This document shows positions 1-64,000 of a stretch of DNA of 64,000 bases, piece after piece; the stretch's first letter is position 1; each line of letters opens with the position of its first letter. The notes under the pieces were generated by a model. It made no database searches, was not told where the DNA came from, and worked only from the letters and a program-made list of their open reading frames with translations. The position numbers were made by a program, and so were the translations under genes. Source of the stretch: Diphasiastrum complanatum. Its lineage: Eukaryota; Streptophyta; Lycopodiopsida; Lycopodiales; Lycopodiaceae. The stretch lies in contig CM055111.1 of assembly GCA_029204225.1 (NCBI GenBank), positions 13,866,477-13,930,476 of the forward strand. Direction: 5' to 3'.

Positions 1-147
1 GACATGTGTTGGATTTCAATTTTCATTGCTCATTGCTAATTACAATCTTAATCATTTTAATTTTCGATGCTCACGAGTTGTTGCTCAAGAGTCGATGCTC
101 ACACAAAATTTGATGCTCAATGATCGTTACAATTTCTTACAGGTGGG

Positions 148-2252
148 TACATCTACTCACACATCGCGCAAGCGATTGAGGAGGTGGGCCCTCAAAATGT
201 TGTGCAAGTCATTATTGACAATGTCGCAAATTGCAAAGTTAGGGGGGATTCGGTGATGGAGAATTACCCCACTATCTTTTGGACTCCGTGTGCTGCACAC
301 ATCGTCGACCTACTAATTGGGGACATTGCAGAAACTAGTCACAAACTTAGTAAGATTCTACATGTCGCGAGGGTTGATTGGTCACGGAGAGTCAAGACTT
401 TTGTTGTTTGCTCTCAAATTTTCAAAATCATGTACCTCTTTGGACCTAGTAACTAGTTTGTCTTTGCTTTCGTCATGACTCATACATGTCTTGCTTTTGT
501 CCAACTCTTCTTTGGGTGAAAGAGGTCCTTGATACTGCATGGTTCTTGGTGAGGTTTGTCATCAAGAAACCAAAGGTCCTCACAATTTATAGAGGGTTCA
601 AAAACTTAAAGATACTTAGACTTGCTCCCACGAGGTTTGAACTTTGAATCTTGATTCTTGATGATATATGTCTTCTCATTCTCAATGCTAGAATATGGGT
701 CTGTATTTTAACGTTTAGAAATTAGCAGCTAGCTTAAGCCTTATATGGATCTCGATTCTTGCTTTGATGCATTGATGATTGTTCAAAATTTGTAAAATTT
801 GAATTGTGCAATGTGTTTAGGTTGATTTGGAGCAGCTCCTAAAGGTACATGACACCCCAAGACAGATGGTTGTTTCTAACCTATGGGTACAATAGGGTGG
901 ATCGGCCGAGTCTCGATCTAGGAGGTTTGAGACCATCGTTTTGTCATCGGCCTTTTGGGATGAGGCAAGGTTGATTGTTGTTGGGTTGTAACCATTCCAC
1001 ACTGTTCTACTACTCACCATGGGCCTTCTTTACGAGTTTATGGATAGGTTAGGTGAGCAGCTTGAGTTTTGCCAGGTATATACTATAACCCCTTGACCCT
1101 TTTAATTTCTTGCGTTTTCCATTTCACAAATCTTCTCAGGTTTGAAGTTGGAACCTTTTCAATCTGAATCGATGACATTCCTTTTTTTAATTTGTAGGAT
1201 TCAAGAGATGGCCAAGTAAGAGAGCAGATGGAACTGGTTTCATAGGCCTTTACATGCAGTTGCCCATGTGCTGCATCTTTGATGGAAGAAATCTGCTCCA
1301 GAGCAGTTCCATGACCATGAGCTTGAGTATGGGTGGTTTGAATACCTCTAGGGGGTCATACCATATGTAGCAACAGACCTGCAATGATGAGCTCATGATT
1401 TTTTGGAGACTGCCTCACATATTAGAGGGCCATGACACAGGATAGAGTTGGCCACTTGAGGCCAATGTCTTGGTGGGACACGTATGGAGGGTGTGCCCCT
1501 AGGCTACAGCACATTGCATTGAGAGTCCTCTCACAGGATTGCACCACAACAAAGTGAGAGGAACTGGAGCATCTACTCCCTCATACACACCAAGAAGAGA
1601 AATAGGCTCTCCACAAAGCAATTAGAAAGGCTAGCGTTTGTGCATTCAAACCTCTGCCTTCTAGATAATATGGGCCAAAGAACCCATGCAGGTAGTCATA
1701 TAGACTTTGTATTTGAGGCTTGAGCTTGAACAACTCAAAGTTGAACTTGAACTTGAGTGCTCAAGGCTGAAAGTTATCACTTGAATCTTGGTACTTGGAA
1801 GTCTTGAAAGTTGAAAGTTGATTAGTTTGAACTTTGATAAATCATGAACCATTTGTAATTTGTGAATTGACTAGTGTCGATATGGGAATTGTTTAAACTT
1901 TAGGTAAACCCTGAAGAGATTGACATTGCCAAGGTTTTTAATTTTGGTAATTGAAATTTGATTACTTGAGTCTTGTATTTCAATCAACTTTTTGTAATAT
2001 CTCGATTCTACTCTCTAGGTCACCTCCTGGGTCTTGAGTCTTCAATTTCAAGATGCCACTGCTCATTAGCATTCAGAGAGCAGCTTCAATAGCTTTACCC
2101 AAGAGATTGAGGAGAGCGAGGATCAGAGCCATGTGTCTTCTTCTGATGAGGTCTCAAAGGTTGGGGATGATGATGACGACGATGATGAGGAGCATGTGCA
2201 GGAGGCTACGAGGCCACCCCCCACTAGGACGACCTATATATACAGTTCATAG
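148..2252 (+). pseudogene. hAT transposase relic
   Basis: Decayed transposase of the hAT superfamily, the enzyme that cuts and pastes Ac-like DNA transposons. Near positions 200-310 the translation has the DUF659-like signature VVQVIIDNVANC followed by FWTPCAAHIVDLL. Around 860-1050 a second block reads like the hAT middle region (FWDEARLI, then MGLLYEFMDRL). Near 1227-1280 comes RWNWFHRPLHAVAHVL, as in the hAT C-terminal region. A very acidic tail (a run of Asp and Glu, about 2165-2215) ends at a stop at 2250-2252. Frame changes and stops occur between blocks, so no intact protein is made. The N-terminal BED zinc finger is not visible and may lie left of the window. The blocks are in the expected order, so this is one old copy rather than scattered hits. 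Confidence 0.8.
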
Positions 2253-2454
2253 TATAGAATTTAGGCCAAGACTTGATATTTCACCTAGAGTCTTACTAGT
2301 ACATTACTATGACAGTTGAGTCATGAGTCACGGCTCTAGATTCAACATTTGCCATTAACTGTTCAACTCGTTGTGATATCATATGTGACATGTGTATAGT
2401 TTGATACCGGCTATTCAGTTTTTGTTATATAGTCCATAACTTCATTGTTCGCTC

Positions 2455-2843
2455 CATAGAACCCACGGTTCCCAGAACCGTGGGTCCTGGGAACCGTGGT
2501 ACGGTTCATCTAAATAATAATTAATTAATCTATTAATTATTCCCCCCCCTTATTTAGTATGTACTGTTTTTTGTTTTTTGTTTTTTATAAAAGTGCAGAT
2601 CAAGTAGGAGTCAACGAACATGAGAAGTAGGAGTCATGACTGTTAGAACATCACAGTACTGACCTGTTTCTAGAGATCAATGTTTGGCATTTTTCTGGCA
2701 TTTTTTTGGGCCATTTTTGGGGGTGGGACAAAAAAAAATTAATTAATCACCTGTACGGTTCACCACGGTTCCAGGTTAAAATTTCTGAGAACTGTACGGT
2801 TCTCAGAACCGTGGTGAACCGCTCATGGTTCATTTATTCTATG
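2455..2843. mobile_element. hAT-type MITE with 8-bp target duplication
   Basis: A 389-bp non-coding element. It begins CATAGAA and ends TTCTATG, a perfect 7-bp terminal inverted repeat. The 8 bases GTTCGCTC are repeated exactly on both sides (2447-2454 and 2844-2851). An 8-bp target duplication is the known signature of hAT transposons. Inside, both arms are built from repeated copies of ACGGTTC and its complement, so each arm can fold on itself, and the centre is AT-rich. There is no ORF, so it would move only with a transposase supplied in trans. It lies 200 bp from the hAT transposase relic, but whether that was its source is unknown. Confidence 0.85.
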
Positions 2844-2851
2844 GTTCGCTC

Positions 2852-4991
2852 GAATGCTATTTGATTTTGTTTTTTCAATGTAAGTTGTAACTTTTAGATT
2901 TGGATTAAAACCTTTATCCAATGTACTTAGCTTACTAATCACTACTTACAACATGTACTTAGCTTACTAATCACTACTTACAACTTAGTAATTACTACCT
3001 ATTGATGTGTGATCGTTGCTGGTTGTATCATGTTTGGTCACTTTAGTCTTGACTCTTCAATCGACGATGATATATCATGCCACATGGATAAATCATAAAT
3101 CACAATAAGAAGTTGGAAGTTGGAACGTGGAATGCAACTAACAAGTTTGAATTGAGTCCACTATCCATTGAATATTCAACATTGTAATGTGCACTTGTGA
3201 ATTATGATTCTAATTTCAATTTTCTATGTAGCAATCTACTATTTATAAGATTTTAGAGACATTGCACACATTATAGAAAACGAAGTACATTAAAAAAAAT
3301 GCAAAAAAAGATTTGCCGAATCTTTCCAATTCTTTCAAAAGGGGCCTGGTTGGGAACCACAATTCATGCCAATTCTTTTGATTCTGAAAACGTCGATTCT
3401 GAACCGGCTGGAAACACTAGTCCATCTCTTAAGCTCATTATGTCGGCCATTCAATGCCAAAAGCAGATAACTAGGATGGGCTTATGGAAGACACTCCTCT
3501 ACTTGGAACGTGCATTCATAAAATCTCCAACTTACATAAAGCAATCCAAAATGTCAAGAATAACTTTTCAAAAAAGATAATCTGAACTGAAATAGCAATT
3601 AAGGTAATTACTGACCTCTGTCAAAAGAAGGCCAAACAGGTTTGATGTGCCTTATAGCTCTACTTGAAATTGGGCCAATTGTGTACATTGTAGCTCTCAT
3701 GATTGAGAAGAAAATGTGGCACACACAATATGCAAAATCTCAATGAACTTGCCTTTTTTCAAAACTGATCGTTGAAATTAGTGGTTTAGAACTGATCTTG
3801 CTTGAATTCAGTGCCAACTCTAAGCTCCCCGTATCAACATTGTGTTGGATATATAAGTCATGCCGCTCTTTCGTGCATGTTGCCCTTTGTGCGTGATGGC
3901 TGGTTTGGTTGGGCAAGTGGTTGAAAGCAGAGAGCTAAGTTGGCTGTCTTAGCTCCCTTGGAGGTACTGGTGCAACATGTGATGTTAAAGCGTTCCTATT
4001 TTGTTGGTGATTGCATGTGCTTATGGAAACTACCATGAAAATGAGAGGTTGGAAGTAGATGCTTACTGCGCAAGCTTCTGCCAATGGGAATGTAAGCATG
4101 GGATGGTTATGATAATCATTACAAAGAGGTGACAAATACCTTACAAATAGGTGAAAATGACTTTTTATCTAAGTAACAAGGAAAAGCTAAAAGGAGTGTT
4201 TCAAATGTGTTTGACATGTGACAGCTTTAAGAGTTGGATTGTTACTGTGGCCTCATTTTGACGACTAAGTACTCATTCTTGCTCTTAGATGAAAAGTCTA
4301 TCCTATTGTGGCTGTTCCTTAACTCAAGCATTTTATTGCGTCCTCGTTTGGTTGCTACTATGGCCTCGATTTGACGAAGTACTTGTTCTTGTTCTTCACA
4401 TGAAAAGTCTATCCTATCGCAGCCTATGGCATTTTATGCAGCCAATTTATAGGATTTATGTAGCATATGACATCTCATACCTGTGGTCTTTTCCTATTCT
4501 GGGTTCACATATATAAATTCTACGTAGTCAACTTCACTGCATTCAATGGCCTCGCATGGCTTCATTTGATATTATGAATCTCATGAGCTTGGTCTCATTG
4601 TTATACTCTATGCTATATTTAGTACAAGGGTGCAGTTAATTTGGATGCTCCAGCACCTTTCTATCTAAATGCTGTTTGCGTAGTAGTTTTCTGACTTAGG
4701 TTCATGTAAGTTGAATGGGGAAACCGAGTTTAGCTGCCATGGCTTTGTCGGACAATATGAATCTTATGAGCTTGCTCATGTGGTTATCTGTGCTATATTT
4801 TGTACAAGCATGCTGTTAATTTGGATTCTTGACTATATTACAGATAGATATAGCAAATGTGGTTGATCACATATAAAATTCCTTTATTTGTACTGCTTAC
4901 ATATCTAATACCTAAGTTATTTCTTGTGATTAGCTACCTGAGATTTTCTAAATTTGCAACCCTTGCAAAATTGTATGCACCAACTACCCAG
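2852..4991. other. Non-coding stretch with short direct duplications
   Basis: No recognisable exon. It holds three small direct duplications: a 33-bp unit at about 2920-2985, a ~120-bp pair sharing AAAAGTCTATCCTAT at about 4256-4425, and a diverged ~185-bp pair at about 4570-4835 (both copies contain TGCTATATTT and GTTAATTTGGAT). If the prolyl oligopeptidase gene downstream is complete in the genome, this whole stretch, with the hAT relic and MITE, would lie in one of its introns. Confidence 0.5.
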
Positions 4992-5552
4992 GTACTCTCC
5001 ACTGCACAATGTCTCCAGGCCTTGGGAAAATCCCAATCGAGAAAAGGGTACTCAGTACCCTGCTACCATGCTGTTAACAGCCGATCATGATGATCGGGTT
5101 GTCCCCTTACATACGTTGAAACTACTTGCAGTAAGCTTTCTATCTCTAAACTCGTAAGGTTGATCTTCAAGATGTCCCTCAACTTGGTGAAGAATAAGTC
5201 TGTCCCATGTATAGCTTTTCTGATGTTTTGTGAGTGTGCAACAACAGACAATGCAGTACGTCCTGAACAAGAGTCTACCGAATAGTCCACAAACAAATCC
5301 AATAATTGCACGCATCGATGCTAAAGCTGGTCATGGTGCTGGCCGACCGACCAAAAAGCTCGTAAGTTTAACCTTTATCTCTTAGGTATGCTCAAAGAAG
5401 ACATTTGAAACTTTTACGACGTTAAATGTTTATCTGAACTGCCTCACCAAAGTTACAATTATGAATTCACTCACTCGGCTTGTCAGATCGAAGAAGCTGC
5501 AGATAAATATGCGTTCCTTGCAAAGATGTTAGGTGCATCATGGATAGATTAA
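4992..5552 (+). CDS. Prolyl oligopeptidase, last three exons
   Basis: C-terminal end of a prolyl oligopeptidase (family S9A), a cytosolic serine peptidase that cleaves short peptides after proline. Three exons are read: 4992-5130, 5248-5361 and 5487-5552, each with an AG acceptor, and the first two with GTAAG donors. The frame is continuous across both introns and ends at TAA (5550-5552). Exon 1 has [12 protein letters not shown] and then [14 protein letters not shown], which carries the catalytic Asp. Exon 2 has [10 protein letters not shown] with the catalytic His. Exon 3 ends with [14 protein letters not shown] and a short tail. No stop or frameshift breaks these exons. The nucleophile-Ser exon and everything upstream are not found in the window. 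Either a very long intron precedes 4992 or this is a detached 3' fragment. Family assignment is firm; whether the gene is complete is unknown. Confidence 0.88.
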
Positions 5553-7445
5553 TAGCTGTTATCTTGATAGCTCTATCGATATTGGATGCAACCTTCAAAA
5601 GATCAAAAGTTAAAGACATCAAGCTGGCTTGGCTTGGATTTCTAAAAGCTTCTCGTGACATGATACAGGTGGTTTGTGGTTCTAACACAATTTTTGGTAG
5701 TTAGACCATTTTTGCACAAAGTAAATTGCAGATTGTATATGCATTTTTTCCCATGAGACATTTTTGGAAAGAAGGCAGTGTCCAAATTTGCAAGTCGAGA
5801 AGTTCTGAATGATGATTCTTATTTGCCATATTCAATTCTATGGATTCCATTGTCATAAGTTCATTGTTTCTGTTTGATTGCTCTAGATAGTTTTCTTCTT
5901 GAAATATGAGGAAGACTCTACACCCATGAGTCCATCTGAACTACTATGTTCAAAGGGCATTGTAGCCAATGTACAAGCAACATCTACGAGGGAGAAGACA
6001 CCGTAGCCACTGTAGAAGCATCATCCATGATTGGAAGAAAATGTGCTTTAAGTTTTAAACTTCCAACAAGTCTGGAAGCACATTTATTATTCCAGGTCAA
6101 GATGAGGTATATGCTATGGTGAAAGACCAACTGGATTCAATCATTCACAGCACGAAATGTTTCTAGAAAAATTTGCGGGCCAGCTACTAAACATCACAAA
6201 GCTAATCTGCTAGTGAATAAACTCTGTTAGATGAATTTCAACATCAACCTTTTCTAGAAAATTTCTATAGGCTATGCGTCACAAAGCTGATCTGCTAGTG
6301 ACTCAACTCCGTCAGATAGAATGAAATTATTTCTGGGTACATGCTCACCTTTAGCTTATGAAAGTCAGAACCTAAATGTACATACATAGCTCGGAAGCTC
6401 ATGTTAGGTATGATATGATTTGGTGCACATGCAGATGTGCGCAAACATGCATTAACGTAAATGATCACCTTGTATGACTAGTCCATACTATCTAGGCAAA
6501 GCCATTCTGGAGTTGATTCACTACATGGTTGTTACTTCTACTATTTACACACTTGGGATCAGGTCTAATCTTGCTCAGGAGCATATATGTCGAGGACTGG
6601 CTATGCTTAGATAAGCACTGCTTTCATGTCTGCTATATGTGCAAGGCCTAGAGACTTTGAACCCTCACGACTTTGTAAAATGGGTATTTTTTTCACGGCA
6701 ACTTGTCAACATCTGTTGCTTTTGCTCTCAAATGCACATGTAAACTTTTAAGCACACTTTTATTCTCTACAAAAGCAACAGTAAAATGTCGTTCATTCTC
6801 GGCTTGAGTTGTAAAAGAAAGATGCTGTCACCTATTGGGTCCAGGTTTCGAGTACCAACTCAAATCAAAACATGTAGAAAGTTGGGCCTCTCGGAATTGT
6901 CAAATTTATAATCTAAGTTTTGGCCATATCTGTAGGTCGGAAGTAACCACAATTGTCCATAGTTGTAGCTTGCAATCTGATAGCATTTTTTAAACATAAG
7001 TTTAGACCTCAAACTATCATTGCATAAAAAACTGTTTACTTTTCAAGCTTAACATTCCAATTATCTGCTTTGCACTTATGTATAATCAAAATGGCACAAA
7101 AATTGAAAATAGAAACTACTGATTGTTTTTTTAGAAAATTTGTGCCTCTGCTGCACCCGGGCTCAAATCTTAAGCCTTTGTGCTCCTTAGGCTTTCTATG
7201 ATGTAAAATGCAAATGTTGAACAAAGCAAAGCCATTAGACTGGTTGTATATCTATGAGTGTATGTGTGTGTGTGTGCATGCGTGGATGCGTGTGTCCATA
7301 ACTACATATCATATTATAGATGCAGGGTTTTGGAATGCGATATGGGAATCCCTCTTAGGGTTTTTCAAATCATTGTTATTTTTGGATGGTTTTTTTTGTT
7401 TTTTTTTTCCAAACAATGTTGCATCGGATCACTATCCCTTGCAAT

Positions 7446-7446
<1 letters not shown>
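5553..7446. other. Downstream region, no gene seen
   Basis: After the prolyl oligopeptidase stop there is no further conserved exon. A weak direct repeat of about 100 bp (shared CACAAAGCT and ATCTGCTAGTGA) lies at about 6187-6320. The 3' end of the transcript was not located. Confidence 0.4.

Positions 7447-7521
<75 letters not shown>
7447..7521. repeat. Compound (GT)n(GA)n microsatellite
   Basis: About 11 GT dinucleotides run directly into about 26 GA dinucleotides. Reading frames that cross it give only artefactual Cys/Val and Arg/Glu repeats. Confidence 0.95.
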
Positions 7522-7524
<3 letters not shown>

Positions 7525-7659
7525 TTAATGGTCATGTGTAGTGAGTGTAAGATTATTCAAATTCATAAGATTGAGAGCAAAGGTTGATTTACATCACCCA
7601 ATAGAGGTACATTTGCAATATGCTAATCAGATCTAATCTGATGAAATTGCAAGTTAGCT

Positions 7660-8172
7660 CATTCACCAATGGACTTAGTACTCAGATTGTCGAAGGACCA
7701 ATGTTCTTAGACAAAAGAGGAGTAGCAGATGCAAGAGTACACATATCATTCGATAATAGGTTCTCGTATGTGTGAGATGATATACACCAGACTAGACATA
7801 GCTTTTGTAGTTAGTTTCTTAAGCCACTACATGGCAAATTTGGGTGTTACTCATTGAAAAGCTCTTATTAGAATTATGAGATATATTTGAGCTACTATGG
7901 ATCCATGTATCTAATATGGAGTAGTCGACAAGGAAAAACTCAATGCTCTTAGTGGTTATTCAGATGCAAGTTGGGCAGGAGATGTAGACACTCGTAGGTC
8001 CACATCTGAATTTACATTCTTCTTCAACAACAGTCCAATCTCATGGAATAGTTGCAAGCAAAGCTCAATAGTTCTGTCATCAACAGAATCAGAGTATATT
8101 GCTGCCTCTCAACTGACAAAGAAAGTAGTGTGGTTGAGAAATTTACTATCAAACATGTCTGAAACATTATGA
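7660..8172 (+). pseudogene. Ty1/copia RT end and RNase H relic
   Basis: Remnant of a copia polyprotein. From 7950 the translation reads GYSDASWAGDVDTRRSTS, then ISWNSCKQSS and LSSTESEYIAA, the hallmark of copia RNase H. The preceding 280 bases match the stretch between reverse transcriptase and RNase H but contain stops and frame changes. It stops abruptly near 8172, where the opposite-strand gag debris begins. The same domain in better condition is at 37.2-37.5 kb. Nothing upstream (protease, integrase, RT catalytic core) is present. Confidence 0.75.
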
Positions 8173-8189
8173 TATGGTAATTGTCTCTT

Positions 8190-8880
8190 TAAGTGTAGGC
8201 AATTGTCTCATTGTGGTATAGCTTTGGACAATGTTAGCAATTTTACAATTTAAGCCATTCAAAACAACTTGCACAAGCTCACTCTACTTGATAGGGTCAC
8301 TAATATAGGCAAGCTCCTTGTTTAAATCCTTTACTCTCAAAACAAATTGATGTCCACTCCTATTTTTCACTTGGAAGCATTGAAGAAATTGATTCTTGGG
8401 AAAATCAATTTTGAGGTATTTTTGGACTCATACATCTTTTGAAGAGTCTCCCAATCCTCTTGGGTTAAGGCACATGATCCTACTTCTTCGAGTAAATCAT
8501 TTGCAACATTCATCTTAATACAATGGAGTGCAATCTTGCATATCTTTTTGTATTTAGTTGCCTCTTGTGGATGGATTGGCTCATCTTCCTCTCCATTCAC
8601 TATATCCATCAAATCTTGCAAAACAAGGATGACCCTCTCATTGATGCCATCTTCTATAAGAAAGGAATGGATTCTAGAAATCAAAACTAGCTATCCCACT
8701 CTCTTAGGGACTTGAGAAGAATCACACTTTGATTTTTCAGCAAGATATAAGATGATATTGAGCTTGATCAATCTTCTAGATCAAAACTAAATCCAAAACA
8801 AGCTCAAATTACTCATAGATTTGCTCAAAACTAGTCTCCCGCTTTGTCCAAACTTTAGAAAAAGGATGAATCAACCCATA
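8190..8880 (-). pseudogene. Copia gag N-terminal fragment plus leader
   Basis: Reverse-strand copy of the 5' leader and first half of the gag found intact near 13.8-14.4 kb. Shared peptides include QDLMDIVNGEEDEPIHPQEA and ALHCIKMN. The non-coding leader (8690-8880) also matches the bases before that gag. The frame holds from about 8684 to 8367 and then breaks. It belongs with fragment 9040-9430, but the two halves are in the wrong order for one gag gene, so the locus is rearranged or holds two partial copies. Confidence 0.7.
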
Positions 8881-9039
8881 ATGAATCAAAAGCACTTTAG
8901 AGCACATAAATGCCTCACAAATAAAGCTCTCTGAAATTAGGTTGAATCACTTTGACATAATGAATATCAAATCTATCAAAATCTCAGCCTAATAGAAATG
9001 CAATTTTTACTAGTTTTGCATTCCAAGATAAAAAATAAT

Positions 9040-9430
9040 AAAAAACCTAGCTTTGATTTGTCCTTCTTGGATTTGCCTTTGGAGCTTGATCCACCATCCT
9101 TGTCCTCGGCCTCTTCTTTGCCTTGGTTCTTCTTGGATGAGAATGAGCCTTCTTTTTGTCTTTGAATGAGAAGTTGGCCTTCTCATCACCTCCTTGCAAG
9201 GACATGGATCCCATCCTTGATTTGAGATGAAGCATCCTACTTTCCTTGGCCACAAGCACATTATGGAACTTGTCAATAGTAGGTAGCTTATCTTGGATGG
9301 CAAGACTTTGGACTAGATTAGAATAATATTCACTTAGTCCATTTAGAATGACTTGCACAAGTTCATTGTCTTGGATTTCATCTTCTATTGAAGCCAATTT
9401 TTTGTTCAAAGACTTGATCCTAAGCATATA
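9040..9430 (-). pseudogene. Copia gag middle fragment
   Basis: Reverse-strand segment matching the middle of the 14-15 kb gag: LNKKLASIEDEI, ELVQVILNGL and LPTIDKFHNVLVAKESR correspond to the same positions there. A basic Lys/Arg-rich stretch follows, as before the zinc knuckle, but the knuckle itself is absent. Reading starts near 9427 and is open to 9047. On the reverse strand it precedes fragment 8190-8880, although it encodes a later part of gag. Confidence 0.7.
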
Positions 9431-9479
9431 CTCTTATGCACTCTCTCCACTTCCTTTCATGCTTTGAGGCACTTAATTC

Positions 9480-9790
9480 CTAAGAATGAGGAAGATATTT
9501 TGTCTCTCGACACTTGTAAATATATATACTAGTTGAATCAAGCTATGTAAGTGTTAATTGAGTTAATTGAAAATTCTCTTTCAAACAGAGTTTTTTGTAG
9601 TCAGCGTTATCACGCTCAGCAAGTTGAAGTTATTACTTCAAGCTATTGTACTCACTGACGATATTAATCAGAGTGCAATTTTTGTCTCACTATTGCGTCG
9701 TTCATTTGCGCATTCTGCATGAATTTTTCTGCTTGAATAATTCTGCTGCTAACTGTTGCGTTTCTATTCCTACACGCCACGCTCAATCCT
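9480..9790. mobile_element. Partial copia LTR (same family as 37.67 kb LTR)
   Basis: Shares ordered blocks with the right half of the LTR at 37671-38360: a CTTCAAGCTATTGTAC block, AATCAGAGTGCAA, then TTTTTGTCT and a TTGCGCATT-like block. Similarity is clear by eye but diverged. With the RNase H relic at 7660-8172 it probably forms the two ends of one old copia copy interrupted by the reverse gag debris. Confidence 0.45.
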
Positions 9791-10640
9791 CGAGCTTCCG
9801 CTGCTGCTCATGCCCACACGCGATTTTGACAGGTTCTTCATGGCAAGAAGGCAATGGAGGCTCATTCATGGTGGATTTCAACACATACACTTCACAAGAA
9901 GTGAAATATGGAGAAGACATGCAAGCAAGCATTCATCACTTTTATTTATTATATGTTTGCTGCTGTTTTACAGAGATTTCAAAGGTGGTAACATGGAGGA
10001 ATCATTCCATGCCCATTTTATGTTATTCTTCATGTACTAGTTTCATCTTGAAATGTAAAATTGATGTAAGAAATAATGAAACATCTAATATGGACACTAT
10101 TATCTATATCAATTATAAAATTTATTGTTTTGTACATATTAGGATCATTGAGAGGAGATCTATCCTCAAGATAGAAATCATTCTTAAGTTAGATCAAAGT
10201 AGTGTTGTAAAACTAGCAAGCAAAGTTGAAGAGGGATTGTGAAAATTGTCAACATTTCTTAGTTTTAGGCCAAATTTGGTAATTTTGGCACATAGTTTTG
10301 GATCTGACCTTTCACATGTGTGGAACAGGTCTAGATACTTTTATTTTAGTATATATTTCATAGTGAAGAAGTTTCAAACTTCAGGACTTTCAAAATGACA
10401 CCAAAATCATGTCATTTGGACATATAGGCCAAAATTGACTATTTTAGGCTAGTGGTCCTCTAAAATTGGGTCCTAATTTTTAGAGAGAGGAGAGAGAGTC
10501 ATCTCTCTCACCTATATTAGGCTGAATTTTGTGGAGAAATAGGTTGATGAAACCTATTGTATGATGACTTCAAAACATGTAACTCTGCTAGAGAATCTTA
10601 GCCCAACTCATTATAGGTAAATCTAAGGTGGATTTATGAT
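9791..10640. other. No confident gene
   Basis: Open frames of 94 and 198 codons cross this stretch, but neither has a recognisable domain and they overlap in different frames. No repeat or splice pattern supports coding. Confidence 0.35.
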
Positions 10641-10645
10641 TTAGC

Positions 10646-10903
10646 AACTCGGCATCCCCACAGATGATCTAGTTCTATTGGAGGATTTGACTACTTTTGT
10701 ATCCCATGAACCGAAAAAGATCATGGATACTTGTCGACATCAGTTGAGAAATCGTTTGATTTCTGAACATCTGATTCGTTGGAAAGGTAAGTCAGATGAT
10801 GTGGACACCTGGGAGAAGGAGGATGATTTAAGACTTAGATTCCCTGGTTTCTTCCCATATAAGAAAGTTTTTATGAGAGGGGGGGAGGGGGGGGGGGGGG
10901 GGA
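10646..10903 (+). pseudogene. Gypsy chromovirus C-terminal chromodomain fragment
   Basis: Tail of a Ty3/gypsy polyprotein. The peptide has HQLRNRLISEHLIRWKG, then DDVDTWEKEDDLR and FPGFF. This is the chromodomain pattern that chromovirus integrases carry at their C-terminus and that is thought to steer integration toward marked chromatin. The frame then runs into a G-rich polypurine tract (10879-10902) directly abutting an LTR. The rest of pol is missing, so this is a 3' end fragment. Confidence 0.75.
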
Positions 10904-11372
10904 TGTTATGTAGCATAACGGTACGCCCTTCAGTGACGGCCTCGCAAGGAGCATGACACAGAACTGGAATTATCGACATGTTTAGGTGCCACCCGTCACT
11001 ATCCTAGGTGGTCACATGTCGCCGACAGGACCGTGCTTGATGGGACCCACTGTGCTATGCCTATATAGTGGTGGGGTTTCCCTCTTCCCATTCACTCAGT
11101 CTATCCAGGAGTTGGTGGATGGAGAGCACGTGCATTAGCCAGGATGTATCTCCAGGCTAGGAGATGTGTGCTAGGGAGAGCCGAGTGCGATGGCTGGTGG
11201 TATGGGACGCCAGTTATCGTAGGAGTCTTGACCGGGCATGATTGTGTCGATTGCTCCAGGGCATGGGGGTGGGTCGGTTGTGATCCTACAGTTGGGCGGT
11301 TACGGTGCGTCGTCACTGGTATGGGGTGTGTGGAACCTTCAAGGCAATCGATGATCTTAGGGAGTTATAACA
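10904..11372 (+). mobile_element. Gypsy LTR, 469 bp
   Basis: Starts TGTTATG directly after the G-rich polypurine tract and ends TTATAACA, giving TGTTAT/ATAACA inverted ends with canonical TG...CA. It is GC-richer than its surroundings. A TATA-like CTATATAG near 11060 is a plausible LTR promoter. No second LTR of this family is in the window, so the boundaries rest on the terminal repeats and the polypurine tract. Confidence 0.8.
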
Positions 11373-11455
11373 CTTTTCATAAAGAACATCCACCTAAAAA
11401 GTCACAAATGGTTAAAAATAAGTGTTTTATTTAATGAATTCATGTATCAATTGAT

Positions 11456-12486
11456 TTAGTTTAAATACACATGCAAAACAAAATTTATGCACTTATACCT
11501 AGTGTGCACTGGACCAACAATAAAAACTTCTTCAACCAAGTGCACCAATAAATGCACTTGCGAGTCCATGATAGAAGCTGAAAAATATCTCTCAAACATG
11601 TACACAATCTCCACCATATCCTCATGTCTCTTGCGAAAATCTAGCTCACAAATTTCTTTTGAACACATCCATCTGCAACATATTCAATCCGTTTTATGTC
11701 TATTTGAATTTTCAGTCAATAAATATTAAATAAAAAAATACACCAACAAGTACATGTAAATACCTGACAATGATTGATAGTTTGTATATGGTCTCACAAA
11801 TATCTTTTGACAAACACCCGCGAATTGACAATGGATAGATGAATTGAATCATCTTTAGCCAATCATGAGATTTGAGACCTTGAAACTTTCCATCCACTGT
11901 GAATGATGACCGTAGAGAATGGGCTAAACCAATTGGTGTTCTAATGTCATGTACAATGGAGCGCACATGGTTAAGCTCCTCTTTAGTGAATGTCTAAGGT
12001 ACTTTTGGAGCATGATCTTCACCATCCTTTATCCAATATTATTTTTTGGTGTTTGATTTTTTTAGATAGTGCCTTGTAGCAATGGTATCTTTTTCACCAA
12101 TCAAGTGTTTCCATATAGACTCAACCACATTTTTAAATACGTGCATGGGATCAAGTAGGTGATTAATCAAAAGATTATTCCAATATTCCAAATGATGAAG
12201 ATAATCTTTTCATACCATCGATTGGCTTTGTTTGAGATTCCTCCCATAGTTTTCGCCAATCTTCCACAAACATCCTCTTTGGAGGCATCTCTCTCTCAAC
12301 TCTTCCTCCAAAACCTCTTCTATGAGTGTCTTTGAATGGATGGCCTTCATGCAAGTATTTACGATGATTTTTATAAACAACTTTTTTGAGACTATAAGAG
12401 TATCTTCCCACAAGATTTGGCCCGCACAAAAAACAAGCATTTTTTTCAGCCGTTTGAAAGCCTGTCCAACAAATAGATACTATCAA
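11456..12486 (-). pseudogene. CACTA (En/Spm) TNP2-type transposase fragment
   Basis: Reverse-strand remnant of a CACTA transposase. In reading order it has a Cys-containing segment (GFQTAEKNACFLCG) and a KNHRKYLHEGHPF block like the TNP2 'HRR..L...H' motif. Next comes GKFQGLKSHDWLKMIQF with PLSIRGCL, the very characteristic TNP2 'LKSHD...LPVALRG' segment (about 11906-11800). Last is a DUF4218-like block, MDSQVHLLVHLVEEVF followed by GPVHTRY (about 11570-11490). Frames change between blocks, partly perhaps because of introns. The N-terminal part of the same domain lies on the same strand at 17635-17740, on the other side of the copia element. Confidence 0.75.
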
Positions 12487-12700
12487 TTACTATTAAAAAA
12501 AGTATATGTCAAAGAATAATTCTAGCCATTGTAGTATATCGTGTAAATGCTAGAAACTAGTTGTATCATGTGTGCCAAACGAGATGTCTTTGCTCCAGGA
12601 TACAATCCTATGTACACAAGATAGACATTGTTTGAATGATTACATATTGCCAACCTCAAGGAAAACGGTACCTGCAAGATCGTGTTGAAATCAAACTCTC

Positions 12701-13199
12701 TTTGATAAGCTAGAGAGAAAATAGGAGCTAAAAATAGCATGTTTTTCATTGTTTTGGGATCTCGAGATCTTGACCCCAAGTTAGGGTGGATCCAATGACC
12801 TATTAGATTAGATATTAGGGTTAGGTTATGATCCAAGCTTGAAAAGTATAAATGTATGATGAGATTTCCATCCAAATATCAAGAAAAATTGAGTTTTTCC
12901 ACTTCTATCATCATTGTCTTTTGGGGGCGAGTTCTAGCTATTGGATGTGAGTGTTTTTATGCATTAATTTCTTGGATTGGAAGGTGCTAAATTTTTTTAC
13001 AGGTCTGAGAAGCTTGCTGTACTTTACTTTGGTTCATTTGATCAAATCTATGTGCCTAATGTGGAGTTAAATGCCAAATTTGCTAGTTTTAGTAACTAGT
13101 CTTGATTCTAGCTCATAGTTTGGATCTAGATCTTTTATTTGTGCATCCTCCATCACTTTTAGGATTGATTGGGATTGAATTCGCTGTAAAATTTTGTTA
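12701..13199 (+). repeat. 5' LTR, truncated on its left
   Basis: Aligns with 17113-17634 of the 3' LTR almost base for base, beginning at TTTGATAAGC and ending TTTTGTTA just before the primer site. The first 171 bp of the 3' LTR have no counterpart, so the left end was lost with any target duplication there. Confidence 0.85.
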
Positions 13200-13212
13200 T
13201 GGTATCAGAGCC
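13200..13212 (+). promoter_or_regulatory. Primer binding site for initiator tRNA-Met
   Basis: TGGTATCAGAGCC directly follows the 5' LTR. It is the standard plant copia primer site, complementary to the 3' end of initiator tRNA-Met, and fixes the LTR boundary and the strand. Confidence 0.9.
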
Positions 13213-13993
13213 TAATCAAAAGTGAGCTTTAGATTTGATTTTCTCAAGCTTCGATCCTAGATTTGAGTACTATTAGCTTTGCTCTTGTTACTAGTTGCTA
13301 ATCTAGTGATTGTACATTCAAATTTGGTTTCATTTGAGTGATAATAGATCAAAGGAAACTAGTTTTGCTGAGTTATAGCTGTAGGAACCGAGATTGACCC
13401 ATTTCCATTCAACCAAACCAAATTAGAAAGTTCTTATGAGTTGAATCTTGGAGTACATGTCTCCTAGTAGAGATTTTCATAAGGATTTGAATGCCACCAC
13501 TCTTTAGAAGTTTTGTTCAACCATTTGAGAGCTTAATTAGGTCGTTCTTAGGCTTCTTAAGGTCCTAAAATACACCTTTTAGGTTCAGATCAAGTGTTTT
13601 GATGAGTTTTTCATCTAGAAATGCAAAACTATTGAAATTTGTGTTTCTATTCTACTCGGTTTTAGATAGGTTTGTGATTGAATATGTCAATGTGATTCAA
13701 CCTGAATTTAAGAGGCTTTATTTGTAAGACATTTGTGTGTTATAAAGTGCTTTTGGTTCAGTATAGGTGGATTCACCCTTCTTGTGAAGTCGAGATCAAG
13801 GAGGAGACCAGTTTGATCAAATCTATAGTAAGTTTGGACCTTGAAGATAGATCAAGCTCAAGATCACCTTAGATCTTGTTGAGAAATCAGAGAGTGATTC
13901 ATCTCAGGTCCCAAAGAGAGTGGGATAGCTAGTAGTGATCATATCTTGTACAATCTATCTTGTTTATTTGAATCTATCTCCTTATCATTGAAG

Positions 13994-15787
13994 ATGGCAT
14001 CCATAAGTCCTATCTTTTGGATTCTAGTGATAGATTGAACTCTTCAAATTATTTAATTTGGAAGTTAAGAATGGAATCCATCCTTATCATGCAAGATTTG
14101 ATGGATATTGTGAATGGAGAGGAAGATGAGCCAATCCATCCACAAGAAGCAACTAAATACAAGAGAAGGTGCAAGCTTGCACTCCATCCATTGTATTAAG
14201 ATGAATATTGCAAATGATTTGCTCAAAGAAGTAGGAGCATGTACCTCAGCCCAAGAGGCTTGGGAGACTCTTCAAAAGATCTATGAGTCCAAGGACACCT
14301 CAAGGTTACTTTCCCTCAAGAACCAAGTTCTTCAATGCTTCCAAGGGAGGAGTGAGAGTGGACATCAACTTGTTTTGAGAATAAAAGATTTGAACAAAGA
14401 GCTTACTTATGTTGGTGAATCTATTAAAGAGAGTGACCTTGTGCAAATAGTTTTGAATGGCTTATGTAGTGATTTTACTAACCTTGTCCAAAGTTATGCC
14501 ATCATGGAAAACTTGCCTACAATTGAAGACCTTCAAAGTGTGTTTATGGCCGAGGAGAGTAGGAAGGCTCATATCAAATCAAGGATGGAGAGGCTCTCCA
14601 TCAATGATGGTGATGACAAAGCCTTATTTTTCAAGAGCAAAGGCAAAGCAAAGACCAAGGGAGGAGCATTCAAAAGGGAGCAAGCAAAGGATGGAGATCA
14701 AGGAGGATCCACATCCTCATCATCACAAGTCACGCCCAAGAAGGACAAATCTAAGATAAAGTGCTACTATTGTAGCAAGATGGGGCATTATGCCTCGGAA
14801 TGCTTCAAGAGGAAGAAAGATCAAAGCCAAGCCAACATTGGACAAGAGGAGGAAGAGAGCTATCACGAGGACTCACTCATGATGTCAACCTTTTCATCAT
14901 CAAATGTCAAAGGTGAAGATCCTCTGTGGATAGATAGTGGGGCTAGCTCCCACATGTCGGGTAAAAGGGAGTATTTTTCTCAACTCACACCTTATGTAGG
15001 ACATATAAAGTCCATTTTTACAACAAATGATCATGAATGTAAAGCTGAAGGTGTGGGATCCATTCCCTTATGCTTAGGATCTTCCAAGAATACTAAGATA
15101 GATGGTGTTCTCTTCATTCCTAGCATCACTAAGAATTTGCTTAGTGTTGGCCAACTTTTAGATCATGGTTTCATTGTGGAGTTCTCTACTAATGTGTGCA
15201 ACATCAAGAAAAGTGGGATGATCATAGCAAGGGGAACAAAGTTTGGGAGGTTATTTAAGCTTGATGCTTTTGTCAATCCTAACCAAGTTGTGATGGTAGC
15301 CGAGGAGACCAAGATGACCACATTTGACTTGTGGCACAAGAGGCTTGGTCACATCAACACCAAGTCCATGGAGGCTATGTGCAAGGAGGAGCTTGCTCTA
15401 GGCCTTCCAATATCCATGGAAAAGGAGGAAAAGGCTTGTGAAGCATGTGCTTTGGCTAAAGCACATAGGTTGCCTTTCTCTAACATTATCACTAAGACCA
15501 CTCACCCTCTTAAGTTGATTCATTTGGATGTACATTTTGCTAGCACAAAGAGCAATGGTAGAGCCACAATGTTTGTGATCTTGAATGATGAATCCTCTAA
15601 GAATCATATTGGGAAAGATATGGTTGAGATCAAGGAGGAGCCTGATCAAGAGGAGGAGCAAAATCCGAGAGCTTCAACTATTCCAAGGAGAGCCACAAGA
15701 GCAAAGATGGAGCTATCAATGCTTATTTTTGTGGACAAGGAAAGGAAAGCTGGAAAGGGGGGGTACATTTTGTACTTCATCTGCTGA
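13994..15787 (+). pseudogene. Copia gag-protease with truncated integrase
   Basis: Gag-protease polyprotein. The gag region contains NYLIWKLRMES and a UBN2-like body. A CCHC zinc knuckle, CYYCSKMGHYASEC, lies at 14762-14803. The protease active site is WIDSGASSHM (about 14930). A GAG-pre-integrase block (LWHKRLGHINTKSMEAM, about 15331) and the integrase zinc Cys pair CEACALAKAHRLPF follow. The integrase then stops after its first catalytic Asp (HLDV, about 15524) and jumps to the acidic spacer that normally precedes reverse transcriptase. A 4-base duplication of CCAT near 14185 shifts the gag frame; the related copy at 8.5 kb lacks it. From 14114 the frame is open for 557 codons. The initial ATG (13994) is also out of frame with the body. 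Confidence 0.85.
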
Positions 15788-15924
15788 GTTTTGAATTCTA
15801 AATTATGGAACGAAAGGTGTTTGTCATATCTACTTACTCGTGAGTATGCTAGAAGTAAGCATGACATTTTCATTCATAAGTTGAAAGAATTTGACTTCAT
15901 TTTCAAGAGGCATGTTGTGAACCT

Positions 15925-16913
15925 TGTATGAGAATAAGTGAATCATCCTTGAAGGACACTTATATCCATACAAGAGTATTTGGCCTCATTAGTTTCAAGT
16001 TCAACAAGTATGTAATGCAAATTGCTAGTGGTAAGCAATTGTGGACTAGTCAATTGTGGACTAGTAAATTTGGTATAAATAATCTTGGTGATTGTGTTGT
16101 TGACTTGAAAGATCATATTGAGAAGGAGAACATTCAGATTTGGAGACTTGAAAACAAAGTCCTTGAGATTCTTGAAGAAGATCATGGTTTGGATCCATGT
16201 TTTCATCATCAACACCAAGAGGGAGTGAGCATGATGAAGAAAAAAGACAACCCGAGAAGGAGCACTTGTCTCAAGGGGAAAGAGACCTGAATCTACATCA
16301 ATATGAAGGTTTGGGTAAAGATAAAGGAGCAGCAAGGAAGTTTATCCATATCTCCCTTTACTCATCTTATTTTGTGTTTGATGTCATGTATTTGACAAAG
16401 TCCTTTGATGATGCTAGTTTGAACATTGTTTTTCATCCTATATCTTATGATGATGAAATAGTGATCATTACTACTTTGATTGGAGTTCCAAATATGTATT
16501 CAAAGGCCTCGTCTTGTGATCCATTCACTCTTGAATTTCTAAGGAAAGAAGACCTTCATTGGAAGGATGCCAAGTTGGAGTTCATTGTTTTGGTGGATAA
16601 AGTCAAGATGGTGATATCTCAAGCTTTGATTGTATGTGCTTCATACAAAAGTTGGATCTTATGGAAAGCTGCTGTTATTCATGTTTATTTTGAGGAGGAG
16701 ACTCACATTTTTCAGCCCAAGGTGTTCACTCAACAATCTACCCAAGACAAGGCTTGGATCTTGAAGACAATCCTTATTGAGCTCTCACTACATTTGAGAA
16801 CTTGGAGCTCAAATCATATTCTTATCATGATGAGTGATCATAGTCACTCAACAAAGCAAGAACCTGGAAGTTATATTGTTTTTATCCATGTATTGATTAT
16901 TGATCTAGGATAG
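15925..16913 (+). CDS. Extra ORFs in the copia-type element, unknown function
   Basis: Downstream of gag-protease, where reverse transcriptase should be, are a 120-codon frame (15928-16290) and an overlapping 238-codon frame starting at ATG 16197 and ending at 16913, 28 bp before the 3' LTR. The longer one has no recognised domain. It has a charged N-terminus, then mixed hydrophobic and aromatic segments with several Asp/Glu clusters. It is not reverse transcriptase or RNase H: no YVDD, LYGLKQ or RNase H motif is present. It may be captured sequence, an old accessory gene or chance. The intact length in an otherwise decayed neighbourhood is its only support. Confidence 0.35.
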
Positions 16914-16941
16914 TCTCATCAAGCTAAATTGTGAAGAGGAG

Positions 16942-17634
16942 TGTTAAAATTTCACAATTCTAGCTTGACCAATTTTGGTCATATTGCTTGTAAATTGTAT
17001 TATGGTCATGTTGTGGCTTGTCACACGTGCCAAATAGCATAGGATACTCTTTGTAAGTCTCATTCCTAACCTAGCATAGGAGTGGCACCTTTGGAGTGAG
17101 TCCAAATAGTGCTTTGATAAGCTAGAGAGAAAATAGGAGCTAAAAATAGCATGTTTTTCATTGTTTTGGGATCTCGAGATCTTGACCCCAAGTCAGGGTG
17201 GATCTAATGACCTATTAGGTTAGATGTTAGGGTTAGGTTATGATAAGTACAAATATGCCCTAAAACGTTCAGATCCAAGCTTGAAAAGTATAAATGTATG
17301 ATGGGATTTCCATCCAAGAAAAATCGAGTTTTTTCACTTCTATCATCATTGTCTTTTGGTGGCGAGTTCTAGCTATTGGATGTGAGTGTTTTTATGCATT
17401 AATTGCTTGGATTGGAAGGTTCTGAACCTGTTTACAGGTCTGAGAGGCTTGCTATACTTTACTTTGGTTCATTTGATCAAATCTATGTGCCTAATGTGGA
17501 GTTAAATGCCAAATTTGCTAGTTTTGGTAACTAGTCTTTATTTTAGCTCATAGTTTGGATCTAGATCTTTTATTTGTGCATCCTCCATCACTTTTAGGAT
17601 TGATTGGGATTGAATTTGCTGTAAAATTTTGTTA
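16942..17634 (+). repeat. 3' LTR, 693 bp
   Basis: Begins TGTTAAAAT right after a short purine tract (GAAGAGGAG) and ends TTTTGTTA. It matches the truncated 5' LTR over its last ~520 bp and is a diverged relative of the LTR at 44458-45087. The ending is not the usual CA. Confidence 0.8.
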
Positions 17635-17740
17635 GTAAACTCCCTCTCTTGTAAGGGACGTGAAATGTCATATGCTTTTATCCCCTTCCACAATTCTTCC
17701 AACTCGTCAATAAGCGGCTCAAGATACACATCCATGTTCT
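17635..17740 (-). pseudogene. CACTA TNP2 N-terminal fragment
   Basis: Reverse-strand peptide MDVYLEPLIDELEELWKGI then KAYD matches the TNP2 motif 'VYLqPLidELkeLW.Gv..yD'. It begins exactly at the outer edge of the copia 3' LTR. In TNP2 this segment comes just before the Cys-containing segment found at 12486, on the same strand at the other side of the copia element. The two pieces are best read as one CACTA gene split by the insertion. Confidence 0.7.
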
Positions 17741-17789
17741 TAAGCTTGCATTGGCAGTGTTAGTTTTAGATGGCCGAAGGTCATCTTCT

Positions 17790-19049
17790 CTAGGTGAGTT
17801 TACAAACCACGGTAGACCGTGGTTGTTGTGGCTGAGGACATTTAGCAGTGACATGCCCTTCGCCTTTACAATTAGCACATAGTGGCACATATCCTACTGA
17901 CCTCCTGGATTCAGGGAAATCAGGCGAATAGTGACTCGGGGTTTCGCAATTGTAGCACGAACCCCTTACTCTGGGTGGAGGAGTGGAATCTCTTGTCCCC
18001 CCTCTACGCAAAATAGTGTACTGTTGACCAGTACGCAGTTTTGGTATAATGTTCTTTTGGTTAGTAGGAGTTGCAGTATAAGCTACCTTTTCATGATTAT
18101 TAATTGGACAGAGAAATAATTCCTCTTCTAAATAGTTAGTCTGCAAACTGGGACAATTGGTCTCAGAATGACTTTCCTTCCCACAAGTGGTACACCAAAC
18201 ATTGGTATTAAGCTTTGCTTTCTTCCGTTTGGCTTTAACGTCAGACATTTGGACTTTTAAATCACTCATTTTTTTTGTTAATATCTCAACACTCTTCCTT
18301 AATGGATCCATCTTTTTGGATTTCTCCATTCTTTTCTTCCTATCTGAGTTCCTAATCTTGGATTTCCTATAAGAAGATTCTTCTTCTGACCAAGAAGAAT
18401 AAGATGAATACTCTGAAGACTCTTCCTCATCTGCTAAATCAACTTCCGATTCAGACTCAGTAGATGATTTAGATTCTTCTGTACATTTCAATTTATGCTT
18501 TTTACTACTTTTTCTCTCATTCCTCCGTCTACGAGAAATTTGAGAAGTTTCGTAATTCTCGACAGAGGCGATGGCATCTTCCAAAGAAGTCATCAATCCC
18601 TGTCGACAATAACAATCCGTTTTCTTAGGCAAGCCGCCCAAGACCCATTCATTTTGCATGGGGACTGAATACTGGGCTTCTAACTTTTCGATTAAATTCT
18701 TAACTCTACAACTATACTTTCTAAGTGATTCCTTCGGCTTTTTCTCAACAGAATTAAGCCGAGCCAACAATCTAGTGGAGTATCCTAATCTCCCTAACTA
18801 CTTAAGGAATGCTAATTTTAAAGCGTTCCAAGTATTAACTATTTTCGGTACTAATTGACTGTACCAAATCCTAGCCTGCTTCCGCAAAAGACTTGACAAA
18901 ATTCTAACTTTGTGCTCATCTGTATGTTTTTTATTTGCTATAGAAATAGATTCAAACTGAGACAAATAACCGTCCGCATCTTCAAACGATGATCCCTTAA
19001 AAAAATTGTATCTGATTTTTGTAGATGTGGGTGGCACTGGGTTAGCCAT
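17790..19049 (-). pseudogene. Gypsy-type Gag with three zinc knuckles, one stop
   Basis: Retrotransposon Gag, the nucleocapsid-forming protein, on the reverse strand. The ATG at 19047-19049 opens a frame of about 419 codons broken only by a TAG at 18798-18800 (codon 84). The frame is the same on both sides. The first part resembles the retrotransposon gag domain (FKGSSFEDADGYLSQFE, then ARIWYSQLVP). A Ser/Glu-rich and then Lys/Arg-rich linker follows. Three Cys/His knuckles close the protein: CTTCGKESHSETNC, CYNCETPSHYSPDFP (last Cys lost) and CANCKGEGHVTAKC. No protease or pol follows; the frame ends close to the CACTA fragment. A primer-site-like sequence and probable LTR lie upstream. Confidence 0.75.
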
Positions 19050-19479
19050 ATTATCAGGTGGTAAACTAGGTGGACTTGGAGGACTAGGAGGATCAGGATC
19101 TAGGCTATGCTCAGATGATGGTTCTGATGAAGAAGATTTTGATTCTCAACTTGGTTCGGAAGTGAAATCAGACGAATCTGATTTTGATGAATCTGTAGAA
19201 CTTGGTGTTTTAATGGATCTTTCCTCAAATAAATCTACAAATGTTGTAGTAGCGTTTAGAAGATTGTTAAACGCTTCAAGTGTCAATCTTGCTCTAACTG
19301 GCAAATTACGCAAATTCTACAAATAAAAATCGCTAGATTTCCTATATGCTTCTAGTCGCTGTGCACGCTCTAAACGTTTCTATTCAATAGTTGCTTGAGA
19401 GTATGTTCTTGGCATGCGTTACATGAGGAAGATTCGTAGACGTAATACACTTAAAAATATTACAAAAGATGAAATTCAC

Positions 19480-19502
19480 CTCCCCGACAACGATGCCAAA
19501 TT
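19480..19502 (-). promoter_or_regulatory. Gypsy primer-binding-site-like sequence
   Basis: On the reverse strand the sequence TTTGGCATCGTTGTCGGGGA lies about 430 bp upstream of the gag start. It closely resembles the primer sites (TTTGGCGCCGTTG.CGGGG) of plant Athila/Tat-type gypsy elements. This supports calling the gag a gypsy gag and places its 5' LTR to the right. Confidence 0.6.
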
Positions 19503-19503
19503 A

Positions 19504-20510
19504 TGTGGTGGCCTAGTCGTTATAGATTTCACAAAATCAATCAATAAAGTAGTATAAAAGGTTTGATCATTCCCCAAGAGAGAGAATAATGTCTTCTTTT
19601 GTATGATAAGTGTATGTGAGATGGTAAATGGAATGTGATGTGTAATATTCACAATGAATACTACAGCGACACATCTGGTTATACAATAATATTTGGGTAA
19701 ATTGGAATCCAGGAACACCAATGGTGAAACGATTTGGTCAAGGTCTGTGATTATAAAGATTATTTTATCTTTCAGGCTCTTCGAATAACAATATCCAATC
19801 AGATCAGATAGCAACTAGCAAATAGATTCATCAAATAGAATCGTATTGGCTAATGACTCCTCTTAATTGAATACAGTGAATTAGTTTTTTATCACAAGAA
19901 GCAAATAGAATAGAGCATCAAACAAGTTCAGTATCTGAATACATAGCTCATTCAGAATTGAAAGAAATTTTACTTATGGTTATGCTTAACAACTTCGGCT
20001 AATTCCCTGCACACATTAGTTAGAATTGTCGCTCTCTGGTGACGCCTGAAAATCTATGTTAGAGTAACAGAAATTTAGTAAGTCATGAGAAATATGTGTG
20101 ACGCAGATAGAGAAGTATTACAAACAGTTACAGATCATACAAAGTGTATTCACTCAATTGATAAGAAGTAATACTGTAAGAGATGGCAGAGGGGAAGAAC
20201 GCTCAAGCTTATAGAAACTGGCTCTCTTCTCTCTCGATTGATACTCAAATATGTGCGAATGGATATGTACAATGGCATGAAGTGTCGACCTTATAGGAAC
20301 GATCACCGGTCTCAATGTCGTTTACCAACCGTTAAGATGTCGGTTGAGATCCGCTAATGCGTCTCTATAGAATGTCGCACAAAACATCGCGAGTTCTAAT
20401 CTAAATATGAATTTACAAAGTGCAAATAGGCCTTTACATGAATTTAGGCACTATAGCACATTAACATGTATAAAAATTAAAATTTTTTACAATATAAACA
20501 ATAATCTTGG
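19504..20510 (-). mobile_element. Probable gypsy 5' LTR (outer end unresolved)
   Basis: Next to the primer-site-like sequence the LTR would end ...CCACCACA on the reverse strand (TGTGGTGG on the plus strand at 19504). The region is non-coding. The outer end is not defined because no partner LTR is in the window; the limit given is the start of the foldback structure. Confidence 0.4.
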
Positions 20511-20522
20511 ATAATGTGGGAT

Positions 20523-20967
20523 CATGAGGCTCCACATGGGTAGCGAAAATTCTAGGGTGCAAAGCCTGACTCAACAATATACAGAACATGGATAGCCTTT
20601 CATTGCCATTGTAGTGAACGTTATCCATCTATGAAGCACTGGTGACAGAAGGCATTGTTTGCTATGGCTCAATATACACAAATTACTCAAGCTTGTCACA
20701 GTACCTCCGAACGAAGGCGTTGTTTGCTATGGCTCAATATACACAAGTTACTCAAGCTTGTCACAGTACCTCCGAACGTTCGGAGGTACTGTGACAAGCT
20801 TGAGTAACTTGTGTATATTGAGCCATAGCAAACAACGCCTTCTGTCACTAGTGCTTCATAGAGGGATAACGTTCACCACAATGGCAATGAAAGGCTATCC
20901 ATGTTCTGTATATTGTTGAGTCAGGCTTTGCAACCTAGAATTTTCGCTACCCATGTGGAGTCTCATG
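20523..20967. repeat. Large near-perfect foldback (inverted repeat)
   Basis: The two arms are reverse complements that meet with no loop at TCCGAAC|GTTCGGA (20771-20784). The right arm is 190 bp (20778-20967). The left arm is 255 bp (20523-20777) because a 65-bp segment next to the centre is present twice in tandem (20648-20712 and 20713-20777). Outside that duplication the arms differ at only scattered bases. There is no ORF of note. A transcript would form a long perfect hairpin. Confidence 0.95.
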
Positions 20968-21380
20968 GCGCTAATGGTCTGGTGCTACCAATTTTTCTAG
21001 CTTTTCCTTGGAATTTATAAAACCATGAAACAAAAATGGCAGTTCTAGATCATTAGCGCCAGCACTGATGGTCTGGAGCTGCCAATGTTTCTTCAATTTC
21101 ATACACAATACCATAAATAAATAAAAAAACTTAAACACAATTGACAATGAAAATAAAAATGGCAGCTCTGGACCATCAACGTTGGCGCTAATGGTCCGGA
21201 GCTGTTATTTTTTTCGTTGTCAACTATGTTTGTCAAAAACAAGCTCACAAACGTAAGAAAAAATGGCAGCTCCAGACCATCAATACTAGCGCTGATGGTC
21301 CGGAGCTGCAACTTTTTTTCATTGTGAACTGTGTTTGTCGAAAACAAGCTCACAAACGTAAGAAATGGCAGCTCTATTGT
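20965..21380. repeat. Tandem array of palindromic ~100-120 bp units
   Basis: About four units, each carrying a GGCAGCTC(C/T).GACCATCA block and its inverted partner TGATGGTC.GGAGCTG, separated by AT-rich spacers. The last two also share ACAAGCTCACAAACGTAAGAA. Each unit can fold into its own short stem. The array starts where the foldback ends and runs up to the transposase-like relic. Confidence 0.8.
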
Positions 21381-23835
21381 CATATCAAGCAGTAGTTCTT
21401 CAACCGAGAAGACTTCATTTTTTATCAAAAAAACAAAGAAGAACAGTCCATCAAATTCTAATGATATGGAAGGCTTTTTCAATACTGGAAGAAGTGTCAT
21501 TCCACTAATCTTGGAGAAACCAGGTCCAAGCATTTTGAAAAGGTTGCTAGTTAACGCAACCTCTCATTATATGGTGAGCTTCCACGAGAGTACAATGGAA
21601 ATGTTGTCTTTGAGCTCCCGCCAACTTTTGTTACCAAAATGACAATGATGGATGGGATGGAGCATAAATATGATGGTCATATATGGGCCAAACCAGTAAC
21701 TGCCGATGTATCTTTTGAGGGCAATGTTAGATTGTCAGATTGTGGTGGAGTTTTTGAGTGCATGAATATTGCTTGCCCAAAATATGTCAACAATGGAATC
21801 AAGAACAAAACATGTTTCAAAGGTACATTGTTGAGGAAGTGTGACTTCGGGATAACCACACAAGGTGAAGGCTCATTACTGTGTTTTTTTTGCAGAAGAC
21901 TTATTGTTTGCATTGGTGCATGTTCATGCATACTATGTAATGCCAACAGACACAAATGTCATGAGATTAGTGTTGCATGTAGGAACCAAAACCATGATGT
22001 CCAACCCGGCTCGTCCAAAATTCTTGCCGCTGATCACAATCTGGCTCCAAAGGTGGTTCAGATGAATATCACAAAGCAATTAATAACAACATCCGCAACA
22101 AGAAGAGAAGTAGATTGTGGCCATAAACTGGGAGATATGGAGTTGGACAATTTATTGGAAGTTCTTGCACCATTGGAAGATACGGGATGTAAAACAATTT
22201 GGCATGAAATTAATACTGGTGTACATTCTGTTGGTTTTTTTTGTGTTTCATGTCAATGCAAATTGTCGTCAACTATTTTTGTACTGCCTGCCATTGCAAA
22301 TTTTCTAGAATTGTATCTTCTACAAGGGGGACGGGAAACTATATTGGCGACTTCATCGATCAAATTCTTCGTCTAAAAAGAGACTGTAAATATGATTTCT
22401 TCAAGGAAGCAGATTTTCTGAGCAATGTTTGTCTGGCGATAGATGTTATCTATTCAAAATGTCATCCTCTCTGGATCGACATCTAGAGTTGATCTAGTGA
22501 ATCGAATGAGAAGGACCAGAACCGGTGACCTAAGGAGGTCTTGGATACAATTTGACCATACAAGGCATGCTCGTAATTGGACAACCATGGCATGCCATGT
22601 ATACGACCCCAGGTTAGAAATAATCTCCATCCATTTTCAAAGTGGAGAAAGAATTAGATATTCATAGTTGAACTCTAATTACCTTAAGTAACAGTCGTTT
22701 TTTTGCATTGGTGCAGCATCCAGGGACTTTTGACAGTAGCCACTTGAGGATACAGAATCGCAAGGATTGTTTTTGGGAGATGCTCAACTCCATCATGGTT
22801 TGAAATGGTTTTGATAAAGCGAACTTTCATGGATTCATGTCAGATGAGGCCCAAGCCAACTGGAGAGCAGTGCACACCATTTTTAACGAGGGACTCGAAA
22901 ACAAGATGGAACAACGTGAAAGATCACGTCTATTTCATTGGAAATAGAGTCTTCAGATTCACACGACTAAATATGTTCTGAAGGAGTTTCAATCAGACCA
23001 TGTACAAATGTGTGAAGATTGGCATCTGGCTGAAACAAGGGACGATGCAGTTGATCAGTTCAGGATTATCTGACAATGGTGGCGAACCGACAAGGTCAGA
23101 GACACTGATATACCTGCAATGATAGTTGGATATCTTGGTGGACTGTCAGGATTGCTCATTGGGGAGGTTGTATGGTGCAGGTGAGAGTATGAGAGAATAG
23201 ATGCACATGAAATTCTTAAATTGTCTAGAATATTCATAGAATTTGAATGAGTATATTTGTTTTTTAATTTTCTTGTTCTCTACTATAAGGTTGTTGATGT
23301 TGTTGAAGGAGTGAACACACCGCGGACAAATCTTTTCGAATCTGTACACGATAGTTGGCTAGCTGGCGAAGGAAAATGAAAAATAATATTCTTGTACGAC
23401 GTGTGTGTTTTTGATCTTGCAAACGCTTTACTTCAAAGTGCTAAACAACACGCTTACAACATGGGAAAGCATCTAGGAGAGGGTCCCAATCTAGAGAAGT
23501 TAATGATGCATTCAACTTTAAGACAAAGCATGAGGCCACGAAATGTTACATAGATTGTGAATAACACAACATTTGGTACTCCTATGTACCATCAACCAGT
23601 CCACATGGAGGGTGATAGGGAGACTGTACGAAGAAAAAGAAAGCCTGGTAAAACTGTCGGAATCGAAGAGAATGCAAGCCATCGACCAGAGTACAATTAT
23701 GAAAATATATATAGAGGACGTCGTGTTATTCCTAAAAAAATCAATTTTGCCGCTACCCATAGGAAGGAGGAATGCAAGGTGGACGGGAAGCCAGTGGTTG
23801 AAGAGGACGTACACATAAGTATGTGGGCAATATGA
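21361..23835 (+). pseudogene. MULE-like transposase relic, unnamed family
   Basis: Long, frame-broken coding remnant. The first part (21639-22000) is Cys-rich (FEGNVRLSDCGGVFECMNI, then a C..C cluster), as in a DNA-binding zinc module. The middle contains a Tyr/Met/Arg/His-rich block near 21900. At 22560-22640 there is NWTTMACHVYDPRLEIISIH, and at 22830-22960 GFMSDEAQANWRAVHTIF then RSRLFHWK. The pattern of Asp in a 'F..DeaqAN..Av..vF' block followed by a Cys/His helix resembles the DDE region of MULE-type transposases. A later block (NTPRTNLFESVHDSWLAG, about 23310) and a basic tail (GDRETVRRKRKPG, about 23610) complete it. I recall such proteins in seed-free plants but cannot name the family. 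At least four frame changes or stops are present. Confidence 0.5.
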
Positions 23836-24079
23836 GGAACATCTGCCAATAGTCGAGTCAAGTGTCTCGGGTTGATTCCTAAAGAGGGTCCTTGTGAACG
23901 TCCTATTGTTTGACATGTGGAGGTTATGTCTTACAAACGCAGGTTGTGGATGGGGGCGAGCCGCCAATTTCTCATAAAAGGGATGTTGGTGCATCAAACT
24001 CTCATGAACAACATTGCACACCAGGGCAGAGCACCCACCAGGACATGGCACCACATCATCATCTTTTCCAAACACAGAT

Positions 24080-25039
24080 ACGTTTTCATTGATTATAAGA
24101 TGCTATGGATTTGGCCCAGATCTTTGTGGAAAGATTATTCAAGCTTTGTGGACTATCAAGTGATATTGTTAGTGTGTGTGTGTGATAGAGATCTTGAGTT
24201 TAAAGGTCATTTTTGTCAACTATATTGTGTAAGCTTGAGACCTCACATAGTTTTAGTTCTACTAATAATCGTGAATAAGATGAACAAACTAAAGAACTAA
24301 TCAGACTATGGGAGATATGGTGGGAACATATGTGTCTTATAGGCAGTTTAGTAGGAGGATTACATCCTTTGATTGAGTTTGCGTAAAATAGTAGAAAACA
24401 TTTTGTTACAAATCATAGTCCATTTATGCTTCTATACAATTTTCAACCTATAACTCCAGTTAAAATTTGTTAAGGTCTAGGAAGTTGTTGATTTCTTGCA
24501 TGATATGCAAGAAATGTAATAAGTGGCACGTGATAGTATATGTAATGCTCATGATATTATGCTAATCTTAAGATATCTCCTAGAGATTTTAAAATTGATG
24601 ACTAGGTATATCTTATAGTTCCAAAAGATTCTAGGACTATGCATATCGGACAACATTACAAGAAGTCTAGTGATATTGTGGACTATTTCGGATTAACAAA
24701 GAAAATTGGTTCTTTAGCTTGCGAACTTGATCTTTAAGATAAATCTATTGCTCATTCAATGTTTCATATAAGTTAATTAAAACTAGGTCTACATGAAGGT
24801 GATATAGTTGGATCTAATAATGATCTTACCAATTTGGAGGAATTATTGCTTAGTGTACTTTTGGAACCAGAAAAAGTACTCAGAATTAGAGATAAACAAT
24901 TATGAAATTGCTCTATCTCTGAGTGCTTGATCTATTGGAAAGGATGTGTTGAGGATGATGATTTGTGGGAAAGATTTGAAATCATAAAAAAAAGACAATT
25001 TTTACTTCTAAGGACAAAAGTAGTTCAAGGGGGGAGAAA
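24080..25039 (+). pseudogene. Gypsy integrase end and chromodomain relic
   Basis: Decayed 3' part of a Ty3/gypsy polyprotein. CDRDLEFKGHF (about 24180) matches the integrase 'SDRD..F...FW' motif, followed by degraded integrase C-terminal sequence. Near 24880-25000 a chromodomain-like stretch reads ELEINN, CLIYWKG and DDDLWERFE in shifting frames. It ends in a purine tract (GGGGGGAG) directly before an LTR-like segment. Stops are frequent. Confidence 0.65.
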
Positions 25040-25163
25040 TGTTACATCCATGTATAATATAAAGGATTCAGAATAATCTTTGACGTGGATATTCGATACT
25101 CTAGTCTATGAGTTTATTAATTAGTTATGTCTCACCATTCTAGACTAGGCTAGAAATGTAACA
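25040..25163 (+). repeat. Very short LTR-like segment, 124 bp
   Basis: Starts TGTTACAT right after the gypsy purine tract and ends ATGTAACA, a perfect 8-bp inverted pair with TG...CA ends. At 124 bp it would be unusually short for a plant gypsy LTR. It may be an internally deleted LTR or a small-element LTR. Confidence 0.6.
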
Positions 25164-25199
25164 AATAAACCTGTGAGGACCCAGGCATACCCATTAGAA

Positions 25200-25640
25200 A
25201 ATGTAGAGCTAGTGCATGCCTTTGGTAGTTGACATCATGCTATGAATGTAGCTAACTTAGTTAACTTGTCCACTACAACCCAAATAGAATCATTTTGCCA
25301 TTGGATCTTAGGAAGTCCAATTGCGAAATCCATAGATATATTTTTCCATTATTTAAGGGATGCAACAATCATCCATTCTTTAAGTGTTTTCTGCTTTGCC
25401 TTACTCACGGGGCTTACACTTAGCCACATAAGACTCAACATATGGCTTGAGTTTTGGCCAATAAAACTCTCTTCTAACCAAGTCCAAAATCCTATGTATA
25501 CTTGGATGACTTGCATAGGGAGCTATTACGTACCCATAAGGGCACGTAACAGAATGCTTGAGGTAATGGTCTCATTCAACGGGCTATCTCCTAAAAAGAC
25601 CAAGCTTTTCCACACTTCAAGAATTTTTTTTTTCTAAATA
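25200..25640 (-). pseudogene. Gypsy integrase N-terminal relic
   Basis: Reverse-strand peptide ISMDFAIGLPK followed by IWVVVDKLTKLATFI (about 25345-25240) matches the start of the gypsy integrase core ('ISMDFI.GLP', 'I.VVVDRLTK.AHF'), including the first catalytic Asp. Upstream, degraded sequence resembles the zinc-binding region that precedes it. It is on the opposite strand from the 24.1-25.0 kb relic, so it comes from a separate insertion. Confidence 0.65.
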
Positions 25641-25839
25641 CTAACAAAAGAAGGCGATCTTTCAACCTTAACAATCCAAGTTCATTCATCTTAGGGCAAG
25701 GCACGAGTAGAAGAAATTTTTTTATGGTAAACATGGATAAAGAAGAACAAGACAATAGCTCAAAAAATGACTTACCGGTAAAAAAGTTGAATTTTTATAG
25801 GGATTGACATTTTTGGTAGTTTTTAAACGTTTCTTCAAT

Positions 25840-27060
25840 TTGTTGTTTGCAACATTTTGGTACTTTTCGATCTACTAGCATTTAACTGTTTGGTGCTTTT
25901 TAATATTTTGGAACTTTTGGTACTTGTGATATTTCAAGTGTTTTTAAAACTGTTGTTTTGTACTTTGAGACTTGCGGTAATTTTTGTACGACGGATTATT
26001 TTATCTGTGGTACTTTGGTATTTTGAAAAGCTTACAAACAGCTATTCAACGTGCAATGTGCAACAACAAGAAAATTATGTCCGACTGCATTTTGACATTT
26101 TTTGAAACCTAAGACTACCAAAGTTTGATACTATTGGTACTTGTTGGTTTGTTTTTTTGTTTTAAGATTGAAGTCTTGAAGTCGTTTGCCACTGATTCGT
26201 ACCAATGAAGCAATATTTGTATTGAATGTTTGTAATGAAGCAATATTTGTATTGAATGTTTGAATATTTGTATTGGTACTACTGGAACTTATCGTGTAAC
26301 AATTTTGATACAACAGACTAACAAAATAGGTTCTTTTATAACTTGTGTCTCATTTTCATTCTAAAATCATCCAAATTGGTCTACTGAGATTTATAATGTG
26401 TACCATTTTTATTTTAGAATCTACAGCATTTGGTTCTATTTTTTAAAAATTTCGTCGTATTTGCAGTTTGCACATGTCTTTTTGGTACCGCTTTAGTGTT
26501 GTTACACCAATTGATAGTATTACTCCAGTAGTCGCAGGGTACTAATTTTACAAATTTTGTACTATTTTGGTACTATATTTGTGTTGGTAAAACTCTTGAA
26601 TACAAAAGAATGGTACTACAATAACTTATCGCATACCAATTTTGATCCTCCTAACTACCAAATTAGGTTATTTTATAGTAAGTGTCTTATTTTTATTTTA
26701 AAATCTACCAAGTAGGTACTATTTAGACTTCTCGTGACCATATTTTACGCATAAAAACATTTGTACTATTTTTGTAATGTTTACGTGTTTCTGAAACTTT
26801 TGAGTACCAAAGATTGGTACTATTTGAACCTATCGTGTAACAATTTTGATCCTCCAGACTACCAATTAAGATTCTTGTATGTTTAGTACTTTGGTACTAT
26901 AAGATGCTTTGGTACTTTAGTACTACCTGTATATGATGCTTTGGAACTACCTACATGTACTTTCTACCGAGCTGCACCAATGTCCGAGTACTAATTTTAC
27001 AAATTTTCTACTGTTTTGGCACTATTTTTGTGTTGGTAAAACTCTTTCATTAGAGCCCTT
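25840..27060. repeat. AT-rich region with diverged long-period repeats
   Basis: Three diverged copies of a block with the order GGTACTA.., TATCG.(G)TA.CAATTTTGAT, GACTA(C)CAA and a T-rich tail begin near 26275, 26613 and 26815. The whole stretch is full of TTTGGTACT. No credible coding. Confidence 0.55.
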
Positions 27061-27449
27061 TTTGGACTCAAAAAGGGCCTCTTACTTGCCTAAACAAGTT
27101 TTCTAATCATAATTAATTTAGTGCTAATCAATCCTACGTGGCACCTTTACCTTGGGTTACCATACAAGGTGAGCAAGAGTTAAGGCCTAAATGTAGGTCT
27201 CATTTTCATAGACTATTGTAGGTTATTTGCATAGACTATAATAGGCAACTAATAGGTAGTTTACAAATTACAACTAGAGTAGGGTTAGTATAGGACGACC
27301 TTTCATTGTCCTAACTACAATAGGACCCTAGGGATGGAAACTAGTATATGCCTAATAAAGCTTATATCATGGTTAGTTCACACAAGGTTGATTAAGGTGT
27401 GTTTCTACTGTTCTACATAGATTCTTTTGGGAAATTCGACATCTTCAAG
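27061..27449. other. Leader region of the 27-35 kb gene block
   Basis: Non-coding. At its left edge an inverted repeat (GAGCCCTTTTT...AAAAAGGGCCTC, about 27055-27085) could form a short stem, which may mark an element end. No TATA box is obvious before the first gene. Confidence 0.3.
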
Positions 27450-30140
27450 ATGACAACCAAGTATCACTTACATGTGAAGTTAGAGAAGGATTATGCGACC
27501 ACCAAAGCTGCATGGGGTGTTAACTTAAATCCGTATGACATGCATTGTTGGAGATTAGAAGGGAAAAAACATATTGACCTATGGGTAAGAGGTGATTTAT
27601 ACCCTCATAATCCACTGGTAGATGCTCCTCCTAAATTTTCTGATGTACATAGTTTGTTAAGGTTCGTTGGGGATGGTCGGAATGGACTGCTTGGCTATTG
27701 TCAACCAATGGATTCTCGAAGAATTCAAGCTGAGACATTGGCAAATACGGCAAACATTCATATATTGAGTATGAATGACAATTTAAAGTCATTGCATGGA
27801 ATAAATATGAAATTGGAGCAGGAGATAAATGGTTTGAAAATAGAGCTTGCCAGTTTTGTCGCAAAAATTGAAGAATTGCAATCTTCAATCAGTATATTTC
27901 AGAGAACAATATATGGCTTACAACGAAAGCGTAGAGTCTCGATGGATCAGCAAGCAGAAAATGAAAACACTAAGAGACACAAACTAGAAGCTTTGGCACC
28001 AGGTGGTGGTGCCAGTAAAAGACGTATGAGGGACACAAAAGAGTTCTTGAAAAAGACGGTTGGAAAAGATTTTAGTGCCGAAAAATACATGAAACATTTT
28101 TTGAAGGGTAAAGATTTGATTAAGATTGTGGAAGATGAAACAAGTGATTCAATTCGCTTGAGAATTGCAAAAAAGCTAGTCGACAAGTTCAAGCCAAATC
28201 CAAATGTTAAAGAGATGGTGTACGCATGTGACCAAGGAGGTGTGAGTCGCAAGGGGTATAGAGCTTTGAAGAAGTATATGAAACGCTCTGACAAAAATGG
28301 GTTAAAACGCCATCAAATAATTCCTACTTATAAACTTGTCGAATCCGCCAAATGAGAATGCAATTCGATATTGCTCTCTGAATTAGGAGAGTTTCAACAT
28401 ATTGAGGATTCTTTTATAGTAATCAATAAGAAGAAAGGACCTCCGAGATGTTTTCGTTATTATCAAGGCAATAATATATTCTTAGATCTGGAAAAGGTCC
28501 AAGCGATGATGATCCGACATTACAAAGTTAGAACAAATGGTAAGAACATTTATTGTGAATTTCAGTTTTCAATTGTATGCTTTTCTTCAACTAATATGTT
28601 TTAGTAATGAAATTTCTGTTTTACAGATTGGGGAGGTAAAGTTATATTTGTTATTAAGTTGGACAAAGCAGAAATCGTAAAAGGGCGTAAACTTGAACGT
28701 GTCACAATCACCTTGATGAATCGTGAATTGCAACAGTGTGGCGGAAGTTATTGTAAAGAATTTAGCGTGCAATCCGAAAATCACATATGGTGGATAGCTG
28801 CATTTGAAGTTCTTAAGGAGTCTCACGACGTACTGGAGTGGCTATTTGAAAAATGCAGTATATCTAAGATAATACATGCACAAAATGAAGGCAAATTGCT
28901 CAATGTTGAAGGAGAAAGCTTTGCTGTAGAATGGCACCTACCTGCTGATTTGAAGACTTTGAAATGCATGTACGGTTGTGGTCTCTGTGCAAATGCAAAG
29001 AATTTTTGTATATATTGTATGTTTGAATCTGGGCGGAACAAAAGTATTTTAAATTGCAACCAACGTCTTCCATCAAATAGGCACAATCTAGACAAAGCTT
29101 GGAGTCCTGTGTTGAACATTCCTCTCGAAAGAGTCCATTTTTGCACAATGCATGGTGAATTACGAATACTGGACAAATTATTATTTTTGCATTGTTGTTA
29201 CGCATGGAACATGCAGCCCAAATCAAGAGCAGATGTTAGCATTAGAAATCTAGAGATAATTTTATCCGATATGGGATTGCACGGGGGCCACGTGAGTCTT
29301 ACCAAAGACGTTGAGATGAGTGGAAAAACGCAAGATGTTCCAGCAAAAGTTTCAATGGGTGGTGCGAAAGCGAGACACCTATTGTCAAATCATACTGCAC
29401 GTGAAAGCAGTGTTAAATGGGGTACTGGAGGAAAATATGTCAATGCACAACAAATATTGGCTCAGATCCTCGCATCTCAAGTACACGTGCTAAGGTTTGG
29501 CAAGTATTTAATGCCTTGTCACAAACTATCAACAAAAAAATTGTGAGAGATGAAGATTTGAATAGATACGCAAGAGAAGTCAAAACATTTACTGAATTGA
29601 TGATCGATGCATGGGGAGAAACACACATAACTCACTATATGGTATGTGTGTCTCATATTTTTTACTTTCATATTTATGTATTTGTAAAGATTTAAACTAA
29701 TACAAATTTTCTATGAACAACACATCTTCTATGCTCATGGACCTTGGTTTATGAAAACCTATGGATCATTAGCTATTTGGAATACGCAAGGCATGGAAAC
29801 GAGTCATTACAGGGCAAAGGCTGCGTATTTAAAAAATTCACGGCATGGCGGAGGAAAGGGTCTTAGCAATGCATTGGTTGAGATATTCCAATGGTTTTAC
29901 AGAGGAGTTTTGGGCCGAGGACACTTTCAAAACACAAGAACTGAAGAGTTGTGTTCAATGATCTCCAATTCAAATTCAGTCAGAAAGACAGCATGGTAAT
30001 CCTCTAATGCTAGAACAAGGCATCAAGAATGGAGGATGTTTAGAGTCCGAGTTGGAAAGAGGTGGATGCCGAGGACACCAACATCCAATGTTTTGGAAAA
30101 CAGCGCTAGAGAAACTACAGAAACTGATGAGATGAAATAG
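27450..30140 (+). pseudogene. Large zinc-finger transposase-like protein with introns
   Basis: From ATG 27450 the frame runs to an in-frame TGA at 28353-28355 and continues open to a clean splice: donor GTAAG at 28540, acceptor ACAG ending at 28626, frame preserved. Exon 2 runs to a frame change near 29450 and then to donor GTATGT near 29642. A last part (about 29710-29997) continues after an in-frame TAA. Layout: an N-terminal region with a coiled-coil-like stretch and a Lys-rich segment, a KGRKLERVTITLM core block, a zinc-type cluster CMYGCGLCANAKNFCIYC, then VHFCTMHGELRILDKLL, and a late GPWFMKTYGSLAIWNTQGM with HYRAKAAYLKNSRHGG. This order resembles an uncharacterised, widespread eukaryotic family of large transposon-like proteins that I cannot name. 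Catalytic residues cannot be assigned from sequence alone. Three or four single lesions make this copy probably non-functional. Confidence 0.5.
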
Positions 30141-30273
30141 AAACAATTTATGCTGAACTGTAATTTGAATATTCCTTTGTGATAAATATTACTGTCGAAT
30201 TGGATTGTTGTTGTAAATAGAATTTATTTTATTTGGTTTTATAGTAATATCTATTTTTGGATACACGTCCCTC

Positions 30274-30280
30274 TATATAA
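30274..30280 (+). promoter_or_regulatory. TATA box of the second rightward gene
   Basis: TATATAA in the context CTATATAAGAGTG, 120 bp before the ATG at 30400. The leftward H3-like gene has a near-identical context, CTATATAAGGGTG. Confidence 0.55.
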
Positions 30281-30399
30281 GAGTGGGGGTTTTCATTTTG
30301 TTGTCACTTCTTGCTTTGTTGAAATTTGTTTCCTCGTAATTTAGCTTGTCTTGTTCAATTATATTACTAGTTTGTTGGTCAATTAGTGTTCTTAGTTGC

Positions 30400-31876
30400 A
30401 TGACAATGTCGTGCCCTAAAATAGAGTTGGCCAATCTGCTAGCCCCCACAGAGTTTTTAGATCAATTAGATCGTATTTATTGTATGTTTACCGGTAGAAT
30501 AGACACGCTTGCCACTCTACGGGCTAATGCGGATGCATTCACGTACGTGAGTGAGTATATAGATGAAACTTTGAAGCCTTATGCCATACAAATTTCTGGC
30601 TCAACTATCATGTGGATTCCGTATAACTTGCTTAGTTATATATGGAAAGGAGATAGACCCTTTATCGCTCGTCTCAACAGATTTATTAGTCACTTGGATA
30701 ACGATCATTACTTGGAGCTGACGAAGGATCAGCTGAAAACTTTTGATCTTGAAAGTGTAGGAAAAAAGTTTCTATCCGGTGAGATTACTATTATTTTTTT
30801 GCTTAATGAGTTTCCAGCGACTGTGGCCAGCAACAAACACAATCCTAGTGAGCAGGTGAACGAGATGAACGACCTGCGTGAAGAGGAAGATTTATCTGCG
30901 AGCACGAAGCAATCTTGGCTGCGCAAGAGGCAACAGGTGCATCCACATCAGCGGAGCCAGAAGATACAGATGAGTTCGATGATGTCGTGCTTCGAATCCA
31001 TGGCCTTGCTCCAATCATCATTGATGGGTAGGAGTATGTGTTCATGCATGACTTGCAACATATTCTCGGCTTGCGAGAAGATGAGATGCTGGCAACATTG
31101 GTAAATTTGCAGAATGGCAGTTCCACTTTCGACCACACCCAGCCCGACGACATGTATGAGAAGCTGATCGGGCATGACACGGACACCACCGAGCAAGCAC
31201 TGGCAAGGGTGCTTTGCCAATTGAAAACGCTTCAACCACCACCAGTTCAAACGAGGCCATTCGAGGTACTCGAAGGGAAAACTACTGACGTGAAGTACAA
31301 AGGCAAAAGAATTAACCTTGCGCAAACCGAAGACATTGATGAAGGCACCGAGGCAAGTCTGACCCAACAATTCAACTTGCATGTGTTTGTTATGTTTTTT
31401 TGTCTTCATTATACTCATTTTGCAATAATTTGAACCAAATGCAGGATGCAGTGGAGCTTGATGCATTTGCAATGCGAAGGGGTGGCTCTCGGGAGAAAGT
31501 TGAAGCAGGAACTCTGGACAGGTCTATGTCCCACTACATTGGGAGCTTGCCCAACAACTTTATTTTCTGCTTCAGCAACAAGTACAGCCCAGATGGATAG
31601 ACAGAGCTTCTTAAATGCAAAGCACTCTCCAAGGACATTGGTGAGCTGGACATGTCACCGTCAGCGCCAAAGGCTTACTGTGTCCTCCAAAAAGCCGTTT
31701 TGAATGATTTTTGCCCTGGATTCGAGACCTGGCTCATTCTCTCGGGATTAATTGGCCCTTATGAGGATGAGGGAGATGCTCCTAAATTAGCATTAGAAAT
31801 TTTAAAACCAGTACTGTCATCAGAGAAGCAATTAGAGAAGCTGAAGTCCTCTTTGAAGGAAATGGATCAAATGTGA
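30400..31876 (+). pseudogene. Unknown two-exon protein of the 27-35 kb block
   Basis: I do not recognise this protein. ATG 30400 opens a frame through MTMSCPKIELANLLAP, FLDQLDRIYCMF and a Glu-rich stretch. Near 30890-30910 the frame shifts to one containing FDDVVLRIHGLAPIIIDG, an in-frame TAG at 31028, then EYVFMHDLQHILGLRED and a stretch ending near 31370. An acceptor (AAATGCAG, ending 31445) begins a second exon, DAVELDAFAMRRGG to KEMDQM, with one TAG near 31598 and a natural stop at 31874-31876. The protein is acidic, mixed-charge and soluble-looking, with no transmembrane segment. It is read in the same direction as the transposase-like gene and converges on the H3-like gene across the 70-bp array. 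Confidence 0.45.
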
Positions 31877-32005
31877 ATAAAGATTTTGTCCTTTTTTTCT
31901 TGTGGACTCTCCTAATTCTCTGTTGTCATTATATGATGTGCTAATATATTGAATTTAGAATTTAATTTTATTTCTGATAAAGATTTCTCCTCCTTTTTTT
32001 GCGTG

Positions 32006-32230
32006 ACGTGATTTTCACGCCAGGGCGCGACCAGCGCCCGTTTGACCAGGTCAAACATCCCCTGGTCGTGCCTTGGCGTGATTTTCATGCTAGGGCGCGA
32101 CCAGGGCCCGTTTGACCAGGTCAAACGTCCCCTGGTCGCGCCTTGGCGTGATTTTCACGCCAGGACGTGATCAGAGCCCGTTTGACCTGGTCAAACGGGC
32201 CCTGGTCGTGCCTGGCGTGATTTTCAGGCC
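32006..32230. repeat. 70-bp palindromic tandem array between convergent genes
   Basis: Three full units and the start of a fourth (starts near 32006, 32076, 32146 and 32215; period 70, 70, 69). Each unit has three nested palindromes: CGTGATTTTCACG, GTTTGACCAGGTCAAAC, and GGCGCGACCAG...CTGGTCGCGCC around the second. The array is far richer in G+C than its flanks. It lies between the 3' ends of the gene ending at 31876 and the leftward gene ending at 32483. It could act as a terminator, an insulator or a protein-binding array. Confidence 0.9.
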
Positions 32231-32482
32231 AAGACATGGAAACCTATCTCATCTACAACATGGTTAAAGAAACTACCATTCTCATAGTACTGAAAAATTT
32301 TAAATCACTGCATTCACATAGATGATACTAAAATTTTCAAATGACTGCATTCACATAAACAGTACTGAAATCAGATATCAAACTCAATCACAACAATTTG
32401 CATTCACACAACCTGAAATTCTGCAAGATACTTGACACCAAATCTTCAGTATATTATAAATAAAATCATGTACATGATATTT
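32231..32482. other. Intergenic spacer downstream of the H3-like gene
   Basis: AT-rich non-coding spacer with two near-identical blocks (ATTCACATA.A..TACT.AAAT, about 32308-32375). No gene. Confidence 0.4.
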
Positions 32483-33656
32483 TTAATTCCGCTCTCTCCT
32501 TAGCCTTCTAGCCAGGTGGAGATCCTTCGGGAGTATTGTGACTCTCTTCCCGTGCACTGCACACAAAAATGAGTCCTCAAAGAGCTGCGTTAGGTACATT
32601 TCTGCAGACTCCGGTATTGCGGACACTGCATCTGCTGTAACTTTGTTCCCCAAGGAAAATTCATCGACTATTTCTTTTACAAGCCTCACAAAAGGGGCCC
32701 TAGGGATCAAAAATTTTACGGACTTCTGATAGCTTCGTATATCCTGGAGCCACTTTGTGATCCTGTGCTTCCTACGCGGTCGAGGAGGTGGTGGCTGCAT
32801 CCTGCGGAGCTCCTTTCCAGCCCATGGTGCTGCACGAGGGGCCCGCCTATCCCTGCGACGCTCTACGGTCCTACTTGGCCAGCTACGGCGGAACTTGGAG
32901 GCGGTGAAGGTGGAGGTGGTGGAGGTGGTGGTGGTGGAGGTGGCGGTGGAGGCGGTGGGGGCGGAGGCAGTGGAGGTGGAGGAGGTGGAGGCGATGTTGG
33001 CGGTGTGGGCAGTGGTGATGGCTCCTGAGATGCAGAGTTCCGTCGCTTTGATGTAGACCCAGCCTTGCGAGGATTCTTTCTTTTTCGCTCGTGTGCTCCT
33101 CTCTCTGACCATCTATGGGTCGCCTTCTGCTTCATCCTTGTTGTGGTCGACATCGGGGTGCCCTCATCAGAACCACCCACCAGCAACGACATCATCGGAC
33201 CCATCACCGGGCTGTGACTTGGAGGTGACACGGTGGGTGTGGTGTCCCCCGATATGCCTAAATTTGATGTGTCCATGCCCATTGCTGGTGGAAATGGGTT
33301 GAAGAAAGAATCATTCAGAACCGGCAACTCACCCGATGCCGCAAGCTCCTCATCTAGGAACTTCATTGTTTCCTCCCGCTCAGTTGCCGTCGAGGAAGGG
33401 CATTTTCTCATGTTGACTGCTGCTGCTGCTGCTCAGTCTGGTCCTCCTGTGCAGTTGCTGTATGGGCCATGTCGTCCTCAGCTTCACGTTGAGTGGCCGG
33501 ATCTTCCTGAGATGCTATAGGGTTGCGACTCCTACTCCTGCTTCTGCTCTCCCGTCTCTCTCTCTCATCGAGGGTGGCTAGTGCATCCCTATGGAGCAAT
33601 GCACTCACTCGGGGATCTCTAGCCGTTTGTTTCGTCCGTGCCATTTCCTTTGACAT
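32483..33656 (-). pseudogene. Divergent histone H3-like protein with long linker
   Basis: The reverse-strand gene begins MSKEMARTKQTARDPRV; the second ATG (33642-33644) gives the exact H3 tail tip, with Asp at position 9 and Pro at position 10 in place of Lys9 and Ser10. A Ser/Arg/Gln linker, an Arg/Lys-rich region and a long polyproline run follow. The C-terminal ~88 residues (about 32750-32486) are a histone fold collinear with H3 and gap-free: DIRSYQKS, PFVRLVKEIVDEF, AEMYLTQLFED, LCAVHGKRVTILPKD, LARRLRRERN. About half the fold positions match canonical H3 by eye. Loop 1 has canonical length, unlike CENH3. The reading frame changes at a CAG run near 33410 and again inside the GGT/CCA repeat near 32870-33000. 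These could be indels or very short introns, so the copy may be broken. A TATA box lies upstream. Confidence 0.8.
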
Positions 33657-33771
33657 TGGTTAGCCTTTGAAAACGTATCAGAGAACACGAGAGTTGAAAA
33701 ACAGAGAATTTAAAAAAATTGACACTCTGACACTCAAGGGATGAAGTGGAGAAATGAGGACCCAAGCACCC

Positions 33772-33778
33772 TTATATA
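33772..33778 (-). promoter_or_regulatory. TATA box of the H3-like gene
   Basis: Reverse-strand CTATATAAGGGTG, with TATATAA about 120 bp upstream of the first ATG. The same spacing and near-identical flanks occur at the TATA box of the rightward gene at 30274. Confidence 0.6.
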
Positions 33779-34168
33779 GTGAAGGGTTCTATTTTTAGTA
33801 AGTGCCCCTATAAAAGTTTTGGCATCTTTTCCAAATATAGTATGTTCTTGTCTAGGCTCATGAGTAAAAATCCTTGGACATCCACAAATGTAGTAACAGG
33901 CATATAAAATGTGACAACGCAAAAGTAATGTCAAAACGTAACCAAATATATTAGAATAGAGTCAAAACACAACCAACTAATTGTGTTTTCTATTTTCCAT
34001 TAGATTAAATCCTTTATTCCCATTGGACTCCTAATGTCCCTGTTTGTAAAAATGAAACACATTCATGATCTTTTTCGGCTCGTCTCCGTATCTGCAAAAC
34101 CAGACACAAAGTTAATAATCCTATATTTATTCAACATTATTATTTAAAATTCAGGAATCTGATGAAAA

Positions 34169-35374
34169 TTAGGGACTCACATTTTGTCCATTACGAGTGA
34201 AGACAAAATCTACTAGCACATCAACAAAAGTCAATCCAAGCATATGCCAAAGATCTTCTAGGCTGCACTCCTTATTTATATGAATTTCTCGTATTTCATC
34301 ATGGGGCAAATGTATGGATATCTCCACTTCTTGTTGATTCGTCTCCGCGTCCAGAGGGTCCCATCGGCCATGACCAAACTTATATCGCCTATAAATGAAA
34401 CTTAAGGAGCATGTTTGACGTGAAATATGATACCTTATGGTCATTGTTTCACAAGAGAGCTTACACCTTATTAAATCTCCTTTATGCTCCATTTCCTTTG
34501 AATCCCATGCGACAAATATGTTGTCCAACAATGATGATTCTGTTGCTTTCCATGCCCACATCGTGCTTGTTTCCCTAAAGGGGACCGCCTTAAATATGGC
34601 AACAAATACAGTGATCGGCACAAAGATGCTAGTGTAGACTCGTTTGGATCCGAATGTTGGCTTCATATTACCAATAATCTCTTTGAGAAGTTGCCTCTTC
34701 ATTAATTCAATAGTCAGTTGGTCAACATATGGCCACTCATGAGAATTGATCGCAGGCTCAGAAGTTGGTGCTAATTTGCCTTGGCCAAAGTTTTTTTTTT
34801 GGAACTTCGTACATGTGATCGTAAAAGAAAATGCCCATTTTGATCAGGGCAGAGGATGCCAACCCACCATATATTAGTTCTCCATATTTGGCGTGTATGG
34901 CGGAGAATTTTCCAGTGAAGGACTTCACGTTTTGCCAGTCGAAGCTATTTGAAGGAAAGACATCTGCACTAGGCATTAATGCAACATTATTATCCATTAC
35001 AATGACATAATAATAATTCAAACATAATAGTTAACACAAGAATAAAAGAGGTGAGACCTACAATGTGACTGTATGGTTCTATCAGCAACAGCCACATCCA
35101 ATAAAATATCTCGACGCATGTATACGTGTTGCACATTTGCAAGGTATTCGCCGTTTTGGTCGATCTTGAATTCGTGGATCCTTCCTTTCCAATGGTAGTC
35201 TTGGTTGTTTCGCTTCCTCTTTGCAACCTTGTGAGTTCCTTTGCCCGATGGTTGCATGTAAACCCAGTCAAAAGTTGAAAATGTATGGGGCACCCAATGC
35301 TCATTGGAATCTTTGATGTGTGCAACAATGGAAGCTAGTTGATTCTTGGGCTTCCTTGATTGAGTAGAGGCCAT
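34169..35374 (-). pseudogene. BAH-like domain protein, two exons
   Basis: ATG at 35372-35374 starts MASTQSRKPKNQ. Exon 1 (to about 35060) contains FDWVYMQPSGKG, WKGRIHEFKIDQNGEY, VQHVYMRRDIL and DRTIQSHC. The order 'DWVYm...I..i....G...v.v...R.D......R....SH' resembles a BAH domain, a chromatin-reader fold. The second exon starts after acceptor CTAGTGCAG near 34967 with DVFPSNSFDWQNVK, then GKFSAIHAKYGELIYGGL. An A10 homopolymer near 34790-34800 shifts the frame. The other frame continues with EWPYVDQLTIELMKRQLL and a ~170-residue tail ending at 34169. One lesion only. The BAH reading is by eye and moderate; the tail is unknown. Confidence 0.45.
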
Positions 35375-35476
35375 AATGGATGATGTAATGATAATGTAGG
35401 ATATGCAAAATAGTGTGTAGATCTTCAGATAAGGTGAACCAAAATAAAAAAAATAGAATATCTGTGGAGTATACAG

Positions 35477-35590
<114 letters not shown>

Positions 35591-35599
35591 CGTTTAGAG

Positions 35600-36150
35600 A
35601 GAGACTACAAAATGAGAGAGAGATGAGAGATACAAGCTTGTGAACATTCAAAATTTGAAATGAGGACTAGGCTCACTTAGGATAACGATGCTAGTAGATA
35701 GACAGGCTAGTTGATGCTAACTTGTAGGCATAGTTATTGCTTTATCTAGGGTTAATGTAGGGTTAATGTTAGAGGTGTACTTTGTGGGCCTACACTTGAT
35801 TTAATCTGCACCATTGAATTTGCCATGTCATATGGACCATTCCCTCGCACATAATGTATGTCAGAAACTCTACAAGTGCAGCTGAAAAGCCTTTATTTTT
35901 ACATATGAGACAATAAGCTACATGACAGAAAATGGGTATAATCAAAGGTGTCATTGGATGTGGTCAGACGGTGTGGCGTCCCAATTCAAAGCTCGAAGGT
36001 GTTTTTTCTTCATGGCCAAGTATATTTGTTGGGGATTCTCACTATCTATTATTATCACTCTGTAGTTTTCAGATTTGTTACTTCAGATGGATCGAATCCC
36101 ATTAGAGAATCAAAGTTTAGTCTAGAAAATCGAACCGATCCAGACAGCCT
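35600..36150. other. No gene seen
   Basis: Short non-coding segment between the gene block and the next copia relic. It contains a doubled GTAGGGTTAATGT motif (about 35750-35780) and nothing else notable. Confidence 0.35.
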
Positions 36151-37670
36151 CCATCCTGATTTATGGATGATCTAGCCTATTATTTTGTGCAGAAACCAAA
36201 CACTATTTCAGAGGCAATGTCAACACCTGATGTTAATCAATGGAAGGCTGCAATGGACACAAAATTTGATTATTTGATCAAGAATCAAACGTGGATTGTA
36301 ACTGAGGTGCCATAGGATCAAAATCTGATTCCATGCAAATGTATATTCAAAGCAAAGTATGATGCTGAAAGAAGATTAAATCGATACAACGCCAAGCTGG
36401 AAAGCTTCTCCTAGATTCCAGATCTGGATTATTACAAGACCTTCAGCCCTATTGTTAAGCATGCTTCAATTTATTACTTCTTTCCTATGTAGTTGCAACA
36501 GATCATGAAGTCCACAAAATGGATGTCCAGATAGCTTTCCTTAACAAGACTATCGAAGAGGAGATTTATATGTCGTAGCTAGAGGGATACAAGCTGAAGA
36601 ATAAGGAGCACCTTGTGTGCAAAATCCATAAGGCTCTGTATGGTCTGAAACAATCACCAAGAGCCTGGTTTCAGAAGATTAACGTATTTCTAATCGAGAA
36701 TGGTTTTATTCCAAACTCGGTAGACTCAAATGTCTATTTCAAGTCTGTATAGGATTCCTTCATAATCATCATTCTTTATGTAGATGATAAGTTATTGTTT
36801 AGTAACCATCTGAATTTGTTGAAAAACACCAAATGCATGCTATCACAAGAATATAGGAGGATGACTGAGCCCATTACTGTCTCGAAATTCAAATTTTTCG
36901 AGTTTGATCCAGTAGACAGATTTTTATCAGTCAACAACGATATCTCACCAACGTGCTGGACAAATATGGAATGACCAACTGCATATTTGTCTCTCGACCT
37001 TGGTTTGAAGCTGTCAAAGGAGAAATGTCCTCAAACTGAGACATGAAGGAGAAATGACTCACTAATGTATGCAATGCTCGATCAACTCTCTTGGTCAGTT
37101 CCTATCAAATCCAAGGCCAACGCATTGGAAAGCTCTCATGAAGGTCATGAAATACGTCCAAGCCACAAAGCATCTCAGCATCTGTTACAGAGGCAGCTAA
37201 TCTATCAATGTCCTCAAAGGTTATATAGATGCAGATTGGGCAGGAGATATCGACACCAGAAGATTTCCTTCTGGATTTGTGTTCTTGTTAAATGAAGGCC
37301 CAATCTCATGGAACAGCTGAAAACAGACTTCAGTAGTATTATCATCAACCGACTCAGAATACATAGCTGCCACAAATGCTACCAAGGAGGCGATTTGGCA
37401 AAGGAACCTGCTTGCAGATATTGACCTTGCCCAGCCGCAGTCAACAACCATCTATTGTGATAATCAAAGCAAAATTGCACTATCTTCAAATCCGAGATTT
37501 CATTCTCAAAGCAAGCATATCAAAATCAGGTATCACTACTTTAGAGAGAAAGTGCAAATCAAGGAAGTGTCATTGGTTTACTGTAGGATAGATTTTATGG
37601 CAGCAGATTACTTCACGAAAGCACTAGAACCTGAAGATCGAAGTTTTTTAAGATCCACATTAAGGGGGAG
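36150..37670 (+). pseudogene. Copia reverse transcriptase-RNase H relic
   Basis: 3' half of a copia polyprotein. Reverse transcriptase motifs in order: WKAAMDTKFDYLIKNQTW, KMDVQIAFLN, LYGLKQSPRAWF (about 36634-36670) and YVDD (about 36778). RNase [31 protein letters not shown], then HSQSKHIKIRYHYFREKV and ADYFTKAL. The frame is broken by several stops (for example near 36315 and 36577) and shifts. A polypurine tract TAAGGGGGAG (37661-37670) abuts the 3' LTR. The gag, protease and integrase are absent. Confidence 0.85.
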
Positions 37671-38360
37671 TGTTGGATTTGAATGCTCAGGCCCAAATCC
37701 ATTCGTTAATGAGCATCCTAAAAGATGTATATACTTATACTAGAAAACCAAAAAAAAGGTGACTCGAATTTTTAAGCAAAAGATCGAAATTTGAAATGAG
37801 ATTTTCTCATACCAAATCGACTCAACTCGACTCGTTTTTTTAGAATTTCTCGATACCGGATCGATTCGACTAGAGTCGTGATTTCTCGAGCCATTGTATA
37901 TTTTTGATACATGGTATTATTTGATACTGTCAACCAGAAATCCGACCCATGTCGCGACGTTGATAGTCCACCTACTCTGTAAATACATTTATGGTCAGAA
38001 TGACGGCTACCTACTATAGGACACAAATATAGTAAATTAATGTCATGTTTTCAAGGTACTGATCACTGAAATCTAATAATCAATGTGAATCTACAATGAA
38101 ATCAACAGCCTGATCGAATTTATTTTATTCGGTGGGCATTACTCTGTAGCTAACTAGTTTTTGCTCAACAATATTCAGCTGAAACTTATTCTTTGATACA
38201 CAGCCTCGCGCTATTGCTTCAAGCTATTGTACCCATTTTTCAATCAATCAGAGTGCAAGTTTTTGTCTACACTACTAATTTCTTCTATTGCGCATTGCTA
38301 CTGTTCATTCATCTTGATTATTTTGCTGGTAACTGACGCACTTCCGATCCACAACCAACA
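37671..38360 (+). mobile_element. Copia 3' LTR, 690 bp
   Basis: Begins TGTTGG directly after the polypurine tract and ends CCAACA, a perfect 6-bp inverted pair with TG...CA ends. The right half resembles 9480-9790. No 5' partner is in the window. Confidence 0.75.
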
Positions 38361-39169
38361 TGATGACAAAAAAAAAGAAATGACATGGAGACCCATTTTT
38401 TTCAAATCTTTTAAGTTTTTTTTTTTAAAAAATATCCAAATTTAAAATGCTTCAAATAATTATATTGTAATGTTAAAAAAATATTGTATTTTGGAAGAAA
38501 ATTATTCAAGCTACAAAATTCTGGTCAATAGATTTCCACAAATAACTTAAAATTAGCTTATATGAAATAATAATACTATTCAAAATAAAATCATCATATA
38601 CACACCCTATAAAATAACTAGAATTTATTTTTTGCTTATTTAAAACAAAAGTTATCATTTTTTGTTTTGGAATTTTAAAAGTTTTTTAAATTACAATTCT
38701 TGTATTAAAAAAATATTTTTTAAATTATGATAAAATTTTAATCAGTATTTTTTAAAGTTTTAAATTTCTTAAAATCTTTACTTATACCTATGTAAGTTCA
38801 TTGAATATTTAAACATTAAATAAACACAAATGAAATTACTTTACAATAGTTGAGATTAAATGATTTGTGAAAATATTTAAATCATCCTGAAAAAAATCTT
38901 TTCATTTCTTTAAATTTCTAACAATAGTTTTTTTTATAAAAAACATTATAAAAACACATCCAAAATTAAAATATTATAAACTTGACAAATCGTTTCAATT
39001 TTAGTTTTGGTTATGATTATCAATGTTAAAATTTTTAAAATATTTCAAATTCTTAATTTTAAATCATTTAAAAACAAATTTAAAAATATTAAGTCAATAA
39101 AAAAGATTTCAAAACACAATACATCAAAAAATATAAACGCAATTATTTTTTGAAACAAAAGAGAATTTC
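38361..39169. other. Very AT-rich spacer
   Basis: About 800 bp of AT-rich sequence without coding potential, 3' of the methyltransferase-like gene. Confidence 0.5.
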
Positions 39170-41984
39170 TTATTTCCAAAAATCATCGAGGTCATTTACA
39201 TCTTTTTCTTTTTCTTGAGTAGCCACTGTAGTTTCAAGTGACACCTCTTCTACAGTTTTCTCGACTACCGTAACCACATTATAATCTTGAACCAAGACAT
39301 CAGCAAATTTTCCTGTATCGCCTACTTTTCTGCTAGCAGGAGGCTGAGGTTCCTTGGACAAGGGAATTACTGAATCCTCGTTATCTAGACTCTTTCCCAC
39401 CTCAAATAGTTCATCTGACAAAACTGAAAGAGATTTCATTCTCATTTTTATAAAATCAACTAAATTTTAGCATCTAAATTTACTGCAGCAACATGTCTAC
39501 CTTTCCGAATAGCACATGTGCTCGTAGTGCCGCTATCGCTAAATAAATCCAAAATCCGATCAGTTGGGTGAGAATAAATATCAATTAAATGATTAATTAA
39601 TTGTTGTGGCTTTTGGTAGGGACAAGTCACAGAATCCGTCATTGGATTCTTTAGTTTCTTGGTCACGACTAGATATTGGAACAAATTTCCAAAACTTGTC
39701 AGTCCGAAAGTGTTGTAATGAAGCATCGAGCGTTTGCTATCCAATGAATGATAACTGATGGTTATGTATTCTATTTCATTGCAAAGTCATGCTCCTCTCG
39801 AGTTTCTAACATTGGGCTTGTACCTGACATGGAACATTACAAGTAAAATAAATTAAAAAATTTAAAATATAATTATGAATTAAAATACGAATTTATAATT
39901 CAAGAACTTAAAAACTTACCACACAACATTTTCCATTCCCACTTTACAAAAAGTTAGTAGAGCTTTATGTACTGATGCTGACTGCCAAGAAGAATGAAAA
40001 ATAACAACTCTCCAAATTGGAGAAGTTGTGACTTCGAGAAAACTCTGCATGAAACTATGATTTTCAGTGAATTTGAAGGGGAAATCGTCATTTAATGATT
40101 CTTTTATCGGAAATCCATATGGTATATCGACAATGCAGAGTGTATAAGACCTTTTTTAATTTTTTTTTTAAAAATTTCTCTACAATCACTCTCCTCAACC
40201 GAGTAAAAACATGGTTGATCATCGACACTTTTGGGAAGGTAGGTCTTTAATGGATCCTCCTCCGCAACAATGGTCTCACCCCGTGCTAATCTCTCCCTGT
40301 CCCTTTTTTCTGCTTTTGCCTTCAGAATATCTCTCTTGAATTGCTCTAGAAAGACTTTGTTTTTCTTATCTTCGGGAGACTGAAAAAGAAAAAACTATGC
40401 TTAGCATGGGAGACATAAAATATAAAATAAAATAGGAGACTTAAAGTATCAAAAAAAAATAATTAAATAAAAAAAAAGCTATGTTTCGCATAGGAGACAT
40501 AAAATATAAAAAAGAAACAATCAATAAGCACCTATGCTAAGCATGGGTGAAATAAATACCATGTCTCTAAACAAAATCAGAAATGGACTCAAAGATTCAT
40601 TTCGGCTGCTCTCAGGATAAAGCCTTTGACACTCTTCGAAATCTTGACAATTTAACCCTGTCACAAGGGCTTCTTGAACTTTCATAAATAATTTATGCCT
40701 GCATTTAAAAAGTACAATTGCTAAAAGTCCAACAAAATCATGAAAATCACTTTATTACAAAAAGTAACATGAAAATAAATATTTAGATTATGACTATTAC
40801 CTTTGAAATTCTTTCCTCATTTCTGCCAAAGAAAGTTGACCATCGGCAACTCTAGAAAGAACTTTAAATTTTATTTTTAAGTTATGTACATTTGGCCTGT
40901 CTCCTATTATTGGGTCTACAGGTGGCCTATCACATTGATTTATGTCTAATATCAAAGTTGTTTTTTTTAAACTTTTTTGTTTTATGAATATCTTCTCTTG
41001 ATTTAGCAAGCTCAAAACTATCTTGTAAGGGACGGATGGAGGCACCAGGTAAAGACATCGACGGTTCGGTCGAGGCTTTCTTGCTTTCAGCAGATGGAAT
41101 GGACTTGTGGCGATGTGTAGCCACGGTCTTTGGGCATGACTTAGGTCTAGTGGGAGAGGACTCAGAAATATTATGAGATCTTTTTTTTTTTTGGGATGAG
41201 AGACAACTACAGTATCATCCTCAACGTTTTCAGAGGCTAGCTTTGTGACCCGAGCAATAGTAAAAGCAGGCTTGCGAGGTCCAATAGATACACCTTTTGA
41301 ACTCCATAATGAGTAGACCCGATCTTTCCCCTCAACAAAAGCAGCTAGAACCATTTTTAAGCATTGCTTCATGCTTTGGACATAAACAAAAAACAAGTTT
41401 AAAATATAATGAGTAAAGGCATTTGTACTGGCTATGCTCACAACACATGAAACTCAATTCACAAAAAGATTTTTACTTAAAAGTTCATAAAATTTTATAT
41501 TTAGTAACCATTATGCTAAGCATGGAACAAATGTAAACATACATGAATAAAAATATGTTTTATAATTACACACCAAAGTAACTAGAGCTTTATCAAAATT
41601 GGCTTTGATGGCCTCGTCCTAGCAAAGTTGAATCTTTACCATACTCTCGTTCAGAATGAAAATAGAACGAGACCTATCCGTCTTCTTTACAAGCACGTTC
41701 ACAAAACCTTCTTCCTCATCCTCATCTGGTTGATCAACAAGTAATCTTCTTTGAATTTTGAACTGTGAGTCTCCCCTGCCGGGCTTCTCAGCTAAATGAA
41801 TAAAAAACTCAGACAACTTTGTGTTATTGGCCCCTCTGGTGAAGTAGTACATGAATTTTTTCTTATCTTTCAGTGGAATATCTTGAGGTTTACTCGAAAT
41901 TTTAAAAGAACTCCTCGACATTTCGAAGATTATCAGAGACATTTGAAAATCTGCAGAGAAAAAGATTCTTTGGGAAAATTTCAA
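39170..41984 (-). pseudogene. Multi-exon beta-class DNA methyltransferase-like gene
   Basis: Reverse-strand gene for a protein related to the N4/N6 (DPPY) family of amino-methylating DNA methyltransferases. Exons by splice signals: ~41984-41573, 41373-40801, 40698-40560, 40379-39920, 39823-39465, then a tail to 39170. Four junctions have GT/AG, and the frame holds across the last three. Exon 1: basic/acidic N-terminus. Exon 4: LCIVDIPYGF, a DPPY-type catalytic motif with Ile replacing the first Pro, then IWRVVIFHSSW. Exon 5: CPYQKPQQLINHLI and ILDLFSDSGTT, the FxGxG-type AdoMet motif with Asp replacing the first Gly. DPPY before FxGxG is the beta-class order. Lesions: TAG (41619-41621), two opposite frame changes at homopolymers in exon 2, a shift near 40150, TGA in exon 5 and a shift near 39462. 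Family fairly sure; substrate unknown. Confidence 0.7.
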
Positions 41985-42170
41985 GCATTATCTTAATGAA
42001 AATACCGAAAACTTTAAATAGACAAGTAGTTTTTGTAAAAAATCTCTAAAACTCATAACTACAAATTCAACACATTTTCTTATTAAAACATCTCAAAAGT
42101 TTCACTTTTCTCAGACTAAGCCTTGTAAAACGAGAAAAATACGAGTAACGACCTATGTTGGGCATGGGTT
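41985..42170. promoter_or_regulatory. Putative divergent promoter region
   Basis: A 186-bp gap separates the leftward methyltransferase-like gene and a rightward acidic ORF. A TTTAAA box is present on the reverse strand near 42013. The right edge has a diverged copy (CTATGTTGGGCATGGG) of a motif repeated in the gene's introns. Confidence 0.3.
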
Positions 42171-42440
42171 GTGTTCGGGTCCCTCCTTGGATTATTGGAA
42201 AAACCATCATCCTCCACTCGTCATCAACAAAGAAAAACTAATTTACAAGGTTTTCTGTCAATATTAGACGCGGATTCTGAGGAAGATATGCCAGTTGACT
42301 TTAATGAAGAAGACAGGTCTTCCACTTCATCAGCTGAAAATGAGAGTGTTGATACTATGTCAAGTTCTGAATTGAGAGACATTAGTGAAAATTCCTTAGA
42401 AAATGTATTTAAAAAAAAAAGAATGTGCAAATATAATTGA
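42171..42440 (+). CDS. Small acidic, Ser-rich ORF, unknown
   Basis: An open frame of about 89 codons (VFGSLLGLLEKPSSSTRHQQ, then an Asp/Glu/Ser-rich body and a basic end KKKRMCKYN). No ATG starts it in this frame, so it would be an internal or last exon. The composition, acidic middle with a short basic tail, is typical of disordered nuclear proteins. It points away from the methyltransferase-like gene. No family recognised. Confidence 0.25.
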   Translation: MFGSLLGLLEKPSSSTRHQQRKTNLQGFLSILDADSEEDMPVDFNEEDRSSTSSAENESVDTMSSSELRDISENSLENVFKKKRMCKYN

Positions 42441-42685
42441 AGATGTTTTGTATTTCAATGGGATTTCGAGTTTCAAAAATCATTTGCTATCTTAAATTAT
42501 TATTTCATTTGTAATTATGATGGATTTACAAAGTTTCCAACAAAAAATTTGTAGTTCTTTATTTAAAATATGCATTTTTTGGCTTTTTTTAAAAATAAAA
42601 TTTAGAGATTTATTAAAAAAATTCATGATTTTGGCCTAAAACTAGGACCATTAAAAAACACCAAAAAAGATTACTCTTTTTCAGG

Positions 42686-43330
42686 TCAAAGTCCCAAAAC
42701 AAATGTCATCATCATCAACCCAAATAACAGAAGAGTTACTCTTGTATTTATCACCACAACAACACTTGAAGAAGGGGTTTTTTTCCAGTTCCATATGCGG
42801 GCTTGATGGAGATGCATACGGTTGAAACCAGTTTTAAAGTGTCCTCTGACCCTGGCCCAAGTTTCCTCGGAAAAACAACGTGAAGGTTCAAACTTGTTCA
42901 TTCGGATGATGGTGTCAAATGCAATAGGAGTCTCTAGAGAAGTATTTTTATGCAGAGCGACAAGACTACATGTTTGTACCTCTCTATCAGTGAGATGAGT
43001 AAGCATGATCCAAAGTTCAATGGGTAGGGGAGCGAGAAAATTCACCGTAGGAAGGCTCCAAAGTTTGAAGGAAATGAGTTCAGATTCAAATTCGATAGTT
43101 CAGTTGGGAACCATCGGAATTTGGCAACTTTTGGACTGGCAAAATTCATAAGCGGACTGGTCACCAATGTCACAATTATCTTGGGAGAATAGCTCAATTT
43201 GTGATGCGCTATCCTCATCAAGATCATCAACAAAGACAAGTGATGTGGAGATAAAGGTGTCAAGGATGGGCGAATTGGCAGGCTCAGTAGAATCAATCCA
43301 AGGGCAGAGATAATGATGAGACCTTTTCAC
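42686..43330 (-). pseudogene. Unknown protein beside the methyltransferase block
   Basis: Reverse-strand frame of about 215 codons broken by one TAA at 43100-43102; the frame is the same on both sides. The N-terminal part is acidic (VFVDDLDEDSASQIE). The second part, from FLAPLPIELWIMLTHL through FDTIIRMNKFEPSRCFSEE to WARVRGHFKTGFNRMHLHQA, looks like a folded domain rich in Trp, Phe and Arg. Not recognised. It may belong to the same element as the methyltransferase-like gene, with which it shares strand and level of decay. Confidence 0.35.
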
Positions 43331-43369
43331 CCATGGTAAAGATGGTCACCATAAGACTAATCATTGCTC

Positions 43370-44457
43370 TTGAGTTGGTTGATGTTTCAAATAAATGTGT
43401 CAAATGCATTTTTTAATGGTTATTTGGATGAGGACAAATTCATGGAGAAACTGACGGTTTCATCAAGCATGGGATGGAAGACAAGGCGCGCCAGCTCAAG
43501 AGAAGCTTGTATGGCTTAAAACAAGCTTCTACATCTTGGAATGCAAGACTCAATATTTTTCTTATCTCTATTGGATTTACTCCACACTGAGTATGATCCC
43601 ACCATAAGATTTAGTGAAAAAGACATGGTATTTTTATTGCTTTAGGTTGATGATATCATACTTAGTGGAGATAAGTTAGAAGGGATTGAGAAAACTAGGC
43701 AAGATCTATCTAAAGAATTCAAGATGGTAGATCTCGGCCATTTGCACTTCATTTTGGATATGAAAGTACTTATAACTTAAGATTATTTATTCAATTTTCA
43801 ATCTAAGCATGCCCTTTGATTACTCAATATATTTAACATGCATGTAGGATGTAAGCATATACTAGTATCCAATAAAGAGGATGAAAGATACTTCAAGGAC
43901 ATTTCGGGCACACTAGACTTTGGAATCAAGTTTATAGAGATGACTCGATTAACTTGCACGCTTTTAGTGATTCACATTTTGTCGGGGACAAGAAGGATAG
44001 AAAGTCAACAAGTGCCTTTGCAACTTTCATTGAAAAAGGTGCAGTTTCTTGGCTATCAATGAAGCAAGAAACAATATCTCTTTCATCAACTGAGGTCGAG
44101 TACAAGGCTCTAACAACCACAACCAAGGAGGTGATTTGGATGAAAAGGTTGCTTGAGGAGCTCAAAGTGATCAGATCAAGTGTCATTCCACTCATCTACA
44201 ATGATAACATCCCAGCCCAACACCTAGCATCTGATCCAATCCACCATGCTAGGAGCAAACACATAGAAATTGCTCACCATTTTGTAAGGGAGAAAGTATA
44301 AGCTAAGGAGATCTCATTGGAGCATGTTTCAAATGAAGAATAAATTTATGTTATATTGACAAAGCCTCTTCTAAAGGCTGTATTTTTTAAGCTTAGATCA
44401 ACCCTTGGCTTAATTAGTAAAGTCAATGTTATCATCTAGCTAGATTGTGAGGAGGAG
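43370..44457 (+). pseudogene. Copia reverse transcriptase-RNase H relic
   Basis: Degraded copia 3' half. Reverse transcriptase remnants (NAFFNGYLDED; VDDIILSGD near 43648) precede a better RNase H region: FSDSHFVGDKKDRKSTSAF, AVSWLSMKQETISLSSTE, then ARSKHIEIAHHFVREKV and LTKPL. Stops and shifts throughout. It ends in GAGGAGGAG directly before an LTR of the same broad family as the 12.7/16.9 kb LTRs. Confidence 0.8.
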
Positions 44458-45087
44458 TATTGAAGCCTTGACTAGCTTGTTGTAATTCCACTTGTAAGTG
44501 ATGAAGTGGAACATGCCACATGTATAGATTTTTAGACCTATGCCTAATCATGTAGATTCCTCACACGAGGTCCATTGGAATCTTTACTAATGAGTCTAAA
44601 ATGTACATTAGAGAGAATGTAGGACTATTTTTAGCATGTTTTACCTTGTTGGTGGATCTCGAGATCTTGAGGTCAATGGTAGAGTTGATGGAATATCTTA
44701 GGGCATTCAATTTAGGTTTATGTCAATCATGGTCGAAGGGTAACCCTAAACCCTAAATCCAAGATGGACATGTATATATATCTATGAGATTTTGATGAAA
44801 AAACGAGAGTTTTCACTTTCATTGACATTGTCTTTGTGTGATGAGCTAGAGCTTTGATACGTGAGCGATCTTATGCATTTAATGCAAGTTTTGGAAGTTA
44901 CTAAAGTTGATGACAAGTCTTGGAAGCTTTTTGAACCTTTCTATGGAGTGTTTGATCAAATCTATGTGCAATTTATAAAGTTAACTAGTTTTGTTTCTAG
45001 CTCATAGTCTAGATCTAGATCAATCAAACGTGCATTAACATTACTTTTAGCATTGATTGGGATTCATTTTGCTGCAAATTCTTTTCA
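44458..45087 (+). mobile_element. Copia 3' LTR, ~630 bp
   Basis: Starts TATTGAAGCC after the purine tract and ends CTTTTCA. Diverged homologue of the 16942-17634 LTR: shared ordered blocks include GATCTCGAGATCTTGA, GATCAAATCTATGTGC, AGCTCATAGT.TGGATCTAGATC and GATTGGGATT. The first dinucleotide is TA instead of TG. Confidence 0.7.
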
Positions 45088-45894
45088 GTTCAGATCCAAT
45101 TTCCATTATTTTTAAAGAATGTAGAGGATAATCTTTGTATTAATTGGCATCTTGATGATTATCTTTTTTTTTTGGACTCTTGGAACAACTTGAAAATCTT
45201 TTTTGTCATGATGATACTTTCAAAACTGCCATATATTTCAACATTTTCAGTTGATAAAAGCAATGATGCTTGGTGTGAGATTATACACAATTGGATGCAC
45301 ATTTTGATCAGTTTTTGCCCTATTTACTAGGTGATATAGGAGGAACCTAACTTATGAACTAGTTTATCAAACTAAAGCTTCATTTCAATACTCTACACTT
45401 TGGGCCCATTCAACAAATTTGTTAAGTTTTCCTTTTCAAAAGAAAAATATATCTTCAACATTTTTTGGCTATTCATTTGAAGATCTTGTCTTCAATCGTG
45501 ACCGTAATTGCCTTCAGCCTTGATCCTACAACTCTAATTCGATCATGCAATGAGTGCAAGTCCTTAAGGCACTAAACACCTAAGTACACAAAGCCTTCAC
45601 CTTGGTTCAATGCACGATTCTAGAGCTTGAAGTTTTTAACCCCATAAACAAATCTTCAAAGTGATCTTGTGCAAGATCTAACTTGCAGCTATCCACTGCC
45701 ATTTGGCACTTGACTTGCATTGATAGGATGCCTAGTTGTAATTTTTTATAGCTCCAGAAAAGGTCTAGCCAATTTTCTTAAAGGTTGCTATTGTGGGTGC
45801 TCAAATCAAACACAATCCACTAGCAACCTATTGTGGCTAGGTACTATGACAGAAGACTTTCAATTGAACTAAGAATTGGCTTTGTTTGAACTAG
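45088..45894. other. No gene seen
   Basis: Non-coding stretch between the copia LTR and the MITE; no repeat or exon recognised. Confidence 0.35.
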
Positions 45895-46256
45895 CATTAG
45901 AAGAGTTCTAAATCCAAAAAAGATCATTTGTAAAGATTCTTTTTATATTTTTTTCTCATTTTTTTCTTACACATGGACCAATCAAAACACTCAAATTTGA
46001 AATCTACGTAACGTAACTTTTTGAGTCCACACTAAAAATGGCATAACTTTTTAGTGGTAAGTCCAAATTTAGCGGAGTTTGGTGCATTGGAAAAGCGCTC
46101 GACAAGGGATTTCCAATGATTTCTTACATGACATATTTTTGAGCTACAATTAAAAAGTTATGGCAAGTCAAAAGTATAATTGTTATAATATTTTAATAAT
46201 ATAAACTACATCTTGCACGAATTCTTAAAGGGTCTTTTTGGAGCTCAAAACTAATG
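45895..46256. mobile_element. MITE copy 1 (diverged ends)
   Basis: A 362-bp element homologous along its whole length to 54140-54517. Left end CATTAGAAGAGTTCTAAATCC; right end CTCAAAACTAATG. The right terminal repeat has lost the CTCCT bases kept in copy 2, and the left has one substitution. Non-coding. Confidence 0.8.
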
Positions 46257-46767
46257 TCACAATGATCATGCCTTGTCTGATACGCAACTGAGAACAAATC
46301 TAGTCCTATAGTGAGACTAAATAAGGGCCTTCAAGATGCCCCCATTTCAATTTTTTTTCAAAAGGCGTGATATTAAGTGGGCCTTTATTTTTTTTGGCAA
46401 ACTCTAAAAAACTAAAGTATATCCACAAAATGTAAGTCAAAGTGTGAGTGACTTATTGCATAAGTCATCAACTCAAGGCCGAAAGTGTCACCTCCTATAT
46501 GAGGATGGAGACAATACTATTAAAAATGAAAAAGTATTGTGACCTCTCTGCACGAGGAGGACTATCCAATAGGTCTCTCTTTTTGAGGTTAACTAGAGAT
46601 TCAGCATCAATGCACAAATGCATAGAAGGTAGCGCCATGAATCACCTCTTGAGCAACAATATAAAGGGAGGCCTCTTAGGCCTACATATATTAGGAAATA
46701 TTTTCACGTGCCAAAGTGATACAATTTGGTTCCCAGATTTTTTTGTATACAGACTTGTGCAAGGAGT

Positions 46768-46916
46768 AGGTTATCACAACATATACAGGTTATCACAACA
46801 TATACAGTCTAGCAATGCCATCCTAGCAATGCCATCTGGGCAACGCCAAGATGTCACTAGGCAGCAGCTGAGATTAGAGCTTGCGCCTTGCCAGTCGCAA
46901 TCAACCACTCTAACCA
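46768..46916 (-). mobile_element. tRNA-derived SINE, copy 1
   Basis: On the reverse strand a tRNA-like head comes first: an A-box-like TTAGAGTGGTTGATTG near 46915-46900 and a degraded B box (AGCTCTAATCTCAG, about 46881-46868). A body follows (GACATCTTGGCGTTGCCCAG), then TGTATATGTTGTGATAACC. It matches the copy at 55136-55286 in the same order. Two internal tandem duplications are present: a 19-bp one of the tail and a 15-bp one of the GCAATGCCATC block. Confidence 0.65.
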
Positions 46917-47159
46917 TAAATTTGAATCTGATTTAATAAATTTGAGTGGGTTTTAACTGTCCCCATGGCATAAGCAAGAAATTTTCACAGAGACAAGTGT
47001 GTTACTAGGTCATCAGCAATCTGCCACATGCCAAGCAATCTGCCACATGCCAAGCTCAGACATGAGTGAAGATGCATGCGAAATGCGTTGTGGGGTGGAA
47101 TGTAAATTGCTGTCTTGTTTCTGCAGCTTTGAATGTTTATGTTATGAATGATTCATGGG

Positions 47160-47760
47160 TGTTTAAATCTGAAGAAGATCGAGCTGCAGTTCCCTTGTAA
47201 GTGCATGCAACCATAATCTATGCAGTAGCCAGAATCAAGCAATTTTTGTTTCTAACAGCAAAGGGAAATGTAAGTTGCAAACTTGTTTTTGTAGCTTTAA
47301 GTGTTATTATGCATTTGTGAGTATTCAAACGTTAAGATGATCAAGCTGCATTTGTAGCTTAAGTGCAAGCATTTTTCATGCAGTAGCCAGAGTCAAGCAA
47401 TTCGGTTTTAGCTGCAATTTCTTTTTTAAGTGCAACCATAATTTCTGTAGGCAGAATCAAAGCAATTCGGTTTTCAAGCAATTTGGTTTCAGCTGCAATT
47501 GCTTTTAAGTGCAACCATAATTCCTGTAACCACTGTAACCAGAATCAAAGCTATTCGGTGTTTGCAGCAAAGGGAATTGTAAGAAGCAAACTTGTTTTTG
47601 CAGCTTTAGATTGTTATTATGCATTCATGAGTATTCACATCCAATGATGATCAAGCTGCAGTTCTAATTTTAAATGCAACCATATCTCCTGCAATAGCAA
47701 GAATCAGGCGATTGGGGTATTTTTACCATTTGGTGAAAGCGTTTGTATCATTGCTGAAGA
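47160..47760. repeat. Diverged tandem repeats upstream of the LEA gene
   Basis: Three to four diverged copies of a block with the order GATCAAGCTGCA, AAGTGCAACCATAAT, GCAGTAGCCAGAATCAAGCAATT, GCAAAGGGAA.TGTAAG, AAACTTGTTTTTG.AGCTTTA. Copies begin near 47175, 47335, 47420-47500 and 47648. RY-type motifs (CATGCA) occur at 47204 and 47377, and ATGCATGC at 47072. RY motifs are known seed and maturation elements in plant promoters, so these may be relevant to the LEA gene downstream. Confidence 0.6.
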
Positions 47761-47870
47761 AATTTGTAACTGCGTGTTGCTGCTGGTAAGCATGCTAGAA
47801 CCAAGAGAATTAGAGTACTTGAACGGGGCTCTTTGATTGTGAATTTAATTGCAGTTTTTGGGAAGGCATA

Positions 47871-48345
47871 ATGTCGAGCAGCATGGTAAGAGCCGAACAG
47901 AAGAAGGCAGAGCTTGACAAGAAAGCGCAGGAAAGACAAACCGTGGTGCCAGGCGGTACGGGTGGTTTATCTCTGCAAGCTCAAAAAAATCTAGCAGAAG
48001 GTGGGAAAGACGAGAAACTCTCTCATATGCTATAATAGTAGATCACCGACCGTTTCTCAGTTCTGCTATACAGATTGTTCACAATCGTTTAGTATGAAAC
48101 AGGCTTGAACTTTCCAAATCCTATTATAGTTTAACATCCATCGTCTGTTATATATGATATTATATAGATTGGTTGCAATCTTAAAGAGTCTGGCGTTGTT
48201 ACTTTGCATCGTTTATGCAGGACGACGTAAAGGTGGAGAGGCTAGGAGAGAGCAAATGGGTACTGAAGGATACAAAGAAATGGGCCGAATGGGAGGGCTG
48301 ACTACCGGAGATACGAAGCATGAGGAGGACGAGGCTGCACCTTGA
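47871..48345 (+). CDS. Em-like group-1 LEA protein, two exons
   Basis: Small hydrophilic protein of the Em (LEA_5) family, which accumulates in drying seeds, spores or stressed tissue and protects proteins against water loss. Exon 1 is 47871-48000 and exon 2 is 48221-48345. The 220-bp intron has GT...AG ends and splits the Gly codon after LAE; the frame is continuous, giving 84 residues ending at TGA. Diagnostic features: TVVPGGTGG near residues 24-32, AQKNLAEG, then a single copy of the family 20-mer, [19 protein letters not shown], and GGLTTGD. The N-terminus is Lys/Glu/Gln-rich. The C-terminal tail is shorter than in most Em proteins ([10 protein letters not shown], lacking the usual IDESK motif). 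No lesion is present. An ABRE/G-box core CACGTG lies at 46705-46710 and RY motifs at 47.07-47.38 kb; abscisic-acid and maturation control is the usual mode for the family. Confidence 0.92.
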
Positions 48346-49640
48346 CTACAGGAGATACAAAATATGGGAAGAGGAGATAATGAGAAGTTCCAGACTTAGA
48401 TAGACATGGATTCAAAGGCTCCATATCTTTTTATTTTAGTAATAACGGAAAATCAAGATTGCAGTGTAGTAGCTATATATATACCCGAAAAATATAATCT
48501 GCATAAAACTTTGGAAGTGTGTTGGTTGTGTACAAGTGCATGTGTTTGCAATCGTGTTATCGATATAAAGTAACTCTGTTGTTGCAAGGATATCTTGACT
48601 CCTTGAGAACTAAGCGTACTTCTTGGATCATTACTTGAGGTTTCAGTGAAATCGTATGGAGAGTTCGGTACATTCATCGAAATAAAAACTTTAGAAGATT
48701 GTTTGTTTGTTTCCGTTGTCTTTTGTATTAAAACGTCCTGTTATTCAGAAACATCAGTTTCGTGCACCTTTTTCTTCTGCTCATTTAGTTGTCAGTAAAT
48801 CTTAAAAGGAGCACAATCTTCAACTCGAAAGTGACTTATCCAATCCCAAATCACTGTCTGAGCTGCGAAGCTTTGCAGCAAATATTTTCCTAGAGATGGA
48901 AGTACACTGCTTGTCAAGGCCTGCAATATTCTTAAATCGCTTCCATAGCTCAAAGTAACCGTATAGCTGCTATCAAAGGTTTTTGTTCAAACTTCAAAGA
49001 GCGCAGCGGGGCCTGCAATATTCCTAGATCCTTTTCATAGCCCAAAGTAACCGTATAGCTGCTAGCAGTATCTATTAAAAGAGTGCTGAGCCTGCAGATA
49101 GTCCCAACTCCCAAATTCCTTTCATAGCCCAAAGTAACCGTTTAGCTGCTAGCAGTTGCTATTAAGGATTTCCGTTTTGCTGCAGTGAATAGCAGTTTGA
49201 AGTTTCAAACCGCCTGCGTTCAAACAGATGTATTTTTGGAGAATATAACATAGGTATCTTCTTAAAAGCAGCTTAAAGTGATTGATAATACGTTACATCA
49301 AGAGATAAATCATGTCATCATACCTTTTTTCAGATGGGCTTCTTTAACTACGATGGACAGGCCCAAACTGTTACCACACAGCAATCGTTCTAGACAGGCA
49401 TTTAGCTTCACAGGGAACTAGTGAATGTGAATGACTAGCGGTCAACACAAAAAATCTCAGACAAGGTGGCAACATTCCGTAGATAGTTGTATCGCTTTTC
49501 TTTGTCTATGAAGACTTTGCATGGGTCTTTGTGATTTAGAAGTAGGGTTATAGCGAGCTGTTAGACAACGTTTTCAAGGCAGCGCTCAAGGCTAGTGCTC
49601 AGATGCAGAGTTTCGGTGATTGGACTTTCTGCAGGGAATC
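48346..49640. other. Downstream of LEA gene; triple ~90-bp repeat
   Basis: No gene recognised. At about 48920-49180 a unit containing CATAGC.CAAAGTAACCGT.TAGCTGCTA is present three times (near 48945, 49037 and 49125; period about 90 bp) with diverged spacers. The rest is non-coding. Confidence 0.6.
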
Positions 49641-49689
49641 ACACAAATAGCTCGAGAAGTTTTGAAGTTCCAGCAGCTTTTATCTCTTG

Positions 49690-52531
49690 ATGGCCTTGTT
49701 GGCCAACATAGAAGCTTCACACAAATTTTTGGAATCTTCGGAGGCAGTGGTTGGATCGTTGGATCTTTACCTGTCAATATGGTTCCTCAAGAATCTTTTC
49801 ATCCTCTACAACTCCCGGATTTCAATTCCTCTTGTTCGACGTGGAGAAAAGAGACCCGCTTCCCCTTCAGAGCATCCTTCTAGTGCTTCCCCTTCATGCG
49901 CGCGTCGTGAAGCCCACTGTGATGTTGCGGATTCCTTGCTTGTTTCCTCTGGCCTGGTGGTGCCATACTGTCCGCCCCATCTTCGCCACCAGCTTTCTTC
50001 CTCTTCTCGCCCCCGTGTTCTATGTGCAAGCTGTGGTCGCCTTTATGTGCAAGGTGCCGGTCTTTCTCGCCATCATAACGCTTGCTCTGCTTTTCGTCAA
50101 CAACTCGCATTAACCAATGTCGACCTTGCACCTCATCCTGCTCCCACTTCGCCACCTAACTCGGCTTGGACCTGGATTTGCCCCCTTGATATTTTGACCG
50201 TTTTTCACTTGGGTTTTCCTCGTCCTCGTCTTTATGCACACATTCCCTTTGCCTTGCGCTTAGATGTCCAGAGAGCTTTGTCCTTATCTTTGTCTCATAT
50301 GGCTTCCAACCCTTCTGATATTGCAGCTTGGCATGCCTTTTTGCTTTTCCCTCTCTGGTGTTTGCCTCTGCCTCCTCGGGGTGGTGATGCTGGTCATAGG
50401 GAAATTCGCAACAGGATTCATCGCTTTATGTCAGGAGATTGGAAAAATTTGCAAGAAGAGCATTTCCTTCGTTGTCAGGTGCTGCTCATGGGATTCGACT
50501 TCGGATGGTGTTTCTATACCCCCTATTCATCGTCGGTTGCGTCACAGTGTTTTACTTGGGCAAGTGGGTGAGTATTCTTGTGCAGCTCGTGCCTTAGCTC
50601 CTACAAGTCCAGCTACTCCTTCTGCTGCCACTCTTCAGGCTTTGGAGCTTCCTCATCCATTGATAATTGACTCCCTTCCCTCTTTTGTTGAGGACTTTGA
50701 ACCTGATTCCGATTTGCAACTCTCAGAATCTCATTTTCTTAATGCTTTTCTATGTAGCCCTCATCTGTCAATTGGGGTCCCTTCTAGTATGGTTTTCGAG
50801 CATCTTCGTGACTGTTTTTCTCCTGATGACTCTACTAGCGGGTTTGGTTTGCTCTTTCAAATTTGCTCTTTCGTAGCATGTGGCCGTATTCCTCTTTCTA
50901 TTGCTCGTATTCTTGGTGTTGCTCGTTTGATAGCCTTGGATAAGCCTGGCGGTGGATTGCGTCCCATTGCTGTTGGAGAGGTTTTATACAGATTGGTTTC
51001 TAGGGCTCTTGGTTTTCAGCTTCGTGACAGTTTTCATAACCACCCGTTTCCTCATCAGTTTGGTTGTGCTACTCCTGGCGGTTGCGAGACAATCGTACAT
51101 GCTTTGCGTGCTACCTTGGATCTTCATCCAGATTGGGTTGTCCTTCAAGTGGATGTTAAAAGTGCTTTCAATTCTGTTTCTCAAGGGGCGATTCTCCAAG
51201 AACTTCGTGCGGCTCATAGTCCTCTCACTCAGCTCATCCCGTTTGTTCGCTCTTTTTATTCCATGGATGCGCCTCTATATTTTAGTCATGCTTCTCGCTC
51301 AGGTGATGTTTCAGTTATCTCGTCTGCTGATGGTATCAGACAAGATGACCCCTTGGGTGGTGTTCTTTTTGCTTTGGCGCACTTTCGGGCATTGCATGCT
51401 TCTTCTGTTGCTTTTCCTTCTTGTTTGTTTCCCTCTATTTTTGATGACACACATATTGTGGGACCTACTAATGACGTCTTTTCGGCTTTCCCACATTTCT
51501 CTCAGCAACTTTCAGCTTTGGACCTCACTGTCAATCCCTCTAAGTGCGTTGCTTGGTGTCCTCAGGGCCTCCTTCCTGAGCTCCCTTTACCTACAGGTTT
51601 CAATACTTTGGTTGATGGGATTCGAGCGCTTGGTATTCCTATAGGTTTCTCGGATTTTGTGGCTTCCTCTTTGCGGGACACTTTGGCGCACATCTTCGTC
51701 ACACTAATTTGCTACCAAAAGCTTGGCAATGCTCAAGTTTCTCTAGGGATTCTCACTCAATGCTTCGTTCAACGGTCAAGTTATATTCTACGGTGTGTTC
51801 CTCCCTCTCCTGATGTTTTGGCTTTGCTATAGGATTTCGATAATACTTTATTAGATATTCTGGGTCGCTTGATGGGTTCAGAATCCTTTCGTATTCCCAA
51901 TGGTCAGTTCGTTAAGCGACAAGCCTCTCTTCCCGCTTCGTCCGGAGGTGTTGGTCTTTCTTGCACAACTTCTATTGCTCCAGCTGCTTTTATGGGAAGT
52001 TGGGCCCTTGTTGCCTCTGCACTTATCTCTCGGTTTCAGCAGGACAACAAGCCCATTCTTCTTGATTCAGTAGCTCATGTGGAAACATGCATTCTTCCTT
52101 TCCAACAACATCTTCGTGCGGCCAAGGATCTCATCCCTCCACCTGTGCGAGCTTCTTTGTCTCTCTTTGAGACTTTGTTTAGCCATCAGCGTGCTCATTT
52201 TCAAAAGTATCTTTTGGAGGGCTTCCACTCACATGCTTTCACTCAGCTTCTCAGTGATTCACCTTCCAATGAGACTCGGGCTCGCCTTCTGTCTTGTGCA
52301 GGCCCGGGTGCTGGTGCTTGGCTTGTTGCGCGCCCTATTGTTCCACAATTGCGCCTTTCTTCAAAGTTGTTTCTCACCGCTCTTCGGGTTAGGTTGGTTC
52401 TCCCTCATCCAGTGCTGGTTGGTTTGACAAAATGTTCCTGTAGTCACCTCGTTGATCCTATTGGTGGAGAGCGCACCGCGACTCATGATTCCATTCGTGA
52501 CGTATTGGCCTCTATTGCACATGAGTGCTAG
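49690..52531 (+). pseudogene. LINE-like reverse transcriptase, nearly complete
   Basis: Non-LTR-type polyprotein. The first frame (from ATG 49690) has a CASCGRLYVQGAGLSRHHNAC zinc-finger-like motif (about 50029-50092). Near 50480-50520 the frame shifts into a second one holding the reverse transcriptase. In order it has LDKPGGGLRPIAVGEVLYRL, HQFGCATPGGCE, VVLQVDVKSAFNSVS (first catalytic Asp), DGIRQDDPLGGVLFA, IFDDTHIVGP (the YxDD box with Ile for Tyr) and NPSKC.AWCPQG. An in-frame TAG at 51830-51832 interrupts it, and the same frame continues to 52531. The end has CSCSHLVDP and a Thr-His-Asp segment typical of the C-terminal zinc region, apparently shortened. An AATAAA signal is at 52648. 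I recall this RT style from seed-free plants. No endonuclease domain was recognised upstream. Confidence 0.75.
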
Positions 52532-53620
52532 ATACTCTGAGAGATGGTTGCTTTGTTATAGTTGTACAGTATCTCAATTTGCCTTATGGCTTTTATGCTT
52601 TCAACATGCATTCCTTTGTACTCTGATGAGTTTTCCCATCTTTTATTAATAAAAACAGGAAATTTCTTCTTTAAGATAAAAGCATAGCTATTTTTTTAGA
52701 TGCAATTGAAAGTTACTGAAAATATGTTACATCAACACATCATCTCGCTTAAAGTAATTTTACTTTATTCTTCTTTTTTGGGCAAAGCTAATATTTATGG
52801 AGAGTGACTAGTGGAGCATAAAATTGGGTTTCTCGCTACTTATGATCTACTTAGTGAGGAATCATGATCGCTACTTAGTGCCATATTTTGATAATACTCA
52901 GTTTATCAAGTCTATTTTGCTTGTGATAATTGTGTACATCTCATTAAGATGTGTTCTTATCAGGTCTATTTTGCTTATGATAATGGTGTACATCTCATTT
53001 AACATCTTAGCTACTTATGACCTACTAAGTTGTACTCCAGGTAGGCTTTAGGGAGTTCAAAATAGAGAGCCTCTATTTTTATAAAGAGTTTACAAGGATC
53101 TCACCAAGCATAATAATATATGATTCTATGATGTACCAATACCCTTGGTGGTGAACTTGGCATGAGGATGAAAAGCATGCATTTGTTAACATTGGTTATC
53201 CAATTTAACTACTTAATCGTGCTTTAGATTATTAGGGTAGGCCCTCATTTTGCCTTGGAAACAATAACATAAAGACCCATCTTCCTATGAAGGTCTTTTT
53301 TAAGTATCCTCATAACAAAATATGTTTTAACATGATGTAGCTTGGACCATATTGGGTGCATTAAACATAGTCACGCATGAACACACTTACCCAACTTGAT
53401 ATGTTGGGTCTCAATATGTACTTATGTTTGTCAAGCCACATCTTATTTTCCCTTGCAATATCTCCCTTTGTGAATGGATAATGTTGTTTGTATGGGAGAA
53501 TAGAATGTAGTTGGTATGTTTAGAGAAAATGCCTCAAGCAAACCTTTGGAGAGTCCAAGAATTTATGAGTGCTAGAAAATGTCTAGACTATAACATCTAA
53601 AGTTTTTTTTTTGTTTCGCA
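52532..53620. other. Non-coding, with a short tandem duplication
   Basis: Apart from the LINE 3' end, only a ~67-bp tandem duplication is visible (TCTATTTTGCTT.TGATAAT, two copies at about 52911-53000). No gene. Confidence 0.45.
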
Positions 53621-53622
53621 AA

Positions 53623-53626
<4 letters not shown>

Positions 53627-53662
<36 letters not shown>

Positions 53663-53835
53663 TAATATACTAATACTAGTAAAGAGTGCCCATCGTTGAC
53701 GGTCAATGGATGGCCGATGGTTGTTGACGGGTGGCCGATGTATGTGTGTGTATGTACGTGAGTGCATGTGTTATATGTGTATGTGGATTTGTGTGTATGA
53801 TTTGTGCTTGGTGTGTGTGATTTATGTCATCAATG

Positions 53836-53866
<31 letters not shown>

Positions 53867-53973
53867 AAATGTGCGTGTGTGTATGCATGTGTGATTTATG
53901 TGGCCGATGGTGTGTGCACACACACACGCATTCGTTGTGTCGGGGGTCACACACACACACAACGAACATGCGC

Positions 53974-54015
<42 letters not shown>

Positions 54016-54125
54016 TGGCATGTGCGCGCGCACACATGCGTGTGCGCGTGCACACACGCATGCACACACACACATACACACAGTGTGTGCGTGTGTGTGT
54101 GTGTGTGCATGCACGTGTTCCAAAT
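53627..54125. repeat. (AT)n, then alternating GT/CA tracts in inverted order
   Basis: An (AT)n tract (about 53627-53661) is followed by GT-rich sequence (53740-53925), a CA-rich tract (53948-54082) and another GT tract (54083-54110). Much of 53948-54120 is strictly alternating purine-pyrimidine, including GCGCGCGCAC. The ORFs crossing it on both strands are repeat artefacts. Confidence 0.9.
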
Positions 54126-54139
54126 CCCCCTCCCCCCCA

Positions 54140-54517
54140 CATTAGAGGAGTTCTAAATCCAAAAAAAATCCTTTGTAAAGATTCTTTTTATATTTTTTTT
54201 CAATTTTTTCTTACACATGGACCAATCAAAACACTCAAATTTGAAATCTACGTAACGTAACTTTTTGAGTTTACATTTTGATTCCACACTAAAAATGGCA
54301 TAACTTTTTAGTGGTAAGTCCGAATTTAGCGGAGTTTGGTGCATTGGAAAGCGCTCGACAAGGGCTTTCCAATGATATGTTAGATGACATGCTTTTGAGC
54401 CACGATTAAAAAGTTATGACAAGTCAAATGTATTAGTGTTATAATATTTTAATAATATAAACTACATCTTGCACGAATTCTTAAAGGATTTTTTTGGAGC
54501 TCAAAACTCCTCTAATG
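54140..54517. mobile_element. MITE copy 2, intact ends
   Basis: A 378-bp element beginning CATTAGAGGAGTT and ending AACTCCTCTAATG, a perfect 13-bp inverted repeat including any TA or TTA target duplication. It matches copy 1 (45895-46256) throughout, apart from a ~15-bp segment missing in copy 1 and small changes. The TA/TTA at the edges points to a Tc1/mariner- or PIF/Harbinger-type mover. Non-coding. Confidence 0.88.
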
Positions 54518-55135
54518 ATTTTTCTTTTTTTATTGTCTCTTTTACTCCCTCACCCCATCCTCCTTTTTTTTTTTTAACTGTGCATTTTTTGGCCCATAAA
54601 TAAAAGCTTGTGGGTAACGATTTAGGAGTTAAAGCTAGTGAATTTAGGCTTGTGGTTAAACATTCCTGAAAATGGCGGGCCAAGATAGGATTTTGAAGGA
54701 TTGAAAAAAAAAAAACCCAATTTAACGTAGTCAAGAAAATTTTTGTGTTAATGATTTATGGATAAAACTTTGATAATTTAAAATAAATAAGAAAGCCAAG
54801 TAATAAAGATTATTGGCTAAAGTTTAAAGCACATTGAAATGTGTGAAGAAAATGAAACCTTAACTTCAAACTTTAAGTATTTGAATTTAGTAAGTGGGAG
54901 GGAGGGGGTGAGGATTCTTTTTGGGGTCCACCCCTCAATGCACACAATGTGCAAATGTATGGGGATATGCACATTCCCCATACATGCATCCTCCCCAAGT
55001 TTTTTAGTTAGAAAAAGCTTATGCATGAGTGAGGGGAGGAAGATGCATGGGTGCACCCATACACATGCGCAAAACTGTACATAAGTTTAAATATATATAG
55101 ATATATTTATATTGATATAGAGTTATGCTACTAGT
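54518..55135. other. No gene seen
   Basis: AT-rich sequence with homopolymers; overlapping open frames on both strands around 54817-55084 have no recognisable domain. Confidence 0.35.
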
Positions 55136-55286
55136 GGGTTATACACAATATATACAGCCTCGCCACGCCATCTGGGCATGCCAAAATCGGAGCAAGCTCC
55201 TTACAATGTCACTACGTAGCGGCTGGGAGTCGAGCCTGCGTCATGCTGGTCGCAGTCAACCACTCTACCCAAGCATCGCGCTACAA
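55136..55286 (-). mobile_element. tRNA-derived SINE, copy 2
   Basis: On the reverse strand the head has an A-box-like TGGGTAGAGTGGTTG (55271-55257) and a B box GGCTCGACTCCC (55236-55225), one base from the consensus GGTTCGANTCC. Spacing between them suits an RNA polymerase III internal promoter. Body and tail match copy 1. It is not a tRNA gene: no cloverleaf 3' half or acceptor pairing is visible and the body continues without a CCA-like end. Confidence 0.7.
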
Positions 55287-55439
55287 TGGACTACTATTAT
55301 ATTTTCACAACCGAACCACAAGTACAAAAAAAAAAAATCTGTACATGACAAAAAAGGCCAGATCAGAAACAGAGTCCCCCAAAGAAGGGGTGTAGTATAC
55401 AAAAAGTAAGTAAAAGATTTTCAGCACACCATGCAGGGA

Positions 55440-56320
55440 GGTAGTCCATAATAACTAAACCATAGTAGAAAAGTATATAGCAAGCCGAACACATGTTGTA
55501 GTTGACAAAGGCGATGAAGAGTTGTCAAAAACCTATATGTTGTGTGTCAGCCATATAAGTCATAAAAGAAAAAGTTTGTAAATAGCGCGCAAAGGTGGGT
55601 CTCCCAGCAAGATAGTGTCAACCGTGAAGGGAGGAAGAGCATACCAGCGGATAAGAAGGAACTTCCACCCACAGGTCTCAGTGGCAATGGAAAAACAAAT
55701 GCTCGATAGACTCTTATTCTAGCTGGCAAACTGGGTAGAGGCGGTCAGAAAGAAAGGACCACTTAGCCAAAAGGGGGAGAGAGTGAGTCAAGATACGGTA
55801 GGCTAGGTACCTAAGCTTTGCAATCAAGAGAGAATAGGCAATCTTGAGTCATTTACGCCACACAACAAGACAGTCAGAGCGCGAACATGAGGTATTAAAA
55901 TAGTCAGAAAAAAGAAAAGGGTGGTGACGAAGATGAGAAGCTTGGTAGCCTAGCGAGGAATGAGAAAGCATAGACTCCCACCCATTGAGGGTTGTAGAAA
56001 ACGGGGCCAGGCCAAGGCCCAAGGCTGAAGAAGAGACAATAGACAGGAGCAAATGCTTGCCACGACTGAGAGTTGAGTAGCTCATGAAAGGGGACATGAA
56101 TGATTTGACCAAGCGAGTGTAGACCCTTGCGGGCCAGAGAAAGGGAAAGATGGGGGTGGTGGGCAAAAAGAGCGGGGGAAGAAAGGTGGAAGAAAGAGGA
56201 CGTCCATATGGGCTCATCAGGCGAAAGAAGCGAAGGGTTAGTCCAAGAGAGGATATGATGGAAATCGAAGGAGGAGGCCAATTTTCGGAGAATAAGCAGC
56301 CCCTTAAATTCAAAGGAGCC
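55440..56320 (-). pseudogene. LINE 3' fragment (zf-RVT-like)
   Basis: Reverse-strand remnant. Around 56300-55900 it has ILSWTNPSLL, HPHLSLSLARKGLHSLGQI, the region before the C-terminal zinc module of plant LINE ORF2. Further on (about 55760-55600) LPLLAKWSFLSDRLYPVC then ESIEHLFFHC match the zf-RVT pattern 'L...drL......C..C....Et..HLf..C'. Frames shift several times. It is not the same family as the 49.7-52.5 kb element. Confidence 0.55.
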
Positions 56321-56776
56321 CCCAATGATGTTGACTTGCATATTAATCATTTTGGAGAGTTTTTGCATTGTAATTATCATTGCAAGTTATATTTTGATGT
56401 GGAAAAAGAAAGGAATTCAAATCTCTATGTTGCCATATGCTCTTGCTCCATAGAAAAAAAGAGCAAGCAAGACTAAAGTACAATGAACAACTATTGATTG
56501 GTTCATCTTCAAGCTCTTCCATCAGTCGACGTAGACCGCCTGTTGATCCATCACATGTATGTTTATTAATTTATTTCATAATTTTTTTATTTGCAATAGT
56601 GATGTACTTTGATTTGGTTAAGGATTGTGATATAGTATATTGCTCTTTGGAAAGCCAAGACACCACTCCATCACAAATGAAGGTTGCAAATGCACAAAAT
56701 GTACAAAGACTATTTTGTCAATTTTTGTCACATGTTAGAATTCGTCACATGGTAGAATTTGTCAATTTTCACATGA

Positions 56777-57010
56777 ATGACACTGAAAGAATTTGTGCTA
56801 CAATATAACTTATCATTTGCGATTGGATTATTAGACTACTTTCAACCAAAACATGATGAGAGGATACCATGTACATGCACACAATGCAAAGGCCTTAGGA
56901 TTCGGACAAGGAGGATTGTCAACGATCATATTTGGGCCAATGGAGTGCACACAGAGGATCCAAGAGTACGAGATGTAAACTCTTTAAAGAGTTTTTTAGA
57001 AATGCTTTAA
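56777..57010 (+). pseudogene. CACTA transposase-associated zinc module fragment
   Basis: Open frame with RIPCTCTQCKGLRIRT then RIVNDHIWANGV, matching the 'iPCPC.kC.N......v..HL...G' pattern of the transposase-associated domain found at the N-terminus of CACTA proteins. No TNP2 core follows. It interrupts the proposed SET-like gene and may be an insertion in its intron. Confidence 0.5.
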
Positions 57011-57083
57011 TCTTTGACCCTTATGGCACTTCAAGTAGTTTGGCCAATAAATATTGAGCGATAGGATGAGGCCACGATACTTT

Positions 57084-57207
57084 GAAGTTAATCTCTCACT
57101 TGCTTCTAAAAGGAAAATTCCAAATAGAATAATTAGATGAAGTTAATCTCTCACTTGCTTCTAAAAGGAAAAATCCAAATAGAATGATTAGATGAAGTTA
57201 ATCTCTC

Positions 57208-57287
<80 letters not shown>
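57084..57287. repeat. 55-bp tandem repeat running into (GA)n
   Basis: A 55-bp unit starting GAAGTTAATCTCTCACTTG occurs at 57084, 57139 and (partly) 57194; the third copy runs straight into about 38 GA dinucleotides ending at 57287. The microsatellite seems to have grown inside the third unit. Confidence 0.9.
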
Positions 57288-57292
<5 letters not shown>

Positions 57293-57617
57293 AACACTTC
57301 CAAATCTAGGAAGGTGTGTAGCCCTTGTTTTCTTTTGTTAAAGGTGCGGTTCAAATGTTTTGAAAGATATGTTCCACAAAAAAGTCCAAACATCATAGGG
57401 AGGGAGCATGTTGTGACGTTCTGGAATATGATATAATCATGTGGTTCAGGAATTTTGATTAGCACTCTATAATGTTCTCTCTGTTTTTCTCTTCATGTGT
57501 GTTTAGGGTGTGTGTGTGTGTGTGTGCTTGTGTATGCATATGTGTGTTTCATGCTACTAGTTTATAGTTTCTATTATATATTAATTTAGTCCATTGTTAT
57601 ATCTTCATTTATGTTTC

Positions 57618-57619
<2 letters not shown>

Positions 57620-57704
<85 letters not shown>
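57620..57704. repeat. (GA)n microsatellite
   Basis: About 42 uninterrupted GA dinucleotides ending just before a candidate splice acceptor TTTTGCAG. If it lies in an intron it would form an unusual purine-rich tract on the sense strand next to the acceptor. Confidence 0.95.
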
Positions 57705-57709
<5 letters not shown>

Positions 57710-58740
57710 CAGAAGAAGGAACATAAGTTGGTTTCAAGGAAAAGAGTTGCAAGAGAGATTGAGAATATTATTGATAGGATAAATCACATGAATATTGATT
57801 TTGGATCATTATTGGCCTTAGATGATGCTCTTGTTGATGATGACCCCTTGCTTGATATAATTAGTTCATCAATGCCTTGTGATTCAATCCATGTCTCCAA
57901 ATCTCCAAAAGATTCTTACCACCCAACCACACCTATCCTAGACGTTGCACATGAGTCCTCCACAACATTCAACATGGATTTCACAAACTTGACCACCCCT
58001 TTAAAAAAGAGAACACGTCTTGGATGTATTATGACTAGTTTGAAAGATAATTGAAAATTACTACGCACTGTTGATGTGTCAAAAGACATTCTAGGTTCTT
58101 TGTCTGACCTTCCTCTTCCACCTAGCTTGCAACCATTAGTAAAAAGTTTCATTAGAAGTAGATATTCGTGTTGGCCACTCCAATCACCATTACCATTAAA
58201 TGGAACACCATTTACGTATTGGGGTGGGATCAAGTGTACATGATCATGCCTAGTGAACACTTTCCTGAGACTGGTTTGGGCCCTTTTGCATTGAGTGTAG
58301 TATTGAGGTCCCTCTAAATAGTGTTGTGATATTGATGCCATATGCAAGACCTCAATACAATTGGGGTGATTGGCATGTTTTGTGTCATCACCAATGGAGG
58401 ATGCAAGTATTCAAATGCTTGTTTTTTTAGAGGAGCAACGCATGCAAAGAGGCAATATCTCAAGGGCAATCAATCATACATGCATTGAAGGATGTCCAGA
58501 TGTGCATGGAAACATTGCTGCATATATAAATAGTTCCATTGGCCACCCTTTATTGACAAATTGTGATTTTGAAGAATGCACCAATGGAAAAGAAGAATAT
58601 TTTACTAGGAATGTAAAGGCCACTTATGCAATGTTCTATGCCAATAGATCTATCATGGTTGGGGAGAGGAATTGTTCATCAAGTATAGTTTCAATCGTCC
58701 TCTATCCAAGTATTTGCAAAAGACAATAAGTCAAATGTGA

Positions 58741-60519
58741 AGATTTAAATTTTGTTGATATGCAAAGATGTATAATCCATGCATCTTGATTGTATTTGGT
58801 TTGTGTCATTAAATATGTCAAATGTTAGGAGCATTATTCGTCAAGCATTATTCATCATTTGCCTAGATGTTTACATAAGATAATAAGTGAAAGCTAATGA
58901 ATGTGAAATTTATAAATATGTAAATATGTAGAAGCGTGCAATTCTTTGAGTTCATTGAATGTTAACAAGCTGTAGGGGAATGATTTTTAGCGAGCTTTTG
59001 GATGCGAGCTTTTTGGCCATTTTAGCAAGCTTTTTAACCGTTTTGACGTTCAGTTTGTTAGAAATTTTTGGCTTCGGTTTTTTGGTAGTTTAGGGTCTAG
59101 GTTGTGTGTAAACAACAAAATTCTATTGAAATTGTCACTTCCAACTTGGTCAATGTATTATGTTAATCTTAAAATCTATGTTCATAGTGAGATCTCACAC
59201 GCGTGGAGCTTGCTGGACCAGTACACAGGTCGTTTATATATTTGATCCATTGCTCTTGCTTAAATCATAGTGTAATGCATCTAGATCAAGATCTAACACC
59301 TAGAACTTGATAAATCATTGGATTAAGCAATCAATAACTCTTAATGATTGACTAGTACAATCATAATTGTCCTTTTTATCTGAAAATTGACAAGTTCAAA
59401 CTTGAAGAATTGTGCATAACCAAAATATGAACCATGCATTTGTGGGATTAACAATTGCCATGATCGATTCTGAATTGCAAGAAAAAATATGATAGTTAGT
59501 ATGGATGGCTAGCTACATTGAGAAGAATCAAAAGTGTACCAATCGCACAATCTCAAGAGGGCCTTTCAATTGTCGAATTGCTATCATAAATACTTAATAT
59601 GAAATTTTGAAAATTGTAAGTACTTTCATGAGCATCGATAGATGCTCAGTTGTGATCATTGTCATAAAATTATAATTGCAATAATCAAAATTGTGAATCT
59701 TGAATATGGTGACTATTAGTTTCATGAATATTGGGTGCAAAATCATGAATATTTGATTGTGAAGATCAAAATATTTTTCTGAATACTCATAGTGAATGTT
59801 TAATATTTATGCTAAAAGTGTGTGTCTTTTATTTCTAATCATGACTAACATAGTCCAAATTGTGGTATCACGAATATCGAATCATGAAGTCATCAATGTT
59901 GAATTGTGAAATTGTGTGGGGTACAAATGTGTTAAAACATTAGGTTGTGAGTGATTTGATTAACGTTCTACATGTACAAGTGTGGGCACTATCCAATCTC
60001 AATTTCCTATTAAACGCAAAATTATCAAATACATATATTTTGAATATATTATTAACTAGTTTTATAATTACGCATTCGATAAATTATTCACTATATTAGA
60101 TTGACATTACACGAATATCATAAATCAACATCATGAATAATAATCATCAATCAACTACTAGCTTAAATAGCCAACTATAGTGAATTGCAATTATGAGATA
60201 CTTTAATACATTTTATATGATCTTGCCACAAGGGTTTTTAGTAAGATTTTCCAAATTGTTAGCAAGGAACAAAATTGGAAATCATATGATTAAGCATGAG
60301 ATATTGGATCATTTGACATGATAAGTTCGCTTGCATTGTTTTCTATTAAAGTTATGCTTAAATCCCCAAATGACAATGTGAGGATATCATGTGAGGTTGT
60401 ATTTAGGTATGGATGAAATTTCAAGGCCACCCTTTGACACTTAGTACACATTGTTGAAACTTGCTACCAAGATGAACTTTGAAAACACCCTTTGTTGCCT
60501 AATTCTTGCTTGTACTAAA
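58741..60519. other. AT-rich, no gene seen
   Basis: Non-coding AT-rich DNA with many short TGAATATT/AATCATGAAT repeats; no exon, LTR or terminal repeat recognised. Confidence 0.45.
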
Positions 60520-60760
60520 GTTGCTAAAGTTGAAGAATGTCCACCAAAGTTGTTGACTTTTTGACAAAGTTTGAAGGATGGCCTTTTAGGGCTTGTTGAT
60601 GATGTTTGTCTTGGACCCCTACGTGTTGGACAAAAGTTGAAGTTTGCCAATTAGAACTTTGACAAAGTTTGAAAGGTTGGCCTTTGGGATTTTCTAATGA
60701 CACTTGTCTTGGGCCCCTAAATGTCAATACTTGGCATAAAGACACGCACATTGGAGAAGA
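60520..60760. repeat. Two ~120-bp diverged direct repeats
   Basis: Both units share AAAGTTGAAG, TTGACAAAGTTTGAA(A)GG, TGGCCTTT and TGTCTTGG.CCCCTA in the same order (about 60525-60640 and 60632-60750). Non-coding; overlapping reverse-strand frames are by-products. Confidence 0.7.
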
Positions 60761-62254
60761 TGTGAGGGGTAGATGGTGAAAGGATTATTTGTAGATTCCC
60801 TAAAAAATTAGCGAAGCCAAATGTTCCAAAGAACTTTCATTACATCAACACATTTCTAAAAGTGGCACAAGAGTTCTTCAATGGAATCCATTCAAGCACA
60901 TTCCAACAACCCCACTCTTAATCCTTTTCTTTGTACCCTATCCTTATAGTACTCTTACTTATCATCTAGGTATCGATATAGTTTAATTGGACACCGTTTT
61001 CTAACCACATCTAAATGTCAACAGTGATTTTTCAAAATATAAATATCAATCCTAAACGTCTAAGATACGTTGATTACCAACATACCATGTACTAGAAATT
61101 TTGGTAATCGGTGATTTAGGGTGTAGATTACCCTTCCTCACAAAAATCAAATAGTGACACAACATTGGTATCTACATCTAACCTTTACCAATTAGAATTA
61201 AGCAATGCCAAGTGCTCATTTTTCTTTTGTATTTTTCTTCCTTGCATGATCATCGAAGATGGGCTAAGCAGCCAAGTCTAAGATACATGTAGCACACAAT
61301 CTTTATAGCTGAAGATTCAGATGGCGATTATGGCATCAACTCCACAATTTGAAGTTAGCCATGAACATGAAGTAAGCTATGAGCAGTCAGGACAGATATG
61401 AAGTAAGCTATGAGCAATCAGGAAAGACACGAGGAGTAGTGCACCAACGAAAGTTAATGGGCCAAATAGTAGAGACTGCAGCAAAGAAGCAAAAGTAAAG
61501 CAAAAATCATCTTCTTTGTGAAAACATTTTGCTTCCACATACATCGTCGCCCTGCTCATCTCCACATACTCAATACTCACCTCCCGCTGCTCACTTCCGG
61601 TGGTTTCCAGCTGCTGCTTGCGTCACAGTTCGCCCACCTCTTCACCTCTTTACTGATTCTGACATTTGAAGAGCCCAGAAGGAAATAACTATTTGCAATG
61701 CAGCTAGAAGTCGACATGGAGAATATGTGATGTGTCCTTCCGCCTTCACTGCTGACAGAACCCTCCTTCGCTTCTTGGTTGCTCATATCTGGATTCTGGA
61801 ATCTGCGCCTCTTCTTCTTCTTCATTATTATTGTGTGGGCCACTTCTGCCATCGTCTTTAATATTCAAGAATTAAGATGGTAAAAGACAAGGAATAGGCT
61901 GGTGCTGCCAGAAGATGATGATGATGATAATGAATCATGATAGATGATGATGGGAAAAGAGAAAAATCGTCGTGGAGCAAAAACTAGAAGCCTGCTGGTG
62001 CCTCATCTCAATCAACAACAATGGGATAGAATGTAGATCATAGGGGTCTCATTCAGGAGCAAGACCATTTGTCACCATCCCAACCACTTCTGAAATCTGA
62101 TCTCATCTCTCAATCATTGGTGCTTGTGAGGTGGAAGGCCTAGTGAGAGGGCCTCCATGGAGGGATTGCCCCAAGGGAGGGAGCCCAAGGCAAGGCCCCT
62201 GGCCTCCACCGAAGTCCGCAGACCCTCAGATCTTCCACTACATAATGCTCAGGT
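60761..62254. other. No confident gene; one candidate exon on the minus strand
   Basis: Mostly featureless. A reverse-strand ATG frame (61852 to about 61655) reads MAEVAHTIIMKKKKRRRFQN and on through a Ser/Gly-rich part to a possible GTAAAG donor. It could be a first exon, but no partner exon or family match was found, so it is only noted. Confidence 0.3.
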
Positions 62255-62415
62255 GTAAGGGTGGAGAGAGAATGCACAAGGGTGGAGAGAGAATGCACGG
62301 TGGCAGATTTTGGAAAGAGAATGGCAGATTTTGGAGGAGAGGGAAAGGCGGTTGCACTTTCTGGAGAGAGGATGGTAGATTCCGGAGGAGAGAGAAAGGT
62401 GGATGCATATTCTAG
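62255..62415. repeat. Short purine-rich tandem repeats
   Basis: Repeated GGTGGAGAGAGAATGCAC (twice) and several GGCAGATTTTGG/GGAGGAGAG units; the strand asymmetry in purines explains the long open frames here. Confidence 0.7.
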
Positions 62416-64000
62416 CGCTAAAGGTACCTCTCAAATACAAAGAAAACGTGAGCACCTAGCGGTAGTTAGTAGTTAATGTCATTTGGGAAGGCAATAAGAG
62501 CATCTTTTATGAGACTTTGGCAATGAATGGAGGCCCACTAACCATGATGAGATTGGACAATTTGTGGGCATAGCCATGAAGTTTGAAATTTGAATTTACT
62601 ATAGCGCATCATAAGATAGGTATGGCTTGACCAATGGCCATTATTGCACATAATTAGTTTCTTGTGGATTTTATGAACCTATATCGACCTTATTGAGGTG
62701 GTTTTCCATACCTACTTTGATGGCTAAGGAAGACCTTTTTTCATGGCTGAAATTCTTTTACGAGTCTCACTTATGCATCTATGTGGGTCATAATCTCTCT
62801 TATCAAAAAAATTACAATCTTAATATGAGCACAATGTTCCTAGTGAAACATCTTTATGAACTTTAGATTTCATAATATGCCAAAAAAGGTAAATTCACTA
62901 TCAAATTTCATATATTGCAAAAAAAGAGTTTAAGGTGAGGTCACTTTCAAAGTTCATAATGTAGGTCTAACATTTTATGGGAATTTTCGTATTCATGTAT
63001 TCAAAAGCGAACTCATAATTTATTCAGGAAGGGCAACCTTTGCAAGATTAAATCATCTTCACAAACATGAAAAAATCCTTTACATAAAAATTGTGATGCA
63101 AGTTGGCCAAGAAAAAGTGTGTCCAAGTTGGTCACGAAAAAACTGGATGGTGGGTCTATTGAGCTTTTCTGAAGTCCAGTGCAAAAAAAAAAGGGTTTAT
63201 GAATAATTGGAAAAATTGTATATCAAAAAATGGACGTGTCACAAATATATGGGATATAATTAAGCTCCCAAAAGGACCAAATGTCCAACTAATTGCTTAT
63301 GACGTAAAATCCTTGACATGAGCACTTTATGCCCTTAAGGGCCCTTGCTCAAAAGGGCATAAATGCTATTTGGCAATTTTTATAACTTTTATAACCTGTG
63401 CTATTATAATAGAATCTAAACTTTATGACACATTGTGCCGAACATAATGGCCTATAGGAATGAATGAGATATTTTCCAACAAGTTTTTATGCTTTATGGA
63501 AAAATCCCATTTGCTTATCATATCAAATATCTATATGGTCATATCCATCATCACCTGTTAGAGGGAGTATATGCATGACCTACATATAATGCTTGCTTGA
63601 AGTATCTCGCTTGCGATTTGTCGTTGTGGCCTATAGCAGATTGTAGCAAGTTGTAAACTTAAGAAAGAAAATGGCTTACCTAGTTCATCACTTTTATCCC
63701 ATCATGAGCACATATTTGCTAAAGCAAAGTCTTAATAAATTGTGAGCAACTTTTTTGTCAAGCCATGTGTGTGAGAAAGACAATATTCTTGAATTAATTG
63801 TTGGGTTAAATGTGTTAACACATTGTCAATTTTTATTGATTCAAAGGTCAATAAACAGTCTGATTTTGTTTTCTGATCAATACTATCTTCTTATTGCGTT
63901 CAGTATATGTCAGAATGCATGCATCTCTATATTGCTTTTGTAACTGATAGAAATTATCTGAGAATTAAATACCTCATGTTTGGCTATGTAATCACTTAGT
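62416..64000. other. No gene seen
   Basis: AT-rich non-coding sequence to the window end. No exon, repeat family or element end recognised. Confidence 0.45.

Follow-up and report, generated by a model that had tools for sequence, protein, structure and literature searches.

In the 64,000-nucleotide stretch of DNA analysed here (the window), which lies on contig C20 of the 1.74-Gb genome of the clubmoss Diphasiastrum complanatum (Lycopodiaceae), a reverse-strand gene was found that opens with the N-terminal tip of histone H3 and carries aspartate at position 9. Lys9 of H3 is the lysine used by cells to silence transposable elements, and the locus raises the question of what carries an H3 that keeps Lys4 without Lys9, and to what end. 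As a sequence-only reading of this DNA had claimed, one reverse-strand frame reads MSKEMARTKQTARDPRV... from 33656, with GAT as codon 9, and the histone fold, read in a different frame from the tail in this copy, is collinear with H3. The window fold aligned without gaps to solved H3s, which were its best matches, over the part from LQDIRSYQKS to the H3 C-terminus, with the same end residue, and it matched the Pfam Histone family with an E of 4.9e-28. The match to H3 is far above chance level. The window fold shares 54% identity with the host's own H3, and its nearest proteins were three D. complanatum hypothetical proteins (84-90% identical), found with a fold-only query that could not bring back long relatives. 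With the whole protein as the query, 120 of 521 matches were listed, among which the relatives were ordinary or fused H3s by name, covering at most 50% of the query; that search scored the 7,988 candidates with the most words in common and does not imply that other relatives are absent.

Many copies of the gene are broken, the window copy included. In L035 (G000:C156), the H3-like gene is a single open frame of 417 codons running from PMSEEMARTKQTARDPRV to RLRRERN, which joins the tail tip, a long linker (in order, Arg/Ser repeats, a Gln-rich part, the motif FLDEELAASGELP and polyproline) and the H3 fold. The intact copy that had been called for thus exists, and a single gene encodes the tail, the linker and the fold, ruling out a chimera of two genes. 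The frame changes near 33410 and 32870-33000, for which introns had been suggested, are likewise mutations in the window copy, since L035 reads through them openly, and introns are rejected as their cause. B-type copies (a second subfamily, described below) have open frames of 331-332 codons in L014, L025, L026 and L028, with a C-terminal extension of about 200 residues, and the fold of a B-type copy matched Pfam Histone with an E of 4e-27. In A-type copies, the subfamily of the window, a second in-frame ATG lies five codons upstream (MSEEMARTKQ), so that translation would have to start at the downstream ATG for ARTKQTAR to be exposed at the N-terminus. Directly past the stop of the window gene, between it and the open reading frames termed ORFx, lies a tandem repeat of about 70 bp (32004-32238) with partly self-complementary units (TGGCGTGATTTTCACGCC...); the alignments of L015 and L016 break there, and its copy number may vary.

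The sequence-only reading had supposed that the gene might travel on a mobile element, and it does: it belongs to multi-copy DNA transposons of about 9 kb bounded by terminal inverted repeats (TIRs), and the window gene is a decayed copy of a transposon-borne H3-like gene (Table 1). Homology between the window element and other copies begins at its surviving TIR, which has 1 mismatch in 30, and extends to about 35849, near which the opposite end is truncated. The two ends of A elements carry the inverted repeat CATTAGGGCCCTTTTTGGACTCAAAAAGGGCCTCTTC, which is perfect in L023 (8,850 bp) and close to perfect in L017 (8,955 bp); B elements end in CATTAGAGGA..., with L026 and its neighbouring stretch measuring 9,305 bp; the element ends start with CATTAG. 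The intact A repeat has 1,828 matches genome-wide (923 + 905, at most 3 mismatches), against 0 for a reversed control, a figure that counts ends and includes short non-autonomous copies. A target-site duplication (TSD) of at least 4 bp was found in 0 of 8 two-ended copies (L009, L017, L023, L026, three further end pairs and a 378-bp relative in the window), four of which had matches of 3, 2, 1 and 1 bp; the missing TSD is odd for a cut-and-paste element.

Table 1. The window copy of the transposon and its features (positions in the window).
Feature	Position	Strand	Basis
DNA transposon, A type	27048..35849	- (strand of H3-like gene)	homology to other copies, TIR at one end
Terminal inverted repeat CATTAGAGCCCTTTTTGGACTCAAAAAGGGCCTCTT..., sole surviving end of the window copy	27048..27084	+	TIR match
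Transposase N-terminal part, ORF	27399..28355	+	by-eye likeness to N-terminal parts of P0058, P0060, P0063
Transposase core ORF, RAG1/Transib-like predicted fold	28659..29546	+	L017 orthologue modelled; window copy aligned, 360 codons
ORFx, two overlapping ORFs (30346-31104, 31038-31433), seen in A copies	30346..31433	+	ORF list
H3-like gene, broken copy	32483..33656	-	Pfam and solved-H3 alignment; open counterpart L035
H3 histone fold with C-terminus, 91 codons	32486..32758	-	Pfam, solved-H3 alignment, host H3 comparison
Tail tip M-ARTKQTAR-D; Asp9 codon GAT at 33617-33615	33615..33644	-	frame translation
Gene 2, later exon, BAH-resembling	34172..34798	-	
Gene 2, first exon	35021..35344	-	

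Other repeats were seen along the window and its relatives. The 378-bp non-autonomous element (54140-54517) has the B-like CATTAGAGGAGTTC at both ends and a 1-bp match in place of a TSD, and a further B-like end, CATTAGAAGAG, lies at 45895 with 6 mismatches in 30. The A-type TIR (for example at the L023 ends) is near-palindromic (GGCCCTTTTTGGACTCAAAAAGGGCC) and could form a hairpin at each element end. A long GA microsatellite (35447-35594) lies near the truncated end, with a matching CT/GA run in L017 and L023. Judged by eye, the translation at 14114-15787 is that of a copia-like gag/integrase ORF, and the one at 50264-51832 is reverse-transcriptase-like.

A histone search of the genome returned at least 153 matches, 13 with canonical score and 140 divergent, from each of the contigs C1 to C23; this is a lower bound, since scoring covered 150 of the 6,325 candidates of the first look. 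All of the 66 divergent matches that were read, the window included, match the A or B fold, and a single-copy host H3 variant is thereby ruled out. Twenty 10-kb stretches contained 12 window-like A copies, 7 B copies and 1 F copy. The A and B folds are about 50% identical, and six fold subfamilies (A to F) were found in all. L009 and L018 have common outer flanks, as do L015 and L016, so that each pair represents duplicates of one insertion, kept in the counts; the members lie on different contigs or at different places and are duplicated segments or assembly duplicates.

We are practically certain of the anatomy of the element, namely a TIR-bounded transposon with a transposase, a second gene (gene 2) and an open H3-like gene. 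In structure comparison, the modelled transposase core of L017 best matched RAG1 and Transib, and the model predicts an RNase H-like DDE core in the RAG1 arrangement. With a transposase profile, neither RAG1 nor Transib chains were picked up at E values up to 10, and no Pfam family matched the core. TIRs of RAG-like (RAGL) and Transib transposons start with a heptamer like CACWRTG, which the CATTAG ends of the clubmoss element do not resemble, and the 5-bp TSD of those transposons was absent from the 8 two-ended copies. Unnamed relatives of the transposase (P0058, P0060, P0063, P0085 and P0123), some of 550-613 residues, end soon after HITHYMV, which looks as though each had an intron at that point; they point to a widespread eukaryotic family for which no Pfam entry was found. 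Carriage by viruses was considered and rejected, as 0 of the profile's 29 pattern matches in viral contigs were confirmed. For gene 2, the exon-joined B protein matched Pfam BAH with an E of 0.16 over the full profile and the A protein gave no match; hhalign assigned a probability of 2% (E 0.023), and the model of the later exon had a pLDDT of 43. Direct comparison of the A ORFx with the B ORF in the same place gave no significant match despite a by-eye likeness, and the shared set claimed is therefore the transposase, gene 2 and the H3-like gene. A RAG2-like gene, the kelch/PHD partner, was not recognised in the elements.

Tails were read from 29 copies, a sample with high histone scores in which some copies are broken, a few of them within the tail itself. 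Counted from Ala1, Lys9 was present in 0 of 29 and Lys4 in 28, and position 9 held Asp in 22, Gly in 3, and Arg, Glu, Val and Ala in one each. The absence of Lys9 claimed for the window thus extends to the family; its replacement by Asp stands for the window and most tails, but not for all of them. Among the 16 A copies (at most 14 insertions), Lys4 was kept in 16, with Asp9 in 14 and Gly9 in 2. The 9 B tails, mostly MD(R/K)RKQTRRD, all have Lys4, with Asp9 in 8 and Gly9 in 1, and their MDRRK start does not keep the exact H3 N-terminus. The single C tail reads MARTKQTGRRNP (Arg9), the two E tails MARTKQTAREP (Glu9) and MARTKQTTKVP (Val9, Lys8), and the single F tail MARTESTARA, with Glu4 and Ala9, so that Lys4 is lost. 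The second of these E tails, that of L089 (ARTKQTTKV), is ambiguous, as its Lys8 is readable as Lys9 after the loss of one residue. For subfamily D, no tail was found in the stretches fetched. All 8 host H3 genes read have an ordinary tail with Lys9 and Lys27. The two lysines in ARKS that mark a canonical H3 tail are missing from the transposon protein, the motif being absent from the six subfamily sequences checked, a check that for C, D and E covered the fold side only. The variable non-Lys residue between subfamilies hints at selection against Lys9 over chance, a suggestive rather than proven pattern, since most subfamilies are represented by a single tail or a small number of them.

In the fold, R83, H113, K115, R116, T118 and D123 are kept in all six aligned subfamily sequences and R69 in five of six; in H3, these positions contact H4, the second H3 and DNA. 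In a tree, all six subfamilies fall with their folds into a single clade (16 rows, 98/84) apart from host H3, which would fit one capture and later diversification. The comparison with H3 and CENH3 that had been proposed accordingly separates the transposon folds from host H3. Their placement relative to CENH3 is less firm: with midpoint rooting, the clade lies toward one CENH3 sequence and atypical H3s of grasses (25 rows, 98/90), a placement drawn from few columns and long branches.

The fold copies in which selection was examined had been picked by their high histone scores. This disfavours amino-acid changes, but the near-neutral singletons suggest that the bias is modest. Among 33 A folds, nonsynonymous to synonymous changes (N:S) numbered 8:8 when shared by at least three copies, 14:6 when shared by two and 44:16 in singletons (sites 210:63); among 26 B folds, the corresponding numbers were 21:29, 13:7 and 46:14 (sites 225:63). 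Shared changes differed from singletons in B (Fisher, p 0.0004) and, not significantly on its own, in A (p 0.13), and from sites in both (A 0.03, B 6e-7). This pattern would fit a gene kept working in transposing lineages and drifting after insertion, strongly in B and weakly in A alone. Comparisons among subfamilies A, C, D and E gave saturation at synonymous sites (pS 0.86-1.00) and a pN of 0.20-0.33. Such saturation, together with the purifying selection, suggests that the elements very probably need their H3-like gene. The other genes give a weaker or less clear signal of selection than the fold: shared changes gave an N/S per site of 1.16 in the A transposase core (8 copies), without a purifying signal, 0.51 in A gene 2, 0.41 in A ORFx and 0.81 in part of B gene 2; for the B transposase, the copies are too few for this comparison.

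Because the contact residues and the Lys4 end are kept and both silencing sites are missing, we favour, by somewhat better than an even chance for the whole chain, the reading that the H3-like gene is under selection as one component of a multi-gene transposon family and builds silencing-resistant chromatin. The protein would pair with host H4 and join nucleosomes at the element or close to it, or compete there with host H3; its tail would show the Lys4 end to writers and readers of active chromatin and offer silencing methyltransferases no ARKS site (Lys9 or Lys27), and the chromatin of the element would thereby resist silencing. That silencing resistance is the reason for carrying the gene is put forward tentatively, on the strength of the tails and the fold. 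Somewhat less likely still is the specific form in which a RAG1-fold lineage has a selected H3 variant with Lys4 kept, Lys9 replaced differently from subfamily to subfamily and Lys27 dropped, whose nucleosomes would refuse silencing marks. Several observations run against the favoured reading. The upstream ATG in A may bury the tail tip; Lys9 might have been lost by drift after the tail was released from its normal constraint; F has lost Lys4 (Glu4), B starts with MDRRK and L089 may keep Lys9; the A folds reach a p of 0.13 on their own, the A transposase core shows no purifying signal (N/S 1.16), and the copies, taken for their high histone scores, include duplicates of single insertions.

Known anti-silencing proteins of transposons take away methylation or block small RNAs. 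If the favoured reading is true, the clubmoss elements would follow another strategy, with a dedicated histone that alters the substrate of the silencing mark. The family also forms a natural tail series, with Lys4 kept and D, E, R, V, A or G as residue 9, so that the role of Lys9 itself can be asked with tails made by evolution.

Among the alternatives, an unlikely but serious one is that the H3-like protein is a transpososome subunit, which serves the transposase by binding or bending the element ends, or by tethering it to chromatin through the tail, with little change in silencing. Its retention beside the transposase and gene 2 in A and B over long divergence would agree with such a role, the linker motif FLDEELAASGELP, which has by-eye look-alikes in subfamilies C, D and E, may serve for docking, and RAG-type recombinases use a partner that reads Lys4-methylated H3, according to the accessible part of PMC7204232. 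However, no RAG2-like gene was recognised, the kept H3-H3, H4 and DNA contact residues fit a nucleosome, and a non-Lys position 9 would be left unexplained. It is improbable that the gene is passive cargo, a host H3 captured and copied along as in the fungal hAT elements without benefit to the element: such capture is known in fungi (PMC3538342 and PMC6710886, in the parts available) and many copies, including that of the window, are broken, but the open frames, the purifying selection and the carriage of the gene by several subfamilies whose folds form one clade already disfavour this explanation. Still less probable is a poison or decoy histone that disturbs host chromatin generally, by binding Lys4 readers or H3 chaperones, rather than packaging the element; the fold and its interface residues appear suited to assembly and a general poison would harm the host on which the element depends, even though the Lys4 tip is kept and the long charged and proline-rich additions could hamper nucleosome packing. 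Steering of insertions or segregation by a CENH3-like protein is hardly credible, since the CENH3-side position of the clade depends on the few columns and long branches noted above, the copies are scattered over contigs C1 to C23, and we know of no CENH3 with the ARTKQTAR tip.

The silencing-resistant reading can be set against known systems. Compared with the canonical H3 of the host (L001-L008), the transposon protein has the same fold to the C-terminal end, and A keeps tail residues 1-8; it differs by a fold identity of 54%, by the lack of Lys9 and of ARKS at 9 or 27, and by the added linker in A and C-terminal extension of about 200 residues in B. In the open-access literature, a scope outside which most subscription journals fall, no plant transposon-borne H3 was found, and none discussed for loss of Lys9. 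RAG-like and Transib transposons are assigned to animals and fungi in the accessible part of Martin, Vicari et al. 2020 (PMC7204232), and the predicted fold would place a RAG1-like transposase in a vascular plant. Different from the elements described there, the clubmoss element has CATTAG ends, no 5-bp TSD, no recognised kelch/PHD partner and a lycophyte host. The same part reports that mouse and sea urchin RAG2 bind Lys4-methylated H3, which makes a RAG1-fold element with its own Lys4 tail worth attention, although no RAG2-like gene was recognised in it.

The closest parallels are fungal, as far as the available parts of two reports describe them. In Pyrenophora tritici-repentis, a hAT transposon carries an H3-like gene, H3L, whose tail is altered by insertions and which matches neither H3 nor CenH3; the 26 copies are recent, almost identical to each other and represented by transcripts (Manning et al. 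2013, PMC3538342); our comparison with it covers features other than residue 9 of H3L. The transposase there is of the hAT type, whereas that of the clubmoss has a RAG1/Transib-like predicted fold, and the clubmoss has far more copies, six fold subfamilies and the loss of Lys9 as a common feature. In Pseudocercospora fijiensis and its relatives, a hAT element of about 9.5 kb, similar in size to ours, amplified H3 to hundreds of copies (Dhillon et al. 2019, PMC6710886). All captured copies there are RIP-inactivated and the TSD is 8 bp, whereas the clubmoss has open copies and purifying selection and lacks both the hAT transposase and the 8-bp TSD that define such elements. Transposon-borne H3 is thus already known in fungi, and, judged against these parts of the reports, the clubmoss case appears to differ in its RAG1-fold family, in the selection on its gene and in its lack of Lys9.
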